This document shows, piece after piece, positions 1-57,349 of a stretch of 57,349 nt of DNA. The DNA is from Muribaculum sp. (GTDB lineage: Bacteria > Bacteroidota > Bacteroidia > Bacteroidales > Muribaculaceae), in NCBI GenBank assembly GCA_023666965.1, contig JAMPAZ010000001.1:315405-372753 (forward strand). The letters are read 5' to 3'. Under the pieces are notes generated by a model, which saw nothing but the letters and a program-made list of their open reading frames with translations, did not search any database and had not been told where the DNA came from. The position numbers and the translations under genes are program-made. Within the stretch, counting starts at the first letter, position 1. Each line of letters opens with the position of its first letter.

Positions 1-1
1 C

Positions 2-307
2 TGCCATCCGGGTGTTGTTAAGCCCCACAGCAAGTTCAAAGCTTCTGTATATATCTTGAAGAAAGAAGAAGGTGGACGTCACACTCCGTTCCACAACCAC
101 TATCGTCCCCAGTTCTATATCCGTACTCTCGACGTAACCGGTGAAATTACTCTTCCCGAAGGCGTTGAAATGGTTATGCCTGGTGACCACGTAGAAATCA
201 TCGTTGAGCTTATCAACCCGGTAGCTTGCGACGCAGGTCTTCGTTTCGCTATCCGCGAAGGTGGCCGTACGGTTGGTTCTGGTCAGATTACTGAAATCCT
301 CGACTAA
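2..307 (+). CDS. tuf: Elongation factor Tu, 3' part only
   Basis: This is the C-terminal 101 residues of EF-Tu, the GTPase that brings aminoacyl-tRNA to the ribosome. The frame is already open at base 2 and the start lies before the window. Domain III signatures are visible: [25 protein letters not shown], and the ending [10 protein letters not shown]. The GTPase domain is not in the window. The gene heads the order tuf, tRNA-Trp, secE, nusG, rplK, a common bacterial arrangement, so the proteins are probably co-expressed with the transcription and translation genes downstream. I see no terminator between tuf and the tRNA. Confidence 0.97.
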
Positions 308-358
308 TCAAACCTTAAATAATCCGGGCCGTGTCAATTACGGCATGGCCCGTTACTT

Positions 359-431
359 ACGGGACTAGCTCAGTTGGTAGAGCACCGGTCTCCAAAACCG
401 GGTGTCGGGAGTTCGAGTCTCTCGTCCCGTG
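359..431 (+). tRNA. tRNA-Trp (anticodon CCA)
   Basis: A full cloverleaf can be drawn. The acceptor ACGGGAC pairs with GTCCCGT, the D stem is GCTC/GAGC, the anticodon loop CTCCAAA reads CCA, and the T arm is GGGAG with loop TTCGAGT. The discriminator is G, as usual for bacterial tRNA-Trp. A full CCA end is not encoded. It lies between tuf and secE and is probably cut out of a longer transcript. Confidence 0.96.
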
Positions 432-446
432 CAAGAAAATATTAAA

Positions 447-641
447 ATGAAGAAATTAAAACTACTTACGGATCTTCAGGAGTCCTACACCGAGTTGAGG
501 TATAAGACTTCCTGGCCATCAAGAGGTCAATTAATCAAGAGCAGTTGCATAGTGCTGATAGCTTCCGTCATTATTGCACTTATAATACTCGTTTTTGATC
601 AGGTGATTGACCATTTCATGCACTTCATATACGGTCTTTAA
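447..641 (+). CDS. secE: Preprotein translocase subunit SecE
   Basis: This 64-residue protein is the small essential subunit of the SecYEG channel, which clamps SecY in the inner membrane. It has a short amphipathic N-terminus, the conserved SWPSR motif at residues 22-26 (WPS/TR in the family), and one membrane helix over about residues 30-55. An upstream in-frame ATG at 402 lies inside tRNA-Trp and would add tRNA-derived sequence, so I chose the ATG at 447. Its position between tRNA-Trp and nusG is the classic secE setting. The single-helix form is the usual one outside enterobacteria. Confidence 0.95.
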   Translation: MKKLKLLTDLQESYTELRYKTSWPSRGQLIKSSCIVLIASVIIALIILVFDQVIDHFMHFIYGL

Positions 642-663
642 TACTTAATTCTATCGTAGGGCT

Positions 664-1224
664 ATGGCTGAAAGAAAAAAAGAATGGTATGTGCTTCGTG
701 CAATATCAGGAAAAGAGGCTAAAGTCAAGGAATTGCTTGATGCTGCAATCAAGAATACTGACTTAGGCAACTACGTGTTTCAAGTATTAATTCCTACCGA
801 AAAGGTCGTATCTACGCGTAACGGAAAGAGGGTTGTCAAAGAACGCAACCTTTATTCCGGTTATGTGTTTATAGAAGCCGATTTGCAAGGTGAAGTTATG
901 CATGAATTACGCAATACTACCAATGTCATCGACTTTCTTGGCGGACGTGGTAAGGGCAGTGCTCCCGAACCGCTCCGGCAGGCTGAAGTTATGAGGATGT
1001 TGGGGGCTGCTGATGAAATTAACGACGTTGCTGATGACGGTTTCGGCGATTTCCTTGTCGGCGAACATGTTAAGGTGACTGTAGGCCCGTTCAGCGGTTT
1101 CAACGGTGAGATTGTTGATCTCGACCACGAAAAACGCAAACTTAAGGTCGAAGTTAAGATATTCGGACGTAGCACACCCCTTGAACTCGAGGCATCGCAA
1201 GTAGAAAGAGAATTGGCAAAATAG
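664..1224 (+). CDS. nusG: Transcription termination/antitermination protein NusG
   Basis: This 186-residue protein is the NusG/Spt5 elongation factor, which binds the RNA polymerase clamp and links it to Rho or the ribosome. The N-terminal NGN domain begins with KEWYVLRAISGKEAKVKE and contains LYSGYVFIE around residues 63-71. A C-terminal KOW domain covers about residues 125-185 (VGPFSGFNGEIVDLD). Length and architecture are ordinary. It follows secE by 22 bases and precedes rplK by 56 bases, the standard secE-nusG-rplK order. Confidence 0.97.
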   Translation: MAERKKEWYVLRAISGKEAKVKELLDAAIKNTDLGNYVFQVLIPTEKVVSTRNGKRVVKERNLYSGYVFIEADLQGEVMHELRNTTNVIDFLGGRGKGSAPEPLRQAEVMRMLGAADEINDVADDGFGDFLVGEHVKVTVGPFSGFNGEIVDLDHEKRKLKVEVKIFGRSTPLELEASQVERELAK

Positions 1225-1280
1225 CTGTTACGGGCAATTAACCAAAATTCTCACATTTAACTCTATTAAAATCAATCAAA

Positions 1281-1724
1281 ATGGCTAAAGAAATTGCTGG
1301 ACAGATCAAATTGCAGATTAAAGGTGGAGCAGCAAATCCATCGCCGCCAGTAGGTCCCGCTTTGGGTTCTAAGGGCATTAACATCATGGAGTTTTGCAAG
1401 CAATTCAATGCCCGTACCCAAGACAAGGCAGGCAAGGTGCTTCCGGTTGTAATTACTTATTATACCGATAAGAGCTTTGACTTCATTGTTAAGACTCCCC
1501 CCGTGGCAATCCAGTTGCTTGAAGCGGCTAAGATTAAAAGCGGTTCCGCGGAGCCTAATCGTAAGAAGGTCGCCGAGATCACTTGGGAACAGGTTAAGGC
1601 AATTGCAGAAGACAAAATGCCCGATTTGAACTGTTTTACCGTAGAATCGGCAATGCGTATGGTTGCCGGTACAGCCAGAAGTATGGGTATTACCGTAAAG
1701 GGTGCATTCCCTGCAAATAACTAA
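1281..1724 (+). CDS. rplK: 50S ribosomal protein L11
   Basis: At 147 residues this is ribosomal protein L11, part of the GTPase-associated centre on 23S rRNA. The N-terminal domain carries the conserved [20 protein letters not shown] and [12 protein letters not shown] segments, including the proline-rich elbow. The C-terminal RNA-binding domain ends with a motif around ARSMGI. It is 15 bases upstream of rplA. In many bacteria L1 represses this operon translationally; I could not identify an L1 site here. Confidence 0.98.
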
Positions 1725-1739
1725 TAAACTTCAATTGAT

Positions 1740-2435
1740 ATGGGTAAACTTACTAAAAATCAAAAGTTAGCTGCGCAGAAGATTGAAGCTGGGAAGGCTT
1801 ACACTTTGGCGGAAGCCGCATCTAAGGTGAAGGAAGTGAACTACGCCAAGTTTGATGCATCTCTCGATATTGACGTGCGTCTTGGTGTAGATCCCCGTAA
1901 GGCTAATCAAATGGTGCGTGGTGTGGTTACGCTTCCTAATGGAACCGGTAAGAAAACCACTGTCCTTGTGCTCTGCAATGCAGACATGGAAGCCGCTGCC
2001 AAGGCTGCCGGCGCTGACTATGTTGGTCTTGACGAATATATCGATAAGATTAAAGGCGGATGGACTGATGTTGACGTTATTATCACACAGCCTGCCATCA
2101 TGGGTAAAATTGGTGCGCTCGGACGTATTCTTGGCCCTCGTGGCTTGATGCCTAACCCCAAAAGTGGCACAGTGACCAACGATGTTGCTAAGGCTGTAGA
2201 GGAAGTTAAGAAGGGTAAAATCGACTTCAAAGTAGACAAGAACGGTATTGTTCACTCTTCAATCGGCAAAGTTTCGTTTGACGCAGATGCCATGGTTGCT
2301 AATGCTCGCGAATTTATCAATACGCTGATTAAGCTTAAGCCCGCTACCGCTAAAGGCACATATATTAAGAGTATTTATCTTTCAAGCACTATGAGTCCGG
2401 GTGTAAAGGTTGACCCTAAGACAGTAGACGCGTAA
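1740..2435 (+). CDS. rplA: 50S ribosomal protein L1
   Basis: This 231-residue protein is ribosomal protein L1, which forms the mobile L1 stalk that moves deacylated tRNA out of the E site. Conserved segments include [13 protein letters not shown], the signature [15 protein letters not shown], and [16 protein letters not shown] near the end. Length is normal. It lies between rplK and rplJ with short gaps, so co-transcription is likely. L1 also acts as a translational repressor of its own operon in other bacteria. Confidence 0.98.
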
Positions 2436-2456
2436 CCTTTAAAACTATCACGAACA

Positions 2457-2984
2457 ATGAGAAAGGAAGATAAAGGCGTTATCATTAATAAGATTGCCGA
2501 TACTCTCAAGGAATATAGCTGTTTCTACTTGGTAGAGACTGCCGGACTTGATGCAGAAAAGACAAGTGCTTTGCGCCGTGCTTGTAATGGCGCTGACATT
2601 AAGCTTGTCGTTGTAAAGAATACTCTACTTCATAAGGCTCTTGAATTGCTTGAAGGTGATTATTCCGAACTTTATCCCGCACTTCATGGAGCTACTTCGC
2701 TTATGTTGTCCAATGTCGGCAATGCTCCTGCGAAGCTGATTAAGGACGTGCTTAAGGCTGACAAGGATGCTACACTCCCTGCCCTTAAGGCCGCATATGT
2801 AGAAGAGACCGTTTATGTAGGAGCTGATCAGCTTGACACTCTTGCATCGATTAAGAGCAAGAACGAACTCATCGCCGATGTTGTCGCTATGCTCGAAGGT
2901 CCGGTCAACGAAGTGCTCTCGGCTTTGGATGCCGGTACTACCATCCATGGACTTTTGGATGCTATCGAGGAGAAGAACGCTTAA
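2457..2984 (+). CDS. rplJ: 50S ribosomal protein L10
   Basis: This 175-residue protein is L10, the base of the ribosomal stalk, which anchors L7/L12 dimers to 23S rRNA. The N-terminal domain shows the family pattern KIADTLKEYSCFYLVE and KLVVVKNTLLHKAL. The C-terminal helix that binds L12 covers about residues 140-175. Only 21 bases separate it from rplA, so the long L10 leader known from enterobacteria is absent here. The order rplJ-rplL is the conserved one. Confidence 0.96.
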   Translation: MRKEDKGVIINKIADTLKEYSCFYLVETAGLDAEKTSALRRACNGADIKLVVVKNTLLHKALELLEGDYSELYPALHGATSLMLSNVGNAPAKLIKDVLKADKDATLPALKAAYVEETVYVGADQLDTLASIKSKNELIADVVAMLEGPVNEVLSALDAGTTIHGLLDAIEEKNA

Positions 2985-3052
2985 TTCCCCTGCGGTAGAA
3001 CATTAAAATTAAAACAAATAAAACAAAACAATAACATTTAAAAATTAAGACG

Positions 3053-3427
3053 ATGGCAGATATTAAAGCTATTGCTGAAGAATTAGTCAATTTGACCGTA
3101 AAGGAAGTAAGTGAACTCAAGGCTATCCTCAAGGATGAGTATGGTATCGAGCCCGCAGCTGCAGCTGTAGCCGTAGCAGCTCCCGCAGCAGGTGGTGCCG
3201 CTCAGGAAGAAGAGAAGACTTCGTTTGACGTTGTCCTCAAGTCTGCTGGTGCAAGCAAGCTCGCAGTGGTTAAGCTCGTTAAGGAACTCACCGGTCTTGG
3301 ATTGAAGGAAGCTAAGGAACTCGTTGACGGTGCTCCCAGCACAGTTAAGGAAGGTCTTGCTAAGGCTGATGCCGAAGGCATGAAGAAGCAATTGGAAGAA
3401 GCCGGCGCTGAAGTTGAACTTAAATAA
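3053..3427 (+). CDS. rplL: 50S ribosomal protein L7/L12
   Basis: At 124 residues this is L7/L12, the multicopy stalk protein that recruits translational GTPases. The N-terminal dimerisation helix is followed by an Ala/Val/Gly-rich hinge around residues 34-50. The C-terminal factor-binding domain contains [20 protein letters not shown]. The 68-base gap to rplJ is very A-rich and has no clear Shine-Dalgarno sequence; such A-rich stretches are thought to assist initiation in Bacteroidota. A strong hairpin follows the gene. Confidence 0.98.
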
Positions 3428-3451
3428 TACTGCCTGTTAATCAGGTATATG

Positions 3452-3488
3452 GGTTAAGAATCATTCATTAGGTGATTCTTAACCTTTT
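3452..3488 (+). terminator. Hairpin between rplL and rpoB (partial terminator or processing site)
   Basis: GGTTAAGAATCA pairs perfectly with TGATTCTTAACC across a 9-base loop and is followed by TTTTT, which is the form of an intrinsic terminator. It stands 46 bases before rpoB. In enterobacteria an attenuator and an RNase III site in this same gap lower polymerase output relative to ribosomal protein output. The same role here is inference. Confidence 0.8.
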
Positions 3489-3533
3489 TGTGCTATATTT
3501 TAGTCAAGTTCATTTCCTTAACGTTTTTTATTA

Positions 3534-6500
3534 ATGTCAGTTCCATCTAAAAAACCTCGTATAAATTTTACATCGGTAAAGAATCCCCTTCCATATCCTG
3601 ATTTTTTGGAGGTCCAGCTTAAGTCGTTCCAAGACTTTTTGCAACTTGATACCCCCCCTGAAAAGCGAAATAATGAAGGGCTTTATAAGGTGTTTGCCGA
3701 GAATTTCCCTATTGTGGACACGCGTAATAACTACGTGCTCGAATTTCTCGACTACTATATCGATCCTCCGCGCTACACCATAACTGAGTGTCTGGAGAGA
3801 GGGTTGACCTATAGTGTGCCCCTCAAGGCAAAATTAAAACTTTACTGCACAGACCCCGACCACGAAGACTTTGAACCGAAGATTCAGGATGTTTATCTCG
3901 GCTCGATTCCGTATATGACTGCTCAAGGCACGTTTGTTATTAATGGTGCAGAGCGTGTTGTCGTGTCTCAGCTTCACCGTTCGCCCGGTGTATTCTTTGG
4001 GCAGAGCACACATGCGAACGGTACAAAACTGTATTCCGCTCGTATTATTCCGTTCCGTGGGTCTTGGATAGAATTTGCTACTGACATTAATAACGTCATG
4101 TACGCTTATATCGACCGCAAAAAGAAGCTCCCCGTGACCACTCTTTTGCGTGCGATTGGTCTTGAGAGCGATAAGGATATTATTGAGATTTTTGGTCTTG
4201 CTGAGGAGGTCAAGGTCAACAAGACTAATCTTAAAAAAGCTGTCGGCCGTAAACTTGCCGCCCGTGTACTTAAGACATGGGTCGAGGACTTCGTTGACGA
4301 AGATACCGGTGAAGTGGTTTCCATCGAGCGTAATCAAGTCGTTATCGATCGTGAGACAGTTCTTGAGGAAGAGCACATCGATGAGATTATCGATGCCGGT
4401 GCGCAGACCGTGCTTCTCCACAAAGAAGATGCGAATACCAGCGATTACTCGATAATTTTCAATACACTCCAGAAAGATACAAGTAACTCCGAAAAGGAGG
4501 CAATTCAATATATTTATAGACAGCTCCGCAACGCGGAGCCGCCGGATGATGCCTCGGCTCGTGAGGTGATAACTAACCTTTTCTTTTCCGAAAAGCGCTA
4601 TGACCTCGGTGAAGTAGGCCGATACCGCATCAATAAAAAACTCGGTTTGGGTACCTCAATGGATGTTAAAGTCCTCACTAAGGAGGATATTATTGCCATC
4701 ATTAAGTATCTTATCGAGCTTATAAACTCCAAGACTGACGTCGACGACATCGACCACCTGAGCAATCGTCGTGTGCGTACCGTCGGCGAACAGCTTTACA
4801 ATCAATTTGGTGTGGGTCTTGCCCGCATGTCGCGTACTATTCGTGAGCGTATGAATGTTCGTGACAACGAAGACTTCACCCCGATTGATCTTATCAATGC
4901 GAAGACTATCTCTTCGGTAATTAATACCTTCTTCGGTACAAATGCTTTGTCGCAGTTCATGGATCAGACAAACCCATTGGCCGAAATGACCCATAAGCGC
5001 CGTATGTCGGCTCTCGGGCCCGGTGGTCTTTCCCGTGAGCGTGCAGGTTTCGAGGTTCGCGACGTGCACTATACCCACTATGGACGTCTATGTCCTATTG
5101 AGACACCGGAAGGACCGAACATCGGTCTGATTTCTTCGCTTTGTGTTTATGCAAAAATAAATGACCTCGGCTTTATAGAGACACCTTATCGCAAAGTTGA
5201 TAAGGAAAATGCCCGAGTTAATATAAACAACGACGAGATTGTATATCTCACAGCCGAAGTCGAAGAGGGTAAGATAATTGCGCAAGGTAACGCTCCCTTA
5301 GCCGACGACGGATCATTTATACGCGATCGCGTCAAAGCGCGTCTGGATGCCGACTTCCCGATTGTGGCTCCCAACGAGGTTGATCTTATGGACGTTTCTC
5401 CGACGCAGATAGCTTCAATAGCGGCATCGTTGATTCCGTTCCTTGAGCACGACGACGCAAACCGCGCATTGATGGGATCTAACATGATGCGTCAGGCTGT
5501 TCCGTTGCTTCGTTCCGAGGCTCCTATCGTGGGCACCGGCTTGGAAGGTCAACTTATACGCGACTCACGTACCCAGATTACTGCCGAAGGCGACGGTGTC
5601 ATCGAATATGTCGACGCTACCGTTATCCGTATTCGTTACGACCGCACTGAGGACGAAGAGTTTGTTGCGTTTGAGGATGCTGTTAAGGAATATCGAATCC
5701 CGAAATTCCGCATGACCAACCAAAGCACCACAATTGACCTTCGTCCAATCTGCGAGAAGGGTCAGAGAGTGACTGCCGGTCAAATTTTGACTGAAGGATA
5801 TTCTACCGAAAACGGTGAACTTGCGCTCGGCCGTAACCTTAAAGTGGCATTCATGCCTTGGAAGGGTTACAACTATGAGGACGCTATTGTGCTTAACGAG
5901 CGTGTGGTAAGAGAGGATATTCTGACTTCGGTTCATGTTGACGACTACACCCTCGAAGTACGCGAGACCAAGCGAGGTATGGAGGAACTCACAAGCGACA
6001 TACCTAATGTCAGCGAGGATGCTACAAAGGATCTTGACGAACGCGGTATCATTCGTGTAGGTGCGCATGTTGCTCCTGGCGATATAATCATTGGTAAGAT
6101 TACTCCTAAGGGTGAGTCTGATCCCACTCCTGAAGAGAAACTCCTTCGTGCCATATTCGGCGACAAAGCCGGTGATGTAAAGGATGCCTCTTTGAAGGCT
6201 ACTCCATCATTGAAGGGTGTCGTTATAGGTACCAACTTGTTCTCCCGCGCCGCTAAGAAAAAGAAGACCAAGAGTGCAAATGCTCAACTTCCGAAGCTTG
6301 ACGAGGAGTATGAAGAAAAGCAGGCGAAGCTTCTCGATGTACTGATAGATAAATTGATGGTTCTCACTGCCGATAAACCCTCGCAAGGTGTTAAGGACTT
6401 CTTGGGTGCCGACATTATAGCTAAAGGTGCCGACTTTACACCGGCAGCGTTGAAGAGCATCAATTACGATACTGTAAACCTATCAAAGTGGACGGCCGAC

Positions 6501-7352
6501 GAGCATACCAATGAGCTTATCCGTGCGACTATCGTAAACTATCTGCGTAAATACAAGGAAATTGATGCCGAATTGCGCCGAAAGAAATTTGACATCTCCA
6601 TAGGTGACGATCTTCCCTCGGGTATCATGCAAATGGCCAAAGTATATATCGCCAAAAAACGTAAAATTAGCGTTGGCGACAAGATGGCAGGACGTCACGG
6701 TAACAAGGGTATCGTGTCGCGAATCGTTCGTCAAGAGGATATGCCGTTCCTGGCTGATGGTACTCCTGTAGATATAGTGCTTAACCCTCTGGGTGTGCCG
6801 TCTCGTATGAACCTTGGTCAGATTTTTGAGACTGTTCTCGGTTGGTCGGGTGCAATACTCGGCGAAAAATTCGCAACACCTATCTTCGACGGTGCAAGCC
6901 TCGATGACTTGAACAACTGGACTGATAAAGCCGGTCTGCCGCGCTACGGTAAAACATATCTATATGACGGAGGCACGGGCGAACGTTTCGACCAGCCCGC
7001 CACAGTCGGTGTAATCTACATGCTTAAACTGGGTCACATGGTTGAGGATAAGATGCACGCCCGTAGTATCGGTCCGTATTCGCTCATCACTCAGCAACCT
7101 TTGGGAGGTAAAGCTCAGTTCGGTGGACAGCGTTTCGGGGAAATGGAAGTTTGGGCGCTTGAAGCATTCGGCGCATCCCACATACTCCAGGAGATTCTTA
7201 CCATCAAGAGTGATGATGTCAACGGACGCAGCAAGGCATATGAGGCCATTGTCAAGGGCGATCCGATGCCAACCCCCGGAATACCCGAATCCCTCAACGT
7301 ACTTCTACACGAGCTTCGCGGTCTCGGCTTGAGCATCAACCTTGAGCAATAA
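3534..7352 (+). CDS. rpoB: RNA polymerase subunit beta
   Basis: This 1272-residue protein is the catalytic beta subunit of RNA polymerase. The rifampicin pocket is at about residues 466-500 ([16 protein letters not shown] then [13 protein letters not shown]). The Asp, His and Ser residues where resistance mutations usually arise are all wild type, so the sequence suggests susceptibility. Other landmarks are [38 protein letters not shown] and the C-terminal [21 protein letters not shown]. Length fits Bacteroidota RpoB. The gene follows the rplL hairpin and lies 33 bases before rpoC. Confidence 0.99.
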
Positions 7353-7385
7353 TATTTTTATAGAAAAGAAAGGAATAACTTAAAT

Positions 7386-10300
7386 ATGGCTTTTAGAAAA
7401 GACAATAAATCAAAAACCGGGTTCTCAAAAATTTCCATCGGACTTGCTTCGCCCGAGGAGATTCTTGAGAAGTCCAGCGGTGAGGTACTGAAGCCCGAAA
7501 CCATCAACTACCGCACTTACAAGCCTGAGCGCGACGGTCTGTTCTGCGAAAAGATATTCGGTCCGGTAAAGGACTACGAATGTCACTGCGGAAAGTATAA
7601 GCGCATCCGTTATAAAGGCATTGTTTGTGACCGATGCGGTGTCATGGTGACCGAGAAGAAGGTGCGCCGTGAAAGGATGGGACACATTAAGCTTGTTGTG
7701 CCGGTCGCCCACATTTGGTATTTCCGTTCATTGCCTAATAAGATTGGCTATCTGCTCGGTCTGCCCTCGAAGAAGCTTGACGCTGTAATTTACTATGAAC
7801 GTTACGTAGTAATACAGCCGGGTGCCGCCGAAGGCGTACAGGAGCTTGACCTGCTCTCTGAAGAAGAATATTTCGACATTCTTGATAAACTTCCTAAGGA
7901 GAACCAGCTTCTTGAAGACTCTGACCCGAATAAGTTTATCGCCAAGATGGGTGCCGAGGCTGTATATGACCTATTAACACGTCTCGACCTCGATTCGCTT
8001 TCTTACGAACTTCGTCATCGTGCCAACACTGATGGCTCTCAGCAGCGTAAGAACGAGGCTCTTAAACGTCTTCAGATTGTCGAATCTTTCCGCGCATCGC
8101 GCAATCGTAACAAGCCCGAATGGATGATTCTCCAGGCAGTCCCTGTGATTCCGCCTGAACTCCGTCCGTTGGTTCCTCTTGATGGTGGGCGCTTTGCTAC
8201 ATCCGATCTTAACGACCTATATAGGCGAGTTATCATACGTAACAACCGCTTGAAACGACTTATCGAAATCAAAGCCCCCGAGGTGATTTTGCGCAACGAA
8301 AAGCGCATGTTGCAGGAGGCTGTAGATTCGCTCCTTGACAATTCCCGCAAATCGTCGGCAGTAAAGACAGAGGCCAACCGTCCTCTTAAGTCTCTTTCCG
8401 ACTCTCTTAAAGGAAAGCAAGGACGTTTCCGTCAGAACCTTCTCGGTAAACGTGTCGACTATTCGGCTCGTTCGGTAATCGTCGTAGGCCCTGAACTTAA
8501 GATGCACGAATGCGGTATTCCTAAGAACATGGCGGCAGAGCTTTACAAGCCGTTCATCATCCGTAAATTGATTGAGCGCGGCATTGTGAAGACCGTTAAG
8601 TCTGCCAAGAAGATAGTTGACCGCAAGGAGCCGGTGGTTTGGGATATTCTCGAGCATGTTATGAAGGGACATCCCGTGTTGCTTAACCGTGCCCCGACAT
8701 TGCACCGCCTTGGTATTCAGGCTTTCCAGCCCAAGATGATTGAAGGCAAGGCCATTCAGCTGCATCCGCTTGCTTGTACGGCATTTAACGCCGACTTCGA
8801 CGGTGACCAAATGGCTGTCCACCTCCCTCTTGGCAACGAAGCTGTGCTTGAGGCACAAATGCTTATGCTCGGTGCTCATAACATTCTTAACCCTGCTAAT
8901 GGTGCGCCTATCACTGTGCCTTCTCAGGACATGGTGCTCGGTTTGTACTACATCACCAAACTTCGTCCCGGTGATAAGGGCGAAGGTCATAAATTCTATG
9001 GCCCTGAAGAGGCTGAAATTGCTTACAATGAGGGTAGGGTGACGCTTCACGCACCGATTACAGTCATGGTAGATGATGTGGATGAAGATGGAAATCCGAT
9101 TAAGCATCTTGTAGAAAATACTTCCGTCGGACGTATCCTCGTCAATCAGTATGTGCCGAAAGAGATTGGATATGTCAACCAGATTCTTTCAAAGAAGTCG
9201 CTCCGCGACATTATTGGTAAGGTCATAAACACTTGCGGTGTGACGCGCTCCGCCCAGTTCCTCGACGACATCAAGAACCTTGGCTATTACATGGCATTCA
9301 AGGGTGGTCTGTCGTTCAACCTTGGCGATGTGCTTATCCCTGCTGAGAAAGAGCAACTTGTTGCTGAAGGAAACGAACAGGTTCAGGAGGTGCTCAACAA
9401 TTATGCGATGGGCTTCATCACGAATAACGAGCGCTACAATCAGATAATTGATATTTGGACGCACGTCAACAGCCGTCTGACCGACACTTTGATGAAGCAG
9501 ATGACCGAGGCTAACCAAGGATTCAACTCCGTATTTATGATGCTTGACTCCGGTGCCCGTGGTTCTAAGGACCAGATTCGTCAGCTTGCCGGTATGCGTG
9601 GTCTTATGGCTAAACCGCAGAAAGCTGGTGCAGAAGGTGGTCAGATTATTGAGAACCCGATTCTTGCTAACTTCAAGGAAGGTCTTTCGGTGTTGGAGTA
9701 CTTCATCTCTACTCACGGTGCCCGTAAAGGTCTTGCCGACACTGCGTTGAAGACTGCCGATGCCGGTTACCTGACTCGTCGCCTAGTTGACGTGGCTCAT
9801 GACGTGATTATACATGAAGAAGACTGTGGCACCCTCCGTGGTCTTGTATGCACTGAGATTAAGAACAATGAAGAAGTAGTAGCTTCTCTTGCTGAACGTA
9901 TTCTCGGACGTGTATCTGTTCATGATGTTGTCGATCCTATCTCGGGTGAAATTATCGTGGCTTCGGGTGAGGAAATCGATGAAGTAGCAGCCAAGCGCAT
10001 CAACGATTCTCCTATTGAGTCTGTCGAAATCCGTTCTGTGCTCACTTGCGAATCAAAGAAGGGCGTTTGCGCTAAATGCTACGGACGCAACTTGTCCAAC
10101 AATCGACTTGTCCAAAAAGGCGAGGCTGTCGGTGTAATCGCGGCTCAGTCAATCGGTGAACCGGGTACCCAGCTTACTCTACGTACATTCCACGTCGGTG
10201 GTGTGGCTTCTAACATTGCCGCCGTTTCCACTATAACCTCCCGTTATGAAGGTGTCCTTGAAATTGAAGAACTCCGTACTGTCACTACTGACGAGAAAGG

Positions 10301-11687
10301 TCCTAACGGCGAACCTGTAGACGTAGTAATTGGTCGTTTGGCCGAAATGCGTATCATTGATCCTAACACGAAGATGATGCTCACCAACGCCAACATTCCT
10401 TACGGCTCGAAGCTATACTTTGCTAACGGAGCCAAGGTGAAGAAAGGCGACGTTATTTGCGAATGGGACCCGTTCAACGCCGTTATTATTTCGGAAGTTT
10501 CAGGACGAATTGAGTTCCAGAATCTTGTCGACAACGTGACTTACCGCATAGACTACGACGAACAGACCGGTCTTGAAGATAAGATTATCATAGAATCTAA
10601 AGACCGTACGCGAGTTCCTGAGGCTAACATCGTTGATGCAAACGGACAAGTGCTGAAAACATACGCACTTCCCGTGGGCGCCCACCTTATGGTAGAAGAC
10701 GGTGCCGAGCTTAAGACCGGCGATGTGCTTGTCAAGATTCCTCGTTCAGCGGGTAATGCCGGTGACATCACCGGTGGTCTGCCTCGTGTCACTGAGCTGT
10801 TCGAGGCCCGCAACCCGTCTAATCCTGCAATCGTTTCTGAAATCGACGGCGAAGTCAAGTTTGGCAAGGTTAAGCGCGGAAATCGTGAAATTTCAGTCAC
10901 TTCCAAGCTTGGAGAAGTCAAGAAATATCTTGTACCTCTGTCGAAGCAGATTCTTGTTCAAGAAAATGACTATGTACGTGCCGGAACACCGCTCTCCGAC
11001 GGAGCAATCACCCCTGCCGACATCCTTAACATCATGGGTCCGACTGCCGTTCAAGAGTATATCGTCAACGAAGTCCAGGATGTATACCGTATGCAAGGTG
11101 TGAAGATCAATGACAAACATTTTGAAGTCATTGTCCGCCAGATGATGCGTAAGGTCAACATTCTTGACCCTGGCGACACATGCTTCCTCGAGCAGCAGAT
11201 TGTCGACAAGCGTGAGTTCATGGAAGAGAACGACCGTATTTGGGGAAAGAAGGTGGTTGTGGATGCCGGCGACAGCGAAAATGTAAAGCCGGGTCAGATA
11301 ATCACTGCCCGTAAGCTCCGCGACGAAAATTCAGCTCTGAAGCGCCGTGACCTTAAGACGGTGACTGTGCGCGATGCCGTTCCGGCCACATCGGAACAGA
11401 TTCTTCAGGGTATCACCCGCGCCGCCCTCCAGACTTCAAGCTTCATGTCGGCCGCTTCATTCCAGGAGACTACCAAGGTGCTCAACGAGGCAGCTATCAA
11501 CGGTAAGGTTGACAATCTTGAAGGTATGAAGGAGAACGTTATCTGTGGTCACTTGATTCCTGCCGGTACCGGTTTGCGTGAATATAGCTCGCTCGTCGTA
11601 GCCGGTAAAGATGACATTGACACTGTGTTTGATCCGGCTCGCGACGCGGCTGAAATCATCGACGTAGTTCACGAGGAGATTAAATAG
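7386..11687 (+). CDS. rpoC: RNA polymerase subunit beta'
   Basis: This 1433-residue protein is the beta' subunit of RNA polymerase. The N-terminal zinc ribbon is seen as [20 protein letters not shown] near residue 65. The catalytic magnesium loop NADFDGDQM starts at residue 468, with Asp470, Asp472 and Asp474. The second zinc site uses CGTLRGLVC and [11 protein letters not shown]. The trigger-loop region contains [18 protein letters not shown]. It is the last gene of the operon; a strong terminator begins 33 bases after its stop. Confidence 0.99.
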
Positions 11688-11720
11688 AATTTAATATTTT
11701 AATCGCATAAATTGCAGATG

Positions 11721-11754
11721 AGAGCCACCGACAGTGATGTCGGTGGCTCTTTTT
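11721..11754 (+). terminator. Intrinsic terminator after rpoC
   Basis: AGAGCCACCGACA pairs perfectly with TGTCGGTGGCTCT across the loop GTGA, followed by TTTT. It is a GC-rich 13-bp stem and closes the ribosomal-protein/rpoBC operon. Confidence 0.95.
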
Positions 11755-11840
11755 AGTTATCTTTGCTTTGGATTTCATAAATCTTGTCAAAGGTTTGGCA
11801 ATAATGGACATATTGCTATACTTTTTCGGAAATAAATAAG

Positions 11841-11848
11841 TAACTTTG
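11841..11848 (+). promoter_or_regulatory. Bacteroidota -7 element (TAACTTTG)
   Basis: TAACTTTG matches TAnnTTTG and ends 18 bases before the ATG at 11867. No TTTG lies at the ideal -33 spacing. An in-frame TTG at 11846 falls inside this element, which argues for starting the downstream gene at 11867. Confidence 0.5.
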
Positions 11849-11866
11849 TACTATAAGTATAGGCCG

Positions 11867-13753
11867 ATGAAGCGCAGAATCGCAATAATAGTAAGCACAT
11901 ATCTCATATTCCTTTTTATCTTCATCCTGCAAAAACCGTTATTTATGATTGCAACGGTATTGAGCTGGGCGATTTACGACGGTGTGCCATTCTCTGAATG
12001 GCTGAAGGTGATGTGGCATGGCTTGCCTCTCGACCTCTCGTTGGCCGGCTATCTCACTGCCATCCCTGCTCTTATCACCGTGGCCTCGGCTTGGACTGTC
12101 TCCCCGCTGATTAGGAAAATCATGTCGTGCTACTTTTGGGTAGTGAGCTTCTTAATAGCTATAGTTTTTGTCCTCGACACGAATCTTTACCCTTATTGGG
12201 GCTTTAAGCTTGACATTACTCCATTCTTCTACTTTATCACATCGTTTTCCGACGCTATGGCCAGCTTGAATGTTGCGCAAATAGTGGGGGGGATAGTGAT
12301 GATAGGTCTGTTGACCGCCATATATCACTGTCTACTGCGGTTTATCCCGTTGCGATTGGCTCGATTCCATAGCGTAGACCGCATTTTGAACCCCATACCC
12401 GCAAGTATCGGGCTTATAATAGTGACAGGATTGCTGTTCATTCCCATACGCGGAGGATTTACCGTCTCTACTATGAATGTCGGCAAGGTTTACTTTAGCC
12501 AGGAGCCTAAACTCAACCATGCGGCTACAAATCCACTGTTCAGCTTGATGGAGTCTTTCGCGCGCCGAAACGATTTCGCCAATCGCTATAGGTTCATGGA
12601 AGATACGGAGGCTCAGATGATATTCGGCAGTATGGTAGATCCGTCGGTTGAAGGCTCTACTGTGGAATGCGACGATTCGATTAAGATGCAGGCGAAGCCG
12701 GCAGTGCTTACGACTAATCGTCCCGACATTCTTTTTGTGATTTTGGAAAGTTTTTCCAACTATCTTATGTCGGAGCTTGGCGGCGAGCACGGGGTGGCCG
12801 TGAATCTTGACAGTTTGAGTAAAGAGGGGGTACTTTTTACCAACTTTTACGCCAACAGCTTCCGTACGGACCGCGGTCTTGTTTCCATACTTAGCGGTTA
12901 TCCGGCACAGCCTACCACCAGCATAATGAAGTATCCGCGAAAGACTCAGAATCTCCCGTCGATAGCCGGTGTGCTTAAAAAGTCGGGCTACGCTACGCGT
13001 TACTATTATGGAGGCGATGCCGACTTTACAAACATGCGCTCTTATCTCGTTTCAGCCGGATTCGACACGATTGTGTCTGATGTCGATTTCCCGGTTAAGG
13101 ACAGGCTCAGTAAGTGGGGAGTACACGACCACATTGTGTTCGACCGGCTCCTTGCCGACATTAAGTCCGACAGTTTAGCAAACGGGAAGCCGGCCTACAC
13201 GGTAATCCAGACCTCGAGTAGCCATGAGCCGTTTGAAGTGCCATACTCCCGACTTGAGAATCCTCGACTTAATGCATTTGCGTACACCGATAGTTGCGTG
13301 GGCGCGTTTATAAAAGAATTTCGTAAACTTCCGGGGTGGGACCGCACGCTTGTGGTGCTCGTCCCGGATCATTTGGGCGCTTATCCTAAGGGTATAAGTA
13401 ATTTTGATGTAACGCGCTACCGTATACCTCTGATTTTTACCGGAGGTGCCGTGGCAGAGCCAATGAAAGTCGATGCATACGGATCGCAGCACGATCTGGC
13501 CGCGACGTTGCTTGCGCAACTTGGCCTTCCGCATTCCGAGTTTCAATTCAGCAAAGACATGCTCGACCCTTGTTCTCCCCATTTCGCATTTTTTGCTGTG
13601 CCCGACGCTTTCGGACTTGTAGACGAGGACAATGTGCTGATCTTTGACTGTCAGGCAGATGCGGTGGTGGTCGACGATGGGAGCCCCGGAAAGAATCTTG
13701 CAAGGGGAAAAGCCTATCTGCAAAAACTTTATGACGATATTTCCAACCGATAA
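11867..13753 (+). CDS. Membrane-bound sulfatase / LtaS-like phosphoglycerol transferase
   Basis: This 628-residue protein has about five membrane helices in its first 210 residues and then a periplasmic alkaline-phosphatase-superfamily domain. The metal and nucleophile sites fit the LtaS/MdoB/sulfatase group: DILFVILESFSNY supplies the acidic ligand, NSFRTDRGLVSILSGYPA carries the likely catalytic Thr334, and SSSHEPF and VPDHLGAY supply further ligands. Thr instead of a CxPxR motif speaks for phosphoglycerol or phosphoethanolamine transfer, not sulfate ester cleavage; the substrate cannot be read from sequence. The PAP2 gene follows after 18 bases and may act on the same lipid pool. I used the ATG at 11867, not the upstream TTG inside the promoter. 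Confidence 0.85.
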   Translation: MKRRIAIIVSTYLIFLFIFILQKPLFMIATVLSWAIYDGVPFSEWLKVMWHGLPLDLSLAGYLTAIPALITVASAWTVSPLIRKIMSCYFWVVSFLIAIVFVLDTNLYPYWGFKLDITPFFYFITSFSDAMASLNVAQIVGGIVMIGLLTAIYHCLLRFIPLRLARFHSVDRILNPIPASIGLIIVTGLLFIPIRGGFTVSTMNVGKVYFSQEPKLNHAATNPLFSLMESFARRNDFANRYRFMEDTEAQMIFGSMVDPSVEGSTVECDDSIKMQAKPAVLTTNRPDILFVILESFSNYLMSELGGEHGVAVNLDSLSKEGVLFTNFYANSFRTDRGLVSILSGYPAQPTTSIMKYPRKTQNLPSIAGVLKKSGYATRYYYGGDADFTNMRSYLVSAGFDTIVSDVDFPVKDRLSKWGVHDHIVFDRLLADIKSDSLANGKPAYTVIQTSSSHEPFEVPYSRLENPRLNAFAYTDSCVGAFIKEFRKLPGWDRTLVVLVPDHLGAYPKGISNFDVTRYRIPLIFTGGAVAEPMKVDAYGSQHDLAATLLAQLGLPHSEFQFSKDMLDPCSPHFAFFAVPDAFGLVDEDNVLIFDCQADAVVVDDGSPGKNLARGKAYLQKLYDDISNR

Positions 13754-13771
13754 ACAGCTTTATTTTAGACA

Positions 13772-14455
13772 ATGATAATTACTATGATTAACGCTCTTCA
13801 GGGAGCTATTGATATGGACACCAGCGTGTTTCTTTTCTTTAACGGTGCCCATAACGGTTTTTTTGACCATTTTATGAAGGCATATAGCGGAAAGTGGATT
13901 TGGGTACCCCTCTATGCGACGTTGCTCTACGTGATGATTCGTAACTTTACCATTAAGCAGACCATTCTCTGCGTCATAGGTTTGTCTCTCACCATTGCGT
14001 TTGCCGATCAGATATGCGCTACTTTTATCCGTCCGTTTGTGGAACGGTTAAGGCCAGCCAATCTTGAAAATCCGATTTCTCCGATGGTGCATATTGTCGG
14101 AGGCTATAGGGGCGGAAGTTACGGCTTTCCGTCGTGTCATGCCGCCAATACGTTCGGACTTGCATTTTTCGTATTCTTCCTATTCAAACGCTATTGGCTG
14201 ACGGTGTTTATAATGGGGTGGGCTGTGCTGACTTGCTATTCGCGCATATATCTTGGGGTACATTATCCCGGCGATCTTCTTGCCGGAATGATTGTAGGCT
14301 TCGTCGGAGCTTGTATCATGTATTTCCTGTTCATGCGCATCGGACGTTACCAAAGGGCCGACCACATCCACCACGTTTACTCTCCAATCCTGACGGGCAT
14401 GTTGACTATTGTGGCCATCATGGCCTATTCGGCTCATGCATACTTCCTTAATTAA
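13772..14455 (+). CDS. PAP2-family membrane phosphatase
   Basis: This 227-residue multi-pass membrane protein carries the three motifs of the type 2 phosphatidic acid phosphatase superfamily: RPFVERLRP (residues 87-95), PSCH (120-123, Cys in place of the usual Gly) and SRIYLGVHYPGD (157-168, with His164 and Asp168). Such enzymes remove phosphate from lipid phosphates, including undecaprenyl diphosphate and lipid A in related bacteria. It directly follows the LtaS-like transferase, which would release a lipid by-product, so recycling is a plausible role. In-frame ATGs at 13784 and 13814 are alternative starts. Its 3' end overlaps the convergent lipoprotein gene by 8 bases. Confidence 0.88.
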   Translation: MIITMINALQGAIDMDTSVFLFFNGAHNGFFDHFMKAYSGKWIWVPLYATLLYVMIRNFTIKQTILCVIGLSLTIAFADQICATFIRPFVERLRPANLENPISPMVHIVGGYRGGSYGFPSCHAANTFGLAFFVFFLFKRYWLTVFIMGWAVLTCYSRIYLGVHYPGDLLAGMIVGFVGACIMYFLFMRIGRYQRADHIHHVYSPILTGMLTIVAIMAYSAHAYFLN

Positions 14456-15410
14456 GACTGCCTATAATCTCTATTATTTCTGTTGCTCGGGCATCTTTCA
14501 TTATCACAGTGTTGTCTCCCGTCAATAGGTAGAGTGTAGGAGTGGCGCGGATGATATACACTTCATCGCGGTCAACGGCTCCTCCGGGCGAGCATACGCT
14601 TGTCCAGTTGTCCGGCAGCAGGTCTTTTGATTTATTCCAGATCTCTTTGTCGCCATCAGTGTAGACTGCTATTATTTCCATGCGTCCGTCATTGATGGCA
14701 TCGTTTATGATCGTGCTTTTCGACAAAATCGATTTGGCTTGTTCGCATACGTCACAATCGGGATCGTAGAACATAAGCAGTCGGTATTTGGTGTCGGTTG
14801 CCGGCGCATATAACGACCCTTTTCGTCCCTTGTTGTCCACATAGCTAAAGTCTGTCGCTTTATGTCCGACCCTGTTCTTAAGAGCGTCTTTTAGATGGCT
14901 CTCAAACCGTATGCGTCTGTCACGATCCATAACTTCTGATTCCGTGATGGTATTTAAAAACAAGATGTATGCCTCTTCATTAAGCATAGGCGAGTTAGGA
15001 TCGTATAGGTATTTGTCGGCTATGTCGGCCAATTTGTCGTAGGCTTTGATGTCGGCGGAAGCCATATCCATTAGACTTTTCACGCTTGATTGTGCCGTAA
15101 TACTGTCGACATATCCGAATAAGTTGATGTAGTTGGCAAAATTTTGTTCCATAAATGCGTCGTCATAGCTTCTCAAGGTGTCGCTAAAGTCCATGGCATC
15201 CCAAAAGTGGGAGACAATGTATGCCGCCCTGTCTGATGGATTGGTCATAGACATCGGAACTGTCGGCAACGGGAGTTCGTTAATTGAACTTATGTCGGTG
15301 GTTTTGGCAACTGACTGAGACGTCGCATCTTCAGTTTTTTCTTTCGACGAGCTTTGGCACGATGCTGTCAACATCACAAGACATATGTATATCGAAATCA
15401 GATTCTTCAT
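14448..15410 (-). CDS. DUF5106-type thioredoxin-like lipoprotein
   Basis: This 320-residue protein begins with a lipoprotein signal peptide (lipobox LTASC, so lipidation at about Cys18). Its N-terminal half resembles the helical DUF5106 region found before thioredoxin folds in Bacteroidales. The C-terminal half is thioredoxin-like: LLMFYDPDCDVCEQ with a CxxC pair (Cys-Asp-Val-Cys), and a cis-proline segment ATPTLYLL. It probably acts as a periplasmic or outer-membrane-tethered thiol reductase or oxidoreductase; the partner is unknown. The promoter lies almost on its start codon, so the mRNA may be nearly leaderless. Confidence 0.8.
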   Translation of the reverse strand: MKNLISIYICLVMLTASCQSSSKEKTEDATSQSVAKTTDISSINELPLPTVPMSMTNPSDRAAYIVSHFWDAMDFSDTLRSYDDAFMEQNFANYINLFGYVDSITAQSSVKSLMDMASADIKAYDKLADIADKYLYDPNSPMLNEEAYILFLNTITESEVMDRDRRIRFESHLKDALKNRVGHKATDFSYVDNKGRKGSLYAPATDTKYRLLMFYDPDCDVCEQAKSILSKSTIINDAINDGRMEIIAVYTDGDKEIWNKSKDLLPDNWTSVCSPGGAVDRDEVYIIRATPTLYLLTGDNTVIMKDARATEIIEIIGSLN

Positions 15411-15417
15411 ATCGACA

Positions 15418-15449
15418 CAAATCTACGACAAACCCCCCGCATATCCAAA
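15418..15449 (-). promoter_or_regulatory. Bacteroidota promoter for the thioredoxin-like lipoprotein
   Basis: On the minus strand TTTG (15449-15446), 20 bases, then TAGATTTG (15425-15418). This is a full match to TTTG-N19/20-TAnnTTTG. The element ends only 7 bases before the ATG, so the leader would be only a few bases. Confidence 0.7.
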
Positions 15450-15568
15450 TTTAATCCTGAGCAATTTGTTCCCCACAAATTTACCATCGTCAGTAACGCC
15501 GGAGGAATATGCCCAACTTGACGGCTTTTGAGAGTTAGTTGGGAGACCATATTAATGTGGGAAGAAAT

Positions 15569-15719
15569 GAAAAGATTTAACCGCCTGTTGGCCGGACAAA
15601 AATCTTTGCAGATTTTGCATATTAAACCAATATTAAACCGGGTAAATCGGTCCAACGACCGCTTTACCCGGCTATACAAGTTAATCTTCTTTCAGAAGCA
15701 AATGCTATTTTGACACAGC
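15569..15719 (-). repeat. Truncated copy of the TIR-bounded structured element
   Basis: Read on the minus strand from 15719, this matches the left part of the element at 56824-57084. It has the 13-base end GCTGTGTCAAAAT, the small hairpin CTTC-TGAAA-GAAG, the long hairpin CCGGGTAAAGCGGTC / GACCGATTTACCCGG (15638-15671), and parts of the AAATCTGCAAAGATTT hairpin. The right half and the second terminal repeat are missing. A second degenerate end (ATTTTGACACACC, 15754-15766) with its own CTTCTTTCAG segment follows directly, so two element ends stand side by side. The rest of 15411-15848 shows no gene. Confidence 0.8.
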
Positions 15720-15848
15720 CTCAATTTTCAAGCTTCTTTCAGTAGCTATTTGTATTTTGACACACCTCTCTACACATTTTTGAGCATCTTTTCAAATTCT
15801 GCCGTCATTATATGTGGAGGAATGGTCAAGTCGTTACAGATGAACGGA

Positions 15849-16412
15849 TCAGAAGAGCCAAGCGGCAGTTACAGCCCAATAGCGGTCTTTGCCGTAGTAT
15901 CCGTCCTCGCTGGCGGCTTTGGTGATTCCGAAGTTATAGCTTGCACCAATCTGAAGATGGCTGATGAGCTGTGCGCCCAGTCCGAAGCTCCATGCCACTG
16001 TCGAACGCTTACCGCCTCCAAGCTCGTTTTTGCCTACCAAGAATGAGAAATTCGGACCGGTGGTGAGGTAAGGAACCACGATACGGCTGATAAGCGGAAA
16101 GTTGAATTTATACTTCAAGTTAACGGGTATGTCGATAAAATTGCGCTTCAATACTTCGTCGCCAAACTTTGCATTGCGGCGTGCATACATTACTGATCCG
16201 TCGAAGCACAATCCGATGATGGGCACTTGAAATTCTGCCATAAGACCAGCTGTAATGCCTGTCTGATTGTCGGAATTGGCACGGTCTTTGTTGAAGTGCA
16301 TCTTGCTGACATCAAGACCAACCTTAGGACCCCAACGGAACTGAGCTGATGCGGGAAGCGCCATAGCGACGGCCAATAATACGACGGCCATGATTTTCTT
16401 AAACATTTTCAT
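15849..16412 (-). CDS. Small outer-membrane beta-barrel (porin-family) protein
   Basis: This 187-residue protein has a signal peptide ending ALPASA before Gln24. Alternating hydrophobic strands follow, and the chain ends in WLF with a terminal aromatic residue, as in proteins inserted by BamA. Segments such as WGPKVGLDVSKMHF, GLMAEFQVPI and FIDIPVNLKYKF fit the eight-stranded outer membrane protein beta-barrel family common in Bacteroidota. Function is unknown. It stands alone, divergent from the rhomboid genes, with its own -7 element. A partial repeat lies downstream. Confidence 0.85.
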   Translation of the reverse strand: MKMFKKIMAVVLLAVAMALPASAQFRWGPKVGLDVSKMHFNKDRANSDNQTGITAGLMAEFQVPIIGLCFDGSVMYARRNAKFGDEVLKRNFIDIPVNLKYKFNFPLISRIVVPYLTTGPNFSFLVGKNELGGGKRSTVAWSFGLGAQLISHLQIGASYNFGITKAASEDGYYGKDRYWAVTAAWLF

Positions 16413-16493
16413 ACTTCTTGAATTTTAATTATGTTATAAATAGTTGTACGTCAAATCTTTTCAAATTCAGTAATGCGGCGAGTAACGATGCCG

Positions 16494-16501
16494 CAAATAT
16501 A
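16494..16501 (-). promoter_or_regulatory. -7 element (TATATTTG) for the beta-barrel gene
   Basis: TATATTTG on the minus strand matches TAnnTTTG, 82 bases before the ATG at 16412. No clear TTTG at -33. Confidence 0.4.
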
Positions 16502-16607
16502 ACCGTTAAAATCTTAAATTCACCGTATTTTACCAAAAATTTGATAATTTTTACTTATTAACGCTGTAAGTGTCCGTCCGGTTCGGTAAAGAATGAATAT
16601 TTTTCCC

Positions 16608-16615
16608 TAAATTTG
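16608..16615 (+). promoter_or_regulatory. -7 element (TAAATTTG) for the rhomboid genes
   Basis: TAAATTTG matches TAnnTTTG, 42 bases before the ATG at 16657. The -33 part is weak. It probably drives the rhomboid-rhomboid-EEP cluster. Confidence 0.45.
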
Positions 16616-16656
16616 TATCTAATATGTACATTTACAAAAAACGATAACTATCTACA

Positions 16657-17424
16657 ATGCAGACAAACGGCAGATCATTTTTCAGCGCGATGCCTCCGGT
16701 GACAAAGAATCTTATCATAATCAATGTGATAATTTGGGTGGCCATGATGCTCCTTCCGTCACGTATCGACCTGGTGAAATATTGCGGACTGCACTATTTC
16801 ACTGCAGCCGATTTTAACGTGGCGCAGTTGTTCACGTACATGTTCCTACACTCGGAGAGCAACATAGCCCATTTGATTTTCAATATGTTCACGCTGTTCA
16901 TGTTTGGCATTACGCTTGAACGTGTATTGGGTTCGGGCAGGTTCTTGTTCTACTATATATCATGTGGAGTAGGGGCGGCGTTGGTTCAGGAAGGCGTATG
17001 GGCACTGATGATGGACAATATGGTCAATAACAGCCTTGAAATGACCGTGGCAAATTTCGCACATGCCAACAGGCTGACTATGGAACAGGCCTATCAGATG
17101 ATTCCCGCATCGCAGATTGAGGCTTACAAGAACATGGTGGCCAATATGATGGTGACTATAGGCGCTTCCGGAGCCATATATGGAGTGTTGTTAGCGTTTG
17201 GAATGCTGTTCCCGAACATGCCGTTGTATCTGATGTTTATCCCCATACCGATTAAGGCAAAGTGGATGGTGATTGGCTACGGCATTATCGAGTTGGGTTT
17301 GGGCATGAGTTCAGCCAACGACGGTGTTGCCCATTTCGCACATCTCGGAGGTATGCTTTTCGGGGTTCTGATGATATTGTACTGGAAACATAAGGGTATA
17401 GTCAACCGCAATGGGTATTTTTGA
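16657..17424 (+). CDS. Rhomboid-family intramembrane serine protease
   Basis: This 255-residue protein has about six membrane helices. The catalytic dyad is visible: Ser171 in GASGAIYG and His229 in AHFAHLGG. The N-terminal rhomboid loop carries LFTYMFLHS, and HLIFNMFTLFMFG corresponds to the second helix. A loop of about 50 residues (roughly 115-165, partly Met/Ala rich) is inserted before the catalytic helix and is unusual for a compact bacterial rhomboid. Such enzymes cut single-pass membrane proteins within the bilayer. The gene overlaps the next rhomboid gene by 14 bases. Confidence 0.93.
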   Translation: MQTNGRSFFSAMPPVTKNLIIINVIIWVAMMLLPSRIDLVKYCGLHYFTAADFNVAQLFTYMFLHSESNIAHLIFNMFTLFMFGITLERVLGSGRFLFYYISCGVGAALVQEGVWALMMDNMVNNSLEMTVANFAHANRLTMEQAYQMIPASQIEAYKNMVANMMVTIGASGAIYGVLLAFGMLFPNMPLYLMFIPIPIKAKWMVIGYGIIELGLGMSSANDGVAHFAHLGGMLFGVLMILYWKHKGIVNRNGYF

Positions 17425-18328
17425 TACGTTACGCTATCGGTGGAGGGTCAGTTCCATGCTGATTCGCATTATATATGTCAACATCGCCGTGTTTGTGGTG
17501 TTGATGTTGCTTAACTTTGTTTGCAGTCTGCTCAATTCGGCATTTGCATCGTGGCTGTTGACGTGGATTGAGCTTCCTTCTGACTTGGGAGTGTTCCTGA
17601 CCCGGCCATGGACTATCGTTACATACATGTTTGCCCAATACGATGTGTTCCATATCCTGTTCAATATGGTCTGGCTCTATTGGTTCGGTGCGATATTTCT
17701 GATTGTCGGTGACCAACGACGTCTTACCGCCCTTTATGTCTATGGCGGAGTTGGCGGTGGACTTCTGTTTATGCTTGCATACAACTTTCTGCCCGTATTC
17801 GCCGGAGTGCATGGTTGGCTTATCGGATCGTCGGCTTCGGTCATTGCGATTGTCGCGGCGACGGCAATTTTGCATCCGGATTACAAGGTCGGATTGCTGT
17901 TCCTGGGTCCGGTGGCATTAAAATGGATAGCTATCGTCACAATTGCCATCGACTTTATGAGTGTTACGGGTGCTAACGGAGGTGGCCACGTGTCACATAT
18001 AGGTGGGGCGATAGTCGGGTTGATCTATGCCATGGCATTGAAAAGAGGTTCCGACATTACCCGGCCGTTTAATCAAGCGGTGGATTCGCTTGTGAATCTC
18101 TTCAAGAGGCTTAAGCCGATTCCTCGCGAAAAACGTTCATATAACGCTTATCGCAGACCCGCGTCAGGAAACAACGGCAGCGCTTATTCTGGTGGTCGCT
18201 CCGCGTCGAACAGACAAAATGAGGCCGAGCTTGACGTGATTCTTGAAAAAATTAAAAAAAATGGCTATTCGGGTCTCACACAGGAGGAGAAAAAGCGTTT
18301 ATTTGACATAAGCAAAAAAATTAAGTAG
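17411..18328 (+). CDS. Second rhomboid-family protease with cytoplasmic tail
   Basis: This 305-residue protein is a second rhomboid. Helix 2 carries FHILFNMVWLYWFG, the nucleophile is probably Ser141 in IGSSAS, and the partner His196 lies in GHVSHIGG. After the membrane part (to about residue 205) comes a basic, Ser/Asn-rich linker. A short C-terminal motif, DVILEKIKKNGYSGLTQEEK, recurs behind Bacteroidota rhomboids. The ATG at 17411 overlaps the stop of the first rhomboid, so the two are translationally coupled and differ in sequence; partner or sequential action is possible. The EEP hydrolase gene starts 8 bases after. Confidence 0.92.
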   Translation: MGIFDTLRYRWRVSSMLIRIIYVNIAVFVVLMLLNFVCSLLNSAFASWLLTWIELPSDLGVFLTRPWTIVTYMFAQYDVFHILFNMVWLYWFGAIFLIVGDQRRLTALYVYGGVGGGLLFMLAYNFLPVFAGVHGWLIGSSASVIAIVAATAILHPDYKVGLLFLGPVALKWIAIVTIAIDFMSVTGANGGGHVSHIGGAIVGLIYAMALKRGSDITRPFNQAVDSLVNLFKRLKPIPREKRSYNAYRRPASGNNGSAYSGGRSASNRQNEAELDVILEKIKKNGYSGLTQEEKKRLFDISKKIK

Positions 18329-18335
18329 CATACTT

Positions 18336-19505
18336 ATGTCGGCTAAATCGGAAATATGGTATGCGGGCCGGTCGCTATTCCGGATCCTATGGGGTGGGTT
18401 CAACATCGTCTGTGTGGTGGCATTGATGATAGCATCCTATTCCGGATATATCGATCCTGCTACTTGTGCGTGGGCTCAATTGCCCGGAATGACGCTTCCT
18501 GTTTGGATAGCTGTGGTGCTTGCGTTGCTGGTGGTCAACTTGTTTGTGATGCGCAAGATGGCGGCAGTTGATGCTGTTGCATTCTTGTTGTGCTCCGGTC
18601 CCGTCCTGACCGTCTGTCCGATTAACTTCGGGTCTCGCAAGATTTCAGAGACGGAAAAGTCGCGGGCATTTACGGTTCTTACTTATAATGTCATAAACTT
18701 TACCGACCAGCAGGGTGAAGATCCCGAATGGGGCAACCGCACATTGTCGTATATCCTTTCGACTAACGCTGATATAGTATGTCTTCAGGAGGCTTTGCCG
18801 GTTATGGGCAATTATAAGAACCGTCATTGGCAAGCGCAGCTCGATTCGTTGCATAAGCGCTATCCCTATTTTGACCAGTCGAAGCCTAACTTAGATATGG
18901 TGATGTCCAAGTTCCCGTTAAAAGTATTGCCTATTCCTCCACACGAACAGTGGAATACGGGAAATTACAGCGCTTATAGCATGGAGATAGACGGACACGA
19001 GGTGACGTTGGTCAACTGCCATCTTCAGTCAATCGGTCTGACTCCGGACGACAAGGAACTCTATCTTGAACTGACCGAAAAGGAGAGTGTGCGTACATCC
19101 AGGAAAGAAATCTCAAAGGTGAAGAACGATATTATTTCTAAATTGCTGAACGCATTCAGGCTACGCGCCGATCAGGCGAGAGACATACGCAATTTTCTTG
19201 ACACAAGGTCGGGCGACATCATTTTGGTGGGCGATTTCAATGATGTGCCGGGAAGTTATGCATACAGAACAATATGCGGAGCCGGCCTTAGGGATGCTTA
19301 TGCCGACTGTGCCTTTGGGTCGCGGGCGACGTACAATGCCAACCGATTTTATTTCCATATCGACCAGGTGCTTTATCGGGGCGACTTTGAAGCTGTCAAA
19401 ATCGTGCGCCGAAAGATTAAATGTTCCGACCACTATCCGCTGTTGACCACCTTCGTATGGAGTTCGCCCCCATCTGAGGGTGTCGACGCAACTACCGGTC
19501 GCTGA
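18336..19505 (+). CDS. Endonuclease/exonuclease/phosphatase (EEP) family membrane protein
   Basis: This 389-residue protein has three N-terminal membrane helices (to about residue 95), then an EEP domain. The metal-dependent motifs are TYNVINF, CLQEA (Glu ligand), GDFNDVPGSYAY and SDHYPL, which form the Mg-binding and catalytic set of DNase I-like enzymes. The tethered domain faces the periplasm by prediction. Substrates in this superfamily range from nucleic acids to phosphoinositides and sphingomyelin, so a phosphodiester or phospholipid target is possible but not readable here. It ends the rhomboid operon. Confidence 0.85.
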   Translation: MSAKSEIWYAGRSLFRILWGGFNIVCVVALMIASYSGYIDPATCAWAQLPGMTLPVWIAVVLALLVVNLFVMRKMAAVDAVAFLLCSGPVLTVCPINFGSRKISETEKSRAFTVLTYNVINFTDQQGEDPEWGNRTLSYILSTNADIVCLQEALPVMGNYKNRHWQAQLDSLHKRYPYFDQSKPNLDMVMSKFPLKVLPIPPHEQWNTGNYSAYSMEIDGHEVTLVNCHLQSIGLTPDDKELYLELTEKESVRTSRKEISKVKNDIISKLLNAFRLRADQARDIRNFLDTRSGDIILVGDFNDVPGSYAYRTICGAGLRDAYADCAFGSRATYNANRFYFHIDQVLYRGDFEAVKIVRRKIKCSDHYPLLTTFVWSSPPSEGVDATTGR

Positions 19506-19539
19506 CCGACAACCAGATTATTAATGTTAATTCTATAAT

Positions 19540-21705
19540 ATGAACCGATTATTATTAACCATCTTAGCGTCGACCGCCATCTGCGGTTCGTCGCTCGTAA
19601 CAGCAAATGCAATGGACGAATCAAGAAAAAATCCGTTCCTGGAGCCATACGGCACCAAATTTGACATTGCACCCTACGATAAAATTGTCTATGCCGACTA
19701 CATTCCGGCGCTTAAGGCCGGTATTGAGGAGCAGAAAAAGAATGTCGAGGCAATTGTCAACAATCAGGATGTACCGACATTCAACAACACGATCGTGGCT
19801 CTCGATCACTCAGGGCCGATACTCGATAAAGTGTGTGCCGTGTTTATGAATCTCGATGAGTCAAACTCCAACCCCGAAATGGATGCCATAGGGGTCGAAT
19901 TTTATCCGCTTGTGTCGGCTCATCAGGATGAAATATCAATGAATCCGAAGCTGTTTCAGCGTGTCAAAGCACTCTACGATTCTCGGGAAACGGCCGGCTA
20001 TAGTAAGGCTCAAATGCGTGCAGTGGAGCAATCATACAAAAATTTTGTCAGAAGCGGAGCGTTGCTTTCCGACACTCAAAAGGAAGAACTGAAGACGATA
20101 AATGGACGTCTGTCGGATTTATACCTGAAATTTAACAAGAATCTGCTTAATGCCACAAATGCGTTTGAGATTGTTGTCGAGGACAAGGCTCAACTTGCCG
20201 GAATTCCAGCTAATGTAGTGGCAAGTGCGGCCGAGACGGCTTCTAAGCGGGGAATGGAGGGAAAGTGGGTGTTCACTTTGCACGCTCCTTCCCGTCTGCC
20301 TGTGCTTCAATATGCCGATGACCGTGGGCTGCGCGAAAAAATGTATAAGGGATATACCTCACTTGCTTCGAGCGGCGAATACAGCAACTATCCTGTAATA
20401 GCTGAGATTGTTAAGCTCCGTGGCCAAAAAGCCCGTCTTTTAGGGTTTGAGACTTTTGCCGATTATATGACTGACAATGTCATGGCTAAGACTGTCGATA
20501 ATGCTGAAGATTTGCTGATGCAAATTTGGAAACCGGCGACTGCGAGGGTCAAGGAAGAAGTGGCAGAAATGCAGCTCCTAAGCAATAAGGAGGGAAACTC
20601 ATTTACCATTCAGCCGTGGGATTATTATTACTACGCCGAAAAGGTGCGTAAAGCGAAATATGACCTTGACGAAGATGTCGTAAGCCAATATTTCCATATC
20701 GATAATGTTCGTAAGGGTATATTTGAGATGGCCCATCGTCTGTATGGGGTTAATTTCACCGAGATTCCGGATGCGCCGAAATATGATCCGGAAGTCACTG
20801 TTTATGAGGTTACGGATGATAATGGCGAGCACATAGCAGTGTTTATGACCGACTACTTCACCCGTCCATCAAAGCGACAAGGAGCTTGGATGACCGAATT
20901 TAAGGGTTCGTTTGTTCCCGACGAGGGTGACCCGGTGCGTCCGATCGTTGTGAATGTATGTAATTTTGCGCCGCCGACAGCCGACAGCCCTTCTTTATTG
21001 TCGATTGACAATGTAGAGACAATGTTCCATGAATTCGGCCATGGACTGCACGGGATGCTGTCTCGCGCTAAGTATAAGTCGCAGGCCGGAACCAATGTTG
21101 ACCGTGACTTTGTTGAGCTTCCGTCGCAAATTCACGAACATTGGGCACTTGAGCCTGAATTGCTGAAGACTTACGCATTCCACTACAAGACCGGAGAAGT
21201 AATTCCTGACGAACTGATAGCCAAGCTTCAGGCGGCTTCTACCCATAATCAAGGTTTCACGACAACCGAACTTGCCGGAGCGGCATTGCTCGATCTCCAA
21301 TGGGGAAAATTGACCGATACGGAGAATGTCGACATTGAGGCGTTTGAGCGGGAGGTCGCTAGCAAACTTGGAATGCCCCGCGAAGTGCAGTATCGCTACC
21401 GCAGTCCCTATTTTAAGCATATATTCGGTAGCGACGGTTATGCCTCGGGCTATTATACCTATCTTTGGGCTGAGGTACTTGACACTGACGGTTTTGAATT
21501 GTTCAAGGAGAAGGGTGTCTTCGACCCCGCGACAGCTAAAGCGTTTCGGGAGAATGTCTTGGAAATGGGCGGCAGCGACGATCCGATGGACCTTTATATA
21601 AAATTCCGCGGAAAGAAGCCCACCCCTGATGCATTGCTTCGCAACAGAGGTCTTGTGGATGAGCCGAATAAGGATTTGCGCATAAACAACATTGAAGGTA
21701 AATAA
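19540..21705 (+). CDS. M3-family metallopeptidase (peptidyl-dipeptidase Dcp-like)
   Basis: This 721-residue protein has a signal peptide (to about residue 25) and the M3 zinc site HEFGHGLHG near residue 497, with the downstream glutamate segment typical of thimet-oligopeptidase relatives. Other family landmarks are NPFLEPYGTKFDIAPYDKI at the start and the C-terminal FRENVLEMGGSDDPMDLY. Length equals typical Dcp. The enzyme should remove dipeptides from peptide C-termini in the periplasm and feed peptide nutrition. It lies 35 bases after the EEP gene and 14 bases before the GH43 gene. Confidence 0.93.
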   Translation: MNRLLLTILASTAICGSSLVTANAMDESRKNPFLEPYGTKFDIAPYDKIVYADYIPALKAGIEEQKKNVEAIVNNQDVPTFNNTIVALDHSGPILDKVCAVFMNLDESNSNPEMDAIGVEFYPLVSAHQDEISMNPKLFQRVKALYDSRETAGYSKAQMRAVEQSYKNFVRSGALLSDTQKEELKTINGRLSDLYLKFNKNLLNATNAFEIVVEDKAQLAGIPANVVASAAETASKRGMEGKWVFTLHAPSRLPVLQYADDRGLREKMYKGYTSLASSGEYSNYPVIAEIVKLRGQKARLLGFETFADYMTDNVMAKTVDNAEDLLMQIWKPATARVKEEVAEMQLLSNKEGNSFTIQPWDYYYYAEKVRKAKYDLDEDVVSQYFHIDNVRKGIFEMAHRLYGVNFTEIPDAPKYDPEVTVYEVTDDNGEHIAVFMTDYFTRPSKRQGAWMTEFKGSFVPDEGDPVRPIVVNVCNFAPPTADSPSLLSIDNVETMFHEFGHGLHGMLSRAKYKSQAGTNVDRDFVELPSQIHEHWALEPELLKTYAFHYKTGEVIPDELIAKLQAASTHNQGFTTTELAGAALLDLQWGKLTDTENVDIEAFEREVASKLGMPREVQYRYRSPYFKHIFGSDGYASGYYTYLWAEVLDTDGFELFKEKGVFDPATAKAFRENVLEMGGSDDPMDLYIKFRGKKPTPDALLRNRGLVDEPNKDLRINNIEGK

Positions 21706-21719
21706 TAGACGATAAAGAA

Positions 21720-22703
21720 ATGAACCGTTGTTTCCAATTTGCAGTCATGCTCATTATGGGCATGACTGCTGCCGGTGCCAATCCGATTCTCCCGGGATTT
21801 CATGCCGATCCGGAAATCCTTTATGCAGAAGGAACAGGAAAATATTATATTTACTCTACCACTGACGGGCAACCCGGATGGGGAGGTTGGTATTACACGG
21901 TGTATTCTTCTGACGACCTTCGAGATTGGACTTACGAAGGCGTTGCTCTTGACTTGAAGTCAGATCAAGTAAGTTGGGCCGACGGCAATGCATGGGCTCC
22001 GGCCATCGAGGAGCGTAAAGTCGATGGCAAATATCGCTATTATCTTTATTTCAGCGGCAATCCCGTGGCCGGTGGAGGTAAGCAGATCGGCGTTGCAGTA
22101 GCCGATTCACCAATCGGGCCGTTTGAAGATTTGGGCCATCCGATTATAACCGAGTCTCCGGTCGGGCATGGTCAGCAGATAGATGTCGACGTTTTTGTTG
22201 ATCCTCAATCGGGTAAGCCGTATCTTTATTGGGGAAATGGCTATATGGCCGGTGCGGAATTGAACGATGATATGTTGTCGATAAAAGAGTCGACCATTAC
22301 TGTTATGACTCCTGAGGGAGGTACGCTTGCCGACTACAACTATCGTGAAGCACCCTACGTGTTTTATCGCGACGGCCTTTATTATTTCCTCTGGTCTGTC
22401 GACGATACCGGTTCGCCAAACTATCATGTGGCTTATGGTACCTCGACATCTCCTCTGGGTCCGATAAAAGTGGCTGACCAGCCGGTGGTATTGATTCAGA
22501 ATCCGGATTCTAAAATCTACGGACCGGCACATAATTCGGTGATTAAGGCTCCCGAAACAGATGTATGGTATATAGTTTATCACAGGATAAACGCCGATTA
22601 TATAGAGAAGGACAAAGGTCCGGGTTGGCATCGCGAAGTGTGTATTGACCCCATGAGGTTCAATGCCGACGGGACTATACGTCCAGTGGTGCCCAGCAAA
22701 TAG
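21720..22703 (+). CDS. Glycoside hydrolase family 43 protein
   Basis: This 327-residue secreted protein has a signal peptide of about 20 residues and the GH43 five-blade propeller signature. The catalytic base is Asp30 in GFHADPEI, a pKa-tuning Asp lies in DVDVFVDPQSG, and the likely acid Glu is in REAPYVFYRDG. Family members release arabinose or xylose from plant arabinoxylan or pectin side chains. No SusC/SusD pair or other glycosidase is next to it, so the substrate cannot be deduced. It follows the M3 gene by 14 bases and is closed by a terminator. Confidence 0.9.
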   Translation: MNRCFQFAVMLIMGMTAAGANPILPGFHADPEILYAEGTGKYYIYSTTDGQPGWGGWYYTVYSSDDLRDWTYEGVALDLKSDQVSWADGNAWAPAIEERKVDGKYRYYLYFSGNPVAGGGKQIGVAVADSPIGPFEDLGHPIITESPVGHGQQIDVDVFVDPQSGKPYLYWGNGYMAGAELNDDMLSIKESTITVMTPEGGTLADYNYREAPYVFYRDGLYYFLWSVDDTGSPNYHVAYGTSTSPLGPIKVADQPVVLIQNPDSKIYGPAHNSVIKAPETDVWYIVYHRINADYIEKDKGPGWHREVCIDPMRFNADGTIRPVVPSK

Positions 22704-22745
22704 AAATTGGCAAAAATAGTCGCAGACTACTCTCTCAAAAAAATC

Positions 22746-22780
22746 GGAAGCCGGAATCGAACTCGATTCCGGCTTCCTTA
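22746..22780 (+). terminator. Intrinsic terminator after the GH43 gene
   Basis: GGAAGCCGGAATCG pairs perfectly with CGATTCCGGCTTCC across a 4-base loop. The T-tract is weak, so it may work in both directions. Confidence 0.85.
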
Positions 22781-22799
22781 TAATGCCACATCAAAGGAT

Positions 22800-23060
22800 G
22801 CGATGAAACTCCGAATGACAGGATTTGAGCGCTCGCCGTCCTTTGTAATCCGCCTGGGCATAAAGCCTCCTCTCCAAGGAGAGGATGGGGCCCGCCATCA
22901 AACGGCTAAGCTTGTCTCGGTATTTCATGTAAATTTGATGAGTTTCCCAATCTACTTTGATGTGGTAATATCTTTTGCGAGTGTTGAGGCTCTCTTGCCT
23001 CTCGCTATTCTTATAACACAAAGATAGAATTTAAAGTTGAAATCTCCAAATTTTTTTCGA
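22800..23060. other. Gene-free stretch with an inverted repeat
   Basis: No convincing gene is seen. The minus strand holds a 76-codon open frame (22791-23021) without recognisable motifs. The stretch contains the palindrome CCTCTCC-A-AGGAGAGG near 22871, a kind of sequence often found scattered between Bacteroidota genes, and a CTCTTGCCTCTC segment. It may be decayed repeat DNA. Confidence 0.35.
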
Positions 23061-23068
23061 GGCTAAAA

Positions 23069-23659
23069 CTACCTCATTATATCGGTTGATGCTATGCAAG
23101 GAATGCCCATGTTTTTGATATCGTAGACGTTAGCTTTTGCAACCTCGTCTGTGGCTGCCGAGCAACAATCGGTCACTACAGTTGCGTTATAGTCATAGCC
23201 CATTGCATCTACAGCTGTCGACCGGATGCAGTTGGGGTATTGTGTGCCTACGATGTATAAGTTCTTTACGCCAAGACCACGGAGCACAATGTCCAAGTCT
23301 GTGCCGAAAAAAGCACTGAACCGGTGTTTCGTGATTTCAATATCGCCTGGCTTGGGTGCGATGGCCTCCACCACTTCTGCGCCTTTTGTGCCCGGAACGC
23401 AGAACGGATGACCCTCCTCAAAGAAATGACGTCGGAACAGCTCTGCGTCAACTCCGGAAGGTCGGTGAACACGGTAGGCATAGATGACCGGCCACCTTTT
23501 AGTCCTGCCGTAATCGAGAAATTTTTGAATCGCAGGGATGGTGTCGAAGGCTCCCATTACTCTCATTTGTGCGCCCGGTAGAACAAAATCGTTCTGCATG
23601 TCCACTACAATGATGGCGTTTTCGGCGCTTGTTATAAATGCGTTAGTCTGATTTTCCAT
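23069..23659 (-). CDS. Isochorismatase-like cysteine hydrolase
   Basis: This 196-residue cytoplasmic protein belongs to the isochorismatase/nicotinamidase-like group. The catalytic triad is visible: Asp20 in VVDMQNDF, Lys111 in ITKHRFSAF and Cys144 in YPNCIRST, preceded by the usual VGTQ turn. The metal ligands of true nicotinamidases are not evident, so an amide or isochorismate-type substrate remains open. It is a single gene, convergent to GH43 and downstream of the tRNA pair. Confidence 0.9.
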   Translation of the reverse strand: MENQTNAFITSAENAIIVVDMQNDFVLPGAQMRVMGAFDTIPAIQKFLDYGRTKRWPVIYAYRVHRPSGVDAELFRRHFFEEGHPFCVPGTKGAEVVEAIAPKPGDIEITKHRFSAFFGTDLDIVLRGLGVKNLYIVGTQYPNCIRSTAVDAMGYDYNATVVTDCCSAATDEVAKANVYDIKNMGIPCIASTDIMR

Positions 23660-23797
23660 AATTGATCATTGATTAGAATAGTCTTATTAAAACGCCTGCT
23701 TATCCCTCCTCGTTCATCTTTCCTCCAAATTTTTCCATGGCGGATCATGTGGGTCGGTAGAGAATCAGGACTATAGGATATGACGTATGGGAGACAT

Positions 23798-23832
23798 AAA
23801 AAAGAGGACTCTCTTGATGAGAATCCTCTTTC
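23798..23832 (-). terminator. Terminator of the tRNA-Ala/tRNA-Leu transcript
   Basis: On the minus strand AAAGAGGATTCTC pairs with GAGAGTCCTCTTT (one mismatch) around ATCAA, followed by a T run. It lies directly after tRNA-Leu. Confidence 0.85.
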
Positions 23833-23834
23833 GG

Positions 23835-23916
23835 TACCCAGACCCGGGATCGAACCGGGATGGATTGCTCCACTGGTGTTTGAGACCAGCGCGTCTACCG
23901 ATTCCGCCATCTGGGC
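23835..23916 (-). tRNA. tRNA-Leu (anticodon CAA)
   Basis: The acceptor GCCCAGA pairs with TCTGGGT (one G-T). The anticodon loop CTCAAAC in a CTGGT/ACCAG stem reads CAA. There is a long variable arm as expected for class II, and the T arm loop is TTCGATC. Discriminator A. The full CCA is not encoded. Confidence 0.95.
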
Positions 23917-23941
23917 ATATAATTCTAACTTGGTAGATGTG

Positions 23942-24015
23942 TGGAGTATAGCGGACTCGAACCGCTCACCTCGACACTGCCAGTGTCGCGCTCTAGCCAG
24001 ATGAGCTAATACCCC
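23942..24015 (-). tRNA. tRNA-Ala (anticodon GGC)
   Basis: The acceptor GGGGTAT pairs with ATACTCC and contains the G3-U70 wobble that marks alanine tRNAs. The anticodon loop CTGGCAG reads GGC. Discriminator A. It is the first of two tRNAs in one transcript, with 25 bases to tRNA-Leu. Confidence 0.95.
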
Positions 24016-24058
24016 GTTGTGTTAATGTGCAGTAGCGTTTGTCGCTCTGATTGCGGTG

Positions 24059-24090
24059 CAAAATTAATGCTTTTGTGGTAAATGAACAAA
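24059..24090 (-). promoter_or_regulatory. Bacteroidota promoter for the tRNA-Ala/tRNA-Leu pair
   Basis: On the minus strand TTTG (24090-24087), 20 bases, then TAATTTTG (24066-24059). This is a full match to the consensus, 43 bases upstream of tRNA-Ala. Confidence 0.7.
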
Positions 24091-24240
24091 TATTTGGGCT
24101 GTAATTTGCAGAAAAATATTTTCATGCGACATTTCTGAGGTTTATAGACGGCTTTGGGAAGAGTTTGTTGCATTAATGCGAACTTATTCTGTTAAGTAAA
24201 CGTTTTTATTTGAAACTTACTGAGTTATCAACTATTTAAA

Positions 24241-25314
24241 ATGATTTTTATGAAAAGGATGTTCACTTTGCTGTTTCTAATGGGTTTGATGGCTTTAGCG
24301 GGGTCTTCCAAAGCCGAGGCTTGTTCACGAATATTATATGAAGGTCCGGACTCGACAGGTACGCCTGACACTGAGGTGCTCCGTATCGTTGGCCGCTCGC
24401 TCGATTGGCGTACTCCGATCCCCACAAACCTGTATGTTTATCCCAGAGGAATGAAGAAGAAGGGCAATGTCCAGGCCAATTCCGTAGAATGGACTTCAAA
24501 ATATGGAGCCGTCTACGCGGTAGGTTACGACGGAGGAGTGACGGAAGGAATGAATGAAAAGGGGCTTGTGGTCAACGGATTGTTCTGTAAAGGTACAGTA
24601 TATGACAATCCATCGACTTCCGACAGGCCGCCGATGTCTCTTGCCGTGTTTGTGGCATGGCTTCTTGACATGAACGCCACTACCCCGGAAGTGGTAAGCG
24701 TACTTAAGGAGCATAATTTCAATATCTCCGGAGCGACGTTTGACGGTGGAACCGTATCGGCACTTCATTGGGGAATAACCGACGCCGAAGGACGTTCAGC
24801 GATATTGGAGTTTGACAATGGCGAGGTTAAGGTGTATGAAGGTCAAGACATAATTGCGATGACTAACGATCCGCAATACCCTGCGATGACGGCCATTAAC
24901 GACTACTGGCTTAAAATCGGCGGTACTCACATGTTGCCCGGCACTGTAAGCAGTGCTGACCGGTATGTGCGCGGCTACTTCTTCGACAAACATGTCGAAA
25001 AGACTTCCGATGCCGACTTGGGCCTGTCCATTATCCGGTCGATATTGTTCAATGTATCAGTTCCGTATACATATCTTATCGAGGGTGAGCCTAATGTTTC
25101 ATCTACGCAGTGGCGTTCATTCGCCAATATACGCGATAGGCTGTACTATTTTGATATTGTGACCAATCCCGGTATATTTTATATCGACCTTAAAAAGTGT
25201 GACCTGCGTCCTGGTGCGTCAGTGATGAAGCTTGACACGTCCAAAAGTAGTGATTTTCTGGGCGATGTCACAGATAAACTTGTTAAGCACGCTCCATTTA
25301 CCCCCATGTATTAA
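24241..25314 (+). CDS. Choloylglycine-hydrolase family protein (bile salt hydrolase / penicillin V acylase-like)
   Basis: This 357-residue protein belongs to the linear amide C-N hydrolases of the Ntn superfamily. The nucleophile is Cys28, exposed when the signal peptide is cut after KAEA. Further active-site matches are the Arg and Asp in GRSLDW, NEKGLVVNGLF, and the Asn in MTNDPQY. Periplasmic members in Bacteroides hydrolyse conjugated bile salts or penicillin V; which substrate applies here cannot be decided by eye. The gene stands alone and is followed by a hairpin. ATGs at 24250 and 24259 are alternative starts. A perfect palindrome, GCATTAATGC, lies at 24170-24179 upstream. Confidence 0.88.
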   Translation: MIFMKRMFTLLFLMGLMALAGSSKAEACSRILYEGPDSTGTPDTEVLRIVGRSLDWRTPIPTNLYVYPRGMKKKGNVQANSVEWTSKYGAVYAVGYDGGVTEGMNEKGLVVNGLFCKGTVYDNPSTSDRPPMSLAVFVAWLLDMNATTPEVVSVLKEHNFNISGATFDGGTVSALHWGITDAEGRSAILEFDNGEVKVYEGQDIIAMTNDPQYPAMTAINDYWLKIGGTHMLPGTVSSADRYVRGYFFDKHVEKTSDADLGLSIIRSILFNVSVPYTYLIEGEPNVSSTQWRSFANIRDRLYYFDIVTNPGIFYIDLKKCDLRPGASVMKLDTSKSSDFLGDVTDKLVKHAPFTPMY

Positions 25315-25344
25315 TGTAGGTAAATCGTATATGGTATAAAGACT

Positions 25345-25380
25345 ACTGCGCCGTTAAATCTGTGATTTTGTCGGCGCAGT
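25345..25380 (+). terminator. Hairpin after the choloylglycine-hydrolase gene
   Basis: ACTGCGCCG pairs perfectly with CGGCGCAGT around an 18-base loop. There is no T-tract directly after it, so termination is only probable. Confidence 0.55.
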
Positions 25381-25402
25381 GTCGTATGTCACTCTTTTTT
25401 GC

Positions 25403-25410
25403 TACCTTTG
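25403..25410 (+). promoter_or_regulatory. -7 element (TACCTTTG) for the DUF4421 gene
   Basis: TACCTTTG matches TAnnTTTG and ends 51 bases before the ATG at 25461. The -33 element is not clear. Confidence 0.45.
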
Positions 25411-25460
25411 CGCAGTTATTTTTTAGTCGCCGAAGGCGATAGCCAATCCATAGTTGAAAT

Positions 25461-26633
25461 ATGTCGTTTAGCAGATTTTGGTCAGGAGTAGTTTGGTGTG
25501 TAGTTTGCATGATGTCTATTGCATCGGCACAAGGCGCCAATATCTCTTATGTCGATCCGGCACGCCAAGATTCTGTCTCTTCCGATACGATAAAGTGGCC
25601 TGCATACGCTACGCCCGAATGGAGGTCGAAAAACTGGGTGAAACAGCTAATGGCGAACGGCTTCAGAATTAACGACCCCGGAATAAACTATCCAAAGTTT
25701 ATGCGTTTTTGCCTGAAGGTCTATAATTGGGGTGATCGTACGTTCAACTCTTACAACCCCGAATATGTGGTTGGATCAGGTAAGAATTGGAAATTTTTCG
25801 GAAAAAGTTATACATGGGCTGAAAGCTATGCGATGTATTTGCCTGACGATGTCGATGTAAGAATGACTTCGGCATATTACAGTGACTTGGGCTTGTCGCT
25901 TAACTTCATGGCTTTAAGCATAGGATATACCTTTAATGCCAATGATCTTTTTCGTCATCCGGTGGCCAATAGGGCCAATTTCGAGTTTAACTTCACATGC
26001 GCATTGTTTTCCGGAAGTTATACCCATGCATCGACTAACGGAGGTGTCACTATTACACATTTTGGCGACTATAACGATGGCAAGCGCATACACTATGACT
26101 TTAACGCCGTCAATCACGATATGAAGACCGGCTCGCTCTACTACTTTTTCAATCATCGAAAATACAGCCATGCGGCGGCCTATTGCTATTCAAAATACCA
26201 GATGAAAAGTGCCGGAACTTGGATTTGTGGATTTAATTTCAATACGCAGGAGATTGACATTGACTTTACCAAGTTGCCGCTTGACATGTTGAAGTTTCTT
26301 CCTGACGACCGGTTCCACTATCGGTTTCACTACACCGACTATAATCTGCTCGGGGGTTATGCCTACAATTGGGTGCCTCGCCCGAAGCGATGGCTTTTTA
26401 ATATCACTGCAATGCCGGCATTGGGCTACAAGCACCTCTACGGCGACTCAGCTGACGGGCGAAAGGACATGTTCTCAGCCAATTTGAAGATGATGGGTTC
26501 GATTGTGTTTAATTACAAGGCGCTTTTTGCGTCGCTAACCGGTAGGTTTGACGGACACATTTATATGGGCCGCAGTTATACATTTCTTAATTCTACCGAA
26601 TCGCTTACCTTTCTAGTGGGATTCCGGTTTTGA
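25461..26633 (+). CDS. DUF4421 outer-membrane beta-barrel protein
   Basis: This 390-residue protein has a signal peptide ending near SAQGA. The rest is made of amphipathic beta strands, ending LTFLVGFRF with a C-terminal Phe as in outer-membrane barrels. The segment FNSYNPEYVVGSGKNWKFF and the overall layout fit DUF4421, a Bacteroidota family of unknown role. It is a single-gene unit between a hairpin and the YfhO promoter. Confidence 0.8.
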   Translation: MSFSRFWSGVVWCVVCMMSIASAQGANISYVDPARQDSVSSDTIKWPAYATPEWRSKNWVKQLMANGFRINDPGINYPKFMRFCLKVYNWGDRTFNSYNPEYVVGSGKNWKFFGKSYTWAESYAMYLPDDVDVRMTSAYYSDLGLSLNFMALSIGYTFNANDLFRHPVANRANFEFNFTCALFSGSYTHASTNGGVTITHFGDYNDGKRIHYDFNAVNHDMKTGSLYYFFNHRKYSHAAAYCYSKYQMKSAGTWICGFNFNTQEIDIDFTKLPLDMLKFLPDDRFHYRFHYTDYNLLGGYAYNWVPRPKRWLFNITAMPALGYKHLYGDSADGRKDMFSANLKMMGSIVFNYKALFASLTGRFDGHIYMGRSYTFLNSTESLTFLVGFRF

Positions 26634-26669
26634 GTCGGTCCGGCAATCGGCTTTCGCGGCCTATTTCTT

Positions 26670-26700
26670 TTTGTGGAGTGGGGTAATTGTGTTAACTTTG
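26670..26700 (+). promoter_or_regulatory. Bacteroidota promoter for yfhO-like gene
   Basis: TTTG (26670-26673), exactly 19 bases, then TAACTTTG (26693-26700). This is a perfect match, ending 26 bases before the ATG at 26727. Confidence 0.78.
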
Positions 26701-26726
26701 TGGCAAAGTAAGACAGAATAAATCAA

Positions 26727-29324
26727 ATGAGTAGCGTCTCTACAACTTCATCTCCGGATGCTCCTAAAGGAGCACCGGAATGTGCCTTATCGGTACGTGG
26801 CAATATTATAGAGTTTCTTAGAAGCCGATCATTTTTAGGCTTCGTGGTTTCGGTGGCTGTGATACTTGCAGTCGCGTTTGCATTCTTTTGGCCCGATGCC
26901 ATCGAGGGTAATGAATTGCGCCAGCATGACACCCAGCAGGGTATTGCCATCAGCCACGAATCGGAAGTCTATCGCGATTTGACCGGAGAAACACCCCGTT
27001 GGACAAATGCGCTCTTTTCCGGAATGCCTACATTTCAGATTTCGCCCTCGTATTCATCCGGAGGTCTGATTAAAGCGGTAGAACGTGCCTACAGCCTATG
27101 GCTTCCGTCGCCGGTAAATTTGCTGTTCATAATGATGCTCGGATTCTTTATCCTTCTTGTTTCGATGAGGGTGAAGTGGTACTTGGCACTTCCCGGCGCG
27201 ATTGCCTACGGATTGTCGTCATATTTCGTTATTATTATCGGAGCCGGTCATATTTGGAAATTTATTACATTGGCCTATATACCGCCCACTATTGCCGGGA
27301 TGGTGCTGGCCTATCGCGGTCGTTATTTGGCGGGCGGAGCATTGGCGGCCTTGTTTGCTATGTTCCAGATTTCGGGTAACCATATCCAGATGTCATATTA
27401 TTTCCTGATGGTGGTCATTGGTTTCGCGGTGGCATACGGCATAATGCTATACCGTGATAAGCGCATGGGGCAGTGGTGGAAGGCTACCGGTTCGCTTGCC
27501 ATAGCGGCAATTTTGGCTGTCATGGCAAACTCTCCAAATCTGTATAATACGTATGAATATTCTAAGGAGACCATGCGCGGTCGCCACAGCGAACTTTCCG
27601 GACAGTCGGCTGGTGGTTCTGTCGGCGAAAGTGGTGGACTTAACAAGGATTATATCACTGCTTGGAGCTATGGTAAAGATGAGACGTTTACACTTTTGAT
27701 TCCTAACGTCAAGGGTGGCGCTACGATTAAGCCGGAGCAAGGAACCAACAAATTCTTGACGCTTTACGATGTTCCTGCTGCGCAAGATATGGTGGCATCC
27801 GGTAAGATAAGTGGTGACATGGCAGGAGCCTTGCAACAGCTTCCTCAGTATTTTGGTGACCAACCTATGACGAATGGTCCTGTCTATGTCGGGGCTCTCG
27901 TTCTGGCGTTGTTTCTGCTCGGATGCATAATAGTCAAGGGTCCGCTCAAGTGGATGCTCGTAATTGTCACAATTATTTCCATTGCGCTTTCGTGGGGACA
28001 TAACATGATGTGGCTCACCGACCTTATGATTGATTATTTCCCGATGTATAATAAGTTCAGGACAGTGGCCAGTATTCTAGTAGTAGCTGAGTTTACTATA
28101 CCTCTTTTGGCGATTCTTGCGGTTAAAGAGTTGATAGATAGGCGCGACGAATGGAAACGGTTTCGCCGACCGATTTTTATCTCGTTCGGGTTATGTCTTT
28201 TGGTGTGTCTGCTTGGCATAATCTCGCCGGGCATATTTGGCTCATTTTTGTCAGACCAGGAGGCTCAAGCCTACGGATCCTATCTGACCCAAGCACCATA
28301 TTCGACTATTTTTGCCGCCGCGCAGACCGTCAGGATGTCGATGATTTCCACCGATGCACTCAGGAGCTTCATCTTCATCGCCTTAGGCGGCGGTATTGTG
28401 TATATGTTTTTATTGGGTAAGCTGAAGGTGACGGTACTGTGCGCACTGCTGTCCGCTTTGATTACAGTAGACATGTTTGTAGTAGACAAGAGATATCTTG
28501 ACACAGAAAGTTTTGTCCCACGAAGCTTGACCCGGGGTGAGCCGTTCCCTCTTACTGCGGCTGACCGTGAAATTCTTCAGGACACAGCGATGAACTACCG
28601 CGTGATGAATATTCCTGAGTTTTCGCAGGCGGCACCTTCGTATCGCCACAAGACTATAGGCGGCTACCATGCGGCCAAACTCACTCGCTATCAAGATTTG
28701 ATCGATAGGCATTTGGGTAACTTCACTACCAACCAAATAAGCGAAGCTGACATGAATGTCCTGAACATGCTGAATGCTAAATATGTCGTTCTGGGCAATG
28801 ACGAAGTTGTGCGAAACCCGGATGCATTAGGCAATGCGTGGTTTGTCGACACAGTGGCATACGTTGCCGATGCTGATGCGGAAATGGACGCTCTCGACTA
28901 TATTAACCCGTCACGAGAAGCAGTAAGCGATTCCCGTTTCCGTGATGTGCTCGGCACCGATATGGTATCGCCCACGCCCGGCGACACGATTTACGAGACA
29001 AGCTATTCGCCTGACCGTCTGACCTACAAGGCACGTTCTGCCAAAGGGGGTATAGCCGTGTTCTCCGAAGTATATTTCCCTTGGGGGTGGAAAGCTTTTG
29101 TAGGCGATGAGGAGACCCCAATTGCCCGCGTCGACTATGTTTTGAGGGCAATAAAAGTCCCTGCCGGCGAGCATGACATAACTATGGTGTTTGACCCTGC
29201 GTCGGTCAAGGCCACCACTGCTATATCATACATTGGTATCGTGCTAATCTACTTGAGCGTAGTGTGCGCTGTAATCTTTACTTTTATCGGTTGCCGGCGT
29301 GGGAAAGATAAGAGCCAATCTTAA
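26727..29324 (+). CDS. YfhO-family membrane protein (GT-C-like)
   Basis: This 865-residue multi-pass inner-membrane protein has at least 12 hydrophobic helices over residues 35-620 and a soluble C-terminal domain of about 230 residues, then one last helix. It shows YfhO-family traits: the early periplasmic loop with GNELRQHDTQQG and WTNALFSGMPTFQ, and SGNHIQMSYYF. In Firmicutes YfhO is linked to glycosylation of lipoteichoic acid; in Bacteroidota the acceptor is unknown. A lipid-linked sugar transferase role is inference. It overlaps the next gene by 26 bases. Confidence 0.85.
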   Translation: MSSVSTTSSPDAPKGAPECALSVRGNIIEFLRSRSFLGFVVSVAVILAVAFAFFWPDAIEGNELRQHDTQQGIAISHESEVYRDLTGETPRWTNALFSGMPTFQISPSYSSGGLIKAVERAYSLWLPSPVNLLFIMMLGFFILLVSMRVKWYLALPGAIAYGLSSYFVIIIGAGHIWKFITLAYIPPTIAGMVLAYRGRYLAGGALAALFAMFQISGNHIQMSYYFLMVVIGFAVAYGIMLYRDKRMGQWWKATGSLAIAAILAVMANSPNLYNTYEYSKETMRGRHSELSGQSAGGSVGESGGLNKDYITAWSYGKDETFTLLIPNVKGGATIKPEQGTNKFLTLYDVPAAQDMVASGKISGDMAGALQQLPQYFGDQPMTNGPVYVGALVLALFLLGCIIVKGPLKWMLVIVTIISIALSWGHNMMWLTDLMIDYFPMYNKFRTVASILVVAEFTIPLLAILAVKELIDRRDEWKRFRRPIFISFGLCLLVCLLGIISPGIFGSFLSDQEAQAYGSYLTQAPYSTIFAAAQTVRMSMISTDALRSFIFIALGGGIVYMFLLGKLKVTVLCALLSALITVDMFVVDKRYLDTESFVPRSLTRGEPFPLTAADREILQDTAMNYRVMNIPEFSQAAPSYRHKTIGGYHAAKLTRYQDLIDRHLGNFTTNQISEADMNVLNMLNAKYVVLGNDEVVRNPDALGNAWFVDTVAYVADADAEMDALDYINPSREAVSDSRFRDVLGTDMVSPTPGDTIYETSYSPDRLTYKARSAKGGIAVFSEVYFPWGWKAFVGDEETPIARVDYVLRAIKVPAGEHDITMVFDPASVKATTAISYIGIVLIYLSVVCAVIFTFIGCRRGKDKSQS

Positions 29325-30033
29325 GCTGTACGTTAACGCGCTTGGACGCCTGAGACACAGTAAAGGTTTCGGCATACACTCGCCCTTTGCGTTTAATTTC
29401 GTCCTCAGAGTGCTCCGCGAAAAGTGGGCCTATTACGCGTACTCTGATATAGAGTCGATGCGCGATTGTCTACAAAGGATTGTCGACGAGATGCCCGGAG
29501 AGCATCCTCGCCTCATCTCGTTAAAGAATGCCAAGATGCTCTTTCGCATCGCTTGCTACTTTAACCCAAAGGCTATATTGCAGATTGGGGCATCTTACGG
29601 CTTGTCGACCACGGCAGTGCTTGAAGTGTCGTCTAAGTCTAAATTGGTGATATATAAGGGTAAACAATGCTATGGGGAAATCTTTGATCAGATTACTCAT
29701 AGCGTTTCTGAACGAATTGAGTCGGCTTCATCTATTGCCGAGGCTTTTTCGCTGTACCGTGCGCAGAACTCGGACAACGGGGTGCCGTTTCTGATGGTAA
29801 ACTCTTTTGATGACGATTCTGCTGTCGAAGAATGCTTAGGTCACGCATCGTCGATACTTGACAAAGAAGGCGTGGTAGTAGTCCGAAATCTATTGGTAGA
29901 TGAGCGCGTCGTGCAGTTTGTAAGGCGACTTGTAGTCCCCCTCGAATATGGTATGTCGTTTACCAACGGTCGACTGCTTGTCATAGTCGCTTATAAGCAT
30001 TTACCGCGTCAACGGTTTAATTTGTGGTTTTAG
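29299..30033 (+). CDS. Methyltransferase-like protein with weakened SAM motifs
   Basis: This 244-residue protein starts at GTG 29299 inside the end of the YfhO gene. It has the Bacteroidota pattern KGFGIHSPFAFNFV near the N-terminus and a Rossmann-like segment, AILQIGASYGLSTTAVLEV, that resembles motif I of class I O-methyltransferases. The later acidic motif for SAM ribose (usually GxxxGxD..E) is poorly kept, since the strand reads SKLVIYKGKQC. It may therefore be a degenerate or non-catalytic relative. It sits 4 bases before xerD. Confidence 0.6.
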   Translation: MGKIRANLKLYVNALGRLRHSKGFGIHSPFAFNFVLRVLREKWAYYAYSDIESMRDCLQRIVDEMPGEHPRLISLKNAKMLFRIACYFNPKAILQIGASYGLSTTAVLEVSSKSKLVIYKGKQCYGEIFDQITHSVSERIESASSIAEAFSLYRAQNSDNGVPFLMVNSFDDDSAVEECLGHASSILDKEGVVVVRNLLVDERVVQFVRRLVVPLEYGMSFTNGRLLVIVAYKHLPRQRFNLWF

Positions 30034-30037
30034 CCAA

Positions 30038-30964
30038 GTGGCGGATATGGTCTCCAGGAAGATATATGACATTGCCAAGGTGCTTCAGTCCTACGATGCA
30101 TATTTGCAGCTCGAAAAGGGGTTAAGCGACAATACCCGTACCTCGTATCGCGAAGATGTCGACAAACTAATGCGCTATTTGGCCGATGGATCCCGACCAT
30201 TGAGTTCGGTCACTTTGGACGACCTTCAAAATTTTTTTGCTACACTGTACGACCTCGGGATTGCCCCGGCATCACAGTCGCGCATAGTCTCCGGACTAAA
30301 GTCGTTTTTCCGATTTCTTAAAATAGAGGGTTATATTGACGAAAATCCATCGTTGCTTCTTGAAAAACCACGTACAGGGCGACATCTTCCGGAGGTGTTG
30401 ACTGTCGACGAGATAGATGCCATGATTAGTTGTATCGACATGTCTACATTCGAGGGCCGTCGTAATCGGGCTATAATTGAGACTATGTATGGGTGCGGAC
30501 TCCGCGTCAGCGAGCTTGTCAATCTCGACCTCGGCCATCTGTTTTTGGAGGATGAATACATAATTGTCCGTGGCAAGGGCAGTAAAGAGCGTATAGTACC
30601 GATTGACCGTGTGGCTATCGAGGAAATTGCCAGCTGGATGGTTGACCGAAGTCAGATTGACTTAAAGCCGGGCGAAGAAAGTATGCTTTTTGTCAGTAAG
30701 CGTGGGCGCAGACTGACTCGGGTGATGGTGTTCTACATTGTCAAAGGACTGTGTGAGCTGGCAGGCATACGCAAGGAAATCAGTCCGCATACGCTGCGCC
30801 ATTCATTTGCTACACATTTGCTTGAGGGTGGGGCCAATCTGCGAGCAATCCAGCAGATGCTTGGACATGAATCCATCACCACTACTGAAATATACCTGCA
30901 CATCGACCGCAGTAAGCTCCGACAAGAGATCTTGTCGCATCACCCGCGTAACCACCGCCATTAG
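30038..30964 (+). CDS. xerD: Site-specific tyrosine recombinase XerD
   Basis: This 308-residue protein is a tyrosine recombinase of the XerC/XerD type, which resolves chromosome dimers at dif during cell division. The N-terminal SAM-like core-binding domain covers about residues 15-100. All catalytic residues are present: Arg156 (GCGLRVSEL), Lys180 (RGKGSKER), His251 and Arg254 (HTLRHSFATH), His277 (LGHES) and Tyr286 (EIYLH). Start is GTG 30038; an ATG at 30047 is possible. The length and lack of an accessory domain favour a housekeeping Xer over a phage or transposon integrase. XerC cannot be excluded by eye. Confidence 0.9.
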   Translation: MADMVSRKIYDIAKVLQSYDAYLQLEKGLSDNTRTSYREDVDKLMRYLADGSRPLSSVTLDDLQNFFATLYDLGIAPASQSRIVSGLKSFFRFLKIEGYIDENPSLLLEKPRTGRHLPEVLTVDEIDAMISCIDMSTFEGRRNRAIIETMYGCGLRVSELVNLDLGHLFLEDEYIIVRGKGSKERIVPIDRVAIEEIASWMVDRSQIDLKPGEESMLFVSKRGRRLTRVMVFYIVKGLCELAGIRKEISPHTLRHSFATHLLEGGANLRAIQQMLGHESITTTEIYLHIDRSKLRQEILSHHPRNHRH

Positions 30965-30983
30965 CCGTCGATAAAAATATGTG

Positions 30984-31015
30984 GCCATATTGACACGCTT
31001 TTGCTCAAATATGGC
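30984..31015 (+). terminator. Weak hairpin after xerD
   Basis: GCCATATT pairs perfectly with AATATGGC around a 16-base loop. No T-tract follows. It may mark the xerD transcript end. Confidence 0.35.
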
Positions 31016-31025
31016 ATAATGAGTT

Positions 31026-31033
31026 TAAATTTG
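31026..31033 (+). promoter_or_regulatory. -7-like element (TAAATTTG) upstream of the C8 tract
   Basis: TAAATTTG matches TAnnTTTG. A TTTG at 31000-31003 lies 22 bases upstream, slightly longer than ideal. A transcript from here would run through the C8 tract and the broken frames downstream. Confidence 0.4.
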
Positions 31034-31137
31034 CACCTTAAACAAGCAAATGCTAATCTAATAGTGACGACGGACATACATATTCCCCCTCTTTGGCGGC
31101 GTAATGCGTCGGCCAATGTTGTGTCGTCTGCGGGTAG

Positions 31138-31883
31138 AACGAAAGATTTTACCCCCCCCGTTTATTTAATACCCTGATAATCAGAGAGTTTTTTATAGCG
31201 GACTTTCATGCCGATGCCATCAATGCTAAATTCGGAACTCTCGAGACTAATTCAGGTACTACTAACGAGAATAAGCCTTATAAGGTGACATTCTCCGTTG
31301 CAAACAAGTACGCTTTGACCCTGCTCGGACATGACAATGTTTCTGTAAGCAATATGGGCGACCATGCGTTGATGGTCAATGGTGCGTCTTGGAATACTCG
31401 CGTAGGTGAATACGAAAATACCGTACTCTATGCCAACGATGCTGAACTTGCCACTATCGATCTTGAAACCGGCGTAATCACTCTTGCTGAGGACAAAAAC
31501 GCCTACGAACTTCTCAACCTGTTCGCTTCTACAGGTGACGGTATGAACCGTACTAACGCTCTTCTTGAAGCAAAGATCGGTATCGTCGCATATAGCGAAT
31601 GCTGGGTGCATCGAAACTCTCAATATTTGACGAGGCATACGGGAAATTGGCTCCTTTAGACAATGAATCAAAGTCGAATCTGCATAAGCGTGCTGAGATT
31701 TTTCCGGTGCTTGAATATTTGATGAAAGGGATGCGCTTGAATATGCCTGATGATGGACTTTTAAGTTATGAAGTTACTTTTGCTAAGGCTTCCGAGGGCA
31801 AGGATGCGCCTACTGTAGTTATGGCATTTGTGCCGGTATTTGCCGACGGCGAGTGGCATATTGTGGTTAAGCAGCGCTATTGA
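31138..31883 (+). pseudogene. Broken gene remnants of unknown family, with an upstream C8 tract
   Basis: Two open stretches lie in different frames. The first, open from 31138 to about 31610, reads as a secreted or surface-protein-like segment (for example VTFSVANKYALTLLG and TIDLETGVITLAED). It has no start codon at a sensible place except an internal ATG at 31285. The second, 31599-31883, begins MLGASKLSIFDEAYGK and ends EWHIVVKQRY. One frameshift near 31600 would join them; otherwise they are pieces of two genes. I do not recognise either family. A run of eight C at 31152-31159 precedes the first piece. Confidence 0.55.
31152..31159 (+). repeat. Homopolymer C8 tract
   Basis: Eight cytosines lie upstream of a broken reading frame. 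A GTG-started frame from 31064 runs into the tract and stops soon after. One extra C would carry it into the frame of the downstream remnant. Confidence 0.7.
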
Positions 31884-31909
31884 ACGAAATTTGCTTGTTT
31901 GAATATGTC

Positions 31910-31943
31910 GACGGCCGCAATCCAATAAAGGATTGCGGCCGTC
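31910..31943. terminator. GC-rich hairpin between remnant and tRNA-Arg
   Basis: GACGGCCGCAATCC pairs perfectly with GGATTGCGGCCGTC across the 6-base loop AATAAA. It sits just beyond the 3' end of tRNA-Arg and the converging remnant, so it may end transcription from both sides. No T-tract is present. Confidence 0.65.
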
Positions 31944-31951
31944 ATTGTCAG

Positions 31952-32023
31952 TATGCCCGTGGGGAGTCGAACCCCAATCGATGGAACCGGAATCCATAAT
32001 TCTATCCATTGAACTACGGGCAC
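31952..32023 (-). tRNA. tRNA-Arg (anticodon CCG)
   Basis: The acceptor GTGCCCG pairs with CGGGCAT (G-U at the end). The anticodon loop TTCCGGT in an ATGGA/TCCAT stem reads CCG. The T arm is TGGGG with loop TTCGACT. Discriminator A. The complete CCA is not encoded. Confidence 0.93.
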
Positions 32024-32073
32024 GTATGGCTGAAAGATAGTGATTTTGTCTTATAAAGCGCTTCTTTCGGGTG

Positions 32074-32105
32074 CAAAAGTAAGAAAGTTTTTGTAGATTT
32101 GCAAA
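32074..32105 (-). promoter_or_regulatory. Bacteroidota promoter for tRNA-Arg
   Basis: On the minus strand TTTG (32105-32102), 20 bases, then TACTTTTG (32081-32074). It overlaps the ung -7 element on the other strand. Confidence 0.65.
32094..32101 (+). promoter_or_regulatory. -7 element (TAGATTTG) for ung
   Basis: TAGATTTG matches TAnnTTTG and ends 19 bases before the ung ATG. It lies within the divergent tRNA-Arg promoter, so the two may compete for polymerase. Confidence 0.5.
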
Positions 32106-32120
32106 TCTAAAGCCATAGTT

Positions 32121-32795
32121 ATGAATGTCAGAATCGAACCGTCGTGGAACCAAGCGTTAGCTGAGGAGTGGAGCCAGCCCTACTTTATTCAGCTGACTGA
32201 CTTTGTTCGCAAAGAGTATAGTGAGAACCCTTCGACCACGTTTCCACCGGCTCGTCAGATATTCGCGGCTTTTGACAGTTGTCCGTTTGACGATGTTAAG
32301 GTTGTGATTTTGGGCCAGGATCCTTATCACGGCCTTGGCCAAGCCAATGGCCTGTGCTTTTCGGTGAATCGAGGTGTGCCGGCTCCTCCTTCGTTGCAGA
32401 ATATATTTAAGGAGGTTCAGTCCGACTTTGGGCTTCCGACAGCTCCGGTGGATACCGATCTTTCGAGATGGGCACGGCAAGGGGTGCTGCTTCTAAACTC
32501 GACTTTGACTGTTGAGGCGCACCGACCTACCTCGCATCAAGGTCACGGATGGGAGCAATTTACTGATGATGTCATAAGGGTGTTGAATGAGAAAAAAGAG
32601 CATCTGGTGTTTATTCTGTGGGGTTCGTACGCGATTAAAAAGGGTGCGTTTGTCGACCGTTCGCGGCATCTCGTCATCACTTCGGCCCATCCGTCGCCCT
32701 TATCGGCTTATCGAGGCTTTTTCGGGTCACGTCCGTTCAGTCGGGCAAATGCCTATCTTGTTCAAAATAACTTGTCACCGATCGATTGGCGATGA
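32121..32795 (+). CDS. ung: Uracil-DNA glycosylase
   Basis: This 224-residue enzyme is a family 1 uracil-DNA glycosylase that removes uracil from DNA and starts base-excision repair. The water-activating motif GQDPYHG carries Asp67, the uracil pocket is GLCFSV, and the DNA-intercalation loop is HPSPLSAYRGFFGSRPFSRAN. Length is normal for Ung. Its stop overlaps the ATG of the DUF5103 gene (ATGA), so the two are translationally coupled although their roles seem unrelated. Confidence 0.97.
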   Translation: MNVRIEPSWNQALAEEWSQPYFIQLTDFVRKEYSENPSTTFPPARQIFAAFDSCPFDDVKVVILGQDPYHGLGQANGLCFSVNRGVPAPPSLQNIFKEVQSDFGLPTAPVDTDLSRWARQGVLLLNSTLTVEAHRPTSHQGHGWEQFTDDVIRVLNEKKEHLVFILWGSYAIKKGAFVDRSRHLVITSAHPSPLSAYRGFFGSRPFSRANAYLVQNNLSPIDWR

Positions 32796-34078
32796 AGAGG
32801 GTGGGTATGAGATGGATTCTGTTTTGGGGTCTAATTACTATAGTCTCGTTTGTGCAAGCTTCGGTCGCCGATACGATGACGGGAGCTTTAAGTCCCCGAT
32901 TTAAGTCGGTGCAGGTGTGGGTGAACGACAATGACCAAGCTCCACCCGTAATATTTCTTGACGGTGCCGACCGCATTACTGTGACATTTGACGAAATCGC
33001 TGAGGAGCGCAGTTATTTCAGATGTACGTTGACTCACTGCAATTCGCTGTGGCAACCTGACGGACTTGTCGAGAATGAGTTTCTTGGTGGATTCAATGAT
33101 TATCAGATCGACGATTATGAATATTCGCGCGCCACAACGGTGCATTATGTAAACTATCGACTGACTATACCGAATGACGATTTGAAGCCAACCATCTCCG
33201 GCAACTATTTGCTCCGAGTCTATGAGGACGGTGCGCCGGACGACGTATTGTTGCAAGTCAGATTCTATGTCGTGGAAGGTTGGGCCAATGTCCGAGGGAG
33301 TTATTCCGGTAGAACAGACATAGATTATCGGTCGGCGCATCAACAACTCGACGTAAGCGTTGACGGAGGTGACGATATGACACTTGACGATCTTTCAAAT
33401 CGGTTGAGGGTTGTGGTTGTGCAGAATGGTCGGCATGACAATGTCGTAGTTGTCGACAAGCCTCAGTATATCACAGGAAATACGGCCAGGTTTGACCATC
33501 TGCGGCCATTTATTTTTCCGGCTGGTAACGAATATCGCCGGTTTGAGACAGTTGCCATTAATTCTTTGAGCATGAATGTCACCGGGGTTGACTATGTGCA
33601 CCCGTTCTATCATGCAGAAATACGAACCGACTTTCCGCGTGCCTCCGAAGGATATGCTTACGACTTGACGCAGCATGGTCGATACCGTGTAAGGGAGCAA
33701 AATTCAGCGGACAGCCATGTCGAAGCCGACTATATAATGACGCATTTTTCGCTAAAGACTGATCCATTGCCAGGGTATGACATATACGTTGATGGAGACT
33801 TTACGTCGAGACGTTTTGATCCGTCAAGTCGAATGAACTACGATTATGAATCGGGTGTCTATCGAATGTCGGCTTTGCTCAAGCAGGGATCGTATAATTA
33901 TCAATACTTAGCGGTTCCCAAAGGTAGTACGACCGGGCTGACAGCTCCGTTGGAAGGAGACTTTTATCAGACTGACAATGAATATTTGGTTTTGGTCTAT
34001 TATTTGGTGCCGGGTGCACGGTATGAGCGACTTATCGGAGTTACGCTAATCGACGCATCGTCGCCGTCGGTGTTTTAA
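32792..34078 (+). CDS. DUF5103 protein (type IX secretion plug-like)
   Basis: This 428-residue secreted protein has a signal peptide (hydrophobic over about residues 6-25) and the N-terminal pattern FKSVQVWVNDNDQAPPVIFL, then YFRCTLTHCNSLWQPDGL and NDYQIDDYEYS. This fits the Bacteroidota DUF5103 family, whose relative in Flavobacterium acts as the Plug of the SprA type IX secretion channel. No other T9SS gene is in the window, so the function is by family only. I used the ATG at 32792 that overlaps the ung stop; a TTG six bases upstream is less likely. Confidence 0.82.
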   Translation: MKRVGMRWILFWGLITIVSFVQASVADTMTGALSPRFKSVQVWVNDNDQAPPVIFLDGADRITVTFDEIAEERSYFRCTLTHCNSLWQPDGLVENEFLGGFNDYQIDDYEYSRATTVHYVNYRLTIPNDDLKPTISGNYLLRVYEDGAPDDVLLQVRFYVVEGWANVRGSYSGRTDIDYRSAHQQLDVSVDGGDDMTLDDLSNRLRVVVVQNGRHDNVVVVDKPQYITGNTARFDHLRPFIFPAGNEYRRFETVAINSLSMNVTGVDYVHPFYHAEIRTDFPRASEGYAYDLTQHGRYRVREQNSADSHVEADYIMTHFSLKTDPLPGYDIYVDGDFTSRRFDPSSRMNYDYESGVYRMSALLKQGSYNYQYLAVPKGSTTGLTAPLEGDFYQTDNEYLVLVYYLVPGARYERLIGVTLIDASSPSVF

Positions 34079-34086
34079 GATTTGAA

Positions 34087-34704
34087 ATGGAAACAGAAGA
34101 ACAGATTATGCTGCAGATTAAAGATACGCTTGTGTCACTCGACCTTGCCGAAAGATTTTTTTGTTGCGACCTCGATAAATGTCTTGGAGAGTGTTGCATC
34201 GAGGGGGACGCAGGCGCTCCTATAACCAAGAGTGAGTATGAGACACTTAAGAGAATACTTCCTATAGTCATGCCGGATCTTACTCCGGCATCGCGGGCGG
34301 AGATAGAACGTCGAGGTGTGGGATATATCGACGAAGAGGGGGATTTGGTCACAACTATAGTCAACGGTCGCGACTGCGTGTTCACGTGTTACGGTAAAAA
34401 CGGAATGTGTCTGTGTGCGATTGAAAAGGCATATCGCGAAGGCCGGATAAAAGATTTCCGCAAACCTGCATCATGTTATCTCTATCCGGTACGGTTGTCA
34501 AAGTATCCTACTTTTACTGCGGTCAATTATCATCGATGGAAGATATGCAGGGCAGCAGAGATCCTTGGCAAGAAAGAGGGAATCAGACTGTATCAGTTTC
34601 TTCGTGAGCCTTTGACTGCTTATTTCGGTGAGGAATGGTATGCTGAGCTTGTTGAGGCGTGCGAGGCATATCTAAAAGAGTATCCCGACGGCGTGTTGGA
34701 TTAG
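34087..34704 (+). CDS. DUF3109 cysteine-rich protein
   Basis: This 205-residue cytoplasmic protein has a conserved Cys set: CDLDKCLGECC near residues 24-34, then CVFTCYGKNGMCLCAI, and a later CYLYPV and KICRAA. This matches DUF3109, related to the YkgJ-type CxxC proteins proposed to bind zinc or an iron-sulfur cluster. The reaction is unknown. It follows the DUF5103 gene by 8 bases and probably shares its mRNA. Confidence 0.82.
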   Translation: METEEQIMLQIKDTLVSLDLAERFFCCDLDKCLGECCIEGDAGAPITKSEYETLKRILPIVMPDLTPASRAEIERRGVGYIDEEGDLVTTIVNGRDCVFTCYGKNGMCLCAIEKAYREGRIKDFRKPASCYLYPVRLSKYPTFTAVNYHRWKICRAAEILGKKEGIRLYQFLREPLTAYFGEEWYAELVEACEAYLKEYPDGVLD

Positions 34705-34792
34705 GGGCGGAAAAAGTTTTAACGAATTTTAGCAGTCGAATTGCTTTTAAAAAGTGTTTACTTTCTTATAGATAGTTTAATTCTTATAGTTC

Positions 34793-36235
34793 ATGAACAA
34801 AAGTCTTTTATTTTCGCTGGCAGGAGCCACAGTGTTGTTGTCGGCGGTCACAGGTTGCGGTGGTGGAAGCAGAGTCGTGGAGCAACCTACTAACGACGAT
34901 GTGATTCTCCATGCCTGGTCGTGGTCGTTTGATACGATTGCCGCTAATATGCAGAAGATTGCCGAGGCCGGATTCAATTATGTCCAGACCTCTCCGGCCA
35001 ACACTTGTTTTGTCGGCGAGGAGGGCGGAATGGCTCTTTTTAGTCAGCCGGGTGATTCGGTTAAGGGTAAGTGGTACTATTATTATCAGCCGATAGATTG
35101 GAAAATCGGCAACTATCTGCTTGGCACTAAGGCGCAGTTCAAGGCCATGTGCGATAGCGCGGAAAAATATGGGGTCAAGGTTATCGTCGATGTTTTGCCA
35201 AATCATACGGCAGTTGACCATACGGCAGTAACAGCCGCGCTTGACAGCGCGGTCGGGGGGCATGACAAGCTGTTTCATGCAAATGGCATGAACGACATAA
35301 TCGACTACAACGATCGTTATCAGTGTACTACCGGCATGATGGGCGGTCTGCCGGATGTGAACACCGAGAATCCGGATTTCCAGTATTATTATATGCAATA
35401 CGTCAACGACTTGATTGCAAACGGGGCGAGAGGCTTTCGCTATGACACGGCCAAGCATATCGGCCTACCGTCTGATCCGAAAGATTCACTGGCTGAACGA
35501 AATAATTTCTGGGATATAGCAACCGGCCGCGAGTCGATTCGTGGCTTAACGCTTGCATTGCCTGAGGACAGCTTATTTATTTATGGAGAGGTTCTTCAGG
35601 ACAAAAACGTAAAGGAAGAGGAGTATGCCGAATATATGAAGCTGACGGCGAGCTCTTATGGACATGCGCTCCGTAAGGCTCTTGAAGAAGGCAGTTACTA
35701 TGCGGATAGTCTTGGTAGCTGGCATCATCCCGCCTCGCCCGAAAAGCTGGTCACTTGGGTAGAATCCCACGACACGTATGCAAACGAACATGAGTCGGCA
35801 GGTATTGAAGACGATGCCATTAGGGAGGGTTATGTCTATCTGACGGCCAGACAGTATGGCACTCCGCTTTTTTTCAGCCGACCTGCAGGCAGCACGCGCC
35901 AGAACTATTGGGGTAACAATCGTGTAGGTGCGAGAGGCAATGATGAATTTTTCAATCCGGAGGTGGTTGCGGTAAATAAATTTAGAAAAGCCATGCACGG
36001 TCAGCCGGAGCAGATTGACGTAACCGACGACGGGGCTGTCATTGAGGTGGCGCGCGGAAAAAAAGGAGCCGCTCTGATTAATATTTCGCGACAGGAGCAG
36101 AATATTAATCTGCCAACACCGCTGCCCGACGGGATATATACCGACTCTGTCCATAGCAGTGCTTTCAATGTGAAAGGTGGTAGCATATCCGGAGCGCTCC
36201 AGCCAATGACATCTTACATATTATACGTAAAATGA
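34793..36235 (+). CDS. GH13 alpha-amylase-family lipoprotein
   Basis: This 480-residue protein has a lipoprotein signal (lipobox SAVTGC). The GH13 (beta/alpha)8 motifs are DVLPNH (region I), GFRYDTAKH with the nucleophile Asp near residue 217 (region II), YGEV with the acid Glu near 265 (region III), and ESHDT with the stabilising Asp near 327 (region IV). A short C-terminal beta domain ends SYILYVK. It should cut alpha-1,4-glucans at the cell surface or in the periplasm. It is not within a Sus-type cluster here. An intrinsic terminator follows. Confidence 0.9.
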   Translation: MNKSLLFSLAGATVLLSAVTGCGGGSRVVEQPTNDDVILHAWSWSFDTIAANMQKIAEAGFNYVQTSPANTCFVGEEGGMALFSQPGDSVKGKWYYYYQPIDWKIGNYLLGTKAQFKAMCDSAEKYGVKVIVDVLPNHTAVDHTAVTAALDSAVGGHDKLFHANGMNDIIDYNDRYQCTTGMMGGLPDVNTENPDFQYYYMQYVNDLIANGARGFRYDTAKHIGLPSDPKDSLAERNNFWDIATGRESIRGLTLALPEDSLFIYGEVLQDKNVKEEEYAEYMKLTASSYGHALRKALEEGSYYADSLGSWHHPASPEKLVTWVESHDTYANEHESAGIEDDAIREGYVYLTARQYGTPLFFSRPAGSTRQNYWGNNRVGARGNDEFFNPEVVAVNKFRKAMHGQPEQIDVTDDGAVIEVARGKKGAALINISRQEQNINLPTPLPDGIYTDSVHSSAFNVKGGSISGALQPMTSYILYVK

Positions 36236-36256
36236 GTGTCATTTTGACACTTATAA

Positions 36257-36288
36257 CGCCCTTTGGAGTGTTCCAAGGGGCGCTTTTG
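36257..36288 (+). terminator. Intrinsic terminator after the GH13 gene
   Basis: CGCCCTTTGGA pairs with TCCAAGGGGCG (one G-T) around GTGT, followed by CTTTTGTT. Confidence 0.88.
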
Positions 36289-36410
36289 TTTCAGAATGAT
36301 ATATATAAATTTCGATAAACAATTTTTAACATTATCTATAATGTCGTATTATGGCTTTTAAAATTAAATATGGATGCGAATATGCTCTGTGGATTGTAGC
36401 AAAATGTCAT

Positions 36411-36461
36411 ATATTTGGCTTTTTGCTGAGCAAATTGCCAAATATGTTTTTAAACATATTT
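36411..36461. promoter_or_regulatory. Two overlapping inverted repeats upstream of the sRNA promoter
   Basis: ATATTTGGC (36411-36419) pairs with GCCAAATAT (36437-36445). Overlapping that, AAATATGTTT-TT-AAACATATTT (36440-36461) is a perfect palindrome. They end 9 bases before the -33 element at 36470, a place suited to a dimeric regulator. The rest of 36290-36470 is AT-rich without a gene. Confidence 0.5.
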
Positions 36462-36469
36462 AGCAAATA

Positions 36470-36500
36470 GTTGAAACTCGAAAACAATTTAGTAACTTTG
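36470..36500 (+). promoter_or_regulatory. Bacteroidota promoter without a coding gene directly downstream
   Basis: GTTG (36470-36473), exactly 19 bases, then TAACTTTG (36493-36500). It is a good match to the consensus. No open frame longer than a few codons begins in the next 200 bases. Confidence 0.6.
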
Positions 36501-36504
36501 TAAT

Positions 36505-36718
36505 GCGATAAGAAATCAACGACTTCTAATCGCCCCGTAAATGAAATCTTCTTAGCTAATCTAAGATAATATCAAGAAAAGAACACAAAGGAGTAAAAGT
36601 GAAATTTAGGTAAACAGAATACTTTTTCATACGTAACTTTCCAATAAAGACAGAATAGATATTCAACAAGCAACAAGCGAAAAATAAGGGAGCCGAGAGG
36701 CTGTCTTATTTTTTTTTT
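36505..36718 (+). ncRNA. Candidate small noncoding RNA upstream of dnaG
   Basis: About 210 bases lie between a promoter (36470-36500) and a strong intrinsic terminator (36681-36718) and contain no usable reading frame: ATG at 36541 stops after 4 codons. The predicted transcript starts with a hairpin, GCGAT-A-AGAA closing on TTCT-A-ATCGC (36505-36533). It has a second short stem CTTAG/CTAAG at 36551-36565 and ends in the terminator stem. An independent sRNA is the simplest reading; a 6S-like RNA or an attenuated dnaG leader is the alternative. No Rfam family is recognised by eye. Confidence 0.5.
36681..36718 (+). terminator. Intrinsic terminator before dnaG
   Basis: AAAATAAGG-G-AGCC pairs with GGCT-G-TCTTATTTT (one G-T, one mismatch) around GAGA and runs into ten T residues (36709-36718). 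It ends 34 bases before the dnaG ATG and so cannot belong to dnaG. Confidence 0.82.
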
Positions 36719-36721
36719 GCC

Positions 36722-36729
36722 TATCTTTG
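36722..36729 (+). promoter_or_regulatory. dnaG -7 element (TATCTTTG) and unusual Shine-Dalgarno
   Basis: TATCTTTG directly follows the upstream T-tract and ends 23 bases before ATG. Downstream, AAGGAGG (36739-36745) lies 7 bases before the start codon. This is a near-perfect Shine-Dalgarno, which is rare for genes in this phylum. Confidence 0.55.
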
Positions 36730-36752
36730 TCCATAAATAAGGAGGATTTCTG

Positions 36753-38963
36753 ATGAGAAAAATCGACAGGGAAACTGTTCAGCGAATACTTGACACAGCC
36801 GACATTGTAGATGTAGTCAGCGACTTTGTGAGCCTTAAGCGGCGCGGGTCGGGCTATATAGGTCTGTGCCCGTTTCACAATGAACGGACACCTTCGTTCT
36901 CGGTCTCAAAGTCAAAGAATTTTTGTAAATGCTTCAGTTGTGGCAAAGGCGGTAGCCCTGTCAACTTCATCATGGAGCATGAGCAACTGAGCTATCAGGA
37001 GGCTTTAAGGTATCTTGCCCATAAGTATAATATTGAGATTAAAGAGCATGAAATGTCGGATGCTGAGCGCGAGCGCGAATCTGAACGAGCGAGTATGCTT
37101 GCTGTAAACGACATGGCTTTAAAGCATTTTGAATATAATCTTACCGAGACTCAGGATGGGCGCGATATCGGCCTGACTTATTTTCTCGACAGAGGAATTA
37201 ATGAGGCTTCGATTAAGCGGTTTCATTTAGGATATGCTCTTGAGCGTAGCGATGCTCTCGTGCAGGCGGCTGTCAAGGCAGGATATAATGTGGACTTTTT
37301 GGTGAAAACCGGGCTATGTATCAGAACCGAAACCGGTAGAGTTTATGATCGATTCAAAGGTCGTGTGATATTCCCGGTGTTCTCTGTTTCCGGTAAAGTG
37401 ATAGCATTTGGTGGCCGAACGCTGAAGAAAGATGTTGCAAAGTACGTAAATTCTCCGGAGTCTGAAATCTATAAGAAAAGTCACGAACTTTACGGACTAT
37501 ATCAGGCTAAACAGGCCATAGTTAAGCGTGGAAAATGTATTTTGGTCGAAGGTTACATGGATGTAATATCCATGCATCAATCGGGTATAGAGAATGTAGT
37601 AGCTTCGTCGGGGACATCGCTCACCGAGGGTCAAATTAGGCTTATACATCGTTTTACGGAAGATGTCACCGTAATTTACGACGGTGATGCGGCCGGCATA
37701 AAAGCCTCGCTTCGCGGTATAGACATGCTTTTGACTGAGGGCCTGAATATTAAGGTGGTTCTTTTGCCCGACGGTGATGATCCTGATTCGTTTGCTCAAA
37801 AGCATACCTCATCTGAACTTGAAGAATACATTAAGGCCCACGAAACAGATTTTATTCAGTTTAAGACAGACATACTGCTTCAAGGAGTGTCAAATGACCC
37901 TATTGCGCGGGCGCGCGTCATAAACGACATTGTCCTGTCGATTGCCGTGATTCCAAATCAAGTTATGCGCAATATTTATGTGGCTGAATGTGCTCGTCGA
38001 TTGGGCATAGATGAACGAGTCGTGGCTCTTGAAGTGTCCAAAAAGTCGTTTGAACAAGCTGAAAAAGCGTCGGTAAAGGCACAGAAAGACGCTGCTCGGC
38101 AGACATTGGAGAACAGGTCATTGCCTCCGCAACCATCGAGTGGGGAAAAGCAGATTGTTGAGAATGGTGGTTCGTCGTCAGTGGCATCTATTTCAGAAGC
38201 TAATCCCGAACTGGATTTCATCCGTCCCTTTGAGCGGCGGTTGTTGCAGTACGTTTTGCGCTATGGAATGATGAAGCTTGCTGATGTGCTTGACGAGACT
38301 GGCGAAGTTAGCGATCCTGTTTATGTCGTTGACTATGTAGAGTCTGAGCTTAAAGATGATGAAATAACGTTTTCCGATCCGATTGTGCTTAAGACTTTCG
38401 AGGAGGCTTTGCGTCTCCGTCGTGGATCATGGAATGGAGACTTCTCGGCAAACGAAGCGAACCTTCTTGCCGAGCGAGAGAAATTCATTTCCGATGGAGA
38501 GGAAGAGATACGCAATTCGGATTCGGACTTGTCTGCAATACAGCGGCGTGAAAAGGAATTAAATGAGAGAGCTGATGCCCGGTATTTTGATGGCCAACGT
38601 CAGTTTGCCTCGGCTTATATCGAGAAGAATTTGTGTTCTCATCTAGACGATGACATAAGAAAGTTAAGTCTTGAGCTTGTGCCGGAAAAGCATGTATTGA
38701 GCAAGGTGCATACTAAGTATTCCAAAGTCGAGACTGATGAAGATCGGCTTGACGAGATTGTTCCGAGAGCGATATATGAGCTAAAGGATGCTCTTTTGGA
38801 GAATAGGATGCGCAGGATTAGGTCGGAACTTAAGGAAGCTGTCGCTTCAGGCGGAAATGCAGATACGGTGATGTCGCTTATGAAGGGTATGAGCGAACTG
38901 CAAAGTTTGCGTGGAGAATTTGCTAAATATCTCGGAGAGCGTATTCTTAATCCTCGAAAGTGA
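36753..38963 (+). CDS. dnaG: DNA primase
   Basis: This 736-residue protein makes the RNA primers for DNA replication. The N-terminal CHC2 zinc finger is clear (LCPFHNERTPSF and CKCFSCG, residues 39-65). The toprim core carries LVEGYMDVISMHQSG and YDGDAAG. The C-terminal helicase-binding region is long and charged, with a Ser/Gly-rich linker around residues 455-485. Length is at the upper end for bacterial primases. The gene is single, with its own promoter and a near-perfect Shine-Dalgarno, and is convergent with tsf. Confidence 0.97.
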   Translation: MRKIDRETVQRILDTADIVDVVSDFVSLKRRGSGYIGLCPFHNERTPSFSVSKSKNFCKCFSCGKGGSPVNFIMEHEQLSYQEALRYLAHKYNIEIKEHEMSDAERERESERASMLAVNDMALKHFEYNLTETQDGRDIGLTYFLDRGINEASIKRFHLGYALERSDALVQAAVKAGYNVDFLVKTGLCIRTETGRVYDRFKGRVIFPVFSVSGKVIAFGGRTLKKDVAKYVNSPESEIYKKSHELYGLYQAKQAIVKRGKCILVEGYMDVISMHQSGIENVVASSGTSLTEGQIRLIHRFTEDVTVIYDGDAAGIKASLRGIDMLLTEGLNIKVVLLPDGDDPDSFAQKHTSSELEEYIKAHETDFIQFKTDILLQGVSNDPIARARVINDIVLSIAVIPNQVMRNIYVAECARRLGIDERVVALEVSKKSFEQAEKASVKAQKDAARQTLENRSLPPQPSSGEKQIVENGGSSSVASISEANPELDFIRPFERRLLQYVLRYGMMKLADVLDETGEVSDPVYVVDYVESELKDDEITFSDPIVLKTFEEALRLRRGSWNGDFSANEANLLAEREKFISDGEEEIRNSDSDLSAIQRREKELNERADARYFDGQRQFASAYIEKNLCSHLDDDIRKLSLELVPEKHVLSKVHTKYSKVETDEDRLDEIVPRAIYELKDALLENRMRRIRSELKEAVASGGNADTVMSLMKGMSELQSLRGEFAKYLGERILNPRK

Positions 38964-38990
38964 TGTATAAAGTGTGTTTGTTAAATAGTA

Positions 38991-39025
38991 AAGTGGTTAT
39001 TGTAAATTGTTTACAATAACCACTT
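38991..39025. terminator. Bidirectional hairpin between dnaG and tsf
   Basis: AAGTGGTTATTGTAAA pairs perfectly with TTTACAATAACCACTT around TTG. It is a 16-bp stem between convergent genes. No long T-tract, so it is probably used from both sides. Confidence 0.75.
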
Positions 39026-39062
39026 CGGTATAAATAATTGTTATGACTATTCCTAAGGGAAA

Positions 39063-40055
39063 TTAATCCTGATTGAGGTTCACGCGCTTAAAGTCGACTG
39101 CTACAAGACCTTTCTGTACTTTTTCAAGATACTGTCCTACAGTAATTTTCTCGTCCTGCACGAATTCCTGCTCCATAAGGCAAGATTCCTTGAAGAACTT
39201 GTTCATACGGCCTTGTGCGATGTTGTTGATCATCTGCTCTGGAAGGTTGGCGGCTTTAGCTTCGGCGGTTTCTTTTGCGATTACGCGAGCTTTGTCTGCT
39301 TCTTCTTGAGTGAGCCATCCCTTTGCCATGTTCGACTCGATGTGGGCTTCGCTGTCTACGAGATTGGGGTTGATGCCGGCTTTCTTGAGAGCTGCTTCTA
39401 CAGCTTTCTTAACCTGCTCTTCCTTGGTCTTTTCGATAGCCACGGTATATTCAGAATCTTTTACTGACTGGGGAACTGCGTCGCGATCAACTGCGACCGG
39501 ATTCATAGAAGCTACCTGCATGGCTACTTCGCGGCCTACCTTTTCGTCAACTCCTTCGAGGTTGAAGCCTACGATGGTGGCAAGCTTCTTGTTGAAGTGG
39601 TTATAGGCTGCAGTAGTGGGGGCTGTGATGACTTCGTATGCGCTGATCTCGGTTTTTTCACCGGTCTTTCCGCTCTCTTCAACAACGAGAGCTTCGATGG
39701 TCTGACCGTCGATTACGAGAGCCTTGAGCTCGTCAAGAGTCTTAACTTCAGCTGCAACTGCTGCATCGAGAATCTTGTTGGTAACAGCTACGAAGCCTGC
39801 GTTTTGTGCAACAAAGTCAGTCTCGCAGTTGAGTGCTACGATGGCGGCGAACTTACCGGTGCTCTTAGCCACTACGCAACCCTCAGATGCTTGACGGTCT
39901 TCGCGCTTAGCGGCTACTGCCTGACCTTTCTTGCGGAGAATTTCTACGGCCGCGTCCATATCGCCGTTAGCTTCGGCGAGGGCTTTTTTGCAGTCCATCA
40001 AGCCGGCGCTGGTGAGAGCGCGGAGCTTGCTGATTTCTGCCATTGTTACTGCCAT
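39063..40055 (-). CDS. tsf: Elongation factor Ts
   Basis: This 330-residue protein is EF-Ts, the exchange factor that reloads EF-Tu with GTP. The N-terminal UBA-like motif reads KLRALTSAGLMDCKKALAEA, followed by the EF-Tu contact CETDFVAQN. The C-terminal part contains QFVQDEKITVGQYL. Length is slightly above the common 280-300 residues. It is the last gene of the minus-strand unit rplM-rpsI-rpsB-tsf, 44 bases after rpsB. Confidence 0.97.
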   Translation of the reverse strand: MAVTMAEISKLRALTSAGLMDCKKALAEANGDMDAAVEILRKKGQAVAAKREDRQASEGCVVAKSTGKFAAIVALNCETDFVAQNAGFVAVTNKILDAAVAAEVKTLDELKALVIDGQTIEALVVEESGKTGEKTEISAYEVITAPTTAAYNHFNKKLATIVGFNLEGVDEKVGREVAMQVASMNPVAVDRDAVPQSVKDSEYTVAIEKTKEEQVKKAVEAALKKAGINPNLVDSEAHIESNMAKGWLTQEEADKARVIAKETAEAKAANLPEQMINNIAQGRMNKFFKESCLMEQEFVQDEKITVGQYLEKVQKGLVAVDFKRVNLNQD

Positions 40056-40099
40056 ATCTTTAATAAGCTTTTTTACAGATTAATAATATTGTAGGGGGA

Positions 40100-40942
40100 T
40101 TAAGCTTCAGCCTCTGCGTTTGCTTCAGCTTCTGCAGTCTCGGCTTTCGGCTCGGCCTTTTCCTCGTTCTGACGACGACTTACGCGACGACGTCCACCGC
40201 GGTTGTTGGCAGGAGCCTCTTCGCCTTCGGTTGCGGGAGTATCTGCCTTTTCGGCCTTGCGCTCTTCAAGCCCTTCTGCCATGGCAGAAACTACAGCGTC
40301 GAGGATAACTTCGATAGACTTGGAAGCATCGTCGTTAGCAGGGATAACGAAGTCAACGTTGGAGGGGTCTGAGTTAGTGTCGACCATTGCGAATACCGGA
40401 ATGCCAAGACGGTTGGCTTCAGCAACGGCGATATGTTCCTTCATTACGTCAACAACAAATAGAGCTGAGGGAAGGCGGCTGAGATCAGCGATTGAGCCGA
40501 GAGTCTTCTCCAGTTTTTCGCGCTGACGAGAAATCTGTAGTTTCTCGCGCTTTGAAAGGTTGTCGAAAGTGCCGTCTTTGGTCATCTTGTCGATAGTGGC
40601 CATCTTCTTCACAGCCTTGCGGATAGTGGGGAAGTTGGTGAGCATACCGCCGGGCCAACGCTCGATAACGTACGGCATATTGATAGACTTTGCTTTGTCC
40701 TCAATAACTTGTTTGGCCTGTTTTTTGGTAGCAACGAAGAGAACCTTCTTGCCTGATTTAGCTATGCTCTTAAGAGCCGCGGCTGCTTCTTCAACCTTAG
40801 CGGCGGTCTTATAGAGGTCGAGGATGTGGATACCATTGCGCTCCATGAAGATGTAGGGGGCCATAGCCGGATTCCATTTTCTTTTGAGGTGGCCGAAGTG
40901 GCAGCCTGCTTCAAGGAGCTGTTCAAATGTGGGTGTTGCCAT
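40100..40942 (-). CDS. rpsB: 30S ribosomal protein S2
   Basis: This 280-residue protein is ribosomal protein S2. It starts MATPTFEQLLEAGCHFGHLKRKWNP and keeps the family motifs FVATKKQAK and RWPGGMLTN. A start further upstream (41011) would add a basic 23-residue extension absent in the family, so I chose the ATG at 40942. After the conserved fold (about residue 230) comes a 50-residue low-complexity tail, first basic (NRGGRRRVSRRQ), then acidic Ala/Glu-rich. Such a tail occurs in Bacteroidota S2. The leader before it holds a small palindrome, GTTTAG-ATA-CTAAAC (41013-41027). Confidence 0.97.
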   Translation of the reverse strand: MATPTFEQLLEAGCHFGHLKRKWNPAMAPYIFMERNGIHILDLYKTAAKVEEAAAALKSIAKSGKKVLFVATKKQAKQVIEDKAKSINMPYVIERWPGGMLTNFPTIRKAVKKMATIDKMTKDGTFDNLSKREKLQISRQREKLEKTLGSIADLSRLPSALFVVDVMKEHIAVAEANRLGIPVFAMVDTNSDPSNVDFVIPANDDASKSIEVILDAVVSAMAEGLEERKAEKADTPATEGEEAPANNRGGRRRVSRRQNEEKAEPKAETAEAEANAEAEA

Positions 40943-41050
40943 TTTGATGTTTTTTTGTTTACGTTCTTTTTTAATTTGCAACCGCGGGGTAGGGAACGTG
41001 TCCATCTCCACGGTTTAGATACTAAACACTGAGTTGAGAGGCGTGGTATA

Positions 41051-41437
41051 TTAACGCTTGGAGAACTGGAAGCGCTTGCGGGCCTTGGGCTGACCTGGCT
41101 TCTTACGTTCAACGGCACGCGGGTCGCGGGTCATGAAGCCTTCGACGCGGAGTGCATGTTTGTCTTCGGGGTTAATCTTAACGAGTGCGCGGGCGATAGC
41201 CAGACGGAGTGCTTCGGCCTGTCCCTTGTAGCCTCCACCGTCGAGATTAACTCTGATGTCGTATTTGCCGTCGGCACCGAGGGTGTTGAGCGGTTGCTTT
41301 ACGATATATTGAAGTATAGATGACGGGAAATATACTTCGAGGGGGCGCTTGTTGATGGTGATGGTGCCATTGCCTTCACCTACTATAACGCGTGCGATAG
41401 CGGCCTTACGACGGCCGACTGCATTTACCTTTTCCAT
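41051..41437 (-). CDS. rpsI: 30S ribosomal protein S9
   Basis: This 128-residue protein is S9. It has the N-terminal AVGRRKAAIARV and the C-terminal tail KPGQPKARKRFQFSKR, whose last Lys-Arg residues reach the P-site tRNA. The gene follows rplM by 5 bases, the universal rplM-rpsI pair. Confidence 0.98.
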   Translation of the reverse strand: MEKVNAVGRRKAAIARVIVGEGNGTITINKRPLEVYFPSSILQYIVKQPLNTLGADGKYDIRVNLDGGGYKGQAEALRLAIARALVKINPEDKHALRVEGFMTRDPRAVERKKPGQPKARKRFQFSKR

Positions 41438-41442
41438 ACTTC

Positions 41443-41922
41443 TTATTTGATGGTGTTGATGTCAATTACTTTAGGATTTTGTGCTTCGTGCGGATGCTCC
41501 GGTCCGTTGTAGACGTGCATGTTTTCGATGATGCGACGACCGAGACGATTTTTGGGAAGCATACCCTTAACAACCTTCGTAAATAAGGGGTTGTAGCCGG
41601 GTTTGAGGTGCTTGTTCTGAGATTTCTTCATGAGAATCTCCGGAGTAGCAACGCGCTGTCCGCCGGGATAACCTGTATAACGGAGGTATTCGCGGTCTGT
41701 CCACTTGTTGCCCGTCAGACGAACTTTGTCTGCGTTGATGATGATTACGTTGTCGCCGCACTCAACGAACGGGGTATAAGTGGGCTTGTTTTTGCCTCTA
41801 AGAATCAGGGCAACAACAGAGCAAAGACGGCCGAGAACTTGGTCGGTGGCGTCGATTACTACCCATTCGCGGTTGCACTGCTTCTCGTTGGGAGTTAATG
41901 TCTTGTAGCTTAAAGTATCCAC
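41443..41922 (-). CDS. rplM: 50S ribosomal protein L13
   Basis: This 159-residue protein is L13, an early assembly protein of the large subunit. Landmarks are REWVVIDATDQVLGRLCS, GDNVIIINADKVRLTGNKW and GMLPKNRLGRR. An N-terminal extension of about 10 residues relative to E. coli is usual in the phylum. It is the first gene of the minus-strand ribosomal unit, with a textbook promoter upstream. Confidence 0.98.
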   Translation of the reverse strand: MDTLSYKTLTPNEKQCNREWVVIDATDQVLGRLCSVVALILRGKNKPTYTPFVECGDNVIIINADKVRLTGNKWTDREYLRYTGYPGGQRVATPEILMKKSQNKHLKPGYNPLFTKVVKGMLPKNRLGRRIIENMHVYNGPEHPHEAQNPKVIDINTIK

Positions 41923-42031
41923 GTTAAATGTTTGATTAATAGATGAATAATTGATCCTTGGTATTCTGTCTGTTCGGCCAAAAACATAGGAACCTTTGAA
42001 TCAGGTTATTAATTTGGACATAATCGGTGTG

Positions 42032-42062
42032 CAAAGGTACGACTTTTCTGTCACACGACAAA
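42032..42062 (-). promoter_or_regulatory. Bacteroidota promoter for rplM-rpsI-rpsB-tsf
   Basis: On the minus strand TTTG (42062-42059), exactly 19 bases, then TACCTTTG (42039-42032). A perfect consensus. It leaves a leader of about 105 bases before the rplM ATG, long enough for translational control. Confidence 0.78.
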
Positions 42063-42133
42063 ATATTTTTAGGAATAATTAACATTGGCATCTCGCTATG
42101 ATATGTAGTACGGATATGCCGTGGCTCTAATGT

Positions 42134-42688
42134 TTAGAAAAGCAGGTGCCTATCTATTTCAGTCAGGCGTGGATGTCTGGCATCTTTTTCCGATAATATG
42201 ACCTCCGAAGCCGGTATGAGCCAGTCGATTCCCAAATCCGGATCGTCCCAAGCTATTGCGCCTTCATCCGACGGTGAGTAGAAGTTGTCGCATTTATATT
42301 GGAATGTGGCCTTTGGTGACAATACTGCGAAGCCGTGCGCCATTCCTTTGGGCAGAAACAGTTGTCGGTGATTGTCGGCTGTCAGTTTGACGGCGACATG
42401 TTGGCCGAACGTCGGAGAACCGAGACGAATGTCCACGGCTACGTCGAGGACGGCACCTTCGATTACTCTGACCAGTTTGCTTTGTGCCATGGGCGGTCGC
42501 TGGAAATGCAGTCCGCGTACGACCCCGTAGGTCGATTGGCTTTCGTTGTCTTGTACAAATCTGACCGGTGCAACTTTCTCGTCAAATTCACGCTGGGAAT
42601 AACTCTCAAAAAAGTAGCCTCTCGAATCCTTGAATATCCGCGGCTCTATGATGACTACCCCCGGGATATGTGTACTTATTACTTCCAT
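42134..42688 (-). CDS. rfbC: dTDP-4-dehydrorhamnose 3,5-epimerase
   Basis: This 184-residue cupin protein epimerises dTDP-4-keto-6-deoxyglucose at C3 and C5 on the way to dTDP-L-rhamnose. Family motifs are RIFKDSRGYFFESYSQREF, the active-site His in VRGLHFQ, and LFLPKGMAHGFAVLS. It follows rfbA by 29 bases. The partner genes rfbB and rfbD are not next to the pair. Confidence 0.96.
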   Translation of the reverse strand: MEVISTHIPGVVIIEPRIFKDSRGYFFESYSQREFDEKVAPVRFVQDNESQSTYGVVRGLHFQRPPMAQSKLVRVIEGAVLDVAVDIRLGSPTFGQHVAVKLTADNHRQLFLPKGMAHGFAVLSPKATFQYKCDNFYSPSDEGAIAWDDPDLGIDWLIPASEVILSEKDARHPRLTEIDRHLLF

Positions 42689-42717
42689 TTTTTCTCTGAT
42701 GCGGTATAATAGTTGTC

Positions 42718-43620
42718 TTAGTCCCTGACCTCGAAAAAATTTGAACTGTCGTTGGCAATCTTTAAAAGGTATTGTCCGTAGGCGTTTTTAGCCATCGGGC
42801 GGGCAATCTCAAGAATCTTCTTTCGGTCTATCCAACCCTGCCGATATGCTATGCCTTCAAGGCATCCTATCTTAAGTCCCTGCCGTTTTTCGAGCACTTC
42901 GACGTATATAGAGGCCTCGGCGAGTGAGTCGTGGGTGCCTGTGTCGAGCCAAGCAAAACCGCGTCCCAAAGTCTGCACTTTAAGCTCTCCGTCGTTAAGA
43001 AATCTTTGGTTAACCGATGTTATCTCCAGCTCGCCCCGGTCAGACGGTCTGATACTTTCGGCCACCGACACTACTTTGTTTGGGTAAAAGTATAGCCCGA
43101 CCACGGCATAGTTGGATCTTGGCTTGGCCGGTTTTTCTTCTATAGAAAGGCAGTTGCCGTCGGCATCAAATTCGGCTACTCCGTAGCGTTGCGGGTCGTT
43201 GACCCAATATCCAAACACGGTGGCTTTACCCGATTTTTCGACTGTTTCAACCGACTCGCGGAGCATTCGCGAGAATCCGGCTCCGTGGAAAATATTGTCG
43301 CCGAGCACCAGGCAGACCGCGTCGTCCCCAATAAAGTCTTTACCTATTATAAATGCTTGCGCCAGCCCGTCGGGAGACGGCTGTTCGGCATAACTGAATT
43401 TCACTCCATAGTCGCTCCCGTCGCCGAGAAGGTGCTTGAACATAGGGAGGTCAAATGGTGTCGAGATGATAAGAATGTCTCGTATGCCAGCCATCATGAG
43501 TGTAGAGATGGGGTAGTAGACCATCGGCTTGTCGTAGATTGGCAGCAGTTGCTTGCTGACTCCCTTTGTTATCGGATATAGCCGAGTGCCGCTTCCACCG
43601 GCCAAAACAATGCCTTTCAT
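42718..43620 (-). CDS. rfbA: Glucose-1-phosphate thymidylyltransferase
   Basis: This 300-residue nucleotidyltransferase makes dTDP-glucose from glucose-1-phosphate and dTTP. The nucleotide-binding loop [16 protein letters not shown] lies at residues 3-18, followed by [25 protein letters not shown] and [18 protein letters not shown]. Length fits RmlA. It forms a two-gene unit with rfbC for surface polysaccharide precursors. Confidence 0.97.
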
Positions 43621-43681
43621 TTATTAATGGGTATATTATGCGGGTAAAAAAGAAATGTGATAGTGATTAAGCGTGAGTGAG

Positions 43682-44158
43682 CTACTCAAATTCCGTGAAG
43701 GCCAGCGGAACCAGCGATTTTACGGAGTTCAAGATATAGTTTTCTCTTTTGCCGGCAAGAATCACGCGTATACCTTTGCCTGACAAACGCTCAAATTCAA
43801 GAAGAGCTTGGCGGCACGCACCGCAAGGCGAGATCGGCTCGTCTGGCTCGACACCGGCAGTGTCGCGCGCGGCTATTGCAATGGAGAGAAACTTGGAGTC
43901 GGGATACTGTGCATGGGCATAATAGGCGGCCGTGCGCTCTGCGCACATGCTCGACGGCGTGGCGGCGTTTTCTTGGTTTGATCCGGTCACCACTTCTCCG
44001 TTGTCAAGCAGAATGGCCGCTCCGACATGGAAATTACTGTAGGGAGCGTATGAACTGTAGGTGGCTTCTCGTGCTTTCAGCACGAGGGCACGGTCGGTTT
44101 CAGTCAGCTCGTCGTCGCGCATCGCCATGATGGGTGTCACAAGTTGTAATTCTTTCAT
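43682..44158 (-). CDS. cdd: Cytidine deaminase
   Basis: This 158-residue enzyme deaminates cytidine and deoxycytidine to uridines for pyrimidine salvage. The zinc site is clear: SMCAERTA (Cys ligand and catalytic Glu) and PCGACRQAL (two Cys ligands), which is the tetrameric class. The N-terminus includes YAPYSNFHVGAA. I chose the ATG at 44158 over the one at 44188, which would add MYLNSNDNYI. It lies upstream of rfbA on the same strand. Confidence 0.95.
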   Translation of the reverse strand: MKELQLVTPIMAMRDDELTETDRALVLKAREATYSSYAPYSNFHVGAAILLDNGEVVTGSNQENAATPSSMCAERTAAYYAHAQYPDSKFLSIAIAARDTAGVEPDEPISPCGACRQALLEFERLSGKGIRVILAGKRENYILNSVKSLVPLAFTEFE

Positions 44159-44209
44159 AATATAATTGTCGTTAGAGTTTAGATACAATCATTTGACTAA
44201 CCAACAATG

Positions 44210-44217
44210 CAAAGGTA
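44210..44217 (-). promoter_or_regulatory. -7 element (TACCTTTG) for cdd
   Basis: TACCTTTG on the minus strand, 51 bases before the cdd ATG. No TTTG at the -33 spacing. The rest of 44218-44421 is AT-rich intergenic DNA; I see no clear promoter for the divergent receptor gene. Confidence 0.45.
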
Positions 44218-44421
44218 GCATTTTACTTTGTATTTCTGTATTTTTAACGCTGTGATTGTGGAATTAAAGCTTGTTACGTCCGAGGAGAGGTGTTAAGGAG
44301 TGTTTAAAAGTGTTTTCGGTCTATAAAATGTAAAAAATACACTTATTCGGTTAAACTTTTTTTTGTTAGCGAGTCATAAGATTGTGGAAAAAATAATAGC
44401 ATTCTGAAAAAACAGTAAAAA

Positions 44422-47298
44422 ATGACACAAATTCTACGACGGTCGGTAATGGCCATCGCTCTGACGGTATGGGGCTTATGTGCTCTCTCTGCGGCAAATG
44501 TCAATGGCACGGTAAAGGACAGTATCGGAGAACCGATGATCGAGGCGACCATACGCTTGCTCTCGGCTAAAGACAGCTCTTTTGTAAAAGGCGGTACAAC
44601 TAATCTCAATGGCAAATTCACAATTCGGGATGTCAAGCAGGGTAGCTATATCGTGCAGGCATCTTATATCGGTTATGACAATGCCTACGCCAATGTCAAG
44701 GTAGGTTCCGGCAACGCCAATGTTAATATGGTGATGAAGGAGTCGGCCATAATGCTTAAGGAGATGGTGGTCACCGGGGTAAAGACCGAGATAACTGTCA
44801 AAGAGGATACGATAGAATATAATGCAGGCTCTTATAAGACACAGCCTAACGCGGTGATGGAAGATCTGCTGAAAAAGCTTCCGGGGGTAGAAGTTGACGC
44901 CGACGGAAAGATTACGGCCGGAGGTAAGGAAGTGAAGAAAATCTTGGTAGATGGTGAAGAGTTTTTTGCCGACGACCCGAAAGTGGCTTCCAAGAATCTG
45001 CCGGTTGAGATGATCAACAAACTTCAGGTGATTGACCGAAAAAGTGACCTTGCGCGTTTAACCGGCGTGGACGACGGCGAGGAGGAGACTGTCATTAATC
45101 TTACTGTGAAGGAAGGAATGAAAAATGGCTGGTTTGGAGTGGTCAACGCCGGTTACGGTACCGACGACCGTTATGCCGCTGACTTTAACGTCAACCGTTT
45201 TTGGAACAGCAACCAACTCGTGTTCCTTGGCAATTTCAACAATGTCAACCAGCTTGGATTCACCGACAGCAACGGCAACCGTTTCCGTCGATTTGGCGGG
45301 GGCAACGGTATCACCACGTCCCAGTCGTTTGGTATCAATTTCAATGTCGGTAAGTCGGACAAGACGTTCCGTGTAGGCGGTGACGTCATGTACAGCCACA
45401 CCGACCAATACTCGCGTCAACGTCAGGAACGAAAGTATGCGTTTGAGGATTCGACCTCATACGTAAGCAGTCGCTCGCGTTCGGAGGATAAAGGCCATAA
45501 TATTCGTGGAGATTTCCGTTTACAATGGAAAACGGACTCCAACACTACTATTGAGTTCCGCCCGAGATTCTCGCTAAACTTTAATGATTCCGAAAGTTCC
45601 GACTCATCAAATACCCGCGGAGGCAGAGGGCATCGCAATGCTTATGAAGAGGGTGCATTAATCACTAAAAGTATGAACACCGGCAACTCGCATGGCAAGT
45701 CGTATGAGGCAGGCGGAGACCTATGGTTCAACCACAATGTTAAGTCGCATCCCGGACGTTCCTTCTCAGCGGCTTTGGAATACAGTTTCAGCAATGTGCG
45801 CGAAAAAGACAACAGCTTCTCATGGAACCGTTTCTATTCACTTCTTATGGCTGATAATCCCGACAGTATAGTAGATGAGTTTACGAACAATCATACGTGG
45901 AGCAACCGGGTCGGAGGACGTATTTCTTGGACTGAGCCGTTGGGCGATGTCAAAAACGGACGTTTCATCACAATCAGTTACCGCGCAACATACCGGTTCA
46001 ACAATGCCGACAAGAATGTGTATGACTATCCCTTCCAGATGGAAGGCACTTTCCCCGATAATTACCCTGTCAGATTCCCGGGTGTGGATCCGGAATGGAA
46101 CGATACTCTCTCCAATCAATTCCGTAACGACTTCTTCAACCAGCGCTTGCAGGTAGGCTTCCGTCAGGTGACCAAGGCCATCAATCTTGATGTAGGTGTG
46201 GCCCTTGTACCATCCATGTCGCGGAGCAAGGACTTGATACGCAGCGAACGCAATATTCCCGAACGTTGGGTGTGGAACTTTGCCCCCTATATGCGATTCC
46301 GGTATAAAATGAGCAATTCTCGGAGTATGAACATCGACTATCGCGGAAATGCTTCCGAGCCGTCATTGAGCCAATTGCAGCCTGTGGCCGACTATAGCAA
46401 TCCGATGAGGGTTGTCAGAGGTAATCCGGACTTGAAGCCTTCGTTCCGCCACAATCTGCGCGTACGTTTCCAAGATTTCGACATGTCTACGCAACGGTCG
46501 ATAATGGCCATGTTCAACGTCAATATGACTCAAAACAGCATTGTGTCGAAGACTGTGTTCAGTCCTGTGACCGGTGGGCAAGAGACAACTTATGCGAATG
46601 TCAACGGCAATTGGGGGGCAGATATGTTCACGATGGTGTCGTTGCCGTTCCGAAACAAAAATTGGCAGTTCAATGCTAACGTTATGGGTCGATACAATCA
46701 AAGTATCGGTTTTAACAACGGTGTCCGCAACCGCAATAGTTCATATAGCGTCAATCCGTCGATAGCTCTGGCTTTCCGTCCTGAGGATTGGGACTTGGAG
46801 ATTCGCCCGTACTACGGATTGCAATCAACCCACAACTCGGTGCAACGAAACAATAATATGGATATCCATTCTTACGGCGGACGCTTTAGCGGCACCTGGT
46901 ATTCGAGCTTCGGCCTTGTCCTAAGCACAGATTTGAGCTATTCGGATGCTACCGGTTATTCTCAGGGCTATGATACGCGGCAATGGATGTGGAATGCCTC
47001 CATCTCTTACCAGTTCCTGCGTGACCGCTCTCTTACATTGGCAATCAAGGGTTACGACCTTCTTCAACAGCAGAAGAATGTGCGTCGAACCTCGAATGGT
47101 AACTACACGGATGATGTCGAATATAATTCTTTGACCCGCTATTTCATGTGTACGCTGTCGTACCGATTCAATACGTTCGGTAAGGGTAAGCGTCCCGAAG
47201 GCGACTTTGGTGGCCCTGGCGGCGGATTCCGTGGCGGACCCGGCGGACCCGGCGGACCGGGCGGACCCGGTGGTGGCCGTCCAGGTGGCCCGCGCTGA
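44422..47298 (+). CDS. Large outer-membrane beta-barrel receptor with Gly-Pro tail
   Basis: This 958-residue protein has a signal peptide (to about residue 24) and a carboxypeptidase-regulatory-like beta-sandwich (about 28-110, VNGTVKDSIGEPMIEATIRLL). A plug-like domain follows (KLPGVEVDADGKITAGGKEVKKILVDGEEFF), then a long barrel of the type found in TonB-dependent-receptor relatives without SusC features. No SusD partner is present, so an exporter, assembly factor or small-ligand receptor is open. The last 40 residues are unusual: GPGGPGGPGGPGGG-like repeats after the final strand, encoded by near-perfect 9-base repeats. Confidence 0.85.
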   Translation: MTQILRRSVMAIALTVWGLCALSAANVNGTVKDSIGEPMIEATIRLLSAKDSSFVKGGTTNLNGKFTIRDVKQGSYIVQASYIGYDNAYANVKVGSGNANVNMVMKESAIMLKEMVVTGVKTEITVKEDTIEYNAGSYKTQPNAVMEDLLKKLPGVEVDADGKITAGGKEVKKILVDGEEFFADDPKVASKNLPVEMINKLQVIDRKSDLARLTGVDDGEEETVINLTVKEGMKNGWFGVVNAGYGTDDRYAADFNVNRFWNSNQLVFLGNFNNVNQLGFTDSNGNRFRRFGGGNGITTSQSFGINFNVGKSDKTFRVGGDVMYSHTDQYSRQRQERKYAFEDSTSYVSSRSRSEDKGHNIRGDFRLQWKTDSNTTIEFRPRFSLNFNDSESSDSSNTRGGRGHRNAYEEGALITKSMNTGNSHGKSYEAGGDLWFNHNVKSHPGRSFSAALEYSFSNVREKDNSFSWNRFYSLLMADNPDSIVDEFTNNHTWSNRVGGRISWTEPLGDVKNGRFITISYRATYRFNNADKNVYDYPFQMEGTFPDNYPVRFPGVDPEWNDTLSNQFRNDFFNQRLQVGFRQVTKAINLDVGVALVPSMSRSKDLIRSERNIPERWVWNFAPYMRFRYKMSNSRSMNIDYRGNASEPSLSQLQPVADYSNPMRVVRGNPDLKPSFRHNLRVRFQDFDMSTQRSIMAMFNVNMTQNSIVSKTVFSPVTGGQETTYANVNGNWGADMFTMVSLPFRNKNWQFNANVMGRYNQSIGFNNGVRNRNSSYSVNPSIALAFRPEDWDLEIRPYYGLQSTHNSVQRNNNMDIHSYGGRFSGTWYSSFGLVLSTDLSYSDATGYSQGYDTRQWMWNASISYQFLRDRSLTLAIKGYDLLQQQKNVRRTSNGNYTDDVEYNSLTRYFMCTLSYRFNTFGKGKRPEGDFGGPGGGFRGGPGGPGGPGGPGGGRPGGPR

Positions 47299-47320
47299 TA
47301 ATTCAAAAATATTACGTAAT

Positions 47321-47365
47321 TTTACGCTGTCAAAACCCCGTAGGGTCTTGGCGGCGTAAATTTTT
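47321..47365 (+). terminator. Intrinsic terminator after the receptor gene
   Basis: TTTACGC pairs with GCGTAAA. Inside it a second stem, CAA-A-ACCC, closes on GGGT-C-TTG. Five T follow. It stops just before the next ATG at 47373. Confidence 0.85.
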
Positions 47366-47372
47366 ATAGCTT

Positions 47373-48422
47373 ATGGTACAGATTGGCGACATAGTAAGGT
47401 ATCTTAATGCTGTCGGTGGTGGGCGTGTCACTCGCCTCGACGGCAATATGGCGTATGTGGATGAGGACGGGTTTGAGACTCCCGTCTTAATTAAAGAGTG
47501 TGTGGTGGTTACTCCTGCACAGCCGGCAAAAGTTGCCGAAAGTAAGTATGTAGCTCCGGCCTCAGCTCCGGTCCCCGGCCGTAAGGCCGACCCTGCGAAT
47601 GAACCGGTGGTTGAGACTGATGGAGGCGATTTGCTGAACATTGTGCTCGGTTATGAAGCTGAGGAAATCAAGCATCTTAACACTACGGAATATGATGCTT
47701 ACCTTGTTAATGACTCTAACTATTTTTTGTATTTCACATATCTGACTCGTGCCGACGGCCATGATTGGGTGACTCGATATGCCGACATCGTGGAGCCGAA
47801 CATGCAGATCCACGTACAGCACCTTACCCGCGAGGATATACCCTCGATAGACCGAGTATGCGTACAATACGTGGCGTTTAAGCGCGATAAGGAGTTCAAG
47901 CTGAAGTCTCCGGTGGCAGTCGAATATGCTGTGGATGCGACAAAATTCTTCAAACTGCATTGCTTTAGGGAAAATGTATATTTTGACACTCCGGTCATTG
48001 CGTTTGACATTGTTAAAAACGACATCCCTCAGCGTACGATGGTCATCGACAGCGGTAGGCTCGAAGAGGCAATTAAGTCGAAGCGTTTAGCCGATAAGCC
48101 TGAGCGCCGGCCGGTGGAGAGACACCGCAAGGAGAAGCCTGAGGTGATAGAGGTAGACTTGCATATAGACGAGTTGCTCGACAGTAAATCCGGCCTGTCT
48201 AACACCGACATGCTCAACGTCCAGTTGCGTGAATTTAACCGCGTGATGCAGGAAAATCTTAAGCATAAGGGTCAAAAGATCGTGTTTATACATGGCAAAG
48301 GCGAGGGTGTGTTGCGCAACGCGCTTCTTAAGGAACTCCGGTTGAAGTATAAGCACTGCGATGTCCAGGATGCATCTTTCCGCGAGTATGGATTCGGCGC
48401 TACCCAGGTGACCATCAGATAG
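47373..48422 (+). CDS. DUF2027 protein with C-terminal Smr domain
   Basis: This 349-residue cytoplasmic protein has an N-terminal SH3-like segment (IGDIVRYLNAVGGGRVTRLDGNMAYVDEDGFE) and a central DUF2027 beta domain. The C-terminal Smr domain (about 265-349) has VDLHIDELL, IVFIHGKGEGVLRNALL and a final GATQVTIR. Smr domains, as in MutS2, are nucleases or ribosome-collision sensors in other bacteria; the HGKG loop seen here is the typical catalytic segment. The family is restricted to Bacteroidota and its role is not established. Confidence 0.88.
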   Translation: MVQIGDIVRYLNAVGGGRVTRLDGNMAYVDEDGFETPVLIKECVVVTPAQPAKVAESKYVAPASAPVPGRKADPANEPVVETDGGDLLNIVLGYEAEEIKHLNTTEYDAYLVNDSNYFLYFTYLTRADGHDWVTRYADIVEPNMQIHVQHLTREDIPSIDRVCVQYVAFKRDKEFKLKSPVAVEYAVDATKFFKLHCFRENVYFDTPVIAFDIVKNDIPQRTMVIDSGRLEEAIKSKRLADKPERRPVERHRKEKPEVIEVDLHIDELLDSKSGLSNTDMLNVQLREFNRVMQENLKHKGQKIVFIHGKGEGVLRNALLKELRLKYKHCDVQDASFREYGFGATQVTIR

Positions 48423-48431
48423 CCTCTTGAA

Positions 48432-49205
48432 ATGATATTTTGCTTCAGCGGCACCGGAAACTCGCGCCATGTAGCGCGCCGGCTTGCAGAACTGCTCGGT
48501 CAAGAGATCGTTGAGATGAACCACCTGACATTTGCCGAAGCGCAAGCGATGCCTATAGCCGACGACTTGACTATTTGGGCGTTTCCGATACATTCATGGG
48601 GCTTGCCCGACTTTGTCGTCAAGTTTATTGGCCGTGTCGGCACGGAATGCCGGATGCCATGTCCGGGCCGGCATTATATGGTCTGCACATGTGGCGACGA
48701 CATTGGCCTGGCTCACAAGCAATGGCGGCGGCTTATGGCACAGAAAGGATGGAACGCAATGGCGACGTATTCGGTACAGATGCCCAACACGTATGTGCTC
48801 TTGCCGGGATTTGATGTCGACTCCAAAAAGGTGGTGAAAGAAAAACTCAATGCCTGCGATTCTCGTGTGGAAGCTATAGCGGCTAAGATTGCCGAGGGGT
48901 CGATGACCGACGATGTGGTCGATGGGATGCTGCCGGGCCTTAAGTCGAAGTTAATCTATCCGCTGTTTATGCGCCGCATGATTTCGGCAAAGCCGTTTGC
49001 TTCGGATGCCGACCGGTGCGTGGGGTGTGGCAGGTGTGCATCTGTCTGTCCGTTAGGCAATGTTGTCCTTGACGATGAGCGTCGACCGAAGTGGGGCGGC
49101 CACTGTACGCTTTGTCTGGGATGCTACCATGTGTGTCCGACCGATGCTGTAGGCTATGGACGGCAGACTCGCGGCAAAGGACGTTACTTTTGTCCCGACT
49201 TTTGA
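48432..49205 (+). CDS. EFR1-type flavodoxin/ferredoxin fusion
   Basis: This 257-residue protein joins an N-terminal flavodoxin-like domain (IFCFSGTGNSRHVARRL, the FMN phosphate loop) to a C-terminal two-cluster ferredoxin. The iron-sulfur motifs are CVGCGRCASVCPLG and CTLCLGCYHVCPTDAV. This is the EFR1 arrangement found in anaerobes, an electron carrier between FMN and 4Fe-4S clusters; the partner is unknown. It starts 10 bases after the Smr gene and overlaps the convergent antiporter gene by 22 bases. Confidence 0.92.
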   Translation: MIFCFSGTGNSRHVARRLAELLGQEIVEMNHLTFAEAQAMPIADDLTIWAFPIHSWGLPDFVVKFIGRVGTECRMPCPGRHYMVCTCGDDIGLAHKQWRRLMAQKGWNAMATYSVQMPNTYVLLPGFDVDSKKVVKEKLNACDSRVEAIAAKIAEGSMTDDVVDGMLPGLKSKLIYPLFMRRMISAKPFASDADRCVGCGRCASVCPLGNVVLDDERRPKWGGHCTLCLGCYHVCPTDAVGYGRQTRGKGRYFCPDF

Positions 49206-50503
49206 CTGTCGTTTACTGGAGCCTTGTAGCGTGGAAATCTGAATATAATTGAAAGTGCCACCATTATGGCCAGCATCCACGGATAATATAGGTATGGCCA
49301 AGGAGCTACAGGCGAGATTCCGGCCAACGACGTAGCCAACAGGGTCTGTGCTCCGTAGGGGATTATGCTCTGAACTATGCACGAGCAACTATCGAGAATG
49401 GATGCCGATTTGCGCGGATCGATTCCGTAGCGCCGCGAAATGTCGCGCGACAGCGAGCCTACGGTGATGATTGCGACCGTGTTGTTGGCCGTGCACAAGT
49501 TTACGATGCTTACCAGCAGGGCGATTGCGCACTGCGCTCCGCGTTTGCCCTTGATTCGGGCGGTCAGCACTTGAAGGATGTATTGGATGCCTCCCGCCGC
49601 TTTAATCAGTCCGAGCATTCCCGCCGCCAGAAGGGTTATTATGACCAGATTGCCTACTGAGTCGATGCCTTCGCCCATGAAGCCAAACAGCGTTATCGCG
49701 TCATAACCGAGCCATATACCAAGGGCAAAGGCCACTATGATACCGATTGCAAGAACTACGGTGACGTTGACTCCTGCCAGGGCGGTGACTATTATTGTCA
49801 GGTAGGGCATGATGAGCCATGAATTGCTCTCGCCCAAAGCCTCGGGATTCGGGGCATGGCTTCCCAGCACAGCATATAGGAAGAGTGACCCGACCGCCGC
49901 AGGAAGCGCTATCCAAAGGTTTGCCTTAAACTTATCGTTCATCCGGCACCCTTGCGTGCGGGTTGCGGCTATTGTCGTGTCTGAGATAAACGACAGGTTG
50001 TCGCCGAAGAATGCGCCACCGATCACCACTGCCACGAAGAAGGCTACTGACTCGCTCTCCGACGCGGCAAGTTGCACGGCCAACGGGGTGAGCGCAACGA
50101 CGGTACCCACAGATGTTCCGATGGAGAGGGAAATGAAGCAAGCCGCCAGAAACAGCCCGGGAATGAGCATCTCCGCCGGGAGCCAACGCAGAGCCAAGTT
50201 GACCGTGGCCTCCACCGAGCCGGTGGCTTTGGCAAGTGCCGCAAAGGCTCCGGCGAGGATGAATATCCACACCATATACATTACGTTCGACGAGCCTGCG
50301 TCGCGCGAAAACACTTCTACGCGTTTCGACAGGGGGGTGCCGCGCATGATGGCCACAGCCCATGCCGAAGCCACCAACAGCGCCACGGCTATCGGCATCT
50401 TGTAGAAGTCGCCGATTATGATCGAGACGGCTAAGTAAAATACCAGAAAAACGACTATCGGAGATATGGCCACAAGACCCCTCCGCCATGTTATAGCTGA
50501 CAT
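49184..50503 (-). CDS. NhaC-family Na+/H+ antiporter
   Basis: This 439-residue protein has about 11 membrane helices. Conserved patterns of the NhaC type include CFISLSIGTSVGTVVALTPLA, FFGDNLSFISDTTIAATRTQGC and NLCTANNTVAIITVG. Members exchange sodium for protons, or organic solutes such as malate and lactate. It has a clear promoter and its 3' end overlaps the EFR1 gene tail by 22 bases. Confidence 0.92.
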   Translation of the reverse strand: MSAITWRRGLVAISPIVVFLVFYLAVSIIIGDFYKMPIAVALLVASAWAVAIMRGTPLSKRVEVFSRDAGSSNVMYMVWIFILAGAFAALAKATGSVEATVNLALRWLPAEMLIPGLFLAACFISLSIGTSVGTVVALTPLAVQLAASESESVAFFVAVVIGGAFFGDNLSFISDTTIAATRTQGCRMNDKFKANLWIALPAAVGSLFLYAVLGSHAPNPEALGESNSWLIMPYLTIIVTALAGVNVTVVLAIGIIVAFALGIWLGYDAITLFGFMGEGIDSVGNLVIITLLAAGMLGLIKAAGGIQYILQVLTARIKGKRGAQCAIALLVSIVNLCTANNTVAIITVGSLSRDISRRYGIDPRKSASILDSCSCIVQSIIPYGAQTLLATSLAGISPVAPWPYLYYPWMLAIMVALSIIFRFPRYKAPVNDSQKSGQK

Positions 50504-50510
50504 ATCGGTG

Positions 50511-50542
50511 CAAAGTTACGACAACGATATTAAAACGCCAAA
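50511..50542 (-). promoter_or_regulatory. Bacteroidota promoter for the NhaC gene
   Basis: On the minus strand TTTG (50542-50539), 20 bases, then TAACTTTG (50518-50511), which ends 8 bases before the ATG. The leader would be very short. Confidence 0.7.
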
Positions 50543-50630
50543 CACGTATCAGACAAATCGATGTCGGCAAAATTTAACTTTTATTCACAGTGCTGTACCA
50601 AAAAATATTTCAAGAATTTTTGACCAAATT

Positions 50631-50661
50631 ATTGGACGTTTCAATCTAATCGCTAATTTTG
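50631..50661 (+). promoter_or_regulatory. Bacteroidota promoter of the fimbrial operon
   Basis: ATTG (50631-50634), exactly 19 bases, then TAATTTTG (50654-50661), 69 bases before the ATG at 50731. I see no flanking inverted repeats of the kind that mark invertible promoters. Confidence 0.62.
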
Positions 50662-50677
50662 CGAACAAGATTTAGTG

Positions 50678-50699
50678 AATGATTGGTTAATCAATCATT
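50678..50699. promoter_or_regulatory. Palindrome in the fimbrial operon leader
   Basis: AATGATTG-GTTAAT-CAATCATT is a perfect 8-bp inverted repeat about 10-30 bases after the predicted transcription start. It may be a repressor operator or an mRNA hairpin. Confidence 0.45.
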
Positions 50700-50730
50700 T
50701 GTTTTAGTTGATTTTAATTGTGCGATATAC

Positions 50731-51586
50731 ATGAAAAAGAGATTTGGCATACTCATACTGTTTTGTCTCCTTGTCGCCGTGGCGACGGAGGCATTGGCGG
50801 TTAGTCCCGGTGCCGTTTCTTCTTGTTTCAGTATCCCGACATCCCGCGACGATGCGCAAATTGACTACGGCTATGCGTTGAGAATTTATAAGCCGGCTGT
50901 GGTTAATTTGTCTCAACTGTCAGATAGTCAGCTGATTACCCCCCCCCTATTTGTTAGGGGCATGTTCTGGCGTTAAAGGCAGGTGCCGTTGCGGCAAAGG
51001 TTGCCGTTGCTTCCTGTCGTCCGCGGATTCGGACACGGTAGGGACTTCCAATACCTTAATCTTAGGACTTAAGACCAACCTGCTCTACGACGCGTTGCTC
51101 GTCCCCAATGTCGGAGTCGAGTTCAATCTCGGCCGGGGGTGGAGCGTGGGTGCCGCGGGCTTGTTCGCTTGGTGGAGCGACCGCGGGCGCAATCGGTTTG
51201 AGCGCGTCTATGGGGGCGAGGTCGAGGTGCGCCGTTATTTTGGCAACCGGGCTTCGCGCTGTCCGTTGTCGGGCCATCACGCAGGAGTGTACGCACAAAT
51301 GCTCACTTACGACCTCGAGTGGGGCGGCCCGGGCTACATGTCGGATCTCTCCTACGGTGCCGGCGTGAGCTACGGATATTCCCTGCCGATAGGCCGTCGC
51401 CTGAACCTGGACTTCACGCTCGGAGTGGGATACTTCGGCGGAAAATATAAGAAATATAAGCCCTCTGACGGGCACTACGTCTGGGAAGCCACCCGCAAGC
51501 GCAACTGGTGGGGGCCGACCAAGCTCGAAGTTTCGCTCGTGTGGACAATAGGAGCGTCCGGAAAGAAAGGAGGGTGCCATGAATAA
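50731..51586 (+). CDS. DUF3575 fimbria-associated protein, split by a C9 tract (putatively phase-variable)
   Basis: The first part, from ATG 50731, is a clear export signal (MKKRFGILILFCLLVAVATEALA) plus about 50 residues, and stops at 50976. The second part, in the next frame, is a DUF3575 domain (LGLKTNLLYDALLVPNVGVEFNLG, YGGEVEVRRYFGN) without its own signal or sensible start, ending 51586. The frames meet at nine C (50939-50947). With eight or eleven C the gene would be one frame; with eight C it encodes 284 residues. DUF3575 proteins commonly accompany Bacteroidales fimbrillin genes. As given, the gene is OFF, unless ribosomes or polymerase slip on the tract. The stop overlaps the next start. 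Confidence 0.8.
50939..50947 (+). repeat. Homopolymer C9 tract inside the DUF3575 gene
   Basis: Nine consecutive cytosines lie exactly where the signal-peptide frame must change to reach the DUF3575 frame. Such a run is prone to slipped-strand length change during replication. Confidence 0.95.
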
Positions 51587-52547
51587 ACTGTTGATTGTGT
51601 TCATCAGGAGCACGTTGCTCCTGTCGGTTCTCGGCATGTTTCCGGCATGTTCCCACAAGGAATTGTGCTACGACCACTCCCACACAGTGAGTCTGCGCGT
51701 GAACTTTGACTGGAGCAATGCCCCTGATGCGCGACCCGAGTCGATGTCGGTCTATCTGTTCCCGGTAGACGGGGGAAAGCCCGAACGCTATGAAATCACC
51801 GACTATACCGGCGGCACCATCGTGGTTCCGAAAGGCCGGTTCCATATAATCACGTTCAACAGCGACACTAAGAACATCGTGCGCCGTAACATCGGGGACA
51901 TCAATACCTTCGAGCTTACCACCGACGAGACGTCGCTGCTGTCGGGCCTGTCCACGATGAGCCTGACGACCGGCAACGTACCCCGCGCCGACGGATCGGG
52001 CGACTGCCGCGTGGTGGCGAATCCTGAGCTGTTGTGGTCAACGCGTGTGTCCGACATCGTATTTTCCGACGACGCCTCCGGACACGACCTGTCGCTCGCT
52101 CCGGAGCAGATAGTCGACGTGGTAACGGTCAACATCGCCAATATCGAAAACGTCGAGCACGTACGCGACATGAGCGCGACAATATACGACATGGCAGGAG
52201 GATTTTATCCGGCAAGCCGGCGCCTGACCACGGAGCGGGTAATCATCCCCATCGCCTTGACGGTAAATAAGGACGACGCAACAGCCACCGGAACGTTCCG
52301 CACTTTCGGCCACTGCCCCGAGGAGACGGGAAGCCATCAGATGTATATCTACGCCATAATGGACGACGGCTCAAAGTGGTACTACACATACGACTTGACC
52401 GACAGCGTGCACAATGCCGACGACGGTTCGGAATCGTGGAATTTTGAGATAGACGGACTGGATTTGCCCGAACCGAATCCGGGCGAGGGCGGACTGACGC
52501 CGACAGTCGAAGAATGGGAGAATGTTGAAATAACAATAGATATGTAA
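51579..52547 (+). CDS. FimB/Mfa2-family fimbrial anchor lipoprotein (DUF5119-like)
   Basis: This 322-residue protein has a lipoprotein signal (lipobox MFPACS, Cys near residue 24). A sandwich of transthyretin-like domains of the FimB/Mfa2 type follows: VSLRVNFDWSNAPDARPESMSVYLFP and GRFHIITFNSDTKN. Such proteins cap and anchor the fimbria in the outer membrane and control its length in Porphyromonas. The ATG lies inside the last codons of the DUF3575 gene, so translation should be coupled to it and suffer when that frame is broken. It ends in an acidic Pro-rich segment. The DNA here is GC-rich compared with the tip gene. Confidence 0.85.
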   Translation: MNKLLIVFIRSTLLLSVLGMFPACSHKELCYDHSHTVSLRVNFDWSNAPDARPESMSVYLFPVDGGKPERYEITDYTGGTIVVPKGRFHIITFNSDTKNIVRRNIGDINTFELTTDETSLLSGLSTMSLTTGNVPRADGSGDCRVVANPELLWSTRVSDIVFSDDASGHDLSLAPEQIVDVVTVNIANIENVEHVRDMSATIYDMAGGFYPASRRLTTERVIIPIALTVNKDDATATGTFRTFGHCPEETGSHQMYIYAIMDDGSKWYYTYDLTDSVHNADDGSESWNFEIDGLDLPEPNPGEGGLTPTVEEWENVEITIDM

Positions 52548-52584
52548 CCACATTTATTAATTCACTTTAATAACTTAAATTACA

Positions 52585-53742
52585 ATGAAAAAGAATTTGT
52601 TGATTCTTGCGACTGCAGCTCTGGCAATGACTGCATGTTCAAATGACGAGACCCTCGAGGTCAACCGTGGCAACTCCATCGCGTTCCGCTCAGCCGTTGA
52701 CTCCCGCGCAACCGAGATGACTACGCCGGGACTCCAAAAATTCTATGTGTCGGCTATTTCCAACGGGTTGACTTTTATGGATAATGTCCTCTTTGAGAAG
52801 AAAGACGGTAGTGTTTTTAAGTCCACGCCCGAATATAACTGGCCTAGTGGCAAGGTTAACTTTTATGCCTATTCTCCATCGTTAGCGGAACTTGGGCTTA
52901 CGGCGGAAACTAATGTGGCAATCAGCGCAGAAGAAGCGAAGTTCAAGGCCTTCTCTCCGAATGTTAACATCGCAAATCAAGCCGACTTCATCACCGCCAA
53001 GGCCTTAGAGCAGGAAGAGAAGAAAAGCGACGACAATACTGAAAGCGTAGAACTCACATTTAACCACAACCTGGCCCAAATCGAGATTAAGGCCAAGACC
53101 GACAATGAAAATTACATTTATAAGATTCTTGGAGTAAAAATAGCTAAGGTAAAATCAAAAGGTACTTTTAACTTCACTAATGGCGAGTGGTCGGATCTCG
53201 CGTTTAAAGGTACAGATGAAAGTATAAATGTCGACAGCTACATTATATATTTCGGTACAACTGAAGACGATGCTGTTGAGCTAACTCCCAAGGCATCTGA
53301 AGCAACTTCCCTGATGACAGCAACTTCCGGAAATGCGATGCTTCTTCCCCAGCAATTGGCTGCTTGGGATGGCACAGAGAGCAAAGAAGGCTCCTACCTT
53401 GCAATACTTGTAAACATCACTACCAAGAGTGGCGGTCAAATCTATCCTGCAACAGAGGGTAAGTATAACTGGATGGCAGTTGGTATTGGCGAAAATTGGC
53501 AAGCAGGCAAACATTATTGCTATACTCTTGACTTGACCAACGGTGCCGGAACCGTGCCTCCCGAACGTCCCGGTGACTTGGATCCAACAGATGTAGACCC
53601 CACAGATCCGGGCAAAGACCCTGAAGTTGACCCCATTGACCCCGACAAGGATCCCTTCAAGCCAGGTCAGGAACTCCTCGGCGGCCCCATCACCTTCACC
53701 GCCACTGTTAGCCCCTGGACTAGTGGCAGTACGACTCTGTAA
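52585..53742 (+). CDS. Fimbrillin-family major subunit lipoprotein
   Basis: This 385-residue protein has a lipoprotein signal (MTACS, Cys18). Then comes the fimbrillin pattern: DSRATE (Arg in the place cleaved by Arg-specific proteases in Porphyromonas fimbrillins), YNWPSGKVNFYAYSP, and VELTFNHNLAQIEIKAK. A linker of repeated Asp-Pro-Thr/Glu-Val units (about residues 330-365) precedes a final strand, TFTATVSPWTSG, a typical donor-strand-like end. Its position after the anchor and before a hairpin fits the main shaft subunit, expressed above the tip protein. Confidence 0.85.
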   Translation: MKKNLLILATAALAMTACSNDETLEVNRGNSIAFRSAVDSRATEMTTPGLQKFYVSAISNGLTFMDNVLFEKKDGSVFKSTPEYNWPSGKVNFYAYSPSLAELGLTAETNVAISAEEAKFKAFSPNVNIANQADFITAKALEQEEKKSDDNTESVELTFNHNLAQIEIKAKTDNENYIYKILGVKIAKVKSKGTFNFTNGEWSDLAFKGTDESINVDSYIIYFGTTEDDAVELTPKASEATSLMTATSGNAMLLPQQLAAWDGTESKEGSYLAILVNITTKSGGQIYPATEGKYNWMAVGIGENWQAGKHYCYTLDLTNGAGTVPPERPGDLDPTDVDPTDPGKDPEVDPIDPDKDPFKPGQELLGGPITFTATVSPWTSGSTTL

Positions 53743-53782
53743 TTAAGTTCTTCTCTTGATAATCGGGAAACATTCTTAACTT

Positions 53783-53816
53783 CCGGGTAAAGTGGCGATT
53801 GTGCCACTTTACCCGG
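53783..53816 (+). terminator. Intercistronic hairpin between fimbrillin and tip gene
   Basis: CCGGGTAAAGTGGC pairs perfectly (14 bp) with GCCACTTTACCCGG around GATTGT. No T-tract follows, so mRNA processing, stabilisation of the fimbrillin mRNA or partial attenuation is more likely than full termination. The outer stem equals that of the dispersed element hairpins at 15638 and 56874. Confidence 0.75.
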
Positions 53817-53850
53817 ACTAATAGAAAGCTGAAAATAAATTTGTAGAAAA

Positions 53851-56550
53851 ATGCTTAATACCATTCCCAAAAATATTACTTGGCGTGCTTTAATCCTGCT
53901 ATTAGTGGGTGTAATATCTATTCTTGTTGTAAGTTGTGAGGACGATTGGGATGATAAAACAGCCGATACTAATGGCGAGATTGCGTTCACTGTGACAGAC
54001 GCGGATGATTGGCAAAGCCGCGCAGATGAGGACGAAAGAAATTCTGACGATCCTGTTTGGGGTAGGTATATTAGGACGGAAACGATTGGTGTGGCTGATA
54101 GCGGGGATACGATATATGCCCATATTTATGAAAAAGAGGGAATTGATTTAGGAGTTGATGAAGACGCTGAGGATTCAGACAGTATCCCGGTTTCACGAGC
54201 CACATTACTTGGCGGAATATCCTCAATCAGTAAATTTTATGTGAAAGCTGCATATTATCTTGACAAATGGACTGAAAATCAAACCATGAACCTAATGGAT
54301 GACGAGCCTTTCTCCAAGGATTCCAAGGGAGTATGGCGTCCCTCAACAAACTATCTGTGGCCGGGCGGTCCGTATAAAACCCGGTTCTTCGCATACTATC
54401 CTAAGCCTGACGGCTCCAATTATTTCACCATATCTGATGGAGTCGGTACTCCGATATTGCACTATGAAACATTTGAACACGAAAGTGGGACTGCTAACCC
54501 TACGTATGGAACAGATATCGTAGTGGCTACGACAGGCGATATTACGGGTGTGCCCCAAAAAACTCCCGCTTTGCAATTTAAACATATACTTTCTGCCGTG
54601 AAATTTGTGATTAGTGAGACCGCTTTTCCCGGGAAAATCTATAGTCTCGGCTTTAAAGATATATATACCAAAGGAGACTATAATATGTCGAGTGGGAAAT
54701 GGACTTATTCAGGGAGTATGCATTCGTTAGGATGGTCACCAAATAAAACCATAGATCCGGCTAAAGATGGAAATACCCAGTTAATTTCGACATCGCTAAT
54801 TATTCCGCAAGAAGGTACTAGTACCGGTTTCTCGTTTAGTTATAAATCTGATTTTTCGAGTGGGGTTAGTTCGGGATTCGCTGGTTATAGATTTACGGCG
54901 GGAGTTACAACGACTTTTCTGATTAGTTTGGAGGAAAGTATTGCACCGACTTTGTCTGTTGAATGCTCTACAGGTAGCTTTGATTTTGGACAGGAAGGAA
55001 CTGGCGGTTCTGCTACAATTCAAATAAAAAGTTCTGCTGTTATTGGTGGAAAGACGTATGCATACGACTATTGTAATTGGGAATTTTTGAAAAAATTGGA
55101 CAATGGGACTTACACAACCGTATCTGCGCCGGAATGGCTTAATTTTTCAACTCCAACCAAGACAACAACCTCGACAGACGTTGTTTTAACATCTCAGATT
55201 AATGTTGCAGCCGTAACCGCGACTACGACAGAAGATATATATACATCGACATTAAAAGGAATGGATCAAGTTGGGTCAGAAGGAGACTATGAATCGTTAT
55301 GCAAGAATAGTAGTTCTGCAAATTGCTATATGGTCAGTGCCCCCGGATACTACAAATTTCCGATTGTGTATGGTAATTCTATTGATAAAGACGGAAATCC
55401 GAAAGTCTACTCATATAAGGGTAGTAATAGGAGTTTGAGTTTTAAAAATTATAAGGATGACGCTATAGGGATGCCCTGGATTGATGATGACACAGGAGAA
55501 ACTCCCGGCAGTGCTAAAGTCGTGTGGCAGGATGCTCCGAATTTAGTTACTGATGTCAGATATAACTCTACCACAAGATATATAGAATTTGTGGTAGATA
55601 GAGACAATATAACGACCGGTAATGCGGTTATTGCCCTTTGTGATTCTAATGGCGAAATCATGTGGAGCTGGCATATATGGGTCAATGCCTACGAATATAT
55701 CCCCGATTCTCCCTTTACAGCCGAGTATAACGATGGTGCCAGTACAATTTTGAATTACTATCTTGGTGAATGTCCAGGCGATGAATTTGTTGATGAATAT
55801 GCAGAAGAGAATAGCACGGTATTGCATATCTGGCAAACTCATCCAAATAAGAAAAAAATAATAAATGAGAAATATATAACAATAAGCCGGGATGTCGGAA
55901 CCCGAGACTACAATTACTATGGCAGTTGCCCTTCTTACCAGTGGGGAAGAAAGGATCCAATGATTCCAATTACCAATAGTAATGGAGTATGGCAAAATAA
56001 AAAGATATATACGGATTACAGCGGTGTTGGTGTCATGCAAAATGCTGCTGTAACAATTGCAAATTCAATTAAAAATCCGCATGTGCCTTATGCTGATTCT
56101 GGATTGAGCTGGGGTACGGATTTATTGTACTATTTGTGGGATGGAGGGAATTATGGTATAATAAGCAAAACTGTTTATGATCCATGTCCTCCCGGATTTT
56201 GTGTCCCTCGATCTGAGGATTTGTGGTTCGGAGATTATATAATTATGCCTATACCCGTGCCTGGGGGTGGGTTTACAGTTCGTTTGAGCTATGGAGATTC
56301 GGATTATTGGGTTGACGTGCCAACTTTGACTTTTAATTATTTCCCATCTCGATTATCTGATTTTTCAGTACCACCATACGGAGATGATAATCTCTCGATT
56401 GACCTTTGGACTAACGGACAGTGGGGATGGACTTATGAACATGCTTATTTTGATATGAACGAAATTAATTACGTTATTGAGGATAAGTATGATGGAGAAA
56501 ACGCCAGAACTTATCTGATTCGTCCTATTGTTGCCCCATACGGAGATTAA
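53851..56550 (+). CDS. Large fimbrillin-like tip protein (lipoprotein)
   Basis: This 899-residue protein has a lipoprotein signal (ILVVSC, Cys near residue 29). An N-terminal fimbrillin-like half has SRATLLGGISSISKFYVKAAYY, NYLWPGGPYKTRFFAYYP and ALQFKHILSAVKFVI. The C-terminal half of about 450 residues is rich in Tyr/Trp/Gly/Asp, with YDPCPPGFCVPRSEDLW, a pattern of Bacteroidota tip adhesins. The two halves suggest a donor-strand-ready base plus a binding domain; the ligand is unknown. The gene is AT-rich relative to the anchor gene and closes the operon. Confidence 0.8.
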   Translation: MLNTIPKNITWRALILLLVGVISILVVSCEDDWDDKTADTNGEIAFTVTDADDWQSRADEDERNSDDPVWGRYIRTETIGVADSGDTIYAHIYEKEGIDLGVDEDAEDSDSIPVSRATLLGGISSISKFYVKAAYYLDKWTENQTMNLMDDEPFSKDSKGVWRPSTNYLWPGGPYKTRFFAYYPKPDGSNYFTISDGVGTPILHYETFEHESGTANPTYGTDIVVATTGDITGVPQKTPALQFKHILSAVKFVISETAFPGKIYSLGFKDIYTKGDYNMSSGKWTYSGSMHSLGWSPNKTIDPAKDGNTQLISTSLIIPQEGTSTGFSFSYKSDFSSGVSSGFAGYRFTAGVTTTFLISLEESIAPTLSVECSTGSFDFGQEGTGGSATIQIKSSAVIGGKTYAYDYCNWEFLKKLDNGTYTTVSAPEWLNFSTPTKTTTSTDVVLTSQINVAAVTATTTEDIYTSTLKGMDQVGSEGDYESLCKNSSSANCYMVSAPGYYKFPIVYGNSIDKDGNPKVYSYKGSNRSLSFKNYKDDAIGMPWIDDDTGETPGSAKVVWQDAPNLVTDVRYNSTTRYIEFVVDRDNITTGNAVIALCDSNGEIMWSWHIWVNAYEYIPDSPFTAEYNDGASTILNYYLGECPGDEFVDEYAEENSTVLHIWQTHPNKKKIINEKYITISRDVGTRDYNYYGSCPSYQWGRKDPMIPITNSNGVWQNKKIYTDYSGVGVMQNAAVTIANSIKNPHVPYADSGLSWGTDLLYYLWDGGNYGIISKTVYDPCPPGFCVPRSEDLWFGDYIIMPIPVPGGGFTVRLSYGDSDYWVDVPTLTFNYFPSRLSDFSVPPYGDDNLSIDLWTNGQWGWTYEHAYFDMNEINYVIEDKYDGENARTYLIRPIVAPYGD

Positions 56551-56619
56551 CTTCGCTCTCGTTTGCCGAGCCAAATCAGTCGTCAATCGACGTAATTAAT
56601 ATTTGGATGATTTATAGAT

Positions 56620-56640
56620 GCGCTCTCGCAAGCTGAGCGC
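56620..56640. terminator. Short hairpin after the fimbrial operon
   Basis: GCGCTC pairs with GAGCGC around nine bases. No T-tract. It is the only candidate transcript end for the operon. Confidence 0.35.
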
Positions 56641-56665
56641 AAATTTCCGTCGACCGTATTTACCG

Positions 56666-57148
56666 GGGGTTCGCCAGTGGCTCACCCCCCGGCTACACAA
56701 CGACCTGGGCGTAACATTTGATCCGGATTCGTTGGGGTTCGCATCCGCTCACGCCCCAGCTACATGGAGACTTGGGCGTAACATTTGATTCGGATTCGTT
56801 GGGGTTCGCGTCCACTAACAAGGGCTGTGTCAAAATAGCATTAGCTTCTGAAAGAAGTTTGAAAATTGTATAGCCGGGTAAAGCGGTCGTCAGACCGATT
56901 TGCCCGGTTTAGATTGAGGCTATATGTGAAATCTGCAAAGATTTATTATTGATGGAACAGTGATTAAATCTTTTGCAGATTTAATTGCTGTTTCAAACAT
57001 AACCGGAGATAGGCGCGTTGCGCCAATCCCCGGTTAATCAGTTTTGTGCATCTTTCAGATGCGCTGATTCCATTTTGACACAGCTCCGTTTGCCAATGGC
57101 TCACCCCCGGCTACATAGAGACCTGGGCGTAACATTTGGTCCGGATGC
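56666..57148. repeat. Tandem repeats of about 67 bp, interrupted by the structured element
   Basis: Units begin GGGGTTCGC at 56666, 56734 and 56801 and share GCTACA, CTTGGGCGTAACATTTG or CCTGGGCGTAACATTTG, and CCGGATTCGTT. The third unit is cut by the element at 56824-57084, and repeat sequence resumes at 57085 (TTTGCCAATGGCTCACC, GGGCGTAACATTTGG). No reading frame is evident; the role is unknown. 57149-57221 shows nothing further. Confidence 0.8.
56824..57084 (+). mobile_element. Structured 261-bp element with terminal inverted repeats (MITE-like)
   Basis: The ends are perfect 13-base inverted repeats, GCTGTGTCAAAAT and ATTTTGACACAGC, continuing imperfectly. Just inside each end is a small hairpin: CTTC-TGAAA-GAAG on the left and GCATC-TTTCA-GATGC on the right. 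Three more follow: 56874-56907 (CCGGGTAAAGCGGTC stem), 56929-56982 (AAATCTGCAAAGATTTA stem, one bulge) and 57001-57034 (AACCGG closing on CCGGTT with an inner GGCGC/GCGCC). There is no gene. A non-autonomous transposable element is the best reading; no target duplication is obvious. A truncated copy lies at 15569-15719. Confidence 0.7.
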
Positions 57149-57223
57149 GAACCCCCGGATGCGATGACACAACCCGCGTGTGCGCCCCGCCGTGCGCGAG
57201 CGCCGCTAACCGTGCGGACATAA

Positions 57224-57258
57224 AAAAAGTCCGCGACTTAATCAAGCCTCGGACTTTT
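57224..57258 (-). terminator. Terminator of tRNA-Pro
   Basis: On the minus strand AAAAGTCCG pairs with CGGACTTTT, enclosing a small CTT/AAG stem, and is followed by further T. It lies 13 bases after tRNA-Pro. Confidence 0.85.
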
Positions 57259-57270
57259 CGATGGAATCAG

Positions 57271-57344
57271 TCGGGGTGACTAGACTCGAACTAGCGACCT
57301 CACGCCCCCCAGACGCGTACTCTAACCAACTGAGCTACACCCCG
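57271..57344 (-). tRNA. tRNA-Pro (anticodon GGG)
   Basis: The acceptor CGGGGTG pairs with CACCCCG. The anticodon loop CTGGGGG reads GGG. The T arm is GCTAG with loop TTCGAGT. Discriminator A. The 5' end is C, as is common for bacterial tRNA-Pro. Its promoter lies beyond the window. Confidence 0.94.
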
Positions 57345-57349
57345 ATTGA

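Follow-up and report, generated by a model that had tools for sequence, protein, structure and literature searches.

A putative poly-C phase switch in the first gene of a fimbrillin-type operon of Muribaculum, within a candidate genus-wide set of poly-C/G contingency loci

Two open reading frames at the start of a fimbrillin-type operon of Muribaculum sp. meet, out of register, at a run of nine cytosines. Is this run a switch that slips between an ON and an OFF length, the scar of a decaying gene, a site where the ribosome or the polymerase shifts register, or an error of assembly? An earlier note, made from the letters of the window (the whole stretch of 57,349 nt analyzed here), had proposed a poly-C phase switch. 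The signal-peptide frame, the N-terminal part of the first gene (50731-50976, plus strand), runs for 81 codons from the ATG at 50731 to the stop at 50976; its product of 81 aa begins MKKRFGILILFCLLVAVATEALA, with a signal peptide called by eye, and has no Pfam match. The DUF3575 frame (~50936-51586, plus strand) is stop-free from ~50936 to 51586, is open for 216 aa and matches PF12099 with 129.9 bits (cut-off 21.1, E 8.3e-38), the domain match covering ~51062-51550. The sole start in this frame is a TTG at 50951, with no signal peptide recognized by eye. Between these two parts, which are otherwise open, lies the C9 tract (50939-50947, plus strand; 5' flank ATTA), the putative slippage switch. 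Reading of the sequence together with the PF12099 match bears out the claim that the two frames meet at this tract, and the accompanying frame arithmetic was correct on rechecking.

The placement at the head of a fimbrial operon is likewise confirmed by the Pfam matches of the downstream genes. The first of these (51579-52547, plus strand) shares its first 8 nt with the DUF3575 frame and encodes a DUF5119 protein (PF17145, 164 bits) with a weak Mfa2-like match that falls below its cut-off (PF08842, 18.8 bits against 21.2). It is followed, on the same strand, by genes for a fimbrillin-like protein (52585-53742; Mfa_like_1, PF13149, 84.7 bits) and a large fimbrillin-like protein (53851-56550; Mfa_like_1, PF13149, 61.9 bits), so that an Mfa/Fim-type set of DUF5119 and two Mfa_like_1 genes stands behind the first gene. 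A search of the four operon proteins of the window against NCBIfam returned 0 families. The neighborhood recurs in other genomes, where DUF3575 genes adjoin DUF5119 relatives (e.g., in G113, G130, G057, G136, G049, G016, G005, G004 and G011). Upstream, a sequence scan located the -7 promoter box TAATTTTG at 50654-50661 on the plus strand, which fits the consensus TAnnTTTG given for this box in a passage of PMC7366714. It lies 69 nt upstream of the ATG at 50731 and is the sole such box on the plus strand of 50401-51700, which supports this ATG as the first start of the operon; transcription therefore most likely enters the signal frame first.

Codon usage favors the signal frame 5' of the tract and the DUF3575 frame within the domain. 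The 110-nt linker immediately 3' of the tract is ambiguous (codon score -0.247 in the DUF3575 frame vs -0.260 in the signal frame), and the N-terminal part of the gene has no relative among the loci examined; both observations count against reading this locus as a switch. Neither part of the split gene carries a further lesion. Inversion of a promoter at this locus was considered and rejected: the inverted repeats found there are weak, the best pairs spanning 19 nt (74% complementary) and 13 nt (85%).

The tract stands where chance would seldom place it. The host genome (2.4 Mb, 66 contigs, 83% complete) contains seven C9 and six C8 runs, and two of the C9 tracts fall in the 5' part of two of the five Pfam-matched DUF3575 genes (Poisson P ~7e-6 for 5 x 250 bp). 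A census of both strands of 457,349 bases, comprising 20 stretches and the window, yielded 5585, 1171, 201, 30, 5, 3 and 4 C runs of 3 to 9 bases, respectively, so that C8 and C9 exceed what the roughly five- to sevenfold drop per added base would leave. In the same census, TTA precedes six of the seven C8-9 runs, as against none of the 30 C6 and none of the five C7 runs. By this excess and this flank, a C9 in the 5' part of the gene is beyond chance expectation. Elsewhere in the window, at 31152-31159, a C8 run with the same TTTTA flank is followed by GTTTATTTAATACC and lies ~190 nt 3' of an open reading frame that, read by eye, resembles a tyrosine recombinase.

A second one of the five DUF3575 genes of the host genome is split at another C9 and is followed by three DUF6562 genes. 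Its counterpart in the sister species G012 was located through a neighboring gene (77% identity); in the junction region, G012 has MTIEKFSTISLILCAGIAHSIDMQA and the host genome MSIERFSAIASITLLSISQSADIQA. In both genes, the tract lies 79 nt past the ATG, but it is a C9 in the host gene and a C8 in the counterpart, and the remainder of the gene is out of register in opposite directions in the two. G012 retains a 26-codon signal peptide with no indels up to the tract, and differences from the host gene in the signal region are distributed over the codon positions as 10/7/15. Codon statistics switch frame at the tract in both genes. This second operon is a cleaner case than the locus at 50939-50947. 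Both tract-split DUF3575 genes of the host genome are in the OFF register, which counts against a switch.

DUF3575 relatives were found in at least 119 of the 149 genomes of the host's family. An open frame exceeding 400 aa is present at 23 of the 30 loci with the highest scores; these long proteins begin with a signal peptide, followed by a part that we take to be OmpA-like from an ASPEG-like motif, then a linker and DUF3575. Only three of these 30 loci contain a C/G run of at least 7 inside the gene, a point against the switch, and three more have such a run just upstream. Comparing the DUF3575 homologues across the junction, as the earlier note had suggested, favors a poly-C switch: an out-of-register junction at a C run is present in four other DUF3575 genes, namely, the second host copy, its G012 counterpart, G136 (C7) and G049 (C10). 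In-frame runs occur in the homologues of G016 (C8), G005 (G8), and G011 and G004 (both G7); G136 and G049 belong to two other genera and G016 to a third. In one relative, L069, a stop codon interrupts the gene in the absence of any tract, which speaks against the switch and for decay. In the 18 genomes with complete TTAC8 lists, TTAC8 lies no more than 500 bp upstream of the domain in nine of the 33 DUF3575 genes (0.038 expected), taking the strongest DUF3575 relatives among the matches listed and including the two host genes that prompted the test. Among the iron-regulated genes given in a section of PMC10434189 are those for DUF3575 proteins of B. thetaiotaomicron.

The pattern extends well beyond DUF3575. 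Within the genus, 97 tracts of C8 or longer were read in context, comprising all those listed for G000 (13), G002 (16), G003 (6) and G004 (13), most of those of G005 and some from nine other genomes; three DUF3575 loci from the protein search, one of them a C7, complete a set of 100. Classed by hand, 35 of the 100 tracts are coding and 65 are not, so the idea that these are purely intergenic motifs was rejected. TTA flanks 55 of the 100 on the 5' side, coding and non-coding tracts alike, and individual genomes carry several C8+ loci. Eleven of the 35 coding tracts split their gene and 24 are in frame. The splits include four DUF3575 genes (the two of the host, G136 and G049) and a SusC-like gene, L150, with half of CarbopepD_reg_2 before the tract and Plug after it, out of register; its homologue L155 has a tract at the same position in frame. 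Further splits affect an acyltransferase_3 (L146), a hexapeptide transferase (L147), a Core-2/I-branching transferase (L180), a C5-methylase (L181), a weakly barrel-like protein (L168) and a prophage gene without a Pfam match (L188; G005:C36, 972-1876, plus strand), which is split at a G8 and has a second run, a G7, further on. IMG/VR contains one relative of L188, IMGVR_UViG_2883843030_000005, identical over 3008 bases and probably from the same genome, and a pattern scan of viral contigs gave 0 matches.

In-frame tracts are carried by a C5-methylase of the host genome (L031), a BspA-type LRR protein (L034), a PD40 protein (L003), HsdS (L148), two transferases (L157 and L171), a Reg_prop protein (L145) and two UDP-sugar dehydrogenases (L144, identified by Pfam, and L191, by likeness); some of the 24 may be coincidental. 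The 24 also include the UpxY-family antiterminator L197 (G007:C36, 1248-1820, minus strand; NF033644), with an in-frame G9 at codon 103 that may switch a polysaccharide locus, and MutL L186 (G005:C35, 754-2637, minus strand; TIGR00585, 486 bits), with an in-frame G10 at codon 375 that may switch mismatch repair. Context reading and Pfam thus place tracts in genes for SusC, acyl- and glycosyltransferases, HsdS, C5-methylases, UpxY and MutL. Outside the set of 100, tandem acyltransferase_3 genes at L205 (G020:C11:210900-216500) carry C9, C9 and C10 near their starts, the first two tracts being in frame and the C10 having no in-frame ATG before it, and an acyltransferase of G034 appears to be split at a G9.

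Homologous tracts could be compared between species in seven pairs among the 100, of which five differ in length, one of them (L077/L085) on the basis of 53 bp. Between G007 and G008, two tracts differ by one base within flanks that are 98.4 and 99.7% identical. Three 3-kb pairs, selected because each member has C8+ runs, were aligned and scored with substituted runs skipped: all three C8+ tracts differ, compared with none of 33 C/G runs of 4-6 and three of 68 A/T runs of 4-6, two of these three at larger gaps. Tract length thus changes faster than the flanking sequence, a result that pertains to comparisons between species and to loci other than the one at 50939-50947. Comparison of the promoter tract L178 with G007, made to find its orthologue there, yielded a breakpoint at the tract rather than a difference in length. 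Identity between G008 and G007 at L214/L215 ends exactly at the G tract of a promoter, and the other side is found ~27 kb away in G007, in the opposite orientation.

Many of the non-coding tracts appear to sit next to promoters. With four close orthologues removed from the 65 tracts of this class, a TAnnTTTG box starts 10-34 nt past the tract in 24 of 58 cases on the G strand, against two of 61 on the C strand; mononucleotide shuffles gave a mean of 0.83 and a maximum of 4. The 10-34 nt interval was picked after the tract contexts had been viewed, and the test is therefore not a blind one. Many tracts of this class precede SusC-like or signal-peptide genes, judging by eye and without a count. 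The distances from tract to box gather near 12-13, 16-21, 28-33 and 43-44 nt, a spacing of clusters that perhaps corresponds to one helical turn. TTAC8 occurs on average 5.19 times per genome across the 149 genomes of the host's family, where the reversed control pattern averages 1.81; the corresponding means for 195 genomes from other families within the order are 0.99 and 0.47.

We propose that the C9 at 50939-50947 acts as a slipped-strand contingency tract within the gene that opens the fimbrillin-type operon and that it belongs to a genus-wide set of such loci, a reading to which we give a probability of about 0.7. In the assembled C9 state, translation would start at the ATG of the signal peptide, cross the tract in the wrong register and stop 29 nt past it; given this early stop, the DUF3575 protein, probably an outer-membrane barrel, would either stay unexported or not be made (OFF). 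Gain or loss of cytosines during replication could bring the two parts into register (ON). Given the overlap of the DUF3575 frame with the start of the following gene, the OFF state may also have a polar effect that reduces expression farther down the operon. Slippage in living cells, its reversibility, the polarity and any effect on fimbriae are what we infer from the arrangement. The phase switch put forward in the earlier note is thus supported by the split of the frame, its recurrence and the length differences between species, and the data point to a set of loci beyond the one that the note described.

The same junction could arise if the gene were decaying in this lineage, the C run being merely the site of an accidental indel from which there is no switching back. 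No ON copy of this gene is present among the sequences examined, the linker is ambiguous in codon usage, the N-terminal part lacks a relative among the loci examined, and L069 is a relative broken without a tract. Decay would leave unexplained, however, why neither part bears another lesion, why C runs also split four other DUF3575 genes while in-frame relatives bear runs of similar length, why the G012 signal peptide has been kept free of indels though out of register, and why long C runs are in excess and share a common flank. We therefore consider a fixed frameshift unlikely.

The two remaining explanations leave the gene functional with its DNA unchanged or simply misread. C runs can be slip-prone, and a run stands at the junction in both split genes of the host, as would be expected if programmed ribosomal frameshifting or transcriptional slippage yielded some full-length protein. 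The shift needed, however, is +1 in the two host genes, L112 and L168 but one backward in L057, L150, L146, L147, L180, L181 and L188, so that its direction is mixed; moreover, homologues with an in-frame tract exist, and the promoter-class tracts have no coding role. RNA structure that might aid frameshifting was rejected, the sequence 3' of the C9 having a z of -0.58, with 53 of 200 shuffles folding at least as well. Such recoding is accordingly quite improbable. Slightly less probable still is an error of assembly or consensus in an intact gene: homopolymers are error-prone in sequencing and assembly, and the host assembly consists of 66 contigs at 83% completeness, but splits occur at C/G runs of 7 to 11 in several genomes while equally long runs elsewhere are in frame, and an error would not account for the C8-9 excess, the TTA flank or the promoter positions. 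If such an error stemmed from mixed reads, the mixture would in itself point to variation.

Slippage at the tract thus remains the preferred reading, and the other loci suggest a set of poly-C/G contingency loci that would be genus-wide and probably family-wide, of two kinds: translational, with the tract inside the gene, often near its 5' end, and transcriptional, with the tract just upstream of the -7 box. A bolder version, for which we see even odds, is a family-wide poly-C/G phasome of some ten or more loci per genome, in which one cassette, TTA followed by 8 to 12 C, would act as a frame switch when placed in the 5' part of genes for fimbriae, receptors, polysaccharides or restriction-modification and as a spacer when placed beside the -7 box of outer-membrane protein promoters. 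With the UpxY capsule antiterminator and MutL among its targets, such a phasome might even adjust the rate at which it mutates. In gut Bacteroidales, DNA inversion has been the main reading of phase variation, and pipelines that find inversions would miss one-base changes in a homopolymer. If the tracts do switch, the state of fimbriae, TonB receptors, DNA methylation and polysaccharide modification in a large family of gut commensals would depend on slippage; existing metagenomes could then be used to read switch states, and genes of this family called as pseudogenes at C runs would have to be reconsidered.

The putative switching described here would be a contingency system known in kind and apparently new for Bacteroidales; among open-licence papers in PubMed Central, no report of homopolymer phase variation in this order was found at the level of titles. 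In the poly-C fimbrial promoters of Bordetella, a C/G run lies beside the core promoter and its length sets the spacing. The promoter-class tracts are similar in that the C/G run adjoins the core promoter of surface genes. Here, however, this class mostly belongs to other genes, the tract of the fimbrial operon in the window being internal to its first gene. The contingency loci of Helicobacter, Campylobacter and Neisseria are similar in that C/G runs of 8-11 break the frame at the run and lie in or before surface, glycan and restriction-modification genes; in H. pylori, a G9 tract truncates a methylase (excerpt of PMC12003011), and cgtB of C. jejuni has 8 or 9 G (excerpt of PMC6437147). The present candidate loci differ in belonging to another phylum and in the TTA 5' flank of 55 of 100 tracts. 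Bacteroides phase variation by inversion is described in a portion of PMC11868660, and the invertible promoters and shufflons of Bacteroidales resemble the present set in their kinds of target, with phase variation there affecting capsule, SusC/D and restriction-modification genes, but act through site-specific recombination between inverted repeats, which are only weak at the C9 locus. In the acetyltransferase region of B. fragilis 638R, a frameshift lies in a run of four C, and slippage is suggested by the authors as one way in which polysaccharides might come to vary (partial text of PMC3090145); unlike the tracts analyzed here, that case is one short run between two strains, with no series of long tracts. 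DUF3575 (PF12099) relatives of ~430 aa carry an OmpA-like part, recognized as a motif by eye, which is absent from the gene in the window. Finally, the locus resembles Mfa/Fim-type fimbrial operons in combining DUF3575, DUF5119 and Mfa_like_1 genes in one operon, and it departs from them in that its first gene is split by a homopolymer.
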